Shown in pieces: positions 1-54,332 of a DNA stretch of 54,332 nucleotides. The DNA lies in contig JANXBN010000003.1 of assembly GCA_025060635.1 (NCBI GenBank), forward strand, positions 1 through 54,332, written 5' to 3'. The position numbers and the translations under genes are program-made. The notes beneath the pieces were generated by a model that was given only the letters and a program-made list of their open reading frames with translations, ran no database searches and had not been told where the DNA came from. Origin of the DNA: Candidatus Kryptonium sp. GTDB lineage: Bacteria; Bacteroidota; Ignavibacteria; Kryptoniales; Kryptoniaceae. Within the stretch, counting starts at the first letter, position 1, and the number at the start of each line of letters is the position of its first letter.

Positions 1-684
1 CATTGGGTAGCTTTACAAGTTGAATCTCCAGCGGATGTAAATATCACTTCCGTTGCGGATAAATCAAGTGTTAATTATCCTCTCCAAAACGCTCAAGACA
101 TACCTCTTCCAGTTCAAGTTACAAATATAACTGCAAAGGTCGTCGGAAGTGTGGTCAAGATAAAGATAAGAACACAAACTGAGCGAGATGATTTCCTTGG
201 TTTCAATATATACCGAAGCAAGGAAAATACAAGTTATGTTCTTGTTGGTTCTTACTTGAATCATTCAGCGTTGAAAGCTAAAGGGCTTGGTCCTTATGGT
301 GGTGAATATGAGTTTGTGGATAAGGTGGTTGAATCTGGCAAGTATTTCTACAAGATTGAGGCGGTTGGAAGGAATGGGAGTAAAGAGTTGGATGTTGTGC
401 AAGTTTTGATTGATATACCGAAGAAGTATGTTTTGCATCAGAATTATCCGAATCCATTTAATCCGACGACGACGATAGAGTTTGAATTGCCTGTATCTGC
501 AAATGTTGTTTTAGAACTTTATAACATTTCAGGTCAGAAGGTGAAAGAGTTGTTCAGTGGTAAATTGCCAGCTGGATATCACAAGGTGGTGGTTGATGGG
601 CGAGATTTAGCAAGCGGAGTTTATTTCTATGTTTTGAGGGCTAATGATTTCGTTGGTGTTAAGAAGATGGTCTTGGTGAAGTAA
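1..684 (+). CDS. T9SS-sorted surface/secreted protein, C-terminal part (5' end outside window)
   Basis: The reading frame is open from base 1, so the start lies upstream of the window. Roughly residues 45-130 of the visible part look like a fibronectin type III-like beta module (NIYRSKENTSY...YFYKIEAVGRNG). The last 85 or so residues are a type IX secretion sorting domain with the core LHQNYPNPFNP, then SGVYFYVLRA and the end VKKMVLVK. In this family the domain directs export across the outer membrane and attachment to the surface or release. The Fn3-like segment plus sorting domain closely resembles the C-terminal half of the gene at 37936, so the two are probably paralogous in this part. 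A strong terminator follows. The function of the missing N-terminal part cannot be told. Confidence 0.9.
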   Translation, partial: HWVALQVESPADVNITSVADKSSVNYPLQNAQDIPLPVQVTNITAKVVGSVVKIKIRTQTERDDFLGFNIYRSKENTSYVLVGSYLNHSALKAKGLGPYGGEYEFVDKVVESGKYFYKIEAVGRNGSKELDVVQVLIDIPKKYVLHQNYPNPFNPTTTIEFELPVSANVVLELYNISGQKVKELFSGKLPAGYHKVVVDGRDLASGVYFYVLRANDFVGVKKMVLVK

Positions 685-709
685 GGATTAATCATCCTTG
701 TTTTTGTAG

Positions 710-743
710 CCCCTCTTTACCTTCGGGTAAAGAGGGGTTTTTT
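710..743 (+). terminator. Rho-independent terminator of the first T9SS gene
   Basis: A perfect 12-bp stem (CCCCTCTTTACC at 710-721 pairing with 726-737) closes a TTCG tetraloop and is followed directly by six T residues. Confidence 0.92.
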
Positions 744-834
744 GTTTTTGAATGAGTTGAAGAATTTTTGATAATTTCTGGCGCGTTTTTATATTTGATT
801 TTGAAAAAATAAAACTAACTTAAATTTTACGAAC

Positions 835-1026
835 TTGGGAAAGTCAACTTCCAAGATAACTTCCGCGATAAAGAAAGAAATTGCTGAGTTAGTAGATAGT
901 TGGATAAAAAAGTATTTTTCTACTGATGATTTTGCCGAAATAAAGGAGATATTGGCAAAGATTGTAAGTGAGCAAATTGCTCTTGCTGAAGCACGGAGAA
1001 AGACGGAAGAGAATTTGAAATTGTAA
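835..1026 (+). CDS. Small Lys/Glu-rich helical protein, possibly a truncated remnant
   Basis: This 63-codon frame starts with TTG and has no clear Shine-Dalgarno sequence. The product is predicted helical and charged, ending in LAEARRKTEENLKL. That ending resembles the opening of coiled-coil proteins built on AEAQRKTEE-type repeats (DUF3782-like families), which are normally far longer. The frame stops just where a coiled coil would begin, and the next 200 bp show no continuation. I cannot decide between a genuine small gene and the N-terminal stub of a broken gene. It lies between two T9SS genes, after a terminator. No function is assigned. Confidence 0.35.
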   Translation: MGKSTSKITSAIKKEIAELVDSWIKKYFSTDDFAEIKEILAKIVSEQIALAEARRKTEENLKL

Positions 1027-1240
1027 GTGCGAATTATTCAAAAATCGTTTGCGTTTTAGTTGCACATTTTGTTTCAAATAACTTGCTGAAAATAAGGAAA
1101 TTATAGTCAAACAAACTATGAATGGTAAATTAAAATGTCAGTTTGTGAATTTAGGGGGAGAGAGCAATTATTTTTTGAAAATTTTGATCTAAATCCGAGA
1201 GGAGTCGTTTTAAAAATTAAAAAAAATTTATGGAACGGAA

Positions 1241-2239
1241 ATGAAAAAAATTGTCCTGTTATTCCTCGTATTTTTAGCATTGCCTTACAAATCAAGTTCG
1301 CAGGGCTATTTAAGAAATGATAGCGTTGCTACGCATACCTCTGGTATAACGATTAACGAGGTATCAGCAAGATCAGCGATAGTTGATTTTAATGCGGATG
1401 GTTCTACTTCTACGACTACAGATAGAGATGAATATATAGAAATCGTTAATAGTTCAAGTGAGCCGATTGATATAAGTGGTTGGATTTTGGGAGATAACAA
1501 TTACAATTACACGATACCTTCTGGAACAGTTTTAGGTCCAGGAAATGCTCTCGTTGTTTTTACAAATAATGCTGATGTTTCAAATTTTGATCCAGGTCCA
1601 GGAAATATAGTTTTATCAGTTCCGACTACTTCTTTTGCGTTAGCTAACACAAACGATGCTGTTGGTTTGAAGAACTCGTATGGTTTATATATAGAAGTTT
1701 ATTGGGGGACTGGCACATTAAATAGTACATTTACTTCTGGTGCAACACTTGTTGGAAGTAGAGTCAGATTAGAATCTTGGAATGAGGGTCAATCGCAGAC
1801 GCGAAATCCTGATTATACAGGTAGTTGGATACAGCATCCGACTATATCAGGTGTTGTGAATTGGTCAAGGAACAATCCAACAAGAACTTTAACTAATCCG
1901 AAGGGATCACCTGGTAGGTATAACTATGCTGACATTCCATTGCTTGTTGATTTTAAATTTTTAAACGAAGTTCCAAATTCATTTGCTTTATATCAAAATT
2001 ATCCGAATCCATTTAATCCGATTACGACGATTGAGTTTGATATAGCGAAGGAGGCAGATGTTAAATTTGAGATTTTCAATCTTAGTGGGGAAAAAGTTGT
2101 TGAGTTAATAAACAAAAGATTAAGCGCTGGTCGTTATAGCGTGGTAGTTAATCTTGGTGATATGCCAAGTGGAGTTTATTTCTACAGGTTGAAAGCTGGT
2201 GAATTTATCGGGGTTAAAAAGATGATTCTTGTTAAGTGA
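1241..2239 (+). CDS. Lamin-tail-domain protein with T9SS sorting signal
   Basis: The 332-residue product starts with a signal peptide (about residues 1-20, ending near KSSSQ). A lamin tail domain (LTD) covers about residues 35-165, shown by the pattern INEVSAR, DEYIEIVN, IDISGWILGD and GNALVVFTNN. The LTD is an Ig-like fold common in secreted bacterial proteins, often beside nucleases or adhesins; here it is the only recognisable N-terminal domain. The C-terminal 85 residues are a T9SS sorting domain (LYQNYPNPFNP, SGVYFYRLKAG, VKKMILVK). The protein should be exported through Sec and then T9SS. Start ATG 1241 is chosen because the signal peptide follows at once. No clear terminator separates it from the tRNA promoter downstream. 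Confidence 0.88.
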   Translation: MKKIVLLFLVFLALPYKSSSQGYLRNDSVATHTSGITINEVSARSAIVDFNADGSTSTTTDRDEYIEIVNSSSEPIDISGWILGDNNYNYTIPSGTVLGPGNALVVFTNNADVSNFDPGPGNIVLSVPTTSFALANTNDAVGLKNSYGLYIEVYWGTGTLNSTFTSGATLVGSRVRLESWNEGQSQTRNPDYTGSWIQHPTISGVVNWSRNNPTRTLTNPKGSPGRYNYADIPLLVDFKFLNEVPNSFALYQNYPNPFNPITTIEFDIAKEADVKFEIFNLSGEKVVELINKRLSAGRYSVVVNLGDMPSGVYFYRLKAGEFIGVKKMILVK

Positions 2240-2302
2240 TTGATAATTTGGGGCTTGGTGCGGAAGGGTTTTGTGAATCTTGTTATTGAGATAAAAAAAA
2301 TC

Positions 2303-2331
2303 TTGACTTTTTCTTTTTTTGATATTATATT
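2303..2331 (+). promoter_or_regulatory. Promoter of tRNA-Asn
   Basis: TTGACT (2303-2308), a 17-bp spacer and TATATT (2326-2331). The expected start near 2338 is about 6 bases before the mature tRNA 5' end. Confidence 0.7.
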
Positions 2332-2343
2332 TATAGTGGTTTT

Positions 2344-2416
2344 TCCGCGGTAGCTCAATTGGCAGAGCAGCTGGCTGTTAACCAGCGGGTTGCAGGTTCG
2401 AGTCCTGCCCGCGGAG
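2344..2416 (+). tRNA. tRNA-Asn (GTT)
   Basis: A 73-base cloverleaf. The acceptor stem TCCGCGG (2344-2350) pairs with CCGCGGA (2409-2415) and the discriminator base is G. The anticodon stem GCTGG/CCAGC encloses loop CTGTTAA, with anticodon GTT at 2377-2379. The T arm is GCAGG-TTCGAGT-CCTGC. The CCA end is not encoded and must be added after transcription. Confidence 0.97.
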
Positions 2417-2489
2417 CTATTGCGTTTGTTAGTTTTAAGATAACTTCCTTCTATCAAAGGGGTAAGTTTAATTGTGTTTTGAGACGAAT

Positions 2490-2715
2490 TTATTTGCTTT
2501 TTCTTTTTTCAATGATTTTTGAAAGTCGTTGCTTAAACAAATCTTTCAAGGCTTTTTCAGGTATTGGATTGGGTTTTTAGCATTTGTTTTAATTTTTTCT
2601 CGCCATGTTCTTTAAGAAGCATTCCGAAAGTGGAAGGTTTTTTGTTTGATTTTTTTCTGATTCGTTGAGATAGTGTTCTATTCAGTATAATTTCGCTGTC
2701 ATTTTTGTAAATTAA
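2490..2715 (-). pseudogene. Possible frameshifted gene remnant
   Basis: On the reverse strand one frame is open from 2715 to a TGA at 2557-2559. It encodes a basic stretch containing RTLSQRIRKKSN and FGMLLKEHGEKKLKQMLK. A second frame, open from about 2576 to a TAA at 2490-2492, continues with NPIPEKALKDLFKQRLSKI and a Lys-rich end. Joined by a frameshift near 2560-2576 they would give a helical, basic C-terminal region of about 75 residues. AT-rich DNA often gives Lys-rich translations by chance, so this is weakly supported. I do not recognise the family. Confidence 0.25.
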
Positions 2716-2755
2716 TTAATGTTGTCTGCTGCCTGATCTTTTAGCTTAAAAAACT

Positions 2756-2784
2756 TTGCAGTGTAGGAAATTTATTTTTAAATT
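2756..2784 (+). promoter_or_regulatory. Probable galT promoter
   Basis: TTGCAG (2756-2761), a 17-bp spacer and TAAATT (2779-2784). The predicted transcript start near 2791 gives a 20-base leader before the galT ATG. Confidence 0.45.
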
Positions 2785-2810
2785 AAGGCAAATAAAATTA
2801 TGCGAAGTAA

Positions 2811-3812
2811 ATGCCTGAATTTAGACAAAACAGGGCAACAAAGAATTGGGTGATCGTCGCAACAGAGCGAGCTAAAAGACCGCATGATTTCCTTGTCAAG
2901 GAAGAATTGAAGCAATTACCTGAATTTGATCCGAATTGTCCGTTTTGTCCTGGCAATGAGCAAATGACTCCACCTGAAGTTTTAAGGGTTGATAAAAACA
3001 ATCAATGGCAAATAAGGGTTGTCCCAAATAAGTATTCGGCGCTTGTATCAGATATTGAATTGAAAAGAGAAATGAAATTTCAATTCTTCAGGAAGATAAC
3101 TGGCTATGGGTTTCATTATGTTATAATTGAAACGCCGAAGCATAATTTAACCATTGCAACGATGACACCAGAAGAGGTTTGCGAAATTTTTAAAACTTAT
3201 TTGAAACTTTACAAAAAGTTCATGTCTGAATCAAATATCAACACCGTTATAATTTTCAGAAATAACGGAAAACGAGCAGGGACCTCACTTGAACATCCAC
3301 ATTCGCAGTTAATAGCAAGCCCAATTGTCCCAACTCACATTAGACATTTACTTGAAGAGGCAACAAGATATTATGATGATCATGGCAGTTGTGTCTTTTG
3401 TGATATGATAAAAATTGAAATATATTCCAATGAGAGAGTCGTATATGAAGATGAAAACTTTGTTGTAATTGAGCCGTTTGCTTCTATTTCTCCGTTTGAA
3501 ACTTGGATTATGCCGAAAAAACATAATGCTTGTTTCGGAAACATCACGGAGGCTGAAGCTTGTGAAATTGCCTTTGTTGTTTATTTGGTCTTGAGGCAAC
3601 TTTATGAAAAACTTAACAATCCTGATTATAATTATGTGATCCATTCATCTCCATTTAAAGACGCCAACGAAGAATTTTATCATTGGTATATTCAGATTTT
3701 ACCTCGGCTTACTATTCCAGCTGGTTTTGAGCTCGGGTCGGGAATTTATATCACCACTGCTTTACCTGAGGAAACAGCAAAGTTTTTAAAAATAAATAAA
3801 GGTGCAAATTAA
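2811..3812 (+). CDS. galT: Galactose-1-phosphate uridylyltransferase (GalT, HIT superfamily)
   Basis: The 333-residue protein has the two-lobed GalT layout. GalT transfers UMP between UDP-glucose and galactose 1-phosphate in the Leloir pathway. Seen in the sequence: N-terminal NWVIVATERAKRPHDF, the CPFCPGNE zinc site at about residues 43-50, the active-site motif HPHSQ at about residues 163-167 (central His is the uridylylated nucleophile), a second CxxC (CVFC) near residue 195, and a C-terminal HWYIQILPR motif typical of the second HIT-like half. Divergent members of this family act on other nucleotides (ADP-sugar or sulfate chemistry), so the exact substrate is inferred. Start ATG 2811 lacks a strong ribosome site. 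The zinc-ribbon gene begins right after its stop. Confidence 0.9.
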   Translation: MPEFRQNRATKNWVIVATERAKRPHDFLVKEELKQLPEFDPNCPFCPGNEQMTPPEVLRVDKNNQWQIRVVPNKYSALVSDIELKREMKFQFFRKITGYGFHYVIIETPKHNLTIATMTPEEVCEIFKTYLKLYKKFMSESNINTVIIFRNNGKRAGTSLEHPHSQLIASPIVPTHIRHLLEEATRYYDDHGSCVFCDMIKIEIYSNERVVYEDENFVVIEPFASISPFETWIMPKKHNACFGNITEAEACEIAFVVYLVLRQLYEKLNNPDYNYVIHSSPFKDANEEFYHWYIQILPRLTIPAGFELGSGIYITTALPEETAKFLKINKGAN

Positions 3813-4136
3813 ATGCGTCTTGAGGCTTGTCCACACTGTGGCAAATTCGGAACATTGCATAGGTCAAGGTCAAGAAATATGTATGAAAAATTGGTTAAAT
3901 TTTTTCTGCCATACAAAATTTACAAATGCAGTGAATGTGGATGGCGTGGATTTAGATATATTGGATGGACGACGAAGATCTTTGGAAGTGGTGTCAAAGG
4001 GAGAAGAAGAATCGCTAGATGGAAATTATATCTGTTCATTTTCATAATCTTTGCTTTGGTGTTTTTTGCTTATAGAAATTTTGAAAAGATAGGCACAACG
4101 CTTGCACCAATTGTTAAAGAAATTTTGCAAAGGTGA
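3813..4136 (+). CDS. Small zinc-ribbon membrane protein
   Basis: The 107-residue product has two Cys pairs, CPHCG (about residue 6) and CSECGW (about residue 39), which should form a zinc ribbon. A single hydrophobic segment follows at about residues 69-87 ([19 protein letters not shown]). A basic patch (KGRRRIAR) before this segment suggests the N-terminal ribbon stays in the cytoplasm. Its ATG abuts the galT stop, and its own stop (4134-4136) lies just before the purL ATG, so it sits within a galT-purL operon. I do not recognise a named family. The short distance suggests translational coupling, but no functional link can be read. Confidence 0.75.
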
Positions 4137-4138
4137 AA

Positions 4139-6355
4139 ATGAACAAGAGAGAACTTGCAATTGAACTTGGTTTGACTTCTGAGGAATACGACAGGATAAT
4201 TCAACTTATAGGGCGTGAACCTACTGTTGAAGAGCTTGGGATGTTTAGTGTGATGTGGAGCGAACATTGTAGCTATAAAAATTCCATCGCTGTGCTTAAA
4301 ACTTTGCCAAGAAGCGGGGGAAGATTGCTCGTTTCAGCGGGAGAAGAAAACGCTGGGCTTGTAGATATAGGTGATGGACTTGCGATCGCTTTTAAAATTG
4401 AATCTCATAACCATCCGTCGGCAATTGAACCATATCAAGGTGCAGCAACTGGAGTCGGTGGGATATTGAGAGATATTTTTACAATGGGAGCGAGACCGAT
4501 TGCGATTGTGGATTCACTTAGATTTGGAGATTTGTCAAATCCCCGTGTTAAGTATCTCTTTAATGGCGTCGTAAAAGGTATAGCTGATTACGGAAATAGT
4601 TTCGGATGTCCAACTGTGGCAGGTGAAGTTTACTTTGATAAAAGTTATACTCAAAATCCACTTGTAAATGCGATGGCTGTTGGGATCGTGGAGCATGACA
4701 GAATTGTTCGCGCTGTTGCGAAAGGTGAAGGTAATCCTGTTTTAATAGTCGGATCAAGCACAGGACGAGATGGGATCCACGGAGCAACCTTCGCATCTGA
4801 AGAAATAAGCGAAAAATCAGAATCAAAGAGACCATCTGTTCAAGTTGGGGATCCGTTTGCGGAAAAACTTTTACTTGAGGCAACACTTGAAGCGATAGAA
4901 ACTGGCTATGTCGTCGGAATTCAAGATATGGGCGCAGCAGGGATAACTTGTTCAACTAGTGAAATGAGCGCAAGAGGAAAAAGTGGTATGGAGATAGACC
5001 TTGACCTTGTTCCAGTTCGTGAGAAAGGGATGACAGCTTATGAAATTTTGCTTTCGGAATCACAAGAGAGAATGTTAATGGTGGTGCAAAAGGGATTTGA
5101 AGATAAAATAATTGAGATTTTCAAAAAATGGGATTTAAATGCTTCCATCATCGGTCATGTGACAAGCGATGGTATGTTGAAGATAAAAAAAGATGGAAAA
5201 ATCGTTGTTAACATTCCTGCGGATTCCCTTGTCGTCGGAGGTGGTGCACCTGTTTATTATAGAGATTCAAAAGAGCCAGAATATCTTAAAAAAGTTAGAG
5301 ATTTTAATCCATACGAGATTCCTCAACCAAGCGATTTGAACGAAGTATTTTTAAAATTGATCTCTTCTCCGAATATAGCAAGCAAGGAATGGGTTTATCA
5401 GCAATATGACACGATGGTGAGAACAAATACTGTTGTTTTGCCAGGCGGGGATGCATCTGTTATAAGAATTAAGGAAACGAATAAAGCAATTTCAATTAAA
5501 GCAGATTGCAACGCAAGATATGTTTATCTTAATCCATATCGTGGTGCGATGATAGCGGTTGCGGAATCAGCAAGAAATGTCGTTTGCACAGGAGCAGAAC
5601 CAGTTGCAATTACAAATTGTCTGAACTTTGGAAATCCGTATAAGCCAGAGATATTTTGGCAATTTAAAGAAGCAGTCCGTGGAATGGGCGATGCTTGTAG
5701 ATTTTTTAACACTCCAGTAACTGGTGGTAATGTAAGCTTTTACAATGAAAGTCCCGATGGAGCTGTTTATCCAACGCCAGTTATTGGGATGCTTGGAATT
5801 ATTGATGATTTAAAGTTTGTGACAACTGCAAATTTCAAAGAACCAGGAGATATCATCGTTCTTCTTGGAAAAAATACTGACGAGATTGGTGGGAGCGAGT
5901 ATCTTGCTTGGATTTATGATAAAGTTTTAGGTGATGCACCAGAAATTGATCTTGAACTTGAAAAAAAAGTTCAAAAGGCATGTCTTGAAGGTATACGGCT
6001 TGGGCTTGTGAAGTCCGCGCATGATGTTTCAGATGGTGGTATTGCTGTTGCACTTGCTGAATGTTGTATAATTGATAAGGAAAATATTTTAGGTTGTGAG
6101 GTTAAACTTAAAGATGAAATTCGCCCGGACTTCTTATTGTTTGGTGAGGGTCAGTCAAGAATAATAGTTACCGTCGTTCCCGAAAATTTGAGAAAGTTTG
6201 AAGATATATGTCTTGCCAATGAAGTTCCATATTCTGTAATTGGGGTAGTAACGGAAACGAAGAAGATAAAGATAAACGATTGGATTGAACTTGATATTGA
6301 GCAAGTTGCTGATTTATACTATAACTCAATCCGAAGGATTATGGAGGTTGTTTGA
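4139..6355 (+). CDS. purL: Phosphoribosylformylglycinamidine synthase subunit PurL
   Basis: The 738-residue protein matches the small, stand-alone PurL of Gram-positive and FCB bacteria. PurL converts FGAR to FGAM with ATP and ammonia in step four of purine synthesis and normally works with PurQ and PurS, which are not in this window. Seen motifs: [11 protein letters not shown] (residues about 38-48), [25 protein letters not shown] in the ATP/FGAR site, [13 protein letters not shown] in the middle, and [20 protein letters not shown] in the second half. I prefer ATG 4139 over GTG 4133 because AAGG at about 4129-4133 gives a normal spacing to the ATG. No terminator follows; the next transcript, a tRNA, converges. 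Confidence 0.96.
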
Positions 6356-6366
6356 AAAAAAATTTG

Positions 6367-6440
6367 TGGGCCCTGGAGGACTCGAACCTCCGACCCGCTG
6401 ATTATGAGTCAGCTGCTCTGACCAACTGAGCTAAGGGCCC
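6367..6440 (-). tRNA. tRNA with CAT anticodon, probably tRNA-Ile2
   Basis: A 74-base reverse-strand cloverleaf. Acceptor stem GGGCCCT pairs with AGGGCCC and the discriminator is A. The anticodon loop is CTCATAA (CAT) and the T arm is GGAGG-TTCGAGT-CCTCC. No CCA is encoded. The C4-G69 and C5-G68 acceptor pairs are those known to be recognised by the lysidine synthetase TilS in tRNA-Ile2, and differ from E. coli elongator Met. So this tRNA probably reads AUA after modification. Elongator Met remains possible. Confidence 0.93.
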
Positions 6441-6457
6441 GTTGAATGTTCGGTATT

Positions 6458-6486
6458 AATTTAAAAAATTTGAACGAAAAAGTCAA
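6458..6486 (-). promoter_or_regulatory. Promoter of the reverse CAT tRNA
   Basis: On the reverse strand, TTGACT (6481-6486), a 17-bp spacer and TAAATT (6458-6463). The predicted start is about 10 bases before the tRNA 5' end at 6440. Confidence 0.65.
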
Positions 6487-6527
6487 GATTTTGCTTTTTT
6501 TGGTTAAACAAAATTACACAAAAACGC

Positions 6528-7589
6528 ATGGTTTCAAGATTACGCTCAATAGATTGGTTTGATGGAAAAGTGAGATTTATTGACCAAACAAAATTGCCAA
6601 CGGAACTTGTCATAGTTGAAACGGATGATCATAAGGTTTTGATTGAGGCGATAAAGAAGCTCAAGATCCGTGGGGCTCCAGCTATTGGGATCGCTGCAGG
6701 ATTTGGGATTTACCTTGGAATAAAGAACTTTAATGAAGATGACAAAGAAAAGTTGAAAATTTCTTTTGAAAATGTATGTGATGAATTTGCAAAGACGAGA
6801 CCAACGGCGGTAAATTTGTTTTGGGCTATTGAAAGGATGAAAAATGTATTTCATAAAAATTTTGCTCTTGATGTGGACGAAATAAAAAATAAACTTCTTG
6901 ATGAGGCGCTTTCAATACAAAAGGATGATATCCAAATGTGTAAACAGATCGGATTGAACGGTGCAATGTTGATCCCGGATAAGGCAAATATCTTAACACA
7001 TTGCAATACTGGTTGGCTTGCAACTGGGGACTATGGGACTGCGCTTGGTGTAATTTACACTGCTTTTGAACAGGGGAAAAAGATCAAAGTTTATGTTGAT
7101 GAGACAAGACCGCTTCTGCAAGGAGCTCGGCTTACGACATGGGAGCTGATGCAGAGGGGAATTGAAACGATTTTGATCACAGATAACATGGCTTCTTATC
7201 TTATGAAACTTGGAAAAGTTGACTGTGTGATCGTTGGTGCTGATAGAGTTGCTTTAAACGGCGATACTGCAAATAAAATTGGTACATATGGGCTTGCGAT
7301 ATCAGCAAAGTATCACGGCATACCTTTCTATGTCGCTTGTCCAACTTCTTCAATTGATTTCAATATAAAAACTGGGGATGAGATACCAATTGAGGAGCGA
7401 GGTTCGGAGGAAATCGTAGAATTCATGGGCAAGAGAATTGCGCCAGAAGGCGTTAAGACATTTTCACCGGCTTTTGATGTCACTCCGAACGATTTGATAA
7501 GCGCAATTATAACAGAGCATGGGGTTATATATCCACCTTTTGAAGAAAACATTCGGAAATTGAAGGAAAAAATTTCTTTTCGTGATTAG
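6528..7589 (+). CDS. mtnA: S-methyl-5-thioribose-1-phosphate isomerase MtnA
   Basis: The 353-residue protein is a full-length MtnA. It interconverts methylthioribose 1-phosphate and methylthioribulose 1-phosphate in methionine salvage. Seen motifs: KIRGAPAIGIAAGFG (substrate loop), THCNTGWLATGDYGTALG (catalytic Cys), DETRPLLQGARLT, and GADRVALNGDTANKIGTY (catalytic Asp). The C-terminal FDVTP and ITEHGV motifs are also present. The recO start codon follows directly after its stop, so the two are probably co-transcribed. No other salvage gene lies nearby. A second, diverged member of the same superfamily lies at 14646. Confidence 0.96.
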   Translation: MVSRLRSIDWFDGKVRFIDQTKLPTELVIVETDDHKVLIEAIKKLKIRGAPAIGIAAGFGIYLGIKNFNEDDKEKLKISFENVCDEFAKTRPTAVNLFWAIERMKNVFHKNFALDVDEIKNKLLDEALSIQKDDIQMCKQIGLNGAMLIPDKANILTHCNTGWLATGDYGTALGVIYTAFEQGKKIKVYVDETRPLLQGARLTTWELMQRGIETILITDNMASYLMKLGKVDCVIVGADRVALNGDTANKIGTYGLAISAKYHGIPFYVACPTSSIDFNIKTGDEIPIEERGSEEIVEFMGKRIAPEGVKTFSPAFDVTPNDLISAIITEHGVIYPPFEENIRKLKEKISFRD

Positions 7590-8357
7590 ATGCTCAGCAA
7601 AACGGAAGCAGTTGTGTTAAAAGCGATGAAGTATAGGGAAACGAGCAAGATTGTAACTTTGTACACTAAAAAATTTGGCAAGATGAATGTAATTGCCAAG
7701 GGGGCGATGCTTACAACGAGCAAATTCGGAGCATCGCTTGAACCTATGTCTTACATCCTTGCTGTGTTATACAAAAAGGAAACAAGAGAACTTCAATTTC
7801 TTTCGCAAGCGGATATAGTTAAACCTTTTTTGAATCTTTATTCTAACTATGTTAAGATGACGCTTGGGCTTTCAATTTGTGAGATCGTTTATAAGTTGAT
7901 CAAGTTTGAAGAAGAAAATGTAAAGATTTTTAAATTACTTGTTGACACGCTTGATAAACTTGACTTGGCCGAGAAAAACGAGATAAACTTGCTGTGGTTC
8001 TTTCTTGTTCATTTGCTTGAGGAAAGCGGTTTCAAAATTAATTTCAATTACTGCATCGCTTGTGGTCAAAAATTTAAAGATGAAAACTTAACTCAGAAGG
8101 TAGTTTTTCTACCTGATAAAGGTGGGTTTTTGTGCTCAAAATGTGCCTCTGGATTGGAGGTGGGCGTTTTTTATTCCGTTGCCACATATAAAAGTTTAAG
8201 TTGGATTGAAAGAGCAAAAGTTGAAAATGTAACAAATTTGAAACTTGCAAGTAATATAAATAATGAGATACAAAACTTGTTGACCAGCTATATGCGTGAG
8301 CACTTTGACGAGCCAGTGAATTTGAAATCGCTTGAAATTTATTATAAATTAAAGTGA
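7590..8357 (+). CDS. recO: DNA repair protein RecO
   Basis: The 255-residue protein has the three-part RecO layout. An OB fold fills residues 1-80 (TEAVVLKAMKYRETSKIVTLYTKK, with GKMNVIAKGA), followed by a helical middle and a four-Cys zinc finger (CIACGQKF and CSKCASG at about residues 150-185). A C-terminal RecO helix ends in the usual LKSLEIYYKLK. RecO with RecR loads RecA onto SSB-coated single-stranded DNA. Its ATG abuts the mtnA stop. Length and motif order are normal. Confidence 0.93.
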   Translation: MLSKTEAVVLKAMKYRETSKIVTLYTKKFGKMNVIAKGAMLTTSKFGASLEPMSYILAVLYKKETRELQFLSQADIVKPFLNLYSNYVKMTLGLSICEIVYKLIKFEEENVKIFKLLVDTLDKLDLAEKNEINLLWFFLVHLLEESGFKINFNYCIACGQKFKDENLTQKVVFLPDKGGFLCSKCASGLEVGVFYSVATYKSLSWIERAKVENVTNLKLASNINNEIQNLLTSYMREHFDEPVNLKSLEIYYKLK

Positions 8358-8438
8358 AACAAAGTAGGTTTATAGTCCGTTATTATTTATGATGAAATTT
8401 AATTAAAAACAAAAACCTTGGTTGGAGGCAAAGAAACC

Positions 8439-9944
8439 ATGACGAAAAAGCAAGTAATCGGAGCAATTGCACTTGTACTTGCGGGAATGTTATTCGGAGT
8501 TATTCTTGTATCGGGATTTAACGCTGTCAAGCCGATTGTAGCTTTTGATACTCCTGTTATTGGAGCACAAGATAAGCCAACGAACACAAAATTTGATATA
8601 TTATCAACACAAAACGCTTTTGTTCAGGTAGCAAAGGAAGTTGTTCCAACTGTCGTTTCAATCAAAGTCGTTAGCAGAAGCGAAGGTCAAAGTCGTCCAT
8701 TTGATTTCTTCCATTTCTTTGGACCTGATTTTGAATTTAGAATGCCGGATCCGAGACCGCAAGAAGGTATGGGTTCAGGGGTAATAATAACAAAAGATGG
8801 ATATATTCTTACAAACAATCATGTCGTTGAAGGTGGAGAAAAAGGAAGTATAACGGTAACTCTTTGGGATGGCAGGGAATTTAAAGGCAAGCTAATAGGA
8901 AGGGATAAGTTAACGGATCTTGCTGTGATAAAAATTGAAGCGAAAGATCTACCTGTTGCAAGATTCGGAAATTCTGATGAGTTGCAAGTGGGGCAATGGG
9001 TCCTTGCGGTTGGAAATCCTCTTGGACTAAACCTTACGGTTACAGCTGGAATAGTAAGTGCGATGAGTAGAAATATAGGGATAATAAGGGATTCATACGG
9101 TGTTGAAAACTTTATACAAACTGATGCAGCAATTAATCCTGGCAATAGTGGTGGTCCGCTCGTTAATTTAAATGGTGAGGTCGTTGGGATAAATACCGCA
9201 ATTGCTTCAAGGACTGGTTATTATCAAGGATATGGTTTCGCCATTCCTATAAATCTTGCTCGTAAAGTTGCGGAAGATATAATAAAATACGGAAAGGTAA
9301 GACGAGGAGTTCTTGGAGTGCAAATTTCTCAACTTGATGAATCAACCGCGAAAGGATTTGGGCTTGATAAACCGCGTGGGATTTTGGTTCAAGATGTTAT
9401 ATCTGGTAGCGCAGCTGAAGAAGCAGGGATTAAAAACGGAGATATAATTCTTGAATGCGATGGTAAAGAAGTTAATAAGCCAGGTGAACTTCAAGAGATA
9501 ATTGCAAGAAAGCGACCTGGCGATAAGGTTAAATTAAAAATTTATCGTGATGGAAAGACATTTGAAGTCACCGCGACGTTGAAACCAAGAAAAGAGGATG
9601 AAGAGGTTGCGCAGGCAGAGGAAAGTAGACCACCAGCAAGGGAAATTGAGCCTGGAGTTGTTAACTTTGAAAAACTTGGTTTAACAGTTGCAAATCTTGA
9701 TGAGGAAGCAAAAAACAAGCATAAAGTCAAAAACGGCGTCATAATCACAAAAGTTGAACCTTTTTCCGAAGCTTTTGACAAGGGAATTAGAGAAAATGAC
9801 ATAATCATTGAAGCAGACAGAAAACCAGTTCGCAATGTTGATGAGTTGAAAAAAATAATACAAAGTCATAAATCAGGTGAAGTTGTGCTTTTAAGAATTA
9901 AAACTTCTGCTGGAAATAGGTTTGTTGGGTTAACGATACCTTAA
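8439..9944 (+). CDS. degP: HtrA/Deg-family periplasmic serine protease
   Basis: The 501-residue protein has an N-terminal membrane anchor or signal (about residues 8-27), a trypsin-like domain (about 55-270) and two PDZ domains (about 275-380 and 400-495). The catalytic triad is visible: His in TNNHVVEG, Asp in LTDLAVIKIE and Ser in NPGNSGGPL. HtrA proteins degrade or refold misfolded envelope proteins, which fits a lineage exporting many T9SS cargos. ATG 8439 is chosen over an in-frame TTG 21 bases upstream because GGAGG at 8424-8428 lies 10 bases before it. A strong terminator follows, so it is the last gene of its transcript. Confidence 0.95.
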   Translation: MTKKQVIGAIALVLAGMLFGVILVSGFNAVKPIVAFDTPVIGAQDKPTNTKFDILSTQNAFVQVAKEVVPTVVSIKVVSRSEGQSRPFDFFHFFGPDFEFRMPDPRPQEGMGSGVIITKDGYILTNNHVVEGGEKGSITVTLWDGREFKGKLIGRDKLTDLAVIKIEAKDLPVARFGNSDELQVGQWVLAVGNPLGLNLTVTAGIVSAMSRNIGIIRDSYGVENFIQTDAAINPGNSGGPLVNLNGEVVGINTAIASRTGYYQGYGFAIPINLARKVAEDIIKYGKVRRGVLGVQISQLDESTAKGFGLDKPRGILVQDVISGSAAEEAGIKNGDIILECDGKEVNKPGELQEIIARKRPGDKVKLKIYRDGKTFEVTATLKPRKEDEEVAQAEESRPPAREIEPGVVNFEKLGLTVANLDEEAKNKHKVKNGVIITKVEPFSEAFDKGIRENDIIIEADRKPVRNVDELKKIIQSHKSGEVVLLRIKTSAGNRFVGLTIP

Positions 9945-9950
9945 GGTAAA

Positions 9951-9983
9951 AAGAGGCGTGGCAAGTTTGCCACGCCTTTTTTG
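9951..9983 (+). terminator. Rho-independent terminator after the HtrA gene
   Basis: The stem GGCGTGGCA (9955-9963) pairs with TGCCACGCC (9968-9976) around a 4-base loop and is followed by a run of T. Confidence 0.92.
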
Positions 9984-9994
9984 TTTTTAAAAAA

Positions 9995-10023
9995 TTGACA
10001 AGATGTAAATTTTTTGTTATTTT
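9995..10023 (+). promoter_or_regulatory. Probable promoter of the envelope-protein gene at 10055
   Basis: TTGACA (9995-10000), a 17-bp spacer and TATTTT (10018-10023). It lies just after the HtrA terminator, and the predicted start near 10030 leaves a 25-base leader. Confidence 0.6.
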
Positions 10024-10054
10024 TAGGTAGAATCAAAACTCATAGAGAAAGCAA

Positions 10055-10813
10055 ATGAAAAAAGCTTTCGTCGTTATCTTTTTACTTTTGTTAACTAATT
10101 CTCTCTTATCTCAGGGTTCAGCAGGTGCAGGGGCTACTTTTCAGCAAAGATTCATAGTAGATATGCCAACCGCTGGACTTTTGAGGTCAAATAGCGTTTC
10201 GCTTGATGCCGATTTTTTTGCAGATGGAGGATTGATGCTTCGTCTTAATGCCTCTGCTTTTAACCGATTAAATTTCGGAATCTCGTATGGTGGTAGTAAA
10301 ATAATTGGAAATGGAAATGTAAATTGGTATAAACTTCCTGGTGTAAATCTAAAAATTAGAATAATTGATGAAACGAAAAATTTCCCAGCGATCGCGATTG
10401 GATTTGATTCGCAAGGAAGAGAGAAATATGTTGATAGTTTGAAAAGATATGAGTTCAAATCTCCAGGATTTTTCATCGTAGGTAGTAAATCGTTTATCTT
10501 TCTTGGTTATGCTTCAGTTCACGGCGGTATAAATTATTCTCTTGAAAAAGACGACGGTGATAAATCAGTAAATTATTACATTGGCTTTGACAAAACCATC
10601 GGAAACGATCTCACATTTTCAATGGAGTATAATTTTGCTATAAATGATAATTCTGCGAACGCTCTCGGGAGTGGTAAAGGTTATTTGAATGCTGGTATAA
10701 GGTGGTCGCTCGGTAGCGGATTTACAATTGAATTCAATTGGAAAGATATCTTGCGCAATAAAGAGCCTGGAAATTCAAGAGTTGTGAAACTTGAGTATAT
10801 TCAGTCGTTTTAA
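10055..10813 (+). CDS. Exported beta-barrel-like protein of unknown function
   Basis: The 252-residue product begins with a clear signal peptide (KKAFVVIFLLLLTNSLLSQ). The rest is rich in alternating hydrophobic and polar stretches with many Gly and aromatic residues (RLNFGISYGGSKIIG, FIFLGYASVHGG, LTFSMEYNFAINDN). It ends in VKLEYIQSF, whose terminal Phe is typical of outer-membrane barrel proteins. I read it as a small barrel of about 10-12 strands. No named family is recognised with certainty. It has its own predicted promoter, and a 74-base gap separates it from the lipoprotein operon, so it may or may not belong to it. Confidence 0.75.
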   Translation: MKKAFVVIFLLLLTNSLLSQGSAGAGATFQQRFIVDMPTAGLLRSNSVSLDADFFADGGLMLRLNASAFNRLNFGISYGGSKIIGNGNVNWYKLPGVNLKIRIIDETKNFPAIAIGFDSQGREKYVDSLKRYEFKSPGFFIVGSKSFIFLGYASVHGGINYSLEKDDGDKSVNYYIGFDKTIGNDLTFSMEYNFAINDNSANALGSGKGYLNAGIRWSLGSGFTIEFNWKDILRNKEPGNSRVVKLEYIQSF

Positions 10814-10887
10814 ACGAATTTTTTATCAAATTTAAGTTGTTAAATTTATTGAGGTAAAAATTTAAAGGCAGCGAGGAGGTGGCAAAA

Positions 10888-11862
10888 ATGAAAAAATTAA
10901 TTTTAATTTTGTTTGCTGGGTTTTTGTTTTGGGGGTGTTATACGCAGATCGGAACGGTGAGAGAAGATGAAGGTTATTCAACTGCTGAAACGAGAAAAGA
11001 AAGCCGCATTTATAACGAAAGCTATAACCACGGTAGTTGGTTTTATCACAAATATGTTTATCGCTATTACCTACCTTATCCAAGGTATTATCTATTTTTT
11101 AAATACTACACACCAGGGTTTGGCATCGGCTGGAGTGAGTGGTGGTACTATGATCCGTATTGGTTTGATTATTATTGTTGGGATTGGGACTGGTATTGGT
11201 GGAACAGATATTGTAGCTTTTATTGGTATCTGCCAGCGTGGTATTATTATCCATGGTGGTATAGGGCACCTATCATTGTGATAATTAACAATTATCCACC
11301 TTATTCTGACAGATCTGATAGATCGGTTGTTTATAGACCGAGAAATTTTGGTTCAACTCGTGAAGGGGCGCGTGATGAAAGGGTAAGAAGCGAGTCAGGT
11401 TCGCAAACTGTGTCTCCACCATCAAGAAGTATTCCAAGAAGTTCTAGTGAAGGTATAAGAACTTCGTCTGACGATGGAAGTATGAGAAAACCATCTGGAT
11501 CAGGTAGGGAAGTACCAAGAGTTGAAGAAAGAGGAGGTCGTGAAAGACCTCGTGAAATAGGCGCAACAAGAACTCCACAAAATCCAAGAGTTGTTCCAAG
11601 GTCAAATAGTAATGGTGATGAAAGCGTAGCACCGAGTCAGGATTCGGCGCCACCGCAAAGAACAAATCCACCGAGAAGATCTGGATCAACTAGAAATTTG
11701 ATTCAAATTGATAGAGACAATTCCGGAAGGAGCACTTTGATTGAGGTACCAAGACAAAGTAGAGTTAACAATCCATCTTCAGTTTTGCAAGGTGGTTTCG
11801 TTGGAAGTTCATCAGATGACCGAAGAGGAGAACAAAAAAGACAAATTGGAAATAGAAGATGA
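10888..11862 (+). CDS. Lipoprotein with an extreme Trp/Tyr-rich domain and a disordered Arg/Ser-rich tail
   Basis: The 324-residue product has a lipoprotein signal ending in FWGC (Cys 17). Residues 51-125 are extraordinary: by my count 43 of 75 residues are Trp, Tyr or Phe, 14 of them Trp (for example WDWDWYWWNRYCSFYWYLP), and two Cys lie inside the block. From about residue 140 on the sequence is low-complexity, rich in Arg, Ser, Pro and Gly, and ends KRQIGNRR. ATG 10888 is chosen because GAGGAGG (10873-10879) lies 8 bases before it. It is the first of four genes joined by ATGA overlaps or short gaps. No known domain is recognised; an envelope surface role is inferred only from the signal and neighbours. 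Confidence 0.85.
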   Translation: MKKLILILFAGFLFWGCYTQIGTVREDEGYSTAETRKESRIYNESYNHGSWFYHKYVYRYYLPYPRYYLFFKYYTPGFGIGWSEWWYYDPYWFDYYCWDWDWYWWNRYCSFYWYLPAWYYYPWWYRAPIIVIINNYPPYSDRSDRSVVYRPRNFGSTREGARDERVRSESGSQTVSPPSRSIPRSSSEGIRTSSDDGSMRKPSGSGREVPRVEERGGRERPREIGATRTPQNPRVVPRSNSNGDESVAPSQDSAPPQRTNPPRRSGSTRNLIQIDRDNSGRSTLIEVPRQSRVNNPSSVLQGGFVGSSSDDRRGEQKRQIGNRR

Positions 11863-12410
11863 GAAAATTATTTGGTTTCGGTTTATTGTTTTTAATTGGC
11901 TGCTATACAGTTTTAAAGCATCCTGAAATTAGTTACACTGATTCTGCTGGTGAAACCTACGTTTCTTATGTGTCATATAGAAGTGATTGTTTTAAATGCC
12001 ATTCAAATGCTGAAATAGCGTATTATAATTTAATTCCAGCGCATAGCTCTTCACCTTGGGCTTACTACAATACTCCGTGGTGGTTATGGTGGTCGGAGAA
12101 TTATAATGATACTGTCAAATCTCAAACCACAAATTCAATTAACGAAAATACAAGGGAATTTGGATCACGCAGATCTACATCAAGTAATAATAATTTCTTT
12201 ACACCGCCGCCACCTACGAGAACTCCAACAAGATCTGAAACAGGGATGAGTTCGGATAGCTCGTCATCAATCGGAAAAGAAAGAGATTCAAAAACAGGTG
12301 AAGGACGAGATTCATCTGGCATTCGTTCTGAAGAAAACTCAAGAAACCAAGGTAGAGAATCTGAACAAAACAAGGAAGGTAAAAGAAACATAGGTTCAAA
12401 AAGAAGATGA
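11859..12410 (+). CDS. Lipoprotein with one CxxCH motif and a charged disordered tail
   Basis: The 183-residue product has a lipoprotein signal ending in LIGC (Cys 15). Residues 44-48 read CFKCH, the sequence needed for covalent heme c attachment. A Trp-rich stretch (PWAYYNTPWWLWW) follows at about residues 66-78. The remainder is low-complexity and rich in Ser, Arg, Glu and Asn, ending KRNIGSKRR, much like the tail of the preceding lipoprotein. The ATG overlaps the upstream stop (ATGA), indicating coupled translation. Whether heme is bound is unknown: I see no clear distal Met/His ligand fold, and a lone CxxCH can occur by chance or bind metal. No family is recognised. Confidence 0.82.
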   Translation: MRKLFGFGLLFLIGCYTVLKHPEISYTDSAGETYVSYVSYRSDCFKCHSNAEIAYYNLIPAHSSSPWAYYNTPWWLWWSENYNDTVKSQTTNSINENTREFGSRRSTSSNNNFFTPPPPTRTPTRSETGMSSDSSSSIGKERDSKTGEGRDSSGIRSEENSRNQGRESEQNKEGKRNIGSKRR

Positions 12411-13807
12411 GGAAAGGAGTTTTGCTTTTAATTCTTTTAGTTGATTTTATGTTAGCGCAATTTCCTGAGGATGCTTTGAGGTATTCAATTTTAAATTCAG
12501 GTGTCGGGGCGAGAGCAATCGGGCTTGGATTTGCATATATCGGTGTTTCTGATGATTATTCTGCGTTTTTTTGGAATCCCGCAGGGCTTGCACAAATAAG
12601 AAGATTTGAATTTGCAGGCGGTTTAAATTATTTATCGCTTACTAATTCAGCAAAGGTTTTTAACTATTCCAATTCTTTCAAAAATACAGCAACAAATTTG
12701 AACACTGTTGCTCTTGTTTTACCTGTCCCAACAATTCGTGGAAGTTTAGTTTTCGCTGGTGGTTATGCGCGTGTTTCTGATTTCACTGGGACTTTGTCAA
12801 TCTCACTTTTTAACACTCAAAGCTCCATAGTTCCATCGCTTTATGATCCTGACCCTAATTATGATCTTGCGTGGAAGCTTGGGCTTGAAGATTCAACAGG
12901 CGCAACGCAGATCTTGAACAATGTCCATCAAAAGATTACTTTATACGAGAGCGGTGGGTTAAATCACTGGTTTGCTTCCGGCGCAATTGATATAGCAGAA
13001 AATTTATCTGTGGGACTTACTATTTCAATCGTCACTGGTAATTACAAATACGACAGAAAGTTTGATGAAACTGATACGCGAAACTTTTACAGAAATTATC
13101 CTTGGGATTTTAATCAACTGACGGTATCGGACATAGTTGATGCTACTGTAAATGGCTTTTCGGCAATTGCAGGTTTAATGTATAGAAGTAACTTTTTCAG
13201 AGTTGGATTGATCGCGAGATTACCATCATCTCTAAATGTCAGAGAAGATTATTCAAGGAGCGGAAAAAGTTCTTTTGACAAGGGCGATTCTTATTCCTAT
13301 TCCTATTCTGGCATTTCAAAGTATAAAGTTCTTTCACCTTTTTATTTCGGAGGAGGGTTATCGTTCAATGTAAAAGATATAGTTATCGTTGCAGGTGATA
13401 TCGTTTATGTTGATTGGCGACAAATGGAGTTTAAAAATAATCCTGATTTAGTTCAACTCAACAGAGATATAAAAGAAACATTTAGAGAGACAGTAAGTTT
13501 AAGTGGTGGGGTTGAGGTTTTGATGCCGTTCCTGCAACAGGTGAAGATAAGAGCAGGGTATAGCTATAGACCTTCACAATATGTAGAGGACGCTGGGATT
13601 TCAAGCAGAGCAACGAGATTGTTAACTCTTGGTTTTAGCGTTCTTTTACAAAAAACACTTTTAATAGATTTCGCATACACTGCAGGTAAATGGAGCACAA
13701 TTCGGACGCAATATAGTTATACACTTGGTAATAACTATTACAGTTTAATCACGGATGAAGAAAACACAGCAAGAAATTTTGTCGTGACATTTCGCTATAG
13801 ATTTTGA
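12407..13807 (+). CDS. PorV/FadL-like outer-membrane beta-barrel protein
   Basis: The 466-residue protein has a signal peptide (KGVLLLILLVDFMLAQ). It then carries the PorV/OmpP1 family signature GVGARAIGLGFAYIGVSDDYSAFFWNPAGLAQI, followed by long barrel-like repeats and the terminal FVVTFRYRF with C-terminal Phe. In T9SS bacteria, PorV-type barrels act as shuttle or docking proteins for cargo; FadL relatives are transport channels. The sequence alone does not decide between these. It overlaps the preceding lipoprotein by ATGA and is followed within 25 bases by another lipoprotein. The set may form an outer-membrane complex, but that is inference. Confidence 0.82.
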   Translation: MRKGVLLLILLVDFMLAQFPEDALRYSILNSGVGARAIGLGFAYIGVSDDYSAFFWNPAGLAQIRRFEFAGGLNYLSLTNSAKVFNYSNSFKNTATNLNTVALVLPVPTIRGSLVFAGGYARVSDFTGTLSISLFNTQSSIVPSLYDPDPNYDLAWKLGLEDSTGATQILNNVHQKITLYESGGLNHWFASGAIDIAENLSVGLTISIVTGNYKYDRKFDETDTRNFYRNYPWDFNQLTVSDIVDATVNGFSAIAGLMYRSNFFRVGLIARLPSSLNVREDYSRSGKSSFDKGDSYSYSYSGISKYKVLSPFYFGGGLSFNVKDIVIVAGDIVYVDWRQMEFKNNPDLVQLNRDIKETFRETVSLSGGVEVLMPFLQQVKIRAGYSYRPSQYVEDAGISSRATRLLTLGFSVLLQKTLLIDFAYTAGKWSTIRTQYSYTLGNNYYSLITDEENTARNFVVTFRYRF

Positions 13808-13828
13808 AAAATAAATTTGCGATTTTGG

Positions 13829-14644
13829 ATGGGAAAATTTCAACTACTTTTTCTATCGGTTTTAATCATTGTTTTTCTTGGCTGTGGTAGTTCAAGGCAA
13901 ACTTTAAATGAAGATGCAAAATCCTCAACCGTTAAGCTATCAAACGCTGATGCAAATTTCCCATTTGGTAAAAAGTATAAGTATGTTTACAAGCTCGTTA
14001 AACCTGTGGAAAGAGAACAACTTTTCTTCTCTGATCCAAACATATCAGCTCAATTTGTGATTGATGAATTATTTATTCACTTGAGATTGAAAAACAAGAA
14101 AGGTGAAAAAATAGTGGTTTCGCTTGATGATGCTCAAATTTTCGTTGATGCTCGGAGTTCAAAGGTTGTTAATTTTAATTACATAAACGATTTTTCTTAT
14201 TCTCCCGTTAATTTTTCTACCGATCTTGATGTTTTTCCGAATTCTTTTGTTGAGCTCCATCTTTCCCCTGCGGATCGGGTATTTATGAACTCTGGTGATT
14301 ACGAGGTTATGGGTTTTTATCCCTATGTTGATTTCAATGATAAGGAAAAAATTAAAGAAATTTATGCCAACATCGGAAAGAAAGTGGGGCTTTATCTTCC
14401 CATTGAAACTGAAACTGAGATCTATGATTATTATTTTGAATTTCAAATTGTTGATGTAAAAGAAGATGGGCCATATTATCCCAAAAGAAGACAAACTGTT
14501 GCACAAACGCAATTGCCCTCTGAAATTGTAGTAAGAGGTGAAGCATTGAGTCCTTCTGAAAGTTTTATAGCTTCAACTTTAATTTCTTTCTTCGTTTTGA
14601 TCTCTGCTTATTTCATATTTGCGAGGGAAAAGGGAAAGATCTGA
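13829..14644 (+). CDS. Lipoprotein with a C-terminal membrane segment, unknown function
   Basis: The 271-residue product has a lipoprotein signal ending in FLGCG. The central region is soluble and mixed alpha/beta without recognised motifs. A hydrophobic segment near the C-terminus (FIASTLISFFVLISAYFIF) ends in KGKI. A lipid anchor at one end and a transmembrane helix at the other is unusual and suggests the protein may be held in the inner membrane at both ends. TTG 13817 is an alternative start in the same frame; ATG 13829 is preferred because it leaves a normal signal length, but neither has a good ribosome site. It is the last gene of the envelope cluster, and the next gene starts 2 bases after its stop. 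Confidence 0.72.
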   Translation: MGKFQLLFLSVLIIVFLGCGSSRQTLNEDAKSSTVKLSNADANFPFGKKYKYVYKLVKPVEREQLFFSDPNISAQFVIDELFIHLRLKNKKGEKIVVSLDDAQIFVDARSSKVVNFNYINDFSYSPVNFSTDLDVFPNSFVELHLSPADRVFMNSGDYEVMGFYPYVDFNDKEKIKEIYANIGKKVGLYLPIETETEIYDYYFEFQIVDVKEDGPYYPKRRQTVAQTQLPSEIVVRGEALSPSESFIASTLISFFVLISAYFIFAREKGKI

Positions 14645-14645
14645 T

Positions 14646-15542
14646 ATGGTAGAGAAAACAATTGATGTAAGTTTGAGGGAAATATATGAAGATAAGGTTT
14701 CGGGGGCTTCGCTTCTTGCGAATAAATTGTTTCAAGTTATAAAGAGAAAAGCGGGGGAAGTTAAAAGTAGAAGTGAGTTTCTACGCTTCATTAAAGCTTT
14801 AAATCGTGATTTGAAAAAGCATCATCCTTTTTTATTTCAACTTCAAAATTTGACTGAGTTTATTCGCTTAAATTTGTTGCAAGGAAGCGAGAGGGATTTC
14901 GTTGAAGTTGTTAAGAGAGTTGAGTCAAAATTCAAGAACGCTAACGATAAAATAGCGTTCAACTTTTTGATGTGGTTAAAAGAAAATAACTTTGATAAAG
15001 TTTCGCTGGCGACCTTAAGCTATAGTGCTACGGTTTTTAATTCCATTTATGAAGCAAGAGATAGGATTTCAGAGGTTTATGTCTTCCGCTCTTGTCCGAA
15101 GTGTGAAGGAGATGTTATGGCTATGAAATTGGGTGAAAAAGATTTAAAAGTTTTCTTGGTGAACGATTTTGGGGTTGATTATATAATTGATAAAGTTGAC
15201 TTTGTCATATCTGGTTGTGATGCTGTTTTTAAAAACGGAAATGTCCTTAACAAGGCGGGGACATCAGCAATTTTTAAACTTGCGAGAATTCAAGGGAAAG
15301 AGACTATAGTTCTTGCGGATTCCTTAAAGTTTGTAAATAAAGAGATGTTGGATAAAAATTTGATCAAACGAATGATTGAACCTGGTAAAAAAGACAAATG
15401 CGAAACGATTGATGTGATTTTTGAGACCATTGCTTCTGAATATATAACTCACTATATAACTGAAGTTGGCATTTTTAGAAACAAGGGAAAAGGAGGAGAT
15501 GAAATCGTTTATAATTTATCTAAAATGTTCAATTTGTGGTGA
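14646..15542 (+). CDS. IF-2B/MtnA-superfamily protein of uncertain substrate
   Basis: The 298-residue protein has the C-terminal fold of the eIF-2B alpha/MtnA/ribose-1,5-bisphosphate isomerase superfamily. Seen motifs are VDFVISGCDAVFKNGNVLNKAGTSAIFKLA, equivalent to GADRVALNGDTANKIGTY of MtnA, and ETIVLADSLKF. The loop usually reading ESRP or ETRP is replaced by RSCPKCEG, with a CxxC pair, and the MtnA catalytic Cys segment is not conserved. So methylthioribose isomerase activity is unlikely, and the true MtnA is at 6528. ATG 14646 is chosen over an upstream TTG because of AAGGGAAAG about 10 bases before it. Its end overlaps threonine synthase by 44 bases, implying co-expression. Confidence 0.78.
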   Translation: MVEKTIDVSLREIYEDKVSGASLLANKLFQVIKRKAGEVKSRSEFLRFIKALNRDLKKHHPFLFQLQNLTEFIRLNLLQGSERDFVEVVKRVESKFKNANDKIAFNFLMWLKENNFDKVSLATLSYSATVFNSIYEARDRISEVYVFRSCPKCEGDVMAMKLGEKDLKVFLVNDFGVDYIIDKVDFVISGCDAVFKNGNVLNKAGTSAIFKLARIQGKETIVLADSLKFVNKEMLDKNLIKRMIEPGKKDKCETIDVIFETIASEYITHYITEVGIFRNKGKGGDEIVYNLSKMFNLW

Positions 15543-16647
15543 GGTTTTTGATCATAAGCAAATGCAAAGATTTTGTCAAAATTGTAATGAACCTTTGATA
15601 GCGATTTATGATTATGATGAGATTAGAAAGAATGTCAGCAAAGATAGCTTCAAGAGCAGGGTTTCAAGTATGTGGAGGTATTTTGAGTTTTTACCTGTCC
15701 TTGATGAAAGAAAAATTATAACGCTTGGCGAGGGATGGACTCCGCTTTTGAGGTTGGGAAATTTTGGGGACATGCTTGGATTAAAAAATTTATATGTAAA
15801 AGATGAATCTTTTAATCCAACTCTTTCATTTAAGGCGCGTGGATTATCTTGCGCTGTTTCAAAAGCAGTGGAACTTGGGATTGATAAGCTTGCATTGCCA
15901 ACAGCTGGAAATGCGGGAAGTGCATTGAGCGCATACTGTGCGAAGGCGGGAATAAAGTGTTTCGTCAGCGCTCCAAGGGATACACCATCTTTAATTTTAA
16001 AAGAGTGTGAATTTTATGGTGCAGAAATTAATCTAATTGATGGGTTGATTTCAGATGCGCTTAAGGTAGTCCAGAAGCGAACGGAGTTTTTTGATATATC
16101 AACAATGAGAGAACCTTATCGGTTGCAAGGCAAAAAAACACTCGGATTTGAAATTATTGAACAGCTTGGATGGGAGGTGCCAGATTGGATAATCTATCCA
16201 ACTGGCGGTGGAACAGGATTAATAGGGATATGGATCGCTGTTAAAGAACTAATTGAAGTTGGTTTGATTGAGAAAAAATTTCCAAAGATGGTTGCCGTTC
16301 AATCAGCTGGGTGTGCTCCAATAGTTAAGGCTTATAATGAGGGGAAGAGTAGAGCTGAATTTTGGGAAAATGCGCAAACGATCGCTTATGGACTTCGTGT
16401 GCCGAAGCCATTTGCAGATAGGTTAATTCTTGAAGTTATCCGTGAAAGCAAAGGGCTTGCAATTCAAGTTGAAGATGATGAAATAATTAAAATGATGGAA
16501 AAACTGTCAAAAGTTGAAGGAATAATCTTTTGTCCTGAAGGTTCAGCAACCGCAGTTGCGCTTGAAAAGCTCGTATCGGACGAAGTCATAGGCAAAGATG
16601 AAGTTGTTGTTATTGTAAATACTGCATCTGGGTTAAAGTACATTTAA
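15499..16647 (+). CDS. thrC: Threonine synthase
   Basis: The 382-residue PLP-dependent enzyme converts O-phosphohomoserine to threonine. An N-terminal zinc ribbon (CSICGEVF and CQNCNEPL, residues about 10-35) is followed by the fold-type II core. Motifs are ITLGEGWTPLLRL, NPTLSFKARG with the PLP lysine, TAGNAGSALSAYCAKAG, the phosphate-binding PTGGGTGLIG, and FCPEGSATAVALEKL. The N-terminal ribbon marks the archaeal/plant-like class. ATG 15499 has an AGGAGG only 2 bases upstream, which is tight, so an in-frame TTG at 15466 remains possible. The gene overlaps the IF-2B-like gene by 44 bases. Related cysteate synthases share this fold, so the substrate is inferred. Confidence 0.92.
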   Translation: MKSFIIYLKCSICGEVFDHKQMQRFCQNCNEPLIAIYDYDEIRKNVSKDSFKSRVSSMWRYFEFLPVLDERKIITLGEGWTPLLRLGNFGDMLGLKNLYVKDESFNPTLSFKARGLSCAVSKAVELGIDKLALPTAGNAGSALSAYCAKAGIKCFVSAPRDTPSLILKECEFYGAEINLIDGLISDALKVVQKRTEFFDISTMREPYRLQGKKTLGFEIIEQLGWEVPDWIIYPTGGGTGLIGIWIAVKELIEVGLIEKKFPKMVAVQSAGCAPIVKAYNEGKSRAEFWENAQTIAYGLRVPKPFADRLILEVIRESKGLAIQVEDDEIIKMMEKLSKVEGIIFCPEGSATAVALEKLVSDEVIGKDEVVVIVNTASGLKYI

Positions 16648-16668
16648 AAACAAAATCGGGAAATTAAT

Positions 16669-17373
16669 ATGTTTGCAAATAAAAATGTCGTTGTAACTGG
16701 TTCAACGGGTGGGCTTGGCTCGGTTGTCGCAAGATATTTCCTTGAAAATGGCGCGAAAGTTTTCGCAGTTTATAGAAAGGAGAAAAAATTCAAACGATTT
16801 TTCAAAGATATTTTAACAAATAAAAATCTTTATGCTGTTAAAGCGGATTTGACAAATGAATCGCAAGTCCAAAAGGTCTTTAAATTTGTCAGAAAATATG
16901 GTGGTGTTGATTTTTTGATAAACTGTGTCGGAGGGTATTCTGAAGGAAGTATGGTATTTGAAACTGAGGAGAATGAGTTTGATGAGATGATAGACTTGAA
17001 TCTTAGAACTGCTTTTCTTTGTTCAAAATGGGCTTTGCGAGATATGATTCCGAAAAGAAGCGGTAGGATTATAAATATATCGTCAATGCTTGCTTTAAAG
17101 CCTTCACCGGGGAAGGGAGCTTATGTTGTTTCAAAGGCTGGGTTAATTGCTTTAACGGAAGTGGTTGCGGAAGAGGTTAAAGATTTTAATATAACTTGCA
17201 ATGTCATTCTACCAAGTATAATTGCGACGGATGAAAATAGAAAGAGTATGCCTGGGGCTGACTATTCAAGATGGGTTCAACCGCAAGAGATAGCGAAGTT
17301 AATCGGCCATCTTTGTTCTGATGAGGCAGGAGGGATAAATGGAGCAATCATAAGGTTTCCGGGGAAGATTTAG
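16669..17373 (+). CDS. SDR-family oxidoreductase
   Basis: The 234-residue protein is a classical short-chain dehydrogenase/reductase. Seen motifs: the TGSTGGLG nucleotide-binding loop (residues about 11-18), INCVGGYSEGS in place of NNAG, catalytic Ser in INISSMLAL, and YVVSK with catalytic Tyr and Lys. It lacks a recognisable substrate signature. FabG-like ketoacyl reduction is possible, but several details (NCVGG, short substrate loop) differ. It starts 21 bases after thrC and probably shares its transcript. A new promoter for the next operon lies directly behind it. Confidence 0.9.
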   Translation: MFANKNVVVTGSTGGLGSVVARYFLENGAKVFAVYRKEKKFKRFFKDILTNKNLYAVKADLTNESQVQKVFKFVRKYGGVDFLINCVGGYSEGSMVFETEENEFDEMIDLNLRTAFLCSKWALRDMIPKRSGRIINISSMLALKPSPGKGAYVVSKAGLIALTEVVAEEVKDFNITCNVILPSIIATDENRKSMPGADYSRWVQPQEIAKLIGHLCSDEAGGINGAIIRFPGKI

Positions 17374-17374
17374 T

Positions 17375-17403
17375 TTGTTTTTTTGGCTTTGTTTGCTTAT
17401 ATT
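17375..17403 (+). promoter_or_regulatory. Probable promoter of the M23-bactofilin-ATP synthase operon
   Basis: TTGTTT (17375-17380), a 17-bp spacer and TATATT (17398-17403). The predicted start near 17410 leaves a 23-base leader before ATG 17433. Confidence 0.5.
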
Positions 17404-17432
17404 TAAAACCTGAAAATTAAATTTTCTACCGA

Positions 17433-18260
17433 ATGAAATTTCCAAGTTCAGGCTCAAGGCGAAAAAGGCAAAGGCTATATACTATTTTATTTTTTTCTGA
17501 TGAGGATGAAAAGCCGAAAGGTATAAAGTTAAGCAAGCAAGCGTTGATTTTATATATTTCGCTAGTTGTTATCTTTATTTCCACTATCGTTTTGGTTTTA
17601 GTGATCCACACTCCTGTTAAATATATTGTTTTTCCTGAAACATTTGCAGAAAGCAAGGAAAGAGCAAAAAAAATGCAGGAGTTGTATCAACGGCTTGAAA
17701 ATTTTGCTTATGAGCTTGAGAAGGTTAAGCTTTACAACAACCTTCTAAGGCAGGCGCTTGGAGAGAAAGTTAGTGATAGCATTGCGGTAAGTATGAGCCG
17801 ACTTGAAAATATGGCTCAAAGAAGACAAGAAATGAGATCTACCGATGAGGATTTTGATATTTTGCAAGTGATAGATGTTGAAGGTGTTAAACCGAAATTT
17901 ATTTTTCCTGTTTTCAATGGCTTTGTAACTCGCGGTTTTATGCCAGAAATTCAACATTTTGGTATAGATATCGCTGGTAAAGAAGGAGATATCATAAGAG
18001 CAGTTGATGATGGATATGTGATTTTTTCGGATTGGACTTACAGGGATGGTTATGTGATCATAATTTTACATAGTGATGGTTATATGAGTGTTTATAAGCA
18101 TGCGCAAATGAATTTGAAAGCGAGAAATGCTTTCGTGAAGCAAGGAGAGCCGATAGCATTGGTAGGGAAAACAGGTAAAACGGGCAACGAACCTCATCTT
18201 CATTTTGAACTATGGAAAAATGGAAAGCCTTTAAATCCAAAACTTTATATACCAAATTAA
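17433..18260 (+). CDS. M23-family (LytM) peptidoglycan endopeptidase
   Basis: The 275-residue protein has a short cytoplasmic basic N-terminus, one transmembrane helix (about residues 36-57), a coiled-coil stretch (about 70-115) and a C-terminal M23 domain (about 150-275). The zinc ligands are visible: HFGID (His and Asp) and the HLH of EPHLHFEL. HSDGYMSVYKH adds the active-site His. M23 enzymes cut peptide cross-links in the wall. The neighbouring bactofilin gene, 15 bases downstream, matches known bactofilin/M23 pairs that place wall remodelling at defined sites, as in curved or stalked bacteria. That role here is inference. Confidence 0.93.
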   Translation: MKFPSSGSRRKRQRLYTILFFSDEDEKPKGIKLSKQALILYISLVVIFISTIVLVLVIHTPVKYIVFPETFAESKERAKKMQELYQRLENFAYELEKVKLYNNLLRQALGEKVSDSIAVSMSRLENMAQRRQEMRSTDEDFDILQVIDVEGVKPKFIFPVFNGFVTRGFMPEIQHFGIDIAGKEGDIIRAVDDGYVIFSDWTYRDGYVIIILHSDGYMSVYKHAQMNLKARNAFVKQGEPIALVGKTGKTGNEPHLHFELWKNGKPLNPKLYIPN

Positions 18261-18275
18261 TCAGGTGAAAGATCA

Positions 18276-18656
18276 ATGGCTTTGATCGGCGGAAATAAGG
18301 AAGGAAAGAGTTCAAATGTTGAAATTAACATTATCGCAAATGGGACTGTGATTGAAGGTAAAGTTGTAAGCCAAGGAAGTATGAGGATTGATGGACGGGT
18401 GATTGGAAACATTCATGTCAATGGTAATTTGACAATTGGAACGACGGGAGAGGTGCATGGGGATATTGAGGCTAAAAATGTCATCATTGGCGGGAAAGTT
18501 AATGGGACAATTGTTGTTGCTGAAAAACTTGTGTTTGAGAGCAAAGCGGTTATCAAAGGCGATGTAAAGGCATCAAAACTTGTGGTTGACGAAGGAGCGA
18601 TTTTTGATGGTAAATGTGTGATGACGAGCGCTTCAACAGTTAACAAGACCTCTTAA
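18276..18656 (+). CDS. Bactofilin (polymer-forming cytoskeletal protein)
   Basis: The 126-residue protein is almost entirely a right-handed beta-helix bactofilin domain. Repeats are visible: IIANGTVIEGKVVSQGSMRI, DGRVIGNIHVNGNLTIG, EVHGDIEAKNVIIGGKV and KAVIKGDVKASKLVVDEGA. Short disordered ends flank it, as usual for the family. Bactofilins form nucleotide-free filaments on the inner membrane and often recruit M23 peptidases, like the one encoded directly upstream. The atpZ start lies 2 bases after its stop, so it appears co-transcribed with the ATP synthase genes. Confidence 0.95.
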   Translation: MALIGGNKEGKSSNVEINIIANGTVIEGKVVSQGSMRIDGRVIGNIHVNGNLTIGTTGEVHGDIEAKNVIIGGKVNGTIVVAEKLVFESKAVIKGDVKASKLVVDEGAIFDGKCVMTSASTVNKTS

Positions 18657-18657
18657 A

Positions 18658-18924
18658 ATGTCTGATGAAGAGAAGAAAGAAAAGATATTTCAAAGCGTTG
18701 GTAGAGCTATAAAAGAAGTAGCGCCTTATAGTGGGCTTGGTTTGCAACTTGCGGTTACAGTTGTGATATTTTGGTTTATCGGGAGGTTGATAGATGAGCA
18801 TTATGGAACCTCACCGCTGTGGATGGTAATAGGCGCGATGTTTGGCATCATCGTTGGTATGTATAATTTTATAAAAGCAGTAATTGAACTTGGAAAAAAA
18901 CGGAAAAGCAAGAATGAAAGTTGA
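18658..18924 (+). CDS. AtpZ-like small membrane protein of the ATP synthase operon
   Basis: The 88-residue protein has two transmembrane helices (about residues 28-46 and 54-74) joined by a short loop (DEHYGTSPL) and Lys-rich ends. It matches the AtpZ/AtpI family (putative F0F1-ATPase subunit). In other bacteria AtpI-type proteins help assemble the c-ring, and AtpZ with AtpI may carry ions. It directly precedes the AtpI-like gene, which it overlaps by 11 bases, and belongs to the atp operon by position. Confidence 0.88.
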   Translation: MSDEEKKEKIFQSVGRAIKEVAPYSGLGLQLAVTVVIFWFIGRLIDEHYGTSPLWMVIGAMFGIIVGMYNFIKAVIELGKKRKSKNES

Positions 18925-19303
18925 TGTTGGAAAATTCGTCAAATATATCTTGATTTCGCTTGTTATCGTTTGGGCATTGTTAATTTATCCTTTGGCGAGA
19001 TTTGCATCTGATGAATTTATAAAATCATTTTTCATAGGTTCTTTGATAAGTGTTGTAAATTCAATCATTGGAATTTTGATCTTAAAGCGTGGGCTAAATA
19101 GACCGGACAAGGAATTTCTGAAGCTTACATTGGGCAGTATGGGTGTGAGATTGTTTGCGATCGCTGGTTTGATTTTGTTCATGCTTGAGGTTTTAAATTT
19201 TGAACTTTATGGGCTTGTAATATCTTTGCTTTTGTTTTATTTCGTTTTTCTTGGTGTTGAGGTTTTCTTTTTAAGTAAATTGACAACAAAAAAGGAGTTT
19301 TAA
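18914..19303 (+). CDS. atpI: AtpI-like ATP synthase accessory membrane protein
   Basis: The 129-residue protein has four predicted transmembrane helices and short connecting loops, the layout of ATP synthase subunit I. The sequence itself is poorly conserved in this family, so position carries much of the evidence: it lies between atpZ and atpB. ATG 18914 overlaps the atpZ stop by 11 bases. An upstream in-frame TTG at 18884 is less likely. An AAAGGAG stretch near its end (19291-19297) is the ribosome site for atpB. Confidence 0.75.
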   Translation: MKVDVGKFVKYILISLVIVWALLIYPLARFASDEFIKSFFIGSLISVVNSIIGILILKRGLNRPDKEFLKLTLGSMGVRLFAIAGLILFMLEVLNFELYGLVISLLLFYFVFLGVEVFFLSKLTTKKEF

Positions 19304-19308
19304 ATCAG

Positions 19309-20166
19309 GTGTTTTTGAATAATTTGATCGCTTTGGCTGATACGGTGAAGCATCATGAAACCGCTCACGGCGGTGAAGAAAGTTGGATGCTTCATCATAT
19401 TTCTGACTCAAGGACAATTGATCTTGAACCATTTGGACATATAACACTTCCGCAATTTCCACCAATCAACATTGCTGGGGTAGAGATAGACCTATCAATT
19501 ACGAAGCATGTTTTCTTCATGTGGCTTGTTTCAATAATTTTGATAGTGACTCTTTCGCTTGTTGCAAGGAGTTACAAAAAGAGCATGGTTCCACATGGTA
19601 TTGCGAATTTAGTTGAGGTTTTTGTTGTTTTTATTCGCGATGAGATTGTTTTATCTGTGATTGGTAAAGAGGGGTTGAAGTATTTGCATTATTTTTTAAC
19701 TCTTTTCTTTTTCATTCTTTTGTGTAATCTGATTGGTTTGGTTCCGTACGGTGCAACTGCAACTGGAAATCTTGCGGTAACAGGTGGGCTTGCGTTTTTG
19801 TCCTTTATTTTAATTCAAGTTGCTGGGATAAAGAAGCATGGCTTCATCGGGTATTACAAAGGTCTTGTCCCGCATGGTGTTCCTGGTTTCGTTGCGCCAG
19901 TGATGTTCATAGTTGAGTTCCTCGGGCTTTTTGCGAAAGCATTTGCTCTTACCGTCCGTTTGTTTGCAAACATGACCGCTGGGCATATTGTTATTTTATC
20001 TTTGATAGGATTGATATTTGTTTTCAAAAGCATCTTGGTTGCTCCGATTTCAATTGCCTTTGCGATTTTTATAAACATTCTTGAAATACTTGTCGCTTTT
20101 ATACAAGCTTACATATTCACTATGCTCACGGCGCTATTTGTAGGTCTTTCAATACATCAACATTAA
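19309..20166 (+). CDS. atpB: ATP synthase F0 subunit a
   Basis: The 285-residue integral membrane protein forms the ion half-channels beside the c-ring. The essential Arg lies in FALTVRLFANMTAGHI, and helix 5 carries the LVAFIQAYIFTMLTALF pattern. A His-rich N-terminal extension (VKHHETAHGG, WMLHH) precedes the first helix, as often seen in FCB bacteria. The start is GTG 19309, supported by AAAGGAG 11 bases upstream. Length is normal for the phylum. Confidence 0.95.
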   Translation: MFLNNLIALADTVKHHETAHGGEESWMLHHISDSRTIDLEPFGHITLPQFPPINIAGVEIDLSITKHVFFMWLVSIILIVTLSLVARSYKKSMVPHGIANLVEVFVVFIRDEIVLSVIGKEGLKYLHYFLTLFFFILLCNLIGLVPYGATATGNLAVTGGLAFLSFILIQVAGIKKHGFIGYYKGLVPHGVPGFVAPVMFIVEFLGLFAKAFALTVRLFANMTAGHIVILSLIGLIFVFKSILVAPISIAFAIFINILEILVAFIQAYIFTMLTALFVGLSIHQH

Positions 20167-20197
20167 AAACAAAAATAAAAAACAAAAGGAGGAAAAT

Positions 20198-20419
20198 ATG
20201 CCAGAATTAGCACACCTTGCTGGTGGATTCGGCGCAGCTTTGTCAGTAATTGGTGCAGCATATGGAATAAGCAAACTTGCTGCAGCAACTATGGAAGCGA
20301 GCGGTCGCCAGCCAGAAGTAGCTGGTGAAGTTAGAACATCAATGATCATTGCTGCTGCCTTGATAGAAGGCGTTACGCTTTTTGCTGAAGTTATTTGCAT
20401 TATTCTTGCGTTAAAATAA
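20198..20419 (+). CDS. atpE: ATP synthase F0 subunit c
   Basis: The 73-residue protein has two helices joined by the conserved polar loop GRQPE. The ion-binding Glu is in AALIEGVTLF. The residues that bind Na+ in sodium-driven rings (Gln in helix 1, Ser after the Glu) are Ile and Gly here, which points to proton coupling. A very strong ribosome site, AAAGGAGG at 20185-20192, lies 5 bases before the ATG. This fits the need for many c copies per complex. Confidence 0.96.
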   Translation: MPELAHLAGGFGAALSVIGAAYGISKLAAATMEASGRQPEVAGEVRTSMIIAAALIEGVTLFAEVICIILALK

Positions 20420-20433
20420 AAACTTTTTAAACG

Positions 20434-20928
20434 ATGCTTGAGGTAAATCCTGGTGTTGCAATATGGACGATAATTACATTCTTGCTTTTGGTCGTGATTC
20501 TAAAAAAGGTTGCGTGGAAGCCAATAGTTGAAGCGTTGACGAAGCGTGAGGAGGAAATAAGAAGATCTCTTGAAGATGCTAAACGAGCCCGTGAAGAAGC
20601 CGAAAGATTGATGGAGGAAAATAAACGCAACCTTGCTCGCGCTGAAGAAGAGGTGCAAAAGATAATTCGTGAAGGCAGAGAAACAGCTGAAAAAATAAGA
20701 GCCGAAATACTTGAAAAAGCAAGAAAAGAAGCGGATGCCTTGATTGAAAGAGCAAAGGAAGAAATTGAATTGCAGCGTGAGCAAGCAATGCTTCAGTTAA
20801 GAGCTCAAATAACTGATCTTGCGATTCAAATCGCTTCTAAATTGATCGGAGAGACATTAAACGAGCAAAAACATAAAAAGCTTGTTGATAAATATCTTCA
20901 AGAAATTTCATCCGAAAAAAGAGCGTGA
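20434..20928 (+). CDS. atpF: ATP synthase F0 subunit b
   Basis: The 164-residue protein has one N-terminal membrane helix (VAIWTIITFLLLVVIL) and then a long charged coiled coil (about residues 30-150), the peripheral stalk. It follows atpE by 14 bases. Only one b-type gene is present, so the stalk is probably a homodimer. Confidence 0.95.
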   Translation: MLEVNPGVAIWTIITFLLLVVILKKVAWKPIVEALTKREEEIRRSLEDAKRAREEAERLMEENKRNLARAEEEVQKIIREGRETAEKIRAEILEKARKEADALIERAKEEIELQREQAMLQLRAQITDLAIQIASKLIGETLNEQKHKKLVDKYLQEISSEKRA

Positions 20929-20936
20929 GTTAAGAA

Positions 20937-21485
20937 ATGCCTAATTTGAGAGTAGCAAAAAGGTATGCTAAAGCTTTGATAGAAATCGCAGAGGAGCTCA
21001 AAAAACTTGATAGAATAACGCAAGATGTTCAACTAATAGATTCGGTGATCAAAAATTCAAGGGAGCTTCAACTTTTCTTGAAAAGCCCAATTATTAAAGA
21101 AGATAAAAAGAAGCAGGTAATTCAAGAGATTTTTACGGATAGTCGCGTTGATCCCGTGACGCTGAAATTTATTCTCCTCTTGATTGAAAAAAAGCGTGAG
21201 GATTTGCTTCAGGATATTGTTAAAATGTATCAGGATCTTTACGATGAAAAGATGGGCGTTGTGACCGCTGAAGTTATAACTGCTGTTGAGGTTGATGAAA
21301 GTGAGCGGAAAAAGATAGAGAAGAAAATTCTTGAAATGACACAAGCGAAGAAAGTTAAAGCAATTTATAAAATTGATCCGTCAATAATTGGTGGAATTGT
21401 GATAAAAATTGGAGACACTGTTTACGACGCCAGCATAAGAAGGAAAATTCAGCTCTTGCGTGAACAACTGATCTACGGAAGTTAA
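20937..21485 (+). CDS. atpH: ATP synthase F1 subunit delta
   Basis: The 182-residue protein has the delta/OSCP layout: an N-terminal helical domain (VAKRYAKALIEIAEE) and a C-terminal domain with DPSIIGGIVIKIGDTVYDASI, the family signature. It links the b stalk to the top of F1. It lies 8 bases after atpF. Confidence 0.95.
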   Translation: MPNLRVAKRYAKALIEIAEELKKLDRITQDVQLIDSVIKNSRELQLFLKSPIIKEDKKKQVIQEIFTDSRVDPVTLKFILLLIEKKREDLLQDIVKMYQDLYDEKMGVVTAEVITAVEVDESERKKIEKKILEMTQAKKVKAIYKIDPSIIGGIVIKIGDTVYDASIRRKIQLLREQLIYGS

Positions 21486-21509
21486 AAGAAAAATAAAAGG
21501 TAAAAAGTC

Positions 21510-23069
21510 ATGGCGACGATTGAAATTAGACCGGATGAAATATCTGAAATTTTAAGAAAACAATTAACCGGATTTGATAAAGAGGTTGATATTTATGATG
21601 TTGGGACTGTGCTACAAGTTGGTGATGGAATTGCTCGTGTGTATGGGCTTTCAAAAGTAATGATGAGCGAGCTTCTTGAATTTCCAAATGGAGTTATGGG
21701 GGTGGCGATGAACCTTGAAGAGGATAATGTGGGATGTATTTTGTTCGGAGAGGATACGCTTATTAAAGAAGGTGATATTGTTCGCAGGACGGGTAGAGTC
21801 CTTTCTGTCCCTGTTGGTGAAAAACTTCTTGGAAGGGTGGTAAATCCGCTTGGACAACCTTTGGATAACAAGGGGCCTATTGAATTTGAAAAGTATATGC
21901 CAATAGAGAGAAAAGCTTTAGGAGTTATTTATCGTCAACCAGTGAAAGAACCGTTGCAGACAGGTATAAAAGCTATTGATGCGATGATCCCAATTGGGCG
22001 TGGACAAAGAGAATTGATAATTGGAGATAGACAAACAGGAAAAACTGCTATAGCAGTTGATACGATAATAAATCAAAGATTTACTCATACTGAAAGAGCA
22101 AAAGAACTTGGAATAAAGCCGGTTTATTGTATTTATGTCGCTATTGGTCAAAAGATGTCAACTGTTGCTCAAGTTGTTGCTAAGCTTGAGGAAGAGGGAG
22201 CGATGGATTATACTATTGTAGTTGTTGCGTCTGCAAGTGATCCAGCACCGCTTCAGTATATAGCTCCTTACGCTGGATGCACTATGGGTGAGTACTTTAG
22301 AGATTCTGGAAGACATGCTCTTGTTGTCTATGATGATTTGAGCAAACATGCTTGGGCTTATAGACAGGTTTCACTTCTTTTGAGACGTCCACCAGGAAGA
22401 GAAGCTTATCCCGGAGATATTTTCTATCTTCATTCCCGACTTCTTGAAAGAGCTTCCAAGTTGAGCGATGAACTCGGTGGTGGAAGTTTAACTGCTTTGC
22501 CGATAATTGAAACTCAAGCAGGTGATGTCGCTGCGTATATTCCGACAAATGTTATTTCAATTACGGATGGACAGATTTATCTTGAACCTGGACTTTTCAA
22601 TGCAGGCGTAAGACCGGCTATAAATGTTGGTATTTCAGTTTCACGAGTTGGTGGAAATGCACAAATAAAAGCGATGAAAAAAGTTGCTGGCAGATTGCGT
22701 CTTGAACTTGCACAATATAGAGAGCTTGAAGCATTCGCTAAGTTCGCTTCGGATCTTGATAAAGCAACACAGGCTCAGTTGAGAAGAGGACAACGCCTTG
22801 TTGAATTGTTGAAACAGGATCAATATCAACCGATGCCTGTTGAAGAGCAAGTTGTTTTGATTTTCGCTGGAACTCAGGGTTATCTTGATGAATTACCTGT
22901 TGAAGCGGTGAGGAGATTTGAGAGCGAATTCCTTGCGTATATGAGGGCAAGGCATAAAGATATCCTAAATAGGATCGCTGAAACTAAAGACCTTGACGAC
23001 GAGACGATACAAAATCTTCATAAAATCTTAAAAGATTTCGTGACATCGTTTAAAGCAACTTTACAGTAG
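21510..23069 (+). CDS. atpA: ATP synthase F1 subunit alpha
   Basis: The 519-residue protein is full length. The P-loop is GDRQTGKTA (about residues 169-177). The [31 protein letters not shown] stretch follows, and the Arg finger lies in [11 protein letters not shown]. Alpha carries the regulatory nucleotide sites of F1. The catalytic beta subunit is not in this cluster. A hairpin without a T run separates it from atpG. Confidence 0.97.
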
Positions 23070-23081
23070 TTAGTTAAGCAA

Positions 23082-23113
23082 AGCTCCTTCCCAAATTAAA
23101 TTGGGAAGGGGCT
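23082..23113 (+). repeat. Hairpin between atpA and atpG, without a T run
   Basis: CTTCCCAA (23087-23094) pairs with TTGGGAAG (23101-23108), and the stem extends outward to 23082/23113 with one G-T pair. No T run follows, so it is not a standard terminator. It may be a processing or stability element. Confidence 0.6.
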
Positions 23114-23146
23114 GGTTTAAACTAAAAATAAACTCAAGAAAACTGA

Positions 23147-24064
23147 ATGCCTGCCTTAAGAGATATTAGAAGACGAATAAACGCGGTAAGGAGCATACAG
23201 AAGATCACCAAGGCAATGAAGATGGTTGCAGCTGCTCGGTTGAGACGAGCGCAAGATAAAATTATTTCAGCGCGACCTTACGCAAGAAAGATAGAGGATT
23301 TAATCCAGCGTTTTGTTTCAACTTTCAGTGGTGGGTTTGATAATCCGCTTTTGAAGGAAAGAGATGTTAAAAATGTTGCAATCGTCGTCGTGACCGCTGA
23401 TAGAGGACTATGCGGATCATTTAATACTAACATCATAAGAAAAACCTTGTCATTGATTGATGAAAAGCGAAGGGAGCTTCCGCCGAATGGGAAAGTGAAA
23501 TTGATTTGTGTGGGTAAGAAGGGATTTGATTATTTCAGCAGGCATAAGAAAAATTTTGAGTTGGTTGCAAGTTTTACAGGACTTTTCAAAAGGACGATTG
23601 AATATTCTTGGGTTGAAGAAATAACGCAGAGGATCGTTGATGGGTTTTTGAAAGAAGAGTTTGATCTTGTTGAGATAGTTTATAACGAATTTAAATCAAT
23701 AGTTCAGCAAAAAATTGTAATTGAGCAATTTCTTCCAATAGTTTCAAAAGTTGATGTTATAAAACCATCAAAAGGGGTTAAAGTTCCAATCATTGAATAT
23801 ATATACGAGCCAGATCCAAAAAGTATTTTACAAGAGTTGTTGCCTAAATATCTAAAGACACATATTTTGCGTGTCCTTCTTGAGTCAAATGCAGCTGAGC
23901 AAGCGGCGCGTATGACAGCGATGGATAATGCTACTGAAAATGCAAATGAACTTCTCAAAGATTTGCAGCTCTTGTTCAATAAAACGCGTCAGGCGATGAT
24001 AACTAAGGAAATGCTTGAGATCGCAAGCGGAGCAGAGGCGTTGAGAAAAGCTGGGATGGTATAA
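23147..24064 (+). CDS. atpG: ATP synthase F1 subunit gamma
   Basis: The 305-residue protein is the central rotor shaft. N-terminal RDIRRRINAVRSIQKITKAMKMVAAARLRRAQ and C-terminal NATENANELLKDLQLLFNKTRQAMITKEMLEIASGAEAL are the family signatures, forming the coiled coil. VTADRGLCGSFN is also conserved. It closes the cluster: atpD (beta) and atpC (epsilon) are absent, as in Chlorobi and many Bacteroidota where they lie elsewhere. It ends one base before the stop of the convergent reverse gene. Confidence 0.96.
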   Translation: MPALRDIRRRINAVRSIQKITKAMKMVAAARLRRAQDKIISARPYARKIEDLIQRFVSTFSGGFDNPLLKERDVKNVAIVVVTADRGLCGSFNTNIIRKTLSLIDEKRRELPPNGKVKLICVGKKGFDYFSRHKKNFELVASFTGLFKRTIEYSWVEEITQRIVDGFLKEEFDLVEIVYNEFKSIVQQKIVIEQFLPIVSKVDVIKPSKGVKVPIIEYIYEPDPKSILQELLPKYLKTHILRVLLESNAAEQAARMTAMDNATENANELLKDLQLLFNKTRQAMITKEMLEIASGAEALRKAGMV

Positions 24065-24065
24065 A

Positions 24066-24467
24066 TTACCATGCCATTGTTGAAAGGTCAATTTCAATTT
24101 TTTTGTTTTCATTTACATAAACAAATTCGTCTTTCTCTTCGGTTATTTGAATTTTCCAATCCCCTCTTTGGTCTTTGATGGCTGAGCCGAAAAGTTTACG
24201 CTTTTTTGTTTGAGTGAAAATTTCCCAGAAAACCCATCCGAAAATTGCTTCATAATCTTTGATATAAAAAGCCGGGACGCGGAATCCCGGCTCAACTTCC
24301 ACATCTTTAACTTTTTTGGGGACAAAGTTTAAACTTTCAAGTTTTCTGATGAAAATATCCGTTAAGTCATAGGTATCATATAGCAGTTCAACTTTTGATA
24401 TATTGAATTTTCCAGTTATGATCTCTTCAAAAGCTTCTTCTATTTCCTTGAATTTTTTCTCAGTCAA
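24066..24467 (-). CDS. Uncharacterised protein downstream of the TolB-like gene
   Basis: The frame encodes a soluble, charged protein with no signal peptide. Motifs visible are KVELLYDTYDLTDIFIRKLE, EPGFRVPAFYIKDYEAIFGWVF and the C-terminal KIEIDLSTMAW. I do not recognise a family. The frame is open upstream to 24572 but that part lies inside the TolB-like gene. A TTG at 24467 overlaps that gene's stop codon and would give 133 residues, so I prefer it; an ATG at 24545 is an alternative. It is probably translated together with the TolB-like gene. It converges on atpG with a single base between the stops. Confidence 0.6.
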   Translation of the reverse strand: MTEKKFKEIEEAFEEIITGKFNISKVELLYDTYDLTDIFIRKLESLNFVPKKVKDVEVEPGFRVPAFYIKDYEAIFGWVFWEIFTQTKKRKLFGSAIKDQRGDWKIQITEEKDEFVYVNENKKIEIDLSTMAW

Positions 24468-25527
24468 CCCAGTCGGCGATGAATATATTTGTTTCTCCTC
24501 GCTTTTTGCTGTTTCTATTTGAAGCCCAAACGAGCTTTTTGCCATCGCGTGTAAACATTGGAAAACCGTCAAAATCAGGAGAATAGGTTACTCTTTCTAT
24601 TTGTCCAGTTTCAATGTTCACTATGTAAAGTTCAAAATCTCTGCCTTTAGGATCGTGCAGGTTTGATGAAAAGATTATTCTCTTTCCGTCGGGATGGAAA
24701 AATGGGGCGAAATTTGCAGCGTTGTTATTTGTTATCTGTTTTTTATTTTTGCCATCAGCATCCATAACGAAAATTTGAAGCTTCATCGGTCTTAAATATC
24801 CTTCCTTAAGCATCTTCTCATATTCTGCGATTTCAGATGAATCTTTTGGATGATAAGCACGGTAGCAAATTTTTTTGCCATCCCATGAGAAGAATGCTCC
24901 TCCATCATAACCTTTTTCATATGTTAGTCGCTTAACATTTTTTCCGTTCAGATCCATCGTGTATATTTCAAGATCGCCATCTCTTACAGAAGTAAAGACA
25001 ATTTTATCGCCCTTTGGCGAAACGGTTGCCTCTGCGTCGTAGCCTGGTGTATTTGTCAATTGACGAAGGTTTGAGCCATCAGCTTTTGCTTTAAAAATGT
25101 CGTAGTTATCAAGACCCCAAACATAACCCTTTGTGTAATCAGGTTTCGGCGGGCATTTTTCGCTTATATGATGAGTTGATGAATAAATTATTTCTGTATC
25201 GCCCGGCAGGAAGTAAGAACAAGTTGTCTTACCTTTACCCGTGCTGACAAGTCGTAAATTGCTACCATCAATGTTCATTATAAAAATTTGATCACATTGG
25301 AAAGTATCTCTTGTCGCTTGGAAAATTAGCTTGGTTTCGTCAAATGAAAAGTAAGCTTCGGCATTTTCTCCACCAAAAGTAAGTTGTCTGATGTTTCTTA
25401 AGTGTTTTTCTCTTGGATCTCTTAAAGGATCTTCATTGGGGTTTTGAGCGATAAAAGAGGTGAAAAGTAGGGAAATGGCAACAGCAAATGTGAAAGTTAA
25501 AAGTTTGACAAAGTTAAGTTTTATCAT
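24460..25527 (-). CDS. Exported TolB-like beta-propeller protein (PD40 repeats)
   Basis: The 355-residue protein has a signal peptide (about residues 1-27, FTFAVAISLLFTSFIAQ) and then WD40-like PD40 repeats of the TolB type. Examples are AEAYFSFDETKLIFQA, DAEATVSPKGDKIVFTS, GGAFFSWDGKKICYRA, FAPFFHPDGKRIIFSS and GFPMFTRDGKKLVWAS. These build a six-bladed propeller located in the periplasm. Repeated DGSNLR/DLNGKNVKRLT strands link blades. It lacks the N-terminal domain of true TolB. Such propellers bind proteins or peptides; the partner is unknown. LemA is encoded 21 bases upstream and the unknown small gene overlaps downstream, so the three likely form one transcript. Confidence 0.9.
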   Translation of the reverse strand: MIKLNFVKLLTFTFAVAISLLFTSFIAQNPNEDPLRDPREKHLRNIRQLTFGGENAEAYFSFDETKLIFQATRDTFQCDQIFIMNIDGSNLRLVSTGKGKTTCSYFLPGDTEIIYSSTHHISEKCPPKPDYTKGYVWGLDNYDIFKAKADGSNLRQLTNTPGYDAEATVSPKGDKIVFTSVRDGDLEIYTMDLNGKNVKRLTYEKGYDGGAFFSWDGKKICYRAYHPKDSSEIAEYEKMLKEGYLRPMKLQIFVMDADGKNKKQITNNNAANFAPFFHPDGKRIIFSSNLHDPKGRDFELYIVNIETGQIERVTYSPDFDGFPMFTRDGKKLVWASNRNSKKRGETNIFIADWVD

Positions 25528-25548
25528 TTTAACTAAAAAGTTTTGTTT

Positions 25549-26154
25549 TTAAAACTGGATTCTCGGAGCCTGTTGGGCTTGTTCAGTCGCTTTAAAATAG
25601 GGTCTTTCTCTAAAACCAAACATCCCAGCTATTATATTTGTAGGGAATCTACGTATGTAGGTGTTATATTGTTGAACTGCTTCATTATATCTTCTTCGTT
25701 CAACTGAAATTCTATTTTCAGTCCCCTCAAGTTGTGCTTGGAGTTGAAGAAAATTTTCGTTCGCTTTGAGTTGAGGGTAGTTTTCGGCAACTGCTATCAA
25801 TCTTGAAAGAGCTGAGCCAAGGGCATCTTGTGCTTGTTGAAACCTTGCAAATGCTTGTGGGTCCTTTAAAACTTCTGGTGTTATAGATAATTGTCCAACT
25901 TTTGCTCTTGCTTCTGTAACTTGTGCAAAGACTTCTCTTTCATGTTTTGCGTAACCTTTAACAGTTTCAACAAGGTTTGGTATCAAATCGTATCTTCGTT
26001 GGTATTGGTTTTCCACCTGTGCCCAGGCTTGATTTAACATTTCATCAAGTTGAACAAGCTTGTTATATGTTGATGTGACCCATCCGATAGTTATCAGTGC
26101 TATCAAAAGTAAGAAACCTATAACGCCGAGAACTGCAATTAAAGTTTTTGACAT
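25549..26154 (-). CDS. lemA: LemA family protein
   Basis: The 201-residue protein has an N-terminal membrane helix (about residues 5-25) followed by the helical LemA domain. Motifs are YNKLVQLDEMLNQAWAQVENQYQRRYDLIPNLVETVKGYA, AENYPQLKANENFLQLQAQLEGTENRISVERRRYN and the C-terminal FPTNIIAGMFGF. LemA proteins are conserved in bacteria with a topology of a short outside or periplasmic tail and a large helical bundle; the function is poorly known. A reverse promoter with the local consensus lies 34-62 bases upstream. Confidence 0.95.
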   Translation of the reverse strand: MSKTLIAVLGVIGFLLLIALITIGWVTSTYNKLVQLDEMLNQAWAQVENQYQRRYDLIPNLVETVKGYAKHEREVFAQVTEARAKVGQLSITPEVLKDPQAFARFQQAQDALGSALSRLIAVAENYPQLKANENFLQLQAQLEGTENRISVERRRYNEAVQQYNTYIRRFPTNIIAGMFGFRERPYFKATEQAQQAPRIQF

Positions 26155-26187
26155 GGTTTTCGTTTGATTTTTATTTTGATTTTCAAA

Positions 26188-26216
26188 AATATAACAAGTT
26201 CGGATTTTATTTTCAA
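26188..26216 (-). promoter_or_regulatory. Probable lemA promoter
   Basis: On the reverse strand, TTGAAA (26211-26216), a 17-bp spacer and TATATT (26188-26193). The predicted start leaves a leader of about 27 bases. Confidence 0.55.
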
Positions 26217-26305
26217 AAATTTAGCGTTAGCGTTTTCAAAAGTCATGCGGTTTTGAGGTGGCGGGAAAAAATAAAGTAGGGAGGGTAAATCTTTATAGCG
26301 AAAAC

Positions 26306-26334
26306 TTGACAACGAAAAATTTTTTTATTATCTT
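26306..26334 (+). promoter_or_regulatory. Probable promoter of the LacI-type regulator and starch locus
   Basis: TTGACA (26306-26311), a 17-bp spacer and TATCTT (26329-26334). TATTAT at 26326-26331 is a second -10 candidate with a 14-bp spacer. The predicted start near 26341 falls inside the palindrome at 26336-26349. Confidence 0.55.
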
Positions 26335-26335
26335 A

Positions 26336-26349
26336 TGGAAGCACTTCCA
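26336..26349. promoter_or_regulatory. Operator-like palindrome for a LacI-family regulator
   Basis: TGGAAGCACTTCCA has perfect 6-bp arms around a CA centre. It resembles LacI/CcpA-family operators of the form TGnAAnCGnTTnCA. It overlaps the predicted transcription start of the regulator gene, which suggests self-repression. Confidence 0.55.
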
Positions 26350-26368
26350 AAAATAACTTGATTTTCCT

Positions 26369-27375
26369 ATGGGATAACGATTTACGACATAGCTCGGGAA
26401 GCGAAGGTTGGGATCGGGACTGTCTCAAGGGTTTTGAATGGGAGTCCGCATGTATCGGAAAAGACACGAAAAAAAGTCCTTGAAGTTGCGAAGCGGTTGA
26501 ATTACCAGCCTCATACCTATGCGCAAAGATTAGCAAAGCAAAAGGCTTATGCAATTTCTGCTGTCATTCCATTTTTTACAAGCTACTTCTTCATGGAAGT
26601 CCTTCGTGGGGTTCAAAGTAAAATCTCTGAGATTGGTTTTGATCTTGTTCTCTATGGCGTGAATGATCCGGCAAGTCAAATTGAATATTACATTCAAAAG
26701 AGCACACATCGTGGAAAAGTTGATGGGGTTCTTTTCTTCTCAATGAAATTTCCAGAGTCCTATGTTAGATACTTTATCCAACATTCAATACCAATAGTTC
26801 TCGTTGATACATTCCATCCAAAGTTTGATTCAATCACCGTTGATAATTATAAAGGTGCCTATCTTGCGACTGAGCATTTGATAAAAGTTGGGCATGAAAA
26901 GATCGGGATGATAAGCGCACGGCTTGAAAGCGTCCCAGCGAAGCAGAGATTTGATGGATTCAAGCAAGCAATATCTGATTATGGAAAAACTTTTTATGAT
27001 AAGTTTTTTGTTGAAACGAAAGACACGCGACTTGATGGTTTTAATCGTGAGTCTGGATACTATGCTTGTAAGGAGTTATTAAGTCGTGGGAAGGAGATCC
27101 CGTCTGCTATTTTTGTATCAAGCGATATTCAAGCAATTGGGGTGATCCAAGCTTTGAATGAGAAAGGAATAAAAGTCCCTGATGATGTTTGCGTAATTGG
27201 CTTTGATGATATTGAACTTGCTAAAGATTTCGGACTTACGACAGTTAGACAGCCGATGTATGAAATGGGAGTTATAGCGGTGGAGAAGCTTTTTGAGCGG
27301 ATAAACGATGAGAAGTTAAAAGTTGAACATGTGAAGTTTACACCAGAATTAGTAATAAGAAAAACTTGCCCGTAA
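26369..27375 (+). CDS. LacI-family transcriptional regulator with an unclear start
   Basis: The protein of about 333 residues has the N-terminal helix-turn-helix (TIYDIAREAKVGIGTVSRVL, then NGSPHVSEKTRKKVLEVAKR) and a periplasmic-binding-like sensor domain (from AYAISAVIPFFTSYFF to ELVIRKTCP). The reading frame has no ATG, GTG or TTG between an in-frame stop at 26359 and the TTG at 26434, which would delete half of the DNA-binding domain. ATG 26369 is one frame off. One extra G in the GGG at 26371-26373 would join it perfectly (MGITIYDIA). So there is either a base error, a real frameshift, or an ATA (26374) or ATT (26380) start. It heads the starch locus and probably senses a maltodextrin. 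Confidence 0.85.
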
Positions 27376-27392
27376 GAAAAAATGAGGTTGCT

Positions 27393-30179
27393 ATGAGTTT
27401 AAGAAATCTGTTTCTCGTTTTTCTGTTCCCTGCGATTTTATTAGCAGGAAATACTGGGAAAATAGCAGGGCGCGTAACGGACGCACAAACTGGCGAGCCA
27501 ATAATTGGTGCAAATGTGATAATTGAAGGAACCTACCTTGGGGCTGCATCGGATTTAAACGGAAACTATGTCATAATAAATGTCCCGCCAGGGGTTTATA
27601 GAGTTAAAGCATCCGCAGTTGGATATAAGACAGTCATAAAGGAAAATGTAAGGGTTTCAATTGACTTAACGACACGACTTGATTTCCAGCTTGAGCCAAC
27701 CGTGATTGAGCTCGGTCAAGAAGTCGTTGTAGTTGCGGAAAGACCTTTGGTTCAAAAGGATTTAACAGCTTCAACTGCTATTATTGGAAGTGAGTTAATA
27801 CAAGCATTGCCGATCACGGAATTTCAAGAGGTAATTCAACTTCAAGCTGGTGTTGTTGCGGGACACATTAGAGGTGGAAGAAGCGGAGAGGTTGCATATT
27901 GGATAGATGGTGTTCCTGTGACGGATGTTTATGATAGAAGCGCTGTTATCTCAGTTGATAGGAAGTCAATTCAAGAACTTCAATTGATAAGTGGTGCGTT
28001 CAATGCTGAATATGGGCAAGCTATGTCTGGAATTATAAACATCGCAACAAAAGACGGAAGCAATAAATTTAATGGTAGTTTTACGACATATTTAGGTGGA
28101 TATGCGACTGCGCATACAAACATATTTACTGGTTTGAATAAATTTGATCCTCTCTCAATCAGAAATTTTGAGGGCAATATAAGTGGTCCTATCATAAGAG
28201 ATAAAATTTTCTTCTATTTGAACGGTAGATGGATCTACTTTGGCGGATGGCTTTATGGTATAAGGAAATTTAGACCTGAAAATATCGTTGATAATCGCGA
28301 CCCGGATCCGAACAAATGGATAATTAGCATAAATCCACAACAGGGACTTGGTGACAGTGCCTTGGTCCCGATGAATTGGAACAGAAAAACATTCCTGCAA
28401 AGTAAGTTCACATTTCAAATTTCCCCGACTCTAAAGATTTCATACAACTATATGTATGAGTATATGAAGTATCGGAATTTTGACTTTGTGTTCAAGTATA
28501 ACCCTGATGGTGATTTAAATCGTTTTCACAAGGGGATAACAAACATCTTGTCAATAAACCACACATTGAGCAAATCAACTTTCTATCAGGCAAGTTTTTC
28601 ATACTTTTTCAAAGATTACAGACATTATGTGTTCAAGGATCCTCACGATCCGCGCTATGTTCATCCGAAACTTTTACTTCAGCCTGGTCCTTATAGCTTC
28701 ATTGCTGGTGGTATGAAGATGGATCATTTCTACAGGAACACTGGGACATATGTTGCAAAATTGGATTTGACATCACAGATAACGAAGGTTCATCAGATTA
28801 AAACTGGTATTGAGTTTAGGTATCACACAATTTATTTTGAAGGCTTTTACCTTGATCTTTCCGATGCTGATAGAGCAAGAGATCCAATTTTTGACAAAAA
28901 TCCATATGTTAGAACGAGAATACCTGATGTAAGTGAGCCAGGAAGGACATTGTTTAGGAATAATCCCAAGGAATTTTCATATTACATTCAAGACAAGATG
29001 GAGTTTAACGAGATTATTTTGAATGTCGGAGTAAGGTTTGATTATTTCCATCCAGATTGGCATGTCCTTGCTGATCCATCTGATCCGAACATATACCAAC
29101 CTTTGAAGCCACAGAATAGATATTTTGACACAAACAATAATGGAATTTATGGCGATCCTGGGGATATTCCGAAGACAGTTGAGGATAGAAGAGCATACTG
29201 GTATGTTCGTGCTAAGCCGAAGTGGCAATGGAGCCCGCGAATTGGGGTTGCTTTCCCGATAACGGATAGGGGAGTTATTCATTTCTCATACGGACACTTC
29301 TTCCAGATCCCACCTTTTGAGTATCTTTATACTAATCCAGAATTTAAACTTGGTTCTGGGACCGGGAACATAGGTCTTGTCGGGAACGCTGACTTAAAGC
29401 CGGAGCAAACCGTAAGTGGAGAAATTGGTGTACAACAAGCGATAACGAATGACATAGCAATTGAATTGACTGGATATTTCAGAGACATAAGGAACTTGAC
29501 AGGAACGAGAGCGGATGAGATTTTCATATTTGGTGGTTCAGCTTGGTATAATAGGTATGAGAACACAGATTTTGGGTTTGTAAGAGGGATAGTTTTCTCG
29601 CTTGATAAAAGATTTTCAAATAATTGGGCTTTGACGATTGATTATACATTCCAAGTTGCAAAGGGCAATGCTTCCGACCCAGCTCAAACAAGAAATCTTC
29701 GTCTTGGTGGGCAATGGCCAGAGGTTAAAATCATTCCGCTTGATTGGGATCAAAGACATACTTTAAATGTAACAGCTTCTTATTCTGCACCTGGAAATTG
29801 GGGATTGAGCGTGGTTGCTCAATATGGAAGTGGAACTCCATATACACCAAGGCAATCAAAGAACATCGGTACGCTATTGATAAACTCTGAAAAGAAGCCG
29901 TCAACATTTAATGTTGATTTGAGAATTTACAAGGACATCAAATTTAACTTCTTAACATTTTCGTTCTTCGCTCGTATATACAACTTGTTTGATATAAAGA
30001 ATGCTTACGGCGTCTACAACGATACTGGAAGACCTGATTTCACGCTTGATTATTTGAGCGCGTTGAAACAGCAGCCTGTTCAACTTGTAAATCCGCTTGG
30101 AGAGTGGTTTACAAATCCGACATTTTATTCAGAGCCAAGGAGAATTGAAATTGGATTAACGATTTTCTTCGGACAATGA
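27393..30179 (+). CDS. TonB-dependent receptor with N-terminal carboxypeptidase-like domain
   Basis: The 928-residue outer-membrane protein has a signal peptide (about 1-18), a CarboxypepD_reg-like domain (about 20-105: GKIAGRVTDAQTGEPIIGANV, DLNGNYVIINVPPGVYRVK), a plug domain (about 110-240: VVVAERPLVQKDLTAS, RGGRSGEVAYWIDGVPV, INIATKDGSN) and a 22-stranded barrel to the C-terminus (IEIGLTIFFGQ). Such receptors use TonB energy to move large substrates inward. SusC proteins share this layout, but no SusD gene follows. ATG 27393 has GAGG 5 bases before it and lies 17 bases after the LacI-type gene. Its place beside amylases suggests maltodextrin uptake. Confidence 0.92.
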   Translation: MSLRNLFLVFLFPAILLAGNTGKIAGRVTDAQTGEPIIGANVIIEGTYLGAASDLNGNYVIINVPPGVYRVKASAVGYKTVIKENVRVSIDLTTRLDFQLEPTVIELGQEVVVVAERPLVQKDLTASTAIIGSELIQALPITEFQEVIQLQAGVVAGHIRGGRSGEVAYWIDGVPVTDVYDRSAVISVDRKSIQELQLISGAFNAEYGQAMSGIINIATKDGSNKFNGSFTTYLGGYATAHTNIFTGLNKFDPLSIRNFEGNISGPIIRDKIFFYLNGRWIYFGGWLYGIRKFRPENIVDNRDPDPNKWIISINPQQGLGDSALVPMNWNRKTFLQSKFTFQISPTLKISYNYMYEYMKYRNFDFVFKYNPDGDLNRFHKGITNILSINHTLSKSTFYQASFSYFFKDYRHYVFKDPHDPRYVHPKLLLQPGPYSFIAGGMKMDHFYRNTGTYVAKLDLTSQITKVHQIKTGIEFRYHTIYFEGFYLDLSDADRARDPIFDKNPYVRTRIPDVSEPGRTLFRNNPKEFSYYIQDKMEFNEIILNVGVRFDYFHPDWHVLADPSDPNIYQPLKPQNRYFDTNNNGIYGDPGDIPKTVEDRRAYWYVRAKPKWQWSPRIGVAFPITDRGVIHFSYGHFFQIPPFEYLYTNPEFKLGSGTGNIGLVGNADLKPEQTVSGEIGVQQAITNDIAIELTGYFRDIRNLTGTRADEIFIFGGSAWYNRYENTDFGFVRGIVFSLDKRFSNNWALTIDYTFQVAKGNASDPAQTRNLRLGGQWPEVKIIPLDWDQRHTLNVTASYSAPGNWGLSVVAQYGSGTPYTPRQSKNIGTLLINSEKKPSTFNVDLRIYKDIKFNFLTFSFFARIYNLFDIKNAYGVYNDTGRPDFTLDYLSALKQQPVQLVNPLGEWFTNPTFYSEPRRIEIGLTIFFGQ

Positions 30180-30216
30180 AAAATGTAGTAAGTTTAAACA
30201 AAATCAAGAAAAAGTC

Positions 30217-33200
30217 ATGCGTAAATTTCTGAACCTAATTTTATGCCTGCTTCTGTTTCAAATTGTCGTTTCCGATTTGGCATTTGCTCAAAAGTTAAGA
30301 GGAGATAGAACATTTAGGAAAGTTGGAATTCACAATGGAAATCTTGTTAAGACGGTTTTTGGAAATTGGGGTGTGATTGCACAGCCGCCAACGCAAGGTC
30401 CACCGCTTGCGTGGAAATATGACGATAATGGATATGCTGGAGATGTAAGCATCTTGGTTGGTCTTGAGCTGTATTTCCCAAGGTATGATTCAGTTCTTAG
30501 AAGAACGGTTATTGACACGGTTCATTCAGTTGTCATTTGTCCTGTTGATAGACCTGGAGGAGCTTCTGGTGGTGAAACTGGAAGTGGAGGCAAGTTTTGG
30601 GGCTTTGAGCCAGTGCCAGGTTATGCCAATCCAACGCTTCAAGAAGTTGGAAAAGGTGTTGCAATGAGCCACCTTCCAGAAACATGGCCTCCATTTTGGC
30701 CAGATCATCCCGACTGGATTGATACCGCAACAGGTAAACCTTATTGGAACGGATATTTTGGAAAAGGCATTACAAATGCAGACCAAGAAAGTTATTTCGT
30801 AATGGATGATCACAACGATGAAAAATATAACAGAAGATATGGCTTTAGACCAGATTCAACAGATCCCACAAGGATGGGACATGGTTTGGTGGTAAAGGTT
30901 CGTGGGATGCAATGGTCAAATGTCCTTGCAGAAGATGGGATCTTTTGGGTTTATGATATCACAAATGAAGGGACGACGGATTATAGAAGAACAGTATTTG
31001 GATTTTTAGTTGGAACTTGGGTTGGAGCTGGTGGAGGTTCAAGTGGAAATACCGAGTGGAGAGATGACTTATCGTTTTTTGATGCTGCTGAGGACTTAAC
31101 ATATTCGTGGGATGCTGATAGATACATTGATAGAAGCTCAAATCCAAAATGGATCGGAAGCGTTGGATACCTTGGCTATGGATTCCTTGAGACGCCAGGA
31201 AATCCATTTGATGGAATTGATAACGATGGGGATTCAAAAAGTCCTACAAGCCCGAAATTCAAAGCTCAAGATTTCCCGCCATCATCGTTAAACCCAGAAG
31301 GAACAAACAGAATTTTATCTCGCTTTGATCCCGGACCAAATCCTGATTTCCCAAACAATAAAATTGTTTTAATTGAAGCAAAGAAAGTTTACTCGCCAAT
31401 ATATAAAGTTTTTCAAACGGTTTATGAAAGGAGAGTTGTCGGGCTTGATACACTTTTCAAATCAGACAGAGATACCGTAACTGTTTATTCTCTTGATTTG
31501 CCGTTTAAAATCTGGGTCGGGAAAGAACTTGTTGAGGTCGCAAATAACGGAATTGACGATGATCTTGATGGATTAATTGATGAAAATTTTGATCTTCACT
31601 ATAGGCAGATCAGGAAAACTGCCGATGGTAGAGTTATTTTTGACAAGTTGAATCCGCTCGCTTATAAAAATTATTTCACGGGCCGCGGGCTAAATGATCC
31701 TATGATTGATGAAAGAAGGGATGATGGAATTGATAACGATGGGGATTGGGATGTAAACTGGGATGATGTCGGTGCAGATGGAGTGCCCGAAACAGGTGAT
31801 TTTGGAGAAGGAGATAAAATTCCTACACCGGGAGAACCACACTTTGATGCTGTTGATGTTAATGAATCTGACCAGATAGGTTTGACAAGCTTTGATTTCT
31901 TTGTTCCAGCTGGCGCGATAAATATGGCAAATGACGAAGAGATGTGGAGACGACTTGCCCCTGGAAATTGGCAAGTTCCAGAACAATATATCACGGGTTA
32001 TGTTGAGGGCCCGGATTTTGACGCTGGCTCTGGATATTTCCCATTGACATCAAAGCAAACGGAAAGATTTTCTCTGATACTCTTCATGGGTGAAGATTTG
32101 AAAGATCTGTTCTTCAATAAGCGTGTTATGCAGGGAATTTATGACGCAAACTATAATTTCCCAAGACCACCTGAAAAACCAACTTTGAAAGCAATTCCAG
32201 GTGATAGAAAAGTTGTGCTTTACTGGGATAACATTGCAGAAAGATCATTTGATCGTGCCTTGGCTGAAGTTTATAAGAATAAAGGCGACAACATAAACAA
32301 GGCATATGACTTTGAGGGATATAAGATTTACAAAGCAACTGATCCAAACTTCAATGACGCAAGAGTTATAACTGATGGATTTGGAAATCCAGTGTTTTAT
32401 AAACCTATTGCACAGTTTGACCTAAAGGATAGCGTTTTCGGATGGTTTCCACTTGACTTCAATGGCGTTAAATTCTGGCTCGGTAGCGAAACTGGAATAC
32501 AACATCAATACATTGATACCGATGTCAAAAACGGTGTGACATATTACTATGCTGTCGTTGCTTATGACAAAGGTGATGCAGAGCTGAGAGTTTATCCTTC
32601 TGAGAATTCAAAGTTTATTCAGGTGACATCCACAGGGCGACTTATATTTGACAAAAACACTGTAAGCGTAACTCCAAATGCACCTTCCGCTGGATTTATA
32701 CCAGCTGGAACAGATACGATAATTCACAAAGAAGGACCTGCAACTGGAAACATTTATCTATATGTGCTTGATCCTTTCAAAGTTAAGGACAACCATACTT
32801 ACAGAGTTGTTTTCAGAGATTCAAGCTTTAGCAGGATAACAACTGCATATTCAGTTATAGATATAACTAATCCAGCAAGTCCAGATACGGTTGTCAAGTG
32901 GAGTCGTGTTTTTGAGGGTGAAACTGAGTTATTTGATGGCATGAGGTTGATTTTTGATAATCATTGGAATATAAGATACATTGATAGCTTGTCGGGTTGG
33001 AACAGACCAAACATGCCCAAGTTTACATTTACTTTGTTTAGCGCCGGTGCAGTCAGAGGGAGATTGTATCCTTCGGATTATCAAGTTGAATTTTATGATG
33101 AAATTGTTGACACATCAATTGCTTACCCACCGTTGAGGATCCCTGCTCAGCCAGTAAAATTTAAGGTGAAGAACTTAACTGATGGAAAATACATTGATTT

Positions 33201-33765
33201 CATATATGTAAATGTCTATAATGCTTTCACAAGGATAAGACAAATCAGCATAGGGTTCTATGAGCAGTATCAGGGGATAAATTCGTTTACATGGGCATTG
33301 ATATTCCAAGGTGACTCAGCGTTTACACTACCTGGAGCGGGCAATGTTTTAACATTGAGGACGACGAAGCCATTTAGAGCCGGCGATGTATACGAGTTCA
33401 AAACTCGTGCAAATCGTGTTGATCCTGAACTTGCAAAGGCACAGCTTAACAAGATCAAGGTTGTTCCGAACCCATATGTCGTTGCAGAAAAGTGGGAACC
33501 ACCGCTTCCTCCAGGAATCTCAAGTGGCAGAGGCCCTCAAAAAATTGATTTTACAAATGTACCTGCTGGAGCAACGATTTATATCTTTACAGCTCGTGGA
33601 GAGCTTGTTGCAACATTGAAGCATGACAAAGATATTTCAGATGGCACCGTTTCTTGGAACTTGAAGACGAAGGAAAATCTTGATGTTGCCTATGGAGTTT
33701 ATTTCTATGTCGTTGATGCGCCTGGGATTGGTCAAAAGACAGGAAAAATTGCGATAATAAAATAA
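30217..33765 (+). CDS. Large exported protein with Asp-rich calcium-type repeats and a divergent C-terminal sorting-like domain
   Basis: The 1182-residue protein has a signal peptide (about 1-24, ending FAQ). It belongs to no family I can name with certainty. Three Asp-rich segments, DGIDNDGDS, NNGIDDDLDGLIDEN and DDGIDNDGDWD, resemble calcium-binding thrombospondin type 3-like repeats. An Fn3-like region lies at about residues 655-790 (GDRKVVLYWDNIAERSFD, VTYYYAVVAYDKGDAE). The C-terminus (KIKVVPNPYVV, TIYIFTARGELVATLKH, VAYGVYFYVVDAPG, TGKIAIIK) resembles a T9SS/FlgD-like sorting domain but lacks YQNYPNPFNP. It sits between the TonB receptor and a PorV-like barrel, 37 and 67 bases away, where a SusD gene might be expected. 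Surface location is inferred. Confidence 0.85.
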   Translation: MRKFLNLILCLLLFQIVVSDLAFAQKLRGDRTFRKVGIHNGNLVKTVFGNWGVIAQPPTQGPPLAWKYDDNGYAGDVSILVGLELYFPRYDSVLRRTVIDTVHSVVICPVDRPGGASGGETGSGGKFWGFEPVPGYANPTLQEVGKGVAMSHLPETWPPFWPDHPDWIDTATGKPYWNGYFGKGITNADQESYFVMDDHNDEKYNRRYGFRPDSTDPTRMGHGLVVKVRGMQWSNVLAEDGIFWVYDITNEGTTDYRRTVFGFLVGTWVGAGGGSSGNTEWRDDLSFFDAAEDLTYSWDADRYIDRSSNPKWIGSVGYLGYGFLETPGNPFDGIDNDGDSKSPTSPKFKAQDFPPSSLNPEGTNRILSRFDPGPNPDFPNNKIVLIEAKKVYSPIYKVFQTVYERRVVGLDTLFKSDRDTVTVYSLDLPFKIWVGKELVEVANNGIDDDLDGLIDENFDLHYRQIRKTADGRVIFDKLNPLAYKNYFTGRGLNDPMIDERRDDGIDNDGDWDVNWDDVGADGVPETGDFGEGDKIPTPGEPHFDAVDVNESDQIGLTSFDFFVPAGAINMANDEEMWRRLAPGNWQVPEQYITGYVEGPDFDAGSGYFPLTSKQTERFSLILFMGEDLKDLFFNKRVMQGIYDANYNFPRPPEKPTLKAIPGDRKVVLYWDNIAERSFDRALAEVYKNKGDNINKAYDFEGYKIYKATDPNFNDARVITDGFGNPVFYKPIAQFDLKDSVFGWFPLDFNGVKFWLGSETGIQHQYIDTDVKNGVTYYYAVVAYDKGDAELRVYPSENSKFIQVTSTGRLIFDKNTVSVTPNAPSAGFIPAGTDTIIHKEGPATGNIYLYVLDPFKVKDNHTYRVVFRDSSFSRITTAYSVIDITNPASPDTVVKWSRVFEGETELFDGMRLIFDNHWNIRYIDSLSGWNRPNMPKFTFTLFSAGAVRGRLYPSDYQVEFYDEIVDTSIAYPPLRIPAQPVKFKVKNLTDGKYIDFIYVNVYNAFTRIRQISIGFYEQYQGINSFTWALIFQGDSAFTLPGAGNVLTLRTTKPFRAGDVYEFKTRANRVDPELAKAQLNKIKVVPNPYVVAEKWEPPLPPGISSGRGPQKIDFTNVPAGATIYIFTARGELVATLKHDKDISDGTVSWNLKTKENLDVAYGVYFYVVDAPGIGQKTGKIAIIK

Positions 33766-33832
33766 CATTTTGATATCATCTCGTATGGAAAAGGAGAGAA
33801 AAAACAAAAAATTTAACGAGAGTTTAAAAGTC

Positions 33833-34843
33833 ATGGCGAGGAAAATTTTAATCTTGGCAATGTTAAGCGTTATCGGTTTTGCATATCTTCAATCTCAATC
33901 AAAAGTTGGGACAACTGCTGCGCCGTTTTTGGGTATTGCCGTAGGACCAAGGGCAATTGGGATGGGTGGCGCTTTTACTGCCTTCGCAAATGATGTGACT
34001 GCGCTGTATTGGAATCCAGCTGGTGTCTCGCGGCTTGCAAATAATGAAATTATGGTTTCACATACTGAATGGATATTTGGAACAAGCTTTGACTGGATCG
34101 GCGTTGCAGTCGGCATAGACCGAAATAATTATGTAGGTGTTAGCATCACACGACTTGACTACGGAGAAGATGAAGTTACAACGATTGATTATCCTGAGGG
34201 AACAGGTGAGAAATGGGATGCAAGCGATATCGCAATAGGTCTTTCATATGCCAGAAACTTAACAGATAGGTTCTCGGTTGGTGGAACTGTGAAATTTATT
34301 CAACAAAAATTATGGAACGAAAGAGCGATTGGCTTTGCAATTGATGTCGGAGTTTTATTTATAACTGAATTCAAAGGACTCAAACTCGGAGCAAGCATTT
34401 CAAATTTTGGAACGGAGATGCGATTGGATGGTAAAGATTTGTTTGTTATTTATGATCCAGATCCCGAACACCAGGGTAATAATTCAGCGATAAGTGCGAA
34501 ACTTAAAACAGACGACTGGCCATTGCCACTTCACTTTAGAGTTGGTGCTTCAATTGATGTTTTTAAAACCGGAAGCAATTACTTAACATTTGCAGTTGAC
34601 GCAATTCATCCAAACGATAATACCGAAAGTATTAACTTAGGTTTTGAGTATAGCTTTAGGAATTTCCTCTTCCTCAGAGCTGGCTATAAGTCGTTGTTCC
34701 AAAAGGATTCACAGGAAAGATTTACTGCTGGAGTTGGGATAAGTTATAAACTTGGTGGAATTGGCTTTAAGTTTGATTATTCATATCAAGATTTTGGAAT
34801 TTTGAAAAATGTCCAAACTTTTGGGTTGTCAATTCTATTTTAA
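33833..34843 (+). CDS. PorV/PorQ-family outer-membrane protein
   Basis: The 336-residue protein has a signal peptide (ARKILILAMLSVIGFAYLQSQ) followed by the PorV/PorQ signature AVGPRAIGMGGAFTAFANDVTALYWNPAGVSRL. A barrel of about 14 strands follows, ending LKNVQTFGLSILF with C-terminal Phe. PorV delivers T9SS cargo to the attachment machinery on the cell surface; a dedicated copy beside two or more cargo genes suggests a locus-specific role, which is inference. ATG 33833 is chosen because the signal peptide starts there; ATG 33785 in the same frame would add a 16-residue charged extension. Confidence 0.85.
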   Translation: MARKILILAMLSVIGFAYLQSQSKVGTTAAPFLGIAVGPRAIGMGGAFTAFANDVTALYWNPAGVSRLANNEIMVSHTEWIFGTSFDWIGVAVGIDRNNYVGVSITRLDYGEDEVTTIDYPEGTGEKWDASDIAIGLSYARNLTDRFSVGGTVKFIQQKLWNERAIGFAIDVGVLFITEFKGLKLGASISNFGTEMRLDGKDLFVIYDPDPEHQGNNSAISAKLKTDDWPLPLHFRVGASIDVFKTGSNYLTFAVDAIHPNDNTESINLGFEYSFRNFLFLRAGYKSLFQKDSQERFTAGVGISYKLGGIGFKFDYSYQDFGILKNVQTFGLSILF

Positions 34844-34892
34844 AACAAAGTTAGGAGGTGAAGGGCGAAAAATTTGAATCGCTAAAAATTTA

Positions 34893-34923
34893 CTCTCCGT
34901 ATATCGTTTCCACAATCGGAGAG
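34893..34923 (+). repeat. Inverted repeat in the leader of the starch-binding gene
   Basis: CTCTCCG (34893-34899) and CGGAGAG (34917-34923) form a 7-bp perfect stem with a 17-base loop, 93 bases before the next start codon. No T run follows. A GGAGGTG patch (34854-34860) lies upstream of it. It may be a leader RNA structure or a regulator site. Confidence 0.4.
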
Positions 34924-35015
34924 AAAAATGCGAGATCCCAAAAATTTTCTTGACTTTAAAAAGAATTTTTCAGAATTTTTACTGCAAACAAAAAAACAAA
35001 AAGAGGTAGCATCTC

Positions 35016-37772
35016 ATGTGGCGCAAAGTTAAAAACTTGGGGCTTCTTTTAACGTTGATCGTCGTAATTTCATCAATTGCATTTGCTCAATTGACACTTC
35101 GTCCTGTGTGGGTGAAAAAAGCTGGGGAAGTTAGCTGGCTTAGAACGGATAATAACACACGAGGCATGGCTTATAATCCTGCAAACGATCGCATTTATGT
35201 TGTGTCAAGATCTGTTGGATTAAATGTAATAATTCTTAGCGGAGCAAATGGTGATTCGGTTGGAAGATTAGATGTTACTGGTATAACGGGCGGAACATTT
35301 CCTTTAAATATGATTGATGTTTCCGATGATGGTGTTATTTATGCTTGTAATTTAAGCACTAATAGCGGTGGAGATACCGTGTTTAAAGTTTATCGTTGGG
35401 CTAGTGAGACTTCAACTCCAACTGTTGCGGTTACTTGGAGGGTGACCGCAAGAGTTGGTGATGCATTTGCTGTGGTTGGTTCTGGAACAAACACGAAAAT
35501 CTACGCAAGTGGCACTGGAAATGCTAATGTTATTGTATTTGGAACAACTGATGGAGTAAACTTCACATATGAAAGGGCAATAAATGTTGGCGCAGGTAGA
35601 GCACGACTTGGTATTGATGTTGATGAAGCTGGAAATGTATGGGGTAATGGTGCTGGAACACTTGCCGGCGTTTGGGATCAAAACGGGACTTTGTTGGGTG
35701 AAATTCCCGGAACATCCGGTATGGCTACAGCTGACTTGGCAAAAACTGCTTCTGGGAGAAGACTTTTCTTCACACTTGGTATGGGTGCAGGAGTATCAGG
35801 CCCTTATTTCAAATTTTATGTCTATGATGTCACAGACGGACCAGCAAGAGCTAGATTAATTGGTGTAAGCGATAGTATAACTGGAAACTCCAATGCTAAT
35901 GCAACAGGTAGAGCAGTTTACGATCCAGCCCGTCATAGAATGATTGCACTTGCAACGAATAATTATCTTGCTTCATTCCAGTTACCTTCTCAGATTGTAT
36001 TTAATGTTAACACTGCAACATCGCCGAAGTTTTTAGTTGATACATCGCTTGTTGAAGTTCGCGGTAGCCATCCATTGCTTGGCCCATGGGGCAGTGCACC
36101 AACAAACAGGATGAGAAACCTCGGTGGGGATTATTGGCAACTTGCGGTTGATTTCCCAGATACAATGATTGGAAGAACACTTGAATATAAGTTTTATGCA
36201 GAGGACTGGGAAGATGGCCCGAACTATTCTTTAACTATACCACCAAAAGATACCGTATTGCCGTTGGTTTTCTTCCGCAAGCAAGGATTTGGACCACAAC
36301 CGCCATATACTCCAACTGATTCAATTGATGTCTGGTTCAGAGTTTATGTTTATGGCATTCCTGAATTTGATCCAGCAAGACATGTCGTAGGAGTTCGTGG
36401 AGCAAGATTGCCAGGACATACTGATTTCGGAGATATAAGCTGGGGTAGAACATTTGTCTTAAGAGCTGAACCGGCGAATGATAGAGTTTGGTCAGGAAGA
36501 TTGAGATTCCCATCGCCATCCGCAATAGCATATAAATTCGTAATCGCTTATAAAGATAGTCCAAATGTTGTCGTTAGATGGGAAAGCGATCCAAATAGAG
36601 AAGTTACTATAAACAGAGACACGACACTTAGATGGACAACTTTTGACAGGAGAGTGATTGCTCCAGCAAAACCAGTTGCGTTGTATTTCAGCGTTGATAT
36701 GAGCGTAATGCAAGGTGCAAGGATTTTCTTCCCAGATAGTGGTGATGTTGTCCTTGTTCGTGGTACCTTCAATGGATGGGGTGAAAGAGATTCATTAGCT
36801 CCATCAATACTTGAACCTGGAATCTGGGAGAAATTCGTTACAATTACAGCTGCCCCTGGTGATTTCATTGAATTTAAATACTACATCAAAACCGGAACAA
36901 ACAACCAAGCGAGAGTGCCAAACGCTGGCTGGGAAACTGGAGCAAATAGAAGATATGTATTTACAGATGCTGATACGCAAGAAGTTCCGAGAGATTATTT
37001 CAACAAGCTTGGACCAGAAGGATATGTGCAGAAAGAACAAGGTGTTGAAGTTTGGTTCTATTGTGATATGAGAGGAGCAACAGATAAAAACGGTGATCGT
37101 ATCACAAGAATTGATTCACTCTTCATCGCTGGAAGCACACCTCCATTGTTCTGGATTTGGGATCAGCCGACAAGAGATCGTTCGCATTTGAGAATGTATG
37201 ATGACGGAAGGTATCCTGATAAAATCGCTGGCGATTCAATTTACTCAGTTGCGTTGACATTCCCGAAGTGGAGTATAAAAGGACCGATACAATTTAAGTT
37301 TGCGGTTAATGGACCTGTTGATAACGAAGCTGGATTCCAAGAAGACCACTTGTTATTCTTGGATGACATGCCAAATCAACCAGGAAAGAAAGCGATAAAC
37401 GAACTTGAAGTTGTAAAATTCGGAAGACAGCGTGGATTGGGCGCGTTCAAAGATACGGTTAGAATAGTCAATAAGTTTACCGGTGTAAAACAAACCGACG
37501 AAGTCCCGCTTACATATGCATTGTATCAGAACTATCCGAACCCATTCAACCCGATAACGACGATCAAATATAGCATACCGAGAACGGAAAAAGTCACATT
37601 GAAGATTTACAACATACTCGGTCAAGAGGTAGCGACACTTATTGATGAAGAACAGAAGGCTGGTGTTTATGAATTTAAGTTTGATGCATCAAATCTTGCA
37701 AGCGGTGTTTACTTCTATAGATTAACTGCCGGAAGCTTCGTTGATGTTAAGAAGATGATGCTTGTGAAATAA
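35016..37772 (+). CDS. Multi-module starch-binding T9SS surface protein
   Basis: The 918-residue protein has a signal peptide (about 1-25), an N-terminal beta-propeller-like region (about 25-320, DUF4623-like: RGMAYNPANDRIYVVSR, NMIDVSDDGVIYACN) and four beta-sandwich modules that look like starch-binding (CBM20/48-type) domains at about residues 330-420, 430-545, 550-655 and 675-790. The clearest reads VVLVRGTFNGWGERD; others carry EYKFYAEDWEDG, IAYKFVIAY and IQFKFAVNG. The last 85 residues are a T9SS sorting domain (LYQNYPNPFNP, SGVYFYRLTAGSF, VKKMMLVK). Tandem binding modules on a surface protein recall SusE/SusF, though delivered by T9SS rather than as a lipoprotein. A terminator follows. 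No catalytic residues are seen. Confidence 0.88.
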   Translation: MWRKVKNLGLLLTLIVVISSIAFAQLTLRPVWVKKAGEVSWLRTDNNTRGMAYNPANDRIYVVSRSVGLNVIILSGANGDSVGRLDVTGITGGTFPLNMIDVSDDGVIYACNLSTNSGGDTVFKVYRWASETSTPTVAVTWRVTARVGDAFAVVGSGTNTKIYASGTGNANVIVFGTTDGVNFTYERAINVGAGRARLGIDVDEAGNVWGNGAGTLAGVWDQNGTLLGEIPGTSGMATADLAKTASGRRLFFTLGMGAGVSGPYFKFYVYDVTDGPARARLIGVSDSITGNSNANATGRAVYDPARHRMIALATNNYLASFQLPSQIVFNVNTATSPKFLVDTSLVEVRGSHPLLGPWGSAPTNRMRNLGGDYWQLAVDFPDTMIGRTLEYKFYAEDWEDGPNYSLTIPPKDTVLPLVFFRKQGFGPQPPYTPTDSIDVWFRVYVYGIPEFDPARHVVGVRGARLPGHTDFGDISWGRTFVLRAEPANDRVWSGRLRFPSPSAIAYKFVIAYKDSPNVVVRWESDPNREVTINRDTTLRWTTFDRRVIAPAKPVALYFSVDMSVMQGARIFFPDSGDVVLVRGTFNGWGERDSLAPSILEPGIWEKFVTITAAPGDFIEFKYYIKTGTNNQARVPNAGWETGANRRYVFTDADTQEVPRDYFNKLGPEGYVQKEQGVEVWFYCDMRGATDKNGDRITRIDSLFIAGSTPPLFWIWDQPTRDRSHLRMYDDGRYPDKIAGDSIYSVALTFPKWSIKGPIQFKFAVNGPVDNEAGFQEDHLLFLDDMPNQPGKKAINELEVVKFGRQRGLGAFKDTVRIVNKFTGVKQTDEVPLTYALYQNYPNPFNPITTIKYSIPRTEKVTLKIYNILGQEVATLIDEEQKAGVYEFKFDASNLASGVYFYRLTAGSFVDVKKMMLVK

Positions 37773-37788
37773 GAATTCATTTTTAAAC

Positions 37789-37823
37789 GCCCTCTCCCTG
37801 TCATAGGGAGAGGGCATATTTTT
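37789..37823 (+). terminator. Rho-independent terminator after the starch-binding gene
   Basis: GCCCTCTCCCT (37789-37799) pairs perfectly with AGGGAGAGGGC (37805-37815) around a 5-base loop, followed by a T-rich stretch. Confidence 0.88.
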
Positions 37824-37935
37824 AAAAACAAAATCAACGGAGGTGCAACAAACGGCGTAAGCGAGGGAAGCAAATCTTTATCTTGCGCTTTAAATTTTTG
37901 AAGGTCAGTTAAAAAACCAAAAGGAGGGTAATTCT

Positions 37936-39318
37936 ATGAGGAAAGCAATTTCAATTTTGGGGATGATATTTTTTGTGGTTAACTTCTCGCTTGCTCAAAT
38001 TACAATTGATGGAATCATTCAGGAAAGTCAATATGCTTTAGTAGCGCAGAAATTGAATAACAATTCGGGATTTGGTCCAAATATTGATGTTCAAAAAATT
38101 TTCTACTATCCCGATGTCGTAAATTCTAAATTGTATTTAGGCATTATTGGGAAATTAAATACGGCAAGTAATGATGGTATAGGTGTATGGATAAATGTAA
38201 AGGGACCTGGTTCGCCTACGGGTAGACCTGCGGGACAACCATTAGGAGGAGGTGGGGGACATCATTACATTGGGGACAATAGTAATCCTAATTATAGGGC
38301 TGACTTTGAGGTTGATTTTATGTTTGCTTTTAATCCTGGCAACAGTAATACAACCGTTTATTTTGATGCTGCGAAATTTGTCGGCGGTTCCAAATTTCTT
38401 AAATATCAAGGTTCTTGCAATCAAGCTGGAACTCCCGCATCAAATTCAAATGAAGATGGAACAGTTTTTGCACAGAATAGTATAATTTTTGCTTTTAACA
38501 ATAGTGGTGGTCCAAATACAGGACTTGAAATGGAAATTCCATTTTCACAGCTCGGTCCGAGTGTTACAGCTTCAAATACGATAGAAATTTTCGCATTTGT
38601 AGTAAGTAATACGGCTTTTTTTTCTGATGTGACTGTTCCTGGAAATGTCAGTGGTGGTAATCTTGGATTTAATCCTAATTTTGGAACTATTCCAGGTGGA
38701 CCTTATCATACAACAGATCAACCTCTTTCAGTTCAAACGGTTTCTCTTTCAGCCATAGCTGGTGATTCAAAAGTTACGCTCGTGTGGGAGACGAGAAACG
38801 AGGTTGACAATGCTGGATTTGAAATTTTAAGAAAAGCGGAAAACGAGAGCAATTATACATTGATAGCAAGCTATTTGACAAACGATGAGTTAAAAGGACT
38901 CGGGACAAATGCATATGGAAAGAGATATACATATGTTGATCGCAATGTGAAGAATGGCCTTGGATATGAGTATAAGATAGTTGCAGTAAGTTTCAGTGGA
39001 CAGAGGCAAGAAATTGGAATTATATATGCAAAGCCCGGTTCTGAAATACCAAGCAAGTTCGTTTTATATCAAAACTATCCAAATCCGTTCAATCCTGGGA
39101 CGGAGATAAAATTTGATCTGCCTGAATCAGGACATGTTAAACTTGAAGTTTTCAATTTAGCTGGAGAAAGAGTAGCAGTTTTATACGATGGATATATGGA
39201 AGCAGGTTATGGCAAGACGATAAGATGGAATGCTAATGGATTCTCAAGCGGTGTTTATTTGTATAAGTTGAGCGCTGGAAAATATGTTGATGTGAAAAAG
39301 ATGGTCTTGATGAAGTAA
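37936..39318 (+). CDS. T9SS-sorted exported protein with Fn3-like module
   Basis: The 460-residue protein has a signal peptide (about 1-20, FFVVNFSLAQ). The N-terminal 250 residues (ITIDGIIQESQYALVAQ, LYLGIIGKLN, DFEVDFMFAFNP, GLEMEIPFSQLG) form a beta-rich domain that looks like a DOMON/CBM9-type sugar or surface-binding fold, though this is uncertain. A Fn3-like module (about 270-365: KVTLVWETRNEVDNAGFEILRK) and a T9SS sorting domain (LYQNYPNPFNP, SSGVYLYKLSAG, VKKMVLMK) follow. The Fn3 and sorting parts are paralogous to the protein at the window start. AAGGAGG (37921-37927) lies 8 bases before the ATG. It lies between the starch-binding and amylase genes with hairpins on both sides, so it forms its own unit. 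Confidence 0.85.
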   Translation: MRKAISILGMIFFVVNFSLAQITIDGIIQESQYALVAQKLNNNSGFGPNIDVQKIFYYPDVVNSKLYLGIIGKLNTASNDGIGVWINVKGPGSPTGRPAGQPLGGGGGHHYIGDNSNPNYRADFEVDFMFAFNPGNSNTTVYFDAAKFVGGSKFLKYQGSCNQAGTPASNSNEDGTVFAQNSIIFAFNNSGGPNTGLEMEIPFSQLGPSVTASNTIEIFAFVVSNTAFFSDVTVPGNVSGGNLGFNPNFGTIPGGPYHTTDQPLSVQTVSLSAIAGDSKVTLVWETRNEVDNAGFEILRKAENESNYTLIASYLTNDELKGLGTNAYGKRYTYVDRNVKNGLGYEYKIVAVSFSGQRQEIGIIYAKPGSEIPSKFVLYQNYPNPFNPGTEIKFDLPESGHVKLEVFNLAGERVAVLYDGYMEAGYGKTIRWNANGFSSGVYLYKLSAGKYVDVKKMVLMK

Positions 39319-39327
39319 TTTTCTCAA

Positions 39328-39355
39328 CCCCCTCTCCAACCACTTGGAGAGGGGG
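39328..39355 (+). terminator. Strong GC-rich hairpin, probable terminator
   Basis: CCCCCTCTCCAA (39328-39339) pairs perfectly with TTGGAGAGGGGG (39344-39355) around a 4-base loop. No T run follows directly, so termination may be incomplete. Confidence 0.65.
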
Positions 39356-39462
39356 CAATGCTAAAAAACAGTTTTTGTACCCTTTGATTCTGGTTTAAAT
39401 GTATGGAATCGGAGGGCGAAAGTATAGACAATAGACAAAAAAATTAAAGGCTTCTGAAAACT

Positions 39463-42400
39463 ATGAAAAAATTTTTAATCCTATTCTTCGCACTTGTGTA
39501 TTTTGCTTTTTCACAAACTGTTCCTGTGACATTTTACTATAAACCGCAAACGCCGGTTAATGCCGTTTTTCTTGCCGGTTCATTCAACAATTGGGGAAAT
39601 AATGTCAATGGAATTGTTTCTGATACGAGATTTAGAATGAATTATGATCCAGCAAGTGGTGTCTGGTATAAGGTTGAAAATCTCGGTATAGGGACGCATG
39701 AATATAAATTTGTTGAAGATAGAAACAACGATGGCAGAGGCGAAACTTGGATAACCGATCCGAATAATCCGAGGATAAATTACGCAAATTATAACAATTC
39801 AATAATCATCGTCACTGACCCGATGGTTTTTCATCTTCTGCCAAAGCATGGAACCATAACGAACCGCGATCAACCTGAAATATCTGCTTATATTTTTTAT
39901 TCATCTGGCACTGTTATTTCTGAAATAAATCTTTACATAGATGGAAACCTTGTCCCAAACGGGATTGCATATTTCAATCCGGGGAATCAAAGGTTTTCGT
40001 ATGTTCCAGCTCAACCGCTTTCCAATGGACCGCATTTCATACGACTTGAAGTTAGGACGACCACAGGTAGAGTTGGATCAGATACTTCTCGCTTCACGGT
40101 TGATGTGACTTACAGAGTTTATCAAGCGGAATATGAGTTTATATTTGATCCGAGAAGTTCAAGAAATAGTTATAGAAATATCACATCTGTGACCTTGCGC
40201 GGGGAATTCAACGCTTGGGGCGAAGATCCGATGCAGTATGATTCTTTGCGCGGTGTTTGGACGAAAACTTTGAGATTGGTTGAGGGGGAGTATGAGTATA
40301 AGTTTTATTTGAATAATTCAATCTGGACAGCTGACCCTGATAATCCAGTGACGAGAGGAACTTACGGGAATTCAGTTGCGAATGTGAGAAGAATTTTGAA
40401 GCCGTATTTTATCGTTTCAAATCCGCCAAACGGCAGGATTTATCCTGATACAACCAGAACCATAAATATAACTGCTAAAGTTTTTGACAGCTCAAGGGAA
40501 AAGGGGATAAATCCAAGCAGTGTGAAGGTTTATCTTAATGGAAATTTAATTCCATCAAACTACGATGCGACGAACAAAATAGTCACAGCGCAAGTTCAAA
40601 ATTTAACTGTTGGAAGACATGAATTAAAATTTGAAGCATCAGATAACGAAGGCAATCTTGGTGTTACTTACTCATCTTTTGGAATTTATCCATCTGGTTC
40701 AGGTTTTAGATATGTTGATAACACTGGTGATGATGTTGGAGATGGTGATTATATTTATCCAAATGGTTTCAGCCCGAGCTCGTGTGATATAAAAGAATTC
40801 AGAGCATATGCAAATCCAACGAGAGATACGATCTTCTTTGAAATAGGTATAAAAGACATAACGAGAAACACCGCGGTTGTTCTATTGATAAATAGCTCAA
40901 TAGACAATTTCATTCCAGATCCATTTTCAGCAGAAGTTAGGATTCCCGATTTTAGCGATCGCGGAATTTATGTTATCCTTGCTCCCGGCGTCAATAGACC
41001 ACAACTTAATGCGATTTATACAAAAGCATCGCCTTTGACAAAGGTTAGAAATATAACTTACAACCCGAACGCTTTAGCTTCCGATACGATCAAGTTTTTC
41101 TTTACCCTTAATGAACTCGTAAATTATCTTGGCTCATTCAGTTCAAAATTTTATTACAGCATTTACTCTTTCTTGGTTGATACACTTGGAAATCCTGTTA
41201 AGATCACATCCGCAAACGGTGGGAATGATCAGCCAGGGAATCCGAAAGTTTTTGATCTTGCTTTCGTAGATGACGCTGTACAGCGAAAAATTTTAAGTTA
41301 TTATGTCGTTGGTTCATCTCCAATCCTTGCAACAATAGATAACGAAGGGCGTGGCTTTGCCGGGATAACACCAGCTCAGATTGGAATTGATATGGCTGGA
41401 GTTCCAATTGTCACTATCACAACTCAACCAAGGAGGACAAGAAAATCAGCAATTACGATCCGCGGCGAAATCAAACATCAAGATGGAAGACCAGCAACAG
41501 AAGTCAGCTATGTTGAAATAATAGTAAATGGAGTAGCGGGCGTTTACGGAGCTTCTAATGGAAGATTTTCAGCTAATGTTAATCTTGCAAATGGAGATAA
41601 CATAATTCAAGCGAAGGCGACTATTCCAAATACTGGAAAGGTTGGATACTCAAATAGGGTTAACATTCATAAAATCGTTGATGTTAAACCAGTTGCAAAA
41701 ATTAAATTTGTGTTAAGTGGTTCTAATATAATCCTTGATGCTTCAGAGAGCACCGATCCTAATTCTGATCCATTGACATTTGTATGGTTTGCTGATTCAA
41801 CTAATCCAGAACTAATTTCCGGCATTAATGGTTCTACTTCTTCAACCATTACGATACAAAAACCGTCAAGATCGGGTGAGTATTATTTTACATTAATTGC
41901 TCGTGATCCATCTGGAAATGCTGATACAGCGAGGAATTACTTTGAAATAAAACCCGATGGAACAGTTTATTTCCCCGGATATGCGGATAATCCATCTTGG
42001 GTTAAAAATGCGAGGATTTATCTTATCTTTCTTCACTCGTTCACACCTGAAGGAACTATAAAGGCAGCAACTCGTCGGCTTGATTATGTGAAGTCAATGG
42101 GTTACAATGTCATTTGGCTTATGCCGATTATGTTGAATCAATATACAATTGACGCAGTTGGCGCTGGATACGGAATCGTTGATTTCTATCAGATAGCCCC
42201 AGAATATGGAACAATGGATGATTTCAAAGAATTTTTAAACAAAGCTCATTCGCTTGGGATAAAAGTTATACTTGATATAACACCAAACCATGTCGCTGAT
42301 GGACATCCTTGGATTCAAAGCATAAGAAGATACAAAGAAGATTCACCATACTGGGATTTTGTTCAGCACACAATTTTTGCCCACGGCGAGGAATTACCTC

Positions 42401-43710
42401 AATCTTATGCGCCTGATTCAGCTTATGTTCGCTATGCTGATTGGTCTCTTGCGAATTTGAATTGGGCAGATATTGATTTGAGAAGTTATATGATTGATAT
42501 GCTAAAATGGTGGGTCAAAGATGTTGGCGTTGATGGATTTAGATTTGATGTCTATTGGGGTCCTCAAAGAAGATATGGCGAAGCAAACTTTGGAATACCA
42601 ATTAGAAATACTTTAAAGCGTGTTAAACCCGATATTTTGCTCCTTGCGGAGGCAGCTGGAACTGGTATGGGAACCGAGATAATATACGCAGATAGAGGCG
42701 GTGGAGTTGACGCTGCCTACGATAGAAATATGTGGAATGTCTTCAGAAACATTTATTCCTTGAGCTTGGATGAAATAAACAACCGAGTCACAAATTATGG
42801 CTATTACCCAGGACCGAACGCTCAATTCTTGCGTTATATGGAAAATCAAGATGAAACAAGAATTGCGTTAGTTTATCAAACTGATTTAAGAAGGACGAAA
42901 CCATTAGCGACAATTCTTTTTACAGCCCCAGGAATACCACTTGTCTATGCTGGTCAAGAAGTTGGCTTTGGAAATGGGATGGGTGAATTTGAAGGCAGAA
43001 GATTTAAAATCAACTGGAACGATCCAGATAGGGAACTTTTACAAACACATTATCAGCGACTTGCTTTAATAAGAGACAGATTTCCAGCTTTCAGAAGCAG
43101 AGAACATCAAATGATCAATAGCGGTGACTCGCGAGTCTATGCATATGTCAAGAGATACGAAAACCAAAACGGATTGGTCGTAGTAAATCTCTCTGGTGAA
43201 ACTAAAAATGTTACTTTGAATGTAAGAGATTTTGTAGCATTTACTGGTGGAGTGAATCCTAATCAAAATTACTACCTCAATGACTTATTCACGAATAGTT
43301 ATACATTGGTTAGTGGAAACAACTTGCAGAATATAAATGTATCGCTTGAGCCGTATGGTTCAGCTGTCTTCACAATATCCACGAGTCGGGATACCATTTC
43401 TTTGCCACCGATCGTTTCTGTTAAAAATGGATTCGGGGAAGTTCCTTCATACTTTAGGCTTTATCAAAACTATCCAAATCCATTTAATCCAACGACATTT
43501 ATTGAATTTGACCTACCGAGGAAAGCAAATGTCAAACTTGTTGTATACGATGCCTTGGGTCGTGAGATAAAAGTTTTAGTTGATGGAGAACTTGAAGCGG
43601 GAAGACATAGAATTAGATTTGATTCCAATGGTTTGCCATCAGGTGTTTACTTCTATCGTCTGCTTTACGATGGAGTTAGCGAAACGAGAAAAATGGTCTT
43701 GTTGAAGTAA
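39463..43710 (+). CDS. Multidomain GH13 alpha-amylase-type enzyme with T9SS sorting signal
   Basis: The 1415-residue protein has a signal peptide (about 1-17), a CBM20/48-like module (about 20-115, VFLAGSFNNWG), a second one (about 225-310, VTLRGEFNAWG), Ig-like and DOMON/glucodextranase-C-like domains (about 320-620; VDNTGDDVGDGDYIYPNG), a PKD-like region (about 740-835, DASESTDPNSDP) and a GH13 barrel (about 840-1240). The catalytic residues are Asp 1029 (GFRFD), Glu 1063 (LLAE) and Asp 1130 (ENQD). Region I reads DITPNH. The usual NHD is NQD here. An A-domain beta part and a T9SS sorting domain (LYQNYPNPFNP, SGVYFYRLLYDG, KMVLLK) end the protein. It should cut alpha-glucans outside the cell. 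The exact product is not predictable. Confidence 0.92.
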   Translation: MKKFLILFFALVYFAFSQTVPVTFYYKPQTPVNAVFLAGSFNNWGNNVNGIVSDTRFRMNYDPASGVWYKVENLGIGTHEYKFVEDRNNDGRGETWITDPNNPRINYANYNNSIIIVTDPMVFHLLPKHGTITNRDQPEISAYIFYSSGTVISEINLYIDGNLVPNGIAYFNPGNQRFSYVPAQPLSNGPHFIRLEVRTTTGRVGSDTSRFTVDVTYRVYQAEYEFIFDPRSSRNSYRNITSVTLRGEFNAWGEDPMQYDSLRGVWTKTLRLVEGEYEYKFYLNNSIWTADPDNPVTRGTYGNSVANVRRILKPYFIVSNPPNGRIYPDTTRTINITAKVFDSSREKGINPSSVKVYLNGNLIPSNYDATNKIVTAQVQNLTVGRHELKFEASDNEGNLGVTYSSFGIYPSGSGFRYVDNTGDDVGDGDYIYPNGFSPSSCDIKEFRAYANPTRDTIFFEIGIKDITRNTAVVLLINSSIDNFIPDPFSAEVRIPDFSDRGIYVILAPGVNRPQLNAIYTKASPLTKVRNITYNPNALASDTIKFFFTLNELVNYLGSFSSKFYYSIYSFLVDTLGNPVKITSANGGNDQPGNPKVFDLAFVDDAVQRKILSYYVVGSSPILATIDNEGRGFAGITPAQIGIDMAGVPIVTITTQPRRTRKSAITIRGEIKHQDGRPATEVSYVEIIVNGVAGVYGASNGRFSANVNLANGDNIIQAKATIPNTGKVGYSNRVNIHKIVDVKPVAKIKFVLSGSNIILDASESTDPNSDPLTFVWFADSTNPELISGINGSTSSTITIQKPSRSGEYYFTLIARDPSGNADTARNYFEIKPDGTVYFPGYADNPSWVKNARIYLIFLHSFTPEGTIKAATRRLDYVKSMGYNVIWLMPIMLNQYTIDAVGAGYGIVDFYQIAPEYGTMDDFKEFLNKAHSLGIKVILDITPNHVADGHPWIQSIRRYKEDSPYWDFVQHTIFAHGEELPQSYAPDSAYVRYADWSLANLNWADIDLRSYMIDMLKWWVKDVGVDGFRFDVYWGPQRRYGEANFGIPIRNTLKRVKPDILLLAEAAGTGMGTEIIYADRGGGVDAAYDRNMWNVFRNIYSLSLDEINNRVTNYGYYPGPNAQFLRYMENQDETRIALVYQTDLRRTKPLATILFTAPGIPLVYAGQEVGFGNGMGEFEGRRFKINWNDPDRELLQTHYQRLALIRDRFPAFRSREHQMINSGDSRVYAYVKRYENQNGLVVVNLSGETKNVTLNVRDFVAFTGGVNPNQNYYLNDLFTNSYTLVSGNNLQNINVSLEPYGSAVFTISTSRDTISLPPIVSVKNGFGEVPSYFRLYQNYPNPFNPTTFIEFDLPRKANVKLVVYDALGREIKVLVDGELEAGRHRIRFDSNGLPSGVYFYRLLYDGVSETRKMVLLK

Positions 43711-43750
43711 GTATTTTATCCCCGATAAAAATTGACAGTTCTAAATGAAT

Positions 43751-43780
43751 GGGAAGCCCTTTGTGGGTTTCCCTGCTTTT
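43751..43780 (+). terminator. Probable terminator after the GH13 gene
   Basis: GGGAAGCCC (43751-43759) pairs with GGGTTTCCC (43765-43773) with one G-T pair around a 5-base loop. A short T run follows at 43777-43780. Confidence 0.7.
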
Positions 43781-43916
43781 CAAATGTAAAGATCAAGAAG
43801 TTTGCTCCAAAGATTTAAATCCCCGAATAATTGTTATTGCAAATTGAAAAAACAAAAACCACCAATTGCACTTTAACAAGCGACACAAATCTGAAAAATA
43901 AAAAACATTTCGCCGT

Positions 43917-46124
43917 ATGCTCTATTTCCTTTTACTTATTTTCTCAACGCTTTCATTGTTTTCCCAGCCGAAATTTGAAAATGGTTTTGTCGTATTTAAC
44001 CTTTATGCGCCAGATGCTAAATCTGTTGCTGTTGCAGGAGATTTCAATGGATGGAAAAGAGATGATTTCTTAACAAAAGATGAAAATGGTTTTTGGAAAG
44101 GGAGATTTAAAATTAAGCCTGGTCTCTATCAGTATAAGTTCATAGTTGATGGCAAATGGATTTTGGATCCAAACAATCCTGTGAAAGTTGAAAATTTTAA
44201 CAGGACTGACTTCAACTCTGTTTTTGTGTTGTCTTACGATTGGAAAATTTTGTTTCAAACTGAACCTGACGCAAGACCGAACCCACAAGATGTTTATCCT
44301 AAAACGAATAAAATCTATTTGAACATAATTTGGCATCAACACCAACCATCATATCTTGACCCCGAGAAAGATGAACTTCAAGGTCCCTGGGTTAGAACAC
44401 ACGGGACGAAAGATTACTACGATATGGCAAGTTTACTTGAAGAATATCCGGATGTCCATGTAACGATAAACTTAACATCGTCGTTGCTGTATCAATTGAA
44501 CGAATACTATGTTAAGAGACTAAAACCATACTTTGACCCGAGGAGAAATAGAATTGATGCTGTGCGGTATTTTAAAGATGGGGTAAAAACTGATCCTTGG
44601 ATTGATTTGATGTTAAAAGATACGAAAAATTTTACAGAGAATGATCTTGGCTATGTTTACAAAAACTCGTGGAGCTGTTTCAGCGTAAGCGAAGTCGTAA
44701 TGAGTAGATTTCCCGAATACGAGCAATTGAAAAATAAAGATCCGAAAACTTACACAGTTGACGATATCAGGAAGATCAAATTTTTCTTCTATCTTTCAAA
44801 TTTTGATCCTGATTTTTTAAATAGAAAGGTGAAACTTGCAAACGGATACGAAGTTGACTTGACAGATCTCGTGGAGAAAAGGGAAGGGAAATACTATCTC
44901 AAAAAAGAGATAACTGAGGACGACTGCAACAGAATAGTAGCTGAGACATACAAAATCTTATCAGCAGTGATACCAGTCCATAAAAAATTGATGTATGATC
45001 CAGTCAAACGAACTGGACAGATTGAGGTCATAACGACACCTTTTTATCATCCGATCTTGCCGTTGATTTACAATTCCGATATCGCGAAAGTTTGTCAGCC
45101 AAATGATAAACTTCCGGAGAGATTTAGCTATCCAGAAGACGCAGATGCTCAAGTCAAAAAATCAATTTCGTATTATGAAAAAATCTTCGGTAGGAAACCT
45201 TTCGGTATGTGGCCAGCTGAAGGTTCAGTTTCCGAGCAAGTTGTATCTGTCTTTGTAAGAAATGGAATAAAATGGATCGCAACTGATGAGAAGGTTCTTC
45301 AGAAGTCAAAACCTAACGATCAACCACCATATTATCCATATTTTGTTGATGAGGACAGCGCTATTGGGAAGAAAGATGAATCTAAATCGTTATTAATCGT
45401 TTTCAGAGACACCCGCTTATCAGATGCGGTTGGATTTACTTACCAAAACTATGACCCTGAAGTAGCAGCGGACGATTTTATAAGATATGTTTTAAGCTTT
45501 GCACCAAGTGATCCAAACGAGGAAAGATTGATTTCAGTTATCCTTGACGGAGAAAATGCCTGGGAATGGTATAGAAAAGATGAGGATGGGAAGGAGTTTT
45601 TAAGAGCACTTTACAGGAAATTAAGTAAATTATACAAAGAAGGACAAATTATCACTGTCACGATGAGCGAATGGATATTTGGAAACCCAAATCGTGGAAT
45701 AAAACCACATAAAATTACTTCGCATCAAGAGCTTGAGCCACTTTGGCCTGGTAGCTGGATCAATGCAAATTTTGACACTTGGATCGGAGAGGAAGAAGAA
45801 AATTTTGCGTGGGAATATCTTTTGAAAGTGAGAAGAGATATTCAAAGATTGAAAATTCCGCAACCGAATCCATTTGCAAGTGTACCACAATTCGGAACTA
45901 AAAAGTATTACGAATATAGAGCTTGGGAATCGCTTTACTCCGCAGAAGGTAGTGATTGGTTTTGGTGGTATGGAGGAGATCAAACTGCTTTAGGTGGCGA
46001 TGATCCATTTGATGTCGGATTTAGAACACATCTTATCAATGTGTATAAATTTTTGAAAAAAGCAGGCTATAAAGTTGAAATTCCCGATTTTCTATCAAAG
46101 CCAATTTTGAAGGACAAAAGATGA
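43917..46124 (+). CDS. GH57 family glycoside hydrolase with N-terminal starch-binding module
   Basis: The 735-residue protein has a signal peptide (about 1-17, LYFLLLIFSTLSLFSQ), a CBM48/AMPK-type glycogen-binding module (about 20-105: SVAVAGDFNGWKRDD, LYQYKFIVDGKWILDP) and a GH57 domain. GH57 motifs are HQHQP (140-144), WPAEGSVSEQ with the nucleophile Glu 435, and DGENAWEWY with the acid Asp 544. GH57 includes alpha-amylases, amylopullulanases and branching enzymes; the size and motifs fit an amylopullulanase-like member. There is no T9SS sorting domain, so the protein should remain in the periplasm. The MalE gene overlaps its stop by ATGA, which links its production to uptake. Confidence 0.92.
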   Translation: MLYFLLLIFSTLSLFSQPKFENGFVVFNLYAPDAKSVAVAGDFNGWKRDDFLTKDENGFWKGRFKIKPGLYQYKFIVDGKWILDPNNPVKVENFNRTDFNSVFVLSYDWKILFQTEPDARPNPQDVYPKTNKIYLNIIWHQHQPSYLDPEKDELQGPWVRTHGTKDYYDMASLLEEYPDVHVTINLTSSLLYQLNEYYVKRLKPYFDPRRNRIDAVRYFKDGVKTDPWIDLMLKDTKNFTENDLGYVYKNSWSCFSVSEVVMSRFPEYEQLKNKDPKTYTVDDIRKIKFFFYLSNFDPDFLNRKVKLANGYEVDLTDLVEKREGKYYLKKEITEDDCNRIVAETYKILSAVIPVHKKLMYDPVKRTGQIEVITTPFYHPILPLIYNSDIAKVCQPNDKLPERFSYPEDADAQVKKSISYYEKIFGRKPFGMWPAEGSVSEQVVSVFVRNGIKWIATDEKVLQKSKPNDQPPYYPYFVDEDSAIGKKDESKSLLIVFRDTRLSDAVGFTYQNYDPEVAADDFIRYVLSFAPSDPNEERLISVILDGENAWEWYRKDEDGKEFLRALYRKLSKLYKEGQIITVTMSEWIFGNPNRGIKPHKITSHQELEPLWPGSWINANFDTWIGEEEENFAWEYLLKVRRDIQRLKIPQPNPFASVPQFGTKKYYEYRAWESLYSAEGSDWFWWYGGDQTALGGDDPFDVGFRTHLINVYKFLKKAGYKVEIPDFLSKPILKDKR

Positions 46125-47350
46125 GATGGAACTTCTTATTAATTTTCGTTGCGATTTTCATACTTGTATCATGCTCAAATGAGGACGCTGGGAAAATTAG
46201 AATAGTTATTTGGCATCAGAAGCCTCCGGGCGAAAGAGATATACTTGAGCAAGCAATAAAGCGCTATATGGAAACTCATCCGAATGTAAAGATTATAGCT
46301 CTTTACAAGGAAACGGAAGAATTACGATCTGCTTACATTATCTCTGCAATTGCTGGCAAAGGACCTGATTTGGTCTATGGACCAAGCGATCAAGTTGGAC
46401 CTTTTGAACTTCTTAAAATTATAAGACCACTTGAGGAAATTTTTGACACAAGTTTTCTAAATCAGTTTGATCCAAGGGGCTTGTTGTGGTATAAGGGACA
46501 TTTATATCAAATCGGGGATCAAATTGGAAATCATCTTTTTCTTTTGTACAACAAGGATCTCGTTAAAAAACCACCTCAAACAATGAATGAATTAATCCAA
46601 ATTGGAAAGGAGCTGACGAAAGATTTTGATGGTGATGGCAAGATTGATCAATATGGTCTTGTGTGGAATTATACTGAGCCGTTCTTTTTTATTCCGTTTT
46701 TAACTGGCTTTGGTGGTTGGATCATGGACTCCTTAGGAAACCCGACATTGGACACTGAAGCAACGGTAAAAGCTCTTAAGCTCGTGCGCGATTTAAGGGA
46801 TGTGCACAAAATTATACCTCGTGAGTGTGATTACAACACTGCCGATGCTTTGTTCAAGGAAGGTAGAGCTGGAATGCTTATAAACGGACCATGGTCAATC
46901 GGTGGATATAAAAAAGCTGGTGTTAACTTTGGGATAACACGAATACCCAAGGTTGATGAAACAGGACTTTGGCCTGCTCCGATGATTTCAATAAAAGGAT
47001 ATTCTATAAATGTAAATGTTGATGAAAAGAAACTACCATATGTCGTTGACCTGTTTAAATATCTCGTCAGCGAGGAAGTCCAACTTGAGCTTACGAAAGC
47101 TCTTGGGACAATTCCGACGAATAAAAAAGCTCTTGAAAATGAAGATGTAAAGAAAAATACACTTGTTCAATCTTCGTTATGGCAAGCTGAAGTTGGGAGG
47201 CCGATGCCTGTTGTTCCAGAGCTTCGTGCAATTTGGGATTCAATGCGCCCATATTATCAAGCTGTACTTGGTGGCACAATGACGCCAGAAGAAGCAAGCA
47301 TAGGAATGCAACAACTTGCGATAAAAAAAATTGAAGAGATGAATGAGTAG
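46121..47350 (+). CDS. malE: Maltodextrin-type ABC transporter substrate-binding lipoprotein
   Basis: The 409-residue protein has a lipoprotein signal ending in ILVSC (Cys 18). It belongs to the family 1 extracellular solute-binding proteins: IRIVIWHQKPPGERDILEQAI, GKGPDLVYGPSDQVGPF, LFLLYNKDLVKKPPQTMNEL, FKEGRAGMLINGPWSIGGYK and TKALGTIPTNKKAL. It should bind maltose or maltodextrin in the periplasm, anchored to the inner or outer membrane. Binding specificity is inferred from the gene order. Its ATG overlaps the GH57 stop and its stop overlaps the malF start, so GH57, malE and malF are closely coupled. Confidence 0.93.
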   Translation: MRWNFLLIFVAIFILVSCSNEDAGKIRIVIWHQKPPGERDILEQAIKRYMETHPNVKIIALYKETEELRSAYIISAIAGKGPDLVYGPSDQVGPFELLKIIRPLEEIFDTSFLNQFDPRGLLWYKGHLYQIGDQIGNHLFLLYNKDLVKKPPQTMNELIQIGKELTKDFDGDGKIDQYGLVWNYTEPFFFIPFLTGFGGWIMDSLGNPTLDTEATVKALKLVRDLRDVHKIIPRECDYNTADALFKEGRAGMLINGPWSIGGYKKAGVNFGITRIPKVDETGLWPAPMISIKGYSINVNVDEKKLPYVVDLFKYLVSEEVQLELTKALGTIPTNKKALENEDVKKNTLVQSSLWQAEVGRPMPVVPELRAIWDSMRPYYQAVLGGTMTPEEASIGMQQLAIKKIEEMNE

Positions 47351-48224
47351 AAGAACATTATTCATACTTGCCTTTCTTCTTCCAGCGTTGATTATAATGT
47401 TCGGAGTTATAGTGTATCCTTTCTTTTATAACATCGTTCTCTCGTTTTCAAATATGAGCCTGCGCCATTTTAGGGATTGGAAGATAATTGGATTCAAGCA
47501 ATATGTCAAGGTCTTTAGCGAAAATACTTTCTATGTTGTTTTTTTGAAAACATTGATCTGGACATTTGTAAATGTCACTTTCCATGTTATCATCGGTGTT
47601 TTTCTTGCTTTAATCTTGAACAGAAAATCAATAAAATTCAAGCCAATTTTTAGGACACTTTTAATTTTACCTTGGGCGATTCCGCAGGTTATAACTGCTT
47701 TGACTTGGCGAAGCATGTTTAATTATGAATATGGTGCGATAAATATCTTTATCGCAAAGTATCTTAACATGTCACCAGTTGAATGGCTATTGAGACCTTT
47801 TGAAGCGTTCACTGCGTGTATTATAACGAATGTCTGGCTTGGTTTTCCTTTTATGATGGTCGTTGCACTCGGTGGATTACAAAGCATTCCACAAGAACTA
47901 TACGAAGCAGCGGATATTGATGGAGCATCGGCTTGGCAGAAGTTCAAAAACATAACATTACCATTCTTGAGGCCTGTGATGGCTCCAGCAATCACGCTTG
48001 GGATCATTTGGACTTTCAATAATCTCAATATCGTTTGGCTTGTTTCAAATGGAGGTGAACCAAGCGATCAAACACATATACTTGTTTCGTATGTTTATAA
48101 AGCAGCATTCAACCTTTATAGATATGGCTACGCAGCTGCTTTGTCAGTTGTGATATTCTTGATCTTGCTTGTCATCGGCATTTACTTCTTGAAGAAAACA
48201 AGAGCGGTTGAATCCGTATATTAA
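47343..48224 (+). CDS. malF: ABC sugar transporter permease (MalF/UgpA type)
   Basis: The 293-residue protein has six predicted membrane helices and the EAA loop EAADIDGASAWQKFKNITLP, the contact with the ATPase. It lacks the large periplasmic loop of E. coli MalF, as is usual outside enteric bacteria. It overlaps malE by 8 bases. No ATPase gene lies in the window, so a shared MsiK/UgpC-type ATPase elsewhere is expected. Confidence 0.94.
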   Translation: MSRRTLFILAFLLPALIIMFGVIVYPFFYNIVLSFSNMSLRHFRDWKIIGFKQYVKVFSENTFYVVFLKTLIWTFVNVTFHVIIGVFLALILNRKSIKFKPIFRTLLILPWAIPQVITALTWRSMFNYEYGAINIFIAKYLNMSPVEWLLRPFEAFTACIITNVWLGFPFMMVVALGGLQSIPQELYEAADIDGASAWQKFKNITLPFLRPVMAPAITLGIIWTFNNLNIVWLVSNGGEPSDQTHILVSYVYKAAFNLYRYGYAAALSVVIFLILLVIGIYFLKKTRAVESVY

Positions 48225-48244
48225 AAAGTAAAAATTTGCCTGCG

Positions 48245-49090
48245 ATGATGAATCGGCATAAAATAAAACAAATCCTGCTTGACAGTGCGACATATCTTTT
48301 TCTCATAATCTTTACACTTGTGGTTATTTATCCGATTTTAAATGTCATCAGTATTTCACTTAGACCTGCTGATAAACTTTTGTCAACATCTTTGAGAATT
48401 ATACCTGAAAATGCGACCCTGAACTCATATGTTCAACTTTTCACTTCCACACCATTTTTGAGATGGTTATTTAACTCAACTTTTGTTTCTGCTGTCGTGA
48501 TGTTAACTGGCGTGACACTTGCATCAACCGCGGGATACGCACTTTCAAGATTTAATTTCTGGGGGAAAAAAGCTGTGATGATCGGGATACTTATCACTCA
48601 AATGTTTCCTGCAACGATGTTGTTGCTTCCGCTTTACATCATGCTTATTAAGCTTCATCTTCTCAATAGTTATCTTGGTCTTATGATAGTTTATACATCA
48701 ACTGCGCTTCCTTTTTGTGTTTGGCAAATGAAGGGATATTATGATACGATCCCTGTAAGTTTGGAGGAAGCTGCACGAATTGATGGATGCAATCAGTTTC
48801 AAGCTTTTTACAAGGTCGTTTTCCCACTTGCTCTTCCGGCTTTGGTGATAACTGCTTTGTTTTCTTTCATGTCTGCCTGGGCTGAATATGTTGTAGCTGC
48901 TCAAATTTTGCAAGAACCAGAACTTTACACTCTTGCGATCGGGCTAAAGCAATTTGAGTCAAGCATGGCAACTGAATGGGGATTATACGCAGCTGGATCT
49001 TTAATTGTAAGCATTCCTGCCGTCTTGCTGTTTCTTATTTTGAGCAGATACCTAATATCTGGTCTAACGCTCGGAAGCGTTAAAGGTTAA
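48245..49090 (+). CDS. malG: ABC sugar transporter permease (MalG type)
   Basis: The 281-residue protein has six membrane helices and the EAA loop EEAARIDGCNQFQAFYKVVF with the following Pro. The C-terminus LISGLTLGSVKG is typical of MalG. ATG 48245 is chosen; ATG 48248 and an upstream TTG 48236 are in the same frame. It pairs with the MalF-like permease 20 bases upstream and closes the transporter. Confidence 0.94.
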   Translation: MMNRHKIKQILLDSATYLFLIIFTLVVIYPILNVISISLRPADKLLSTSLRIIPENATLNSYVQLFTSTPFLRWLFNSTFVSAVVMLTGVTLASTAGYALSRFNFWGKKAVMIGILITQMFPATMLLLPLYIMLIKLHLLNSYLGLMIVYTSTALPFCVWQMKGYYDTIPVSLEEAARIDGCNQFQAFYKVVFPLALPALVITALFSFMSAWAEYVVAAQILQEPELYTLAIGLKQFESSMATEWGLYAAGSLIVSIPAVLLFLILSRYLISGLTLGSVKG

Positions 49091-49113
49091 AAACAAAATT
49101 TTTCAAGCAAGGT

Positions 49114-49917
49114 ATGAAGATAAAAATCAACGGGATAAACATTGACTATAATTTCTACAAAGTTGAAGATTCACCAACCATCGTGTTCGTTCATGGTTTT
49201 CCGTTCAATCAAAAAATGTGGAATCCGCAAGTTGAATTTTTAAAAGGAAAGTGTTCAATTTTAACCTATGACGGTCGCGGACTTGGCGAAAGCGAATCAG
49301 GTGATGGACAGTTTATGTTTGAAAATTTAGTTGATGATTTTATTGAGTTGTTAAGAAATTTGAAAATTGAGAAAGTAGTTGCTTGTGGTTTGTCAATGGG
49401 GGGATATGTCATTTTAAGAGCTTATGAAAAACAACCATCAATGTTTCATGCTTTGATTTTGTGCGACACAAGAGCTGAAGCCGATGGAAATGAGGCAAAA
49501 TTACGAAGGGCACAAATGCTTCATATTCTCAAATTCCACGGCAAGGAAAAATTCGCCGATGAATTTATAAAAACGGTCCTATCTCCAAAAACTTTTGATG
49601 AAAAGAAAGAAATTGTCGCATTTGTTTACGATATGATAACTCAAAACGATGAAATTGGCATCGCAGGAAATCTAATTGCGCTTGCAACAAGAACTGATAC
49701 AGCACATATACTTGAAAAAATAGATGTCCCAGTTTTAATAGTTGTCGGTGAAGACGACGCCTTGACTCCACCGTCGCTTGCTCAATCACTTCACAGTAAG
49801 ATAAAGAACAGTCAACTTGTCGTAATTCCATCAGCTGGACATTTAAGCAATGTTGAAAACAGCGAAAAATTTAATGAAGCAATTACGAACTTTTTAAATC
49901 GTATTTGTCCAATTTAA
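49114..49917 (+). CDS. Alpha/beta-fold hydrolase
   Basis: The 267-residue protein has the complete alpha/beta hydrolase pattern. The oxyanion segment is VFVHGFPFNQKMW, the nucleophile elbow GLSMGG (Ser near residue 93), the acid Asp is in VVGEDDALTP and the His is in PSAGHLSN. It lacks a signal peptide, so it is cytoplasmic. Substrates in this family (esters, lactones, carboxy-enol-lactones) cannot be told from sequence. It starts 23 bases after malG, so it may be read through from the starch locus, but a functional link is not evident. Confidence 0.9.
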   Translation: MKIKINGINIDYNFYKVEDSPTIVFVHGFPFNQKMWNPQVEFLKGKCSILTYDGRGLGESESGDGQFMFENLVDDFIELLRNLKIEKVVACGLSMGGYVILRAYEKQPSMFHALILCDTRAEADGNEAKLRRAQMLHILKFHGKEKFADEFIKTVLSPKTFDEKKEIVAFVYDMITQNDEIGIAGNLIALATRTDTAHILEKIDVPVLIVVGEDDALTPPSLAQSLHSKIKNSQLVVIPSAGHLSNVENSEKFNEAITNFLNRICPI

Positions 49918-49962
49918 CATTGTAAAAATTTCGCATTTTGATAACACACAGTGAAGTCAAAT

Positions 49963-52257
49963 TCAATCACCATATTTTTCTCGCATTATCCTTGCGGTTT
50001 GAACGATATTTTGAAGCGACGGGATAACTTCTTCCCAATTTCTGGTTTTTAAGCCACAATCAGGATTTATCCATATTAAATTTTTGTCAATAACTTTCAC
50101 AGATCTTTCTGCTATTTCAAGCATCTCTTCCACCGATGGAACTCTGGGCGAGTGGATGTCGTATACTCCTGGGCCGATCCCATGATCATAGTTAAAGTTT
50201 TCAAATGCATTAAGGATCTCTCCTTTGCTTCTTGATGCTTCAATCAAAATAACATCCGAATCCATTGCGTAGATGTATTCAATGATGTCATTGAATTCAG
50301 AGTAACACATATGAGTTTGGATTTGTGTCTCAGGCTTTACAGCTTCATTTGTCAATTTGAATGCTTTAACAGCCCAATCAAGATATTCTTTTTGTTTTGC
50401 TTTTTTAAGTGGTAGTCCTTCCCTAAAAGCTGGTTCATCAATTTGGATTACTTTTATTCCCGCCTTTTCAAGATCAAGGACTTCGTCTCTTAAAGCAAGA
50501 GCAATCTGATATGCGATTTCTTTCTTTGGAATGTCTTTTCTATAAAACGACCAATTTAGAATTGTAACGGGACCTGTTAGCATCCCTTTAACTGGTTTTG
50601 ATGTCAAAGATTGCGCGTATGATATTTCTTTCACTGTCATTGGTTCAGGTCTTGACACATCACCATATATTATTGGTGGACGAACATACCTTGTGCCGTA
50701 CGATTGAACCCATCCATTTTTGGTGAAGGCGAAACCTTTCATCTTTTGACCGAAGAATTCAACCATGTCAGACCTCTCAAATTCGCCATGGACTAAGACA
50801 TCTAATCCAATTTTTTCTTGAATTTCAATTGCATTTTTAATTTGCTCTTTGATGAAATTTTCGTATTCCTCTTTTGAAATTTTGCCAGTGTTGAAATCTG
50901 CTCTCGCTTTTCTTACTTCTTTTGTCTGCGGGAAGCTTCCTATAGTCGTGGTTGGAAACTTTGGAAGCCCAAGAAGTGAAACTTGTTTTTTGTATCTTTC
51001 GGTGAATGGAGTTTTTCTTCCGATTTCCTCTTCATTTATTTGAGATACCTTTCTTCTAACTTCCTCATCTCTAAATTCATCTATCAACATTTGAAGGTTT
51101 TGTTGCGGGATGGGATAATTTTCATTGAAAATTTTTTTTAGAATCTTAAGCTCGTCAAGTCGTTCGTTTGCAAACGAAAGCAATTGAATTAACCTGTCAT
51201 CAAGATGTCCCTTTTCAGGTTCAAGCGAGATAGGAAGATGAAAAAGCGGTGATGAATTTGAGAGAATTAATCTATCCTCACTTACAAACTTAGTTAATTC
51301 GTTTATGAAGTTAACAGTTTTTTGAAAATCAATTTTCCAAGGATCACGCCCCGAGATGACCCCAGCTATAAGTTTCTTATCTGTGGGGAAACCGTGCTTT
51401 TTTATATTCTCAAAGTTTTCATCGTTTACAGTGAAATCAAACCCAATTCCGTGGACTGGAAGCTCAAAAGCAACTTTTTCGTAGTTAGACAAGCTTTCAT
51501 AATAAGTATGCACAAAAATTTCAATCTGCTTAAGTCCGTCTGTCAAAATTTTATATGACTCAATTAGAATCTCAATATCATTGTCGCTTAAGTCAAGCAC
51601 AAGAGCTGGCTCATCAAGTTGGATTGTTTTGACACCGTTTGTTTCAAGCTCTTTTAAAATTTGGTTATAAATTTTTGATGCAGAGAAAACAAGATCTTTG
51701 AATTTATCGCTCTCGTATGCTCTTATCATTTGAGTTAAAAGCGTTCCTTCTTGCTTTTGTGGTATTTTGCCAAGCCAGATATATGTAAATGGGCCGATTA
51801 AAACTGGCTTCGTTTCAATGCCAAGTTTCTCTTTCGCAAACCTGTATGATTCAAGTGGGCGATTTTTTAAAAGTTTAAACTCTGCTTCAAATTCTGGAAC
51901 GATGTAGTGATAGTTTGTATCAAACCACTTCGTCATCTCACAGGCAATTGCGGTTTTACTGCCACGAGCCATAGCAAAGTATGTGTCAAGATCTAAAGTT
52001 TCACCGAACCTCTTCGGAACGACGCCAAGCATGGTTGATATGTCAAGTATGAAATCATAAAGTGAAAAGTCATTTGATGGAATGTAATCAAGTTCTGCAT
52101 CCTTCAATATGGACAGACGCTGTAGTTGAATTTTTTCAGCTTCTGTGTAAAGTTGTTCTCTTGTGATTTCTCCAGCCCAGTAGCTTTCCACAATTTTTTT
52201 AAGTTCTCTGTTCGGTCCTATTTTGGGATATCCGAAAGCGGTCGTCTTTATTGCCAT
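49963..52257 (-). CDS. metE: Cobalamin-independent methionine synthase MetE
   Basis: The 764-residue protein is full length for MetE, which transfers the methyl group from methyltetrahydrofolate to homocysteine. It has both halves: N-terminal FGYPKIGPNRELKKIVESYW and C-terminal TTIGSFPQTKEVRKAR, HGEFERSDMVEFFG and IQIDEPAFREGLPL. The zinc ligands are the His and Cys of THMCYSEF, a Glu, and the Cys of INPDCGLKTR. A reverse promoter (52291-52319) gives a short leader of about 27 bases, so there is no room for a SAM or B12 riboswitch. It is divergent from the Crp-like regulator gene. Confidence 0.97.
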   Translation of the reverse strand: MAIKTTAFGYPKIGPNRELKKIVESYWAGEITREQLYTEAEKIQLQRLSILKDAELDYIPSNDFSLYDFILDISTMLGVVPKRFGETLDLDTYFAMARGSKTAIACEMTKWFDTNYHYIVPEFEAEFKLLKNRPLESYRFAKEKLGIETKPVLIGPFTYIWLGKIPQKQEGTLLTQMIRAYESDKFKDLVFSASKIYNQILKELETNGVKTIQLDEPALVLDLSDNDIEILIESYKILTDGLKQIEIFVHTYYESLSNYEKVAFELPVHGIGFDFTVNDENFENIKKHGFPTDKKLIAGVISGRDPWKIDFQKTVNFINELTKFVSEDRLILSNSSPLFHLPISLEPEKGHLDDRLIQLLSFANERLDELKILKKIFNENYPIPQQNLQMLIDEFRDEEVRRKVSQINEEEIGRKTPFTERYKKQVSLLGLPKFPTTTIGSFPQTKEVRKARADFNTGKISKEEYENFIKEQIKNAIEIQEKIGLDVLVHGEFERSDMVEFFGQKMKGFAFTKNGWVQSYGTRYVRPPIIYGDVSRPEPMTVKEISYAQSLTSKPVKGMLTGPVTILNWSFYRKDIPKKEIAYQIALALRDEVLDLEKAGIKVIQIDEPAFREGLPLKKAKQKEYLDWAVKAFKLTNEAVKPETQIQTHMCYSEFNDIIEYIYAMDSDVILIEASRSKGEILNAFENFNYDHGIGPGVYDIHSPRVPSVEEMLEIAERSVKVIDKNLIWINPDCGLKTRNWEEVIPSLQNIVQTARIMREKYGD

Positions 52258-52290
52258 AGTTTTTTAGCTTTGTTTTTGAAGCTTGCTGAA

Positions 52291-52319
52291 ATTATACAAA
52301 AAAGAAACTGCTTTTGCAA
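52291..52319 (-). promoter_or_regulatory. metE promoter
   Basis: On the reverse strand, TTGCAA (52314-52319), a 17-bp spacer and TATAAT (52291-52296), the best -10 in the window. The predicted start is about 27 bases before the metE ATG. Confidence 0.7.
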
Positions 52320-52322
52320 AAG
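52311..52322. promoter_or_regulatory. Perfect 12-bp palindrome over the metE -35
   Basis: CTTTTGCAAAAG is a perfect palindrome that covers the metE -35 element and lies 11 bases upstream of the -35 of the divergent regulator gene. It is a candidate binding site for a dimeric regulator. Confidence 0.4.
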
Positions 52323-52332
52323 TTTTGTCTTC

Positions 52333-52361
52333 TTGCTTTTAATCCTTTCAAAAGTTATATT
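52333..52361 (+). promoter_or_regulatory. Probable promoter of the Crp/Fnr-family gene
   Basis: TTGCTT (52333-52338), a 17-bp spacer and TATATT (52356-52361). The predicted start near 52368 leaves a 20-base leader before ATG 52388. Confidence 0.55.
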
Positions 52362-52387
52362 ACTAAAAAACCAATTTTTACTTGCCT

Positions 52388-53071
52388 ATGATTGAGGATA
52401 TAAGCTTTCTCAGAAATGTTTCAATCTTTGAAGAACTTCCCGAGAGAGATCTTGAGAAGATAGCAAATCTCGGGACAAGAAAGACATTTTCAAAGGGAAA
52501 TGTGATTTTGATGGAAGACGAGATCGGAAGCGCGCTTTTCATAATAATTAACGGCAAGGTGAAGGTCTCAAGATTGGATGAAACAGGCAGAGAAGTTATA
52601 CTTTCAATTCTTGGTCCGGGCGAGGTTTTTGGTGAAATGTCCCTTCTTGATGGAATGAAACGCTCAGCAACTGTTTCAGCTCTTACTGATACCGAGGTTT
52701 TGATAATCTATAGAGATGATTTTTTAAATTTGTTGAGTAAATATCCGCAAATTGCAATTTCGCTGTTGAGGGAACTTGCACAAAGATTAAGGAAAGCTGA
52801 TATGCAAATAAAGAGTTTATCCCTGAAGGACGCCGAGGGGAGAATAGGTTGTGTTTTAATTATGCTTGCTGATGATCTTGGAAAAATGTACAAGGGGAAA
52901 GTGATCGTTGAAGAAATCCCAACCCAACAAGATCTCGCAAATATGGCGGGGACATCAAGAGAAACTGTGTCAAGAATTTTATCAAAATTTGAAAAACAAG
53001 GGCTCATCAAAGTTGAGGGTAGAACTCTTATGATCCTTGAATATGAAAAAATGAAGAAAATGTTTAAGTGA
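52388..53071 (+). CDS. Crp/Fnr-family transcriptional regulator
   Basis: The 227-residue protein has an N-terminal cyclic-nucleotide-binding-like domain (about 10-125; GEVFGEMSLLDGMKRSATVSA is the phosphate-binding cassette and retains the Arg-Ser pair that binds cAMP in Crp) and a C-terminal winged helix (about 150-225; TQQDLANMAGTSRETVSRIL). There are no clustered Cys, so it is not an oxygen-sensing Fnr. Conserved GE-RSA suggests that a cyclic nucleotide or similar anion could bind. Start ATG 52388 is preferred to TTG 52382. Its stop overlaps the start of the PHP gene, which suggests a joint operon. Confidence 0.93.
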   Translation: MIEDISFLRNVSIFEELPERDLEKIANLGTRKTFSKGNVILMEDEIGSALFIIINGKVKVSRLDETGREVILSILGPGEVFGEMSLLDGMKRSATVSALTDTEVLIIYRDDFLNLLSKYPQIAISLLRELAQRLRKADMQIKSLSLKDAEGRIGCVLIMLADDLGKMYKGKVIVEEIPTQQDLANMAGTSRETVSRILSKFEKQGLIKVEGRTLMILEYEKMKKMFK

Positions 53072-53889
53072 GAGTTGACCTGCATTTACATACATATTAC
53101 TCCGACGGTGTTTATTCGCCATCAGAAGTCGTAATGAAGGCAAAAGAGAACGGTCTTGATGTAATCAGCATAGTTGATCACGATACAACCGACGGTCTTG
53201 AAGAAGCAATTGAAACAGGAAAAGAAATTGGGGTTGAAGTAATACCTGGAATTGAATTAAGCTCAAGCATAAACGGGACAGATATACATATACTCGGATA
53301 TTTTATAAATTGGCGTGATGAGAATTTTCAAGTTTACCTAAAAGTATTTCGTGAGTTGAGGTCTCTAAGAGCCAAAAGAATTATAGAAAAACTTAACGCT
53401 CTTGGTATATCTCTGAAATTTGAAAATGTTGCTGAAATTGCTAAATACTCGCCCATAAGTAGAGTTCACATAGCAAGTGCTCTCGTTAGATATGGGTTTG
53501 TTAATGATTTCCATGAAGCGTTTAGTAAATACCTGAATCCCGGATGCCCTGCTTATGAAAAAAATATAGATCTTTCACCGAGGAAAGCAATCAAGTTAAT
53601 CGCTGATGTTGGGGGATTGTCTTTTATTGCACATCCTGCAAAGTTTATTAGTGAAAATGATCTTGCAAGTTTGATTGAACTTGGAATTGATGGAATTGAA
53701 GTCATCCACCCATCACATAATGAGGAACTTGTTAGATATTATCGTTCCATTGCTAATGAATACTTTTTACTTGAAAGCGGGGGTTCCGATTTCCACGGCG
53801 GATTAAGGCAAGATGAACGCTGTATTGGAGCCTACACAGTGCCGTATAAATTCGTTGAAACAATGAAACAAAGGTTAAATTTAAAATAA
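53068..53889 (+). CDS. PHP-domain metal-dependent phosphoesterase
   Basis: The 273-residue protein is a stand-alone PHP domain of the RnaAM (YciV, formerly TrpH) type. Motifs are VDLHLHTYYSDG, SIVDHDTTDGLEEA, PGIELSS, SFIAHPAKF and GGSDFHGG, which supply the metal-binding His and Asp residues. Relatives hydrolyse 3',5'-nucleoside bisphosphates or 5' ends of short RNA. The GTG start at 53068 overlaps the TGA of the Crp-like gene (GTGA), so the two are translated together. It lies 15 bases upstream of ribH. Confidence 0.9.
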   Translation: MRVDLHLHTYYSDGVYSPSEVVMKAKENGLDVISIVDHDTTDGLEEAIETGKEIGVEVIPGIELSSSINGTDIHILGYFINWRDENFQVYLKVFRELRSLRAKRIIEKLNALGISLKFENVAEIAKYSPISRVHIASALVRYGFVNDFHEAFSKYLNPGCPAYEKNIDLSPRKAIKLIADVGGLSFIAHPAKFISENDLASLIELGIDGIEVIHPSHNEELVRYYRSIANEYFLLESGGSDFHGGLRQDERCIGAYTVPYKFVETMKQRLNLK

Positions 53890-53904
53890 AACGAAGATTT
53901 GTAA

Positions 53905-54332
53905 ATGAAAATTTTTGAAGGAAAACTTATAGCGCAAGGATTGAAATTTGGCATCGTTGTTAGCAGATTTAATGAACTCATAACTTCAAAACTGCTTGAT
54001 GGCGCTCTTGATTGTCTTAGACGCCATGGAGCAAATGACGAAGATATAGAAGTTTTTTATTGTCCTGGTTCATTTGAGATCCCACTTGTTGCTAAGAAAA
54101 TCGCTCAAACCGGAAAATATAATGCTATAATCTGTCTCGGCGCTGTAATTCGTGGAGAAACCCCACATTTTGATTATATCGCTTCAGAAGTTTCAAAAGG
54201 TGTAGCTCAAGTCCAACTTGAAACAGGTATACCTCTTGCATTTGGAGTTATCACAACCGATGATGTTGAACAAGCACTTAACAGAGCAGGAGTGAAAGTC
54301 GGAAACAAAGGATGGGACGCAGCTCTAAGCGC
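53905..54332 (+). CDS. ribH: 6,7-dimethyl-8-ribityllumazine synthase (3' end outside window)
   Basis: The first 142 codons are visible. Motifs of lumazine synthase are [51 protein letters not shown] and [22 protein letters not shown], including the conserved His of PHFDYI. It makes the riboflavin precursor from an ArpP derivative and dihydroxybutanone phosphate. The full protein is normally about 155 residues, so about 12-15 are missing. It starts 15 bases after the PHP gene, probably in the same operon. Confidence 0.96.

Follow-up and report, generated by a model that had tools for sequence, protein, structure and literature searches.

The DNA analyzed here, a stretch of 54,332 nucleotides from Candidatus Kryptonium sp. 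(the window), carries on its + strand a run of genes that we call A to E. Gene B (10888–11862; ATG at 10888, stop at 11860–11862) encodes a 324-residue lipoprotein in which an acidic N-terminal segment is followed first by an aromatic block and then by an Arg/Ser tail. Gene C (11859–12410) encodes a second lipoprotein of 183 residues, and gene D (12407–13807) a 466-residue protein predicted to form a 14-strand barrel of the FadL fold. A sequence-only reading of the window had described both lipoprotein genes as coupled to the barrel gene by ATGA overlaps; these lie at 11859–11862 (B/C) and 12407–12410 (C/D). The third lipoprotein of that reading, the product of gene E (13817–14644, with possible starts at 13817, TTG, or 13829, ATG), does have a lipobox LGC (LGCGSSRQ), as well as a hydrophobic segment at its C-terminal end. 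E has no family above cut-off; it follows D in the congeners read, and other genes take that place outside the genus.

Just upstream lies gene A (10055–10813), a conserved β-barrel that the sequence-only reading overlooked and that is part of the cluster in many relatives: of the 52 genomes carrying both A and D, 39 have the two no more than 6 kb apart. Its 252-residue secreted product is weakly YjbH/OmpA-like. Against the YjbH model PF06082, the window protein scores 19.7 bits, under the gathering threshold of 24, and E values of 0.01 or lower were obtained for 13 of 20 A members (best, 6e-7).

Lipoprotein B and its neighbor C

B begins with a signal peptide and lipobox FWGCY (10888–10938), which predict lipidation of Cys17. 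The aromatic block spans residues 45–130 (11020–11277). The richest 75-residue segment of B holds 43 aromatic residues, 14 of them Trp, which reproduces the original count of 57%; the next-highest value among 38 non-overlapping ORFs of the window is 20. Beyond the block come RNFGSTR (residues 152–158; 11341–11361), an instance of an RxxGxTR motif that is strong in the class, and the tail (residues 166–324; 11383–11859), Arg/Ser-rich and predicted to be disordered, as first described, with a conserved C-terminal Arg. Across B members, the median charges of the three blocks are −6, −1, and +22, with an R/(R+K) ratio of 0.92 in the tail, and the motif [YFW]DP[FYW] of the aromatic block occurs in 50 of 75 members versus 5.6 in shuffles (70 versus 24 for a relaxed form).

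Members of the genus share 82% identity in the aromatic block, whose pN/pS of 0.12 compares with 0.17 for the barrel and 0.55 for the B tail. The block is thus under no less constraint than the barrel, and the tail, fast in sequence, keeps its composition alone. Loss of the block or of the gene order in close relatives had been named as a sign of drift. Both are clearly conserved, in close relatives and across the phylum, and drift of a low-complexity ORF is rejected because the block is under purifying selection and the synteny is phylum-wide.

Structure prediction, which had been proposed for the aromatic region, gave no folded domain. AlphaFold2 with 37 homologues returned a mean pLDDT of 49 for B, with the signal helix as the sole structure, and B is thus predicted to be intrinsically disordered. 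A folded aromatic domain was rejected on this model, whose low confidence is still compatible with folding on binding D. None of the Pfam or NCBIfam models matched any of 35 B members at E ≤ 0.01, and C likewise stays below the cut-off of every family in both libraries, in keeping with the earlier statement that no known family explains these proteins. A protein search found no paralogue of B in its own genome, and the single additional DNA match (L002) proved to be a resemblance in the start region only, in front of an unrelated gene. Low-complexity filters in sequence searches would hide B. Literature searches on vitellogenin-like, tyrosine-rich, or low-complexity lipoproteins returned BAM papers or nothing relevant.

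C has the features first ascribed to it: a CxxCH motif, a Trp-rich patch (PWWLWW), and a charged Ser/Arg tail resembling that of B, all behind a lipobox, IGCY. After the patch, FGSRR resembles the RNFGSTR of B. The CxxCH (residues 44–48, 11988–12002; DCFKCH at 43–48) is invariant in 11 aligned homologues, in 10 of which HP lies upstream. Searches with C gave no clear relative among cytochromes or PDB structures, and no viral one. The gene is present in 14 of 247 genomes, adjoining D in 13, and is a lineage-limited insert between B and D. Of the operon of four genes that had been proposed as one unit, then, the B–D core is invariant, but C belongs to few lineages, and E is a genus-level feature.

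The barrel D and its pairing with B

D had been called PorV/FadL-like. The second half of this name stands: D matches Pfam PF03349 (Toluene_X/FadL) at 6.7e-14, with 51.6 bits against a gathering threshold of 29.7, and its AlphaFold2 model (pLDDT 90.8) predicts a FadL fold, with Z values of 33–36 to CymD, TbuX, FadL, and BamG. The match to the PorV/PorQ family, NF033709, is partial, covering the N-terminal region only at 46.1 bits against a cut-off of 90. D resembles that family in its FadL fold, its N-terminal 70 residues, and its occurrence in SprA-positive genomes, but the fold Z is 27 (compared with 33–36 to FadL/BamG), and D has a fixed lipoprotein neighbor. With the FadL/TodX/TbuX/CymD channels, D shares the fold, the C-terminal half of the barrel, and the FadL-type NPA hatch motif (residues 57–59; 12575–12583), which is invariant in the class. 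It differs from them in its constant disordered lipoprotein partner and in an N-terminal extension: from the Q of the conserved mature N terminus QFPEDALR (residues 18–25; 12458–12481) to NPA, the spacing is 7 residues longer than in Escherichia coli FadL, and this extension is conserved. A comparable extension distinguishes BamG from FadL transporters (PMC12578637). D is not BamG, because it scores 54–66 bits (65.8 for the protein) against the curated equivalog cut-off of 250 for NF053685, and the true BamG is a separate gene elsewhere in the genome (G000:C1:748535–749683; 259.6 bits).

We found D in 159 of 247 Bacteroidota genomes, mostly as one strong match per genome. B and D are co-directional and adjacent phylum-wide, with a B-type ORF directly upstream of D at 87 of 98 D loci. 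The 11 misses comprise seven loci with short flanks, one contig edge, one split ORF, one sub-threshold case, and one real absence (L144). As controls for B-type composition, none of the 615 other ORFs and none of the 8 BamG loci qualified. The pairing thus extends across most of Bacteroidota. Because B lies directly beside D over this range, the two very probably work together, and we hold with considerable confidence that they constitute a single functional module; a direct complex between them is a reasonable, less secure expectation.

SprA, the T9SS channel, is present in 157 of the 159 D-positive genomes, a correlation that is confounded by phylogeny, as the listed genomes with neither gene come mostly from a single family (f26). 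The distance from D to sprA is 8–57 kb in several families, but the two genes are far apart in most other complete genomes. Membership of D in the T9SS by proximity to sprA was not adopted on that ground and stays as a lead.

A candidate B–D pair is known by description. In Flavobacterium johnsoniae, the adjacent lipoprotein and FadL homologue Fjoh_4940/Fjoh_4941 change together, rising 2.6- and 5.6-fold upon TamL depletion, and the authors suggest a functional link between them (PMC12045153). The accessible part of that account describes neither the composition nor the phylum-wide pairing.

A proposed two-component outer-membrane module

Our overall reading, to which we assign a probability of roughly 0.5, is that B and D form a two-component outer-membrane module of a disordered lipoprotein and a FadL-fold barrel, with envelope biogenesis as its likeliest role. 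D would be the membrane scaffold or channel, and B its dedicated intrinsically disordered partner, anchored beside it; we slightly favor the periplasmic face for B. The aromatic block, with its [YFW]DP[FYW] motif, could be where B contacts D or the hydrophobic or unfolded material that D handles. The Arg tail may bind anionic partners, such as lipid A phosphates or peptidoglycan, or the aromatic block of B itself through cation–π contacts, and these contacts could fix the position of B, which would act as a flexible tether or holdase. The module would then contribute an accessory step in envelope biogenesis or quality control, in the manner of BamG, which carries BamH, or of PorV with its T9SS cargo; taken by itself, this role is tentative, at somewhat short of even odds. 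A second lipoprotein of this kind, the possibly heme-binding C, would have joined the module in Kryptonia and a small number of further lineages, as would E in the genus. A close analogy is BamG–BamH of the BAM complex (PMC12611786, PMC12578637), likewise a FadL-fold barrel with a partner lipoprotein found Bacteroidota-wide, and BamG and D both have a conserved N-terminal extension before the hatch. The analogy is not exact because BamH is a folded surface lipoprotein with an export signal, in contrast to B, which is predicted to be disordered and lacks the signal.

Of the alternatives, hydrophobic uptake survives best. D would be a FadL/TodX-type channel and the B block a tethered sponge that collects or accepts fatty acids, hydrocarbons, or quinone-like molecules. 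A transporter would agree just as well with the invariant NPA hatch and with the best matches of D, which are to hydrocarbon and fatty-acid channels both in profile (TbuX/TodX/FadL, 2e-18 downwards) and in fold (highest Z for CymD and TbuX). However, the Z values for transporters and BamG differ by about 3 at most, and the N-terminal extension is conserved in D as in the non-transporting BamG. Moreover, D is phylum-wide and mostly present as one strong match per genome, and no catabolic neighbors of B–D were seen in the contexts inspected. Uptake of a particular nutrient seems less likely than envelope biogenesis or quality control, and hydrophobic uptake as a whole is rather unlikely.

A surface adhesion or matrix role, among those first proposed, would place B outside the cell, self-associating or sticking through aromatic–Arg contacts and anchored or exported by D. 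The sticker-and-spacer-like composition of B, its Arg-rich and fast-evolving tail, and the layout common to C and B are consistent with this. The proposal is weakened because the Bacteroidota surface-export signal for lipoproteins as quoted in PMC12578637, at least two acidic residues among the first six after the lipid-anchored Cys, occurs in 0 of 74 lipidated B members (a rule derived from other classes that may not hold in Kryptonia), and because three B members have no lipobox Cys. In addition, the B block shows barrel-like constraint, an unusual pattern for an adhesin. We consider such a role improbable.

FUS-type Tyr/Arg low-complexity proteins likewise combine an aromatic-rich block with an Arg-rich disordered region behind it. 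The likeness is in composition only, as B is exported and membrane-anchored and has no nucleic acid partner. That B forms a lipid-anchored, low-complexity condensed layer at the outer membrane, held by Tyr/Trp–Arg contacts and nucleated by D, is quite improbable; if true, a bacterial phylum would have conserved a membrane-bound condensate outside the cytoplasm.

Very unlikely, too, is an RcsF-type envelope tether or stress sensor, in which the basic B tail would thread or plug D, or span to peptidoglycan, and report damage. This function would suit a lipoprotein whose long, basic, disordered chain sits next to a barrel, and it would also suit the rise of the candidate pair under outer-membrane stress (PMC12045153), but the conserved hatch is expected to close the lumen of a FadL fold, and across families the pair has no conserved regulator as a neighbor. 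Finally, electron transfer, with C as a c-type heme lipoprotein and B as the surrounding matrix, is conceivable for C only, given its conserved CxxCH and HP and the cytochrome-c assembly genes in 10 of 10 C-positive genomes, and is highly improbable, as most B–D genomes lack C, B has no cofactor motif, ResB was not found, and the best cytochrome or heme domain matches of C (Haem_bd, 0.099; Cytochrome_C7, 0.13) are at chance level.

The BAM and T9SS machines of Bacteroidota have only just been solved, and both use FadL-fold barrels as scaffolds. The B–D module, an uncharacterized gene pair in about two thirds of the sampled Bacteroidota genomes, would point to an unrecognized component of the outer membrane in this phylum.

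Genes of the cluster

The five genes run in the same direction on contig 3 of a 2.5-Mb assembly that is 97% complete: A, a secreted beta-barrel (10055-10813); B, a lipoprotein with an aromatic block and an Arg/Ser tail (10888-11862); C, a CxxCH lipoprotein (11859-12410); D, a FadL-fold barrel (12407-13807); and E, a third lipoprotein (13817-14644). The sequence-only reading had drawn attention to the Trp-rich block of B, the CxxCH of C and ATGA coupling at the B-C and C-D junctions, and all of these stand: the richest 75-residue stretch of B holds 43 aromatics, 14 of them Trp, versus at most 20 in the other non-overlapping window ORFs (at least 150 aa), and both junctions are ATGA overlaps. 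B and C each carry a lipobox and begin CYT when mature; they also have in common a patch of Trp/Tyr, a Ser/Arg tail and a motif of the FGS.R type. Named relatives of D come from Kryptonium thompsonii, Chrysopegis kryptomonas and a Thermokryptus MAG, which places the window in a Candidatus Kryptonia genome.

C occurs in 14 of 247 genomes, next to D in 13. All 11 aligned members have CxxCH, PWW and a Pro following the lipobox, and 10 have HP. A putative haem role is possible; the cytochrome-c assembly family PF01578 was found in 10 of 10 C-positive genomes tested, and ResB in none of those 10. A weakly resembles YjbH and OmpA barrels. It is present in 56 genomes, 52 of which also have D, and in 39 of these 52 the two genes are no more than 6 kb apart. 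A is among the most conserved cluster genes across the class (mean column identity of 53%, 20 genomes) and, being uncharacterised, merits separate study. Just 5' of A, at 8418-9944, sequence motifs indicate a DegP/HtrA-like periplasmic serine protease, retained there in several congeners.

Conservation of the B-D pair

The functional reading of the cluster had been tied to conservation of gene order and of the aromatic block. Relatives were examined at three levels: the A-B-C-D-E order is intact in the congeneric regions read, a CYT lipoprotein precedes D in 40 of 40 D regions examined in the class, and across the phylum D occurs in 159 of 247 genomes (profile search, E<=1e-40), with a B-like ORF directly upstream in nearly all of 40 further loci drawn from this search, usually across a gap of <150 nt. 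Some of these ORFs have a lipobox that reads SCGSY or GCATT, and others have lost it.

Under a fixed definition of B (a 75-residue stretch with at least 24 aromatics, followed by a tail that has a net charge of at least 7 and is at least 55% R/S/P/G/N/T/Q), B was found at 87 of 98 D loci, which share descent and do not represent that many independent events. Among 615 other non-overlapping ORFs there was no match, nor was there one at 8 loci of BamG, the FadL-fold barrel of the Bacteroidota BAM complex. Seven of the 11 misses have about 1.5 kb or less of upstream sequence, one begins at a contig edge, in L088 the ORF is split, and L157 falls below the threshold; L144 (G074), with a small helical, charged ORF in B's place, is the sole clear D without B. 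There is good support for a phylum-wide outer-membrane module of two genes, B-D, in which the lipoprotein partner is disordered.

One large family has the order proS-B-D-rimO, as read from the neighbouring sequences, and these neighbours suggest that it may be Flavobacteriaceae. In its loci L146 and L143, the pair adjoins a divergent proS-like gene, and a rimO-like gene follows in L146. Three D homologues of family f21 each contain one in-frame stop (G069:C61:9069-10607, TAA; G073:C23:70817-72346, TAA; G061:C2:52417-53946, TGA); this family may therefore have a split or decaying gene. At G216:C7:204773-206074, the D homologue was read as two adjoining pieces, which may reflect either a split gene or a break in the alignment.

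Constraint and topology of B

Disorder is predicted for B (mean pLDDT 49, 37 homologues), yet the protein does not drift freely. Among congeners, its aromatic block shows 82% identity and a pN/pS of 0.12, comparable with D (0.17) and A (0.15), and its tail 52% and 0.55; these ratios are rough because synonymous sites are close to saturation. Across the phylum, the composition of the block is preserved, as is the short motif [YFW]DP[FYW], found in 50 of 75 members versus 5.6 expected from shuffled blocks. The three segments of B have median charges of -6, -1 and +22; Arg makes up 92% of basic residues in the tail and is among the last five residues in 72 of 75 members.

The published signal of Bacteroidota surface lipoproteins consists of at least two acidic residues in the first six positions that follow the lipidated Cys (PMC12578637). 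All 74 lipidated B proteins lack this signal, and three members are without a lipobox. This favours the periplasmic face for B, although the export rule was set in other classes.

Fold of D and likely role of the module

D is confidently predicted to be a 14-strand FadL barrel (pLDDT 90.8) with the NPA hatch retained. Its structural neighbours score close together (CymD 35.8, TbuX 35.1, FadL about 34, BamG about 33, PorV 27), and BamG is the top-ranked Foldseek match. D falls below the curated cut-offs for both BamG and PorV, the T9SS-related FadL-fold protein; the real BamG lies at G000:C1:748535-749683.

SprA, the T9SS channel, is present in 157 of 159 D-positive genomes, but most listed double negatives belong to one family. 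In representatives of several families, 8-57 kb separate D from sprA; in most other complete genomes the two are far apart. Distances of about 8-20 kb were seen in families f23, f42, f44, f43 and f34 (genomes G192, G107, G223, G238, G200, G100, G067, G063, G257, G242 and G203), not in most complete genomes.

Direct binding of B to D, the membrane side and the task of the module are what we infer. D could serve hydrophobic uptake, and the modelled fold alone cannot separate this from an accessory role in envelope biogenesis. Three observations favour the accessory role. First, the pair is distributed phylum-wide and independently of context. Second, a longer conserved N-terminus distinguishes the non-transporting BamG (PMC12578637), and the mature N-terminus of D is likewise longer than that of FadL, by 7 residues relative to E. 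coli FadL (N33 placed from mutant names in the PDB list), with spacing fixed in most members. Third, the nearest statement in the literature searched (PMC12045153) concerns a candidate B-D pair, the adjacent Flavobacterium johnsoniae genes Fjoh_4940 (lipoprotein) and Fjoh_4941 (FadL homologue), described as perhaps functionally linked and rising 2.6-fold and 5.6-fold, respectively, upon TamL depletion, an outer-membrane stress. We therefore favour an accessory role of B-D in envelope biogenesis over hydrophobic uptake.
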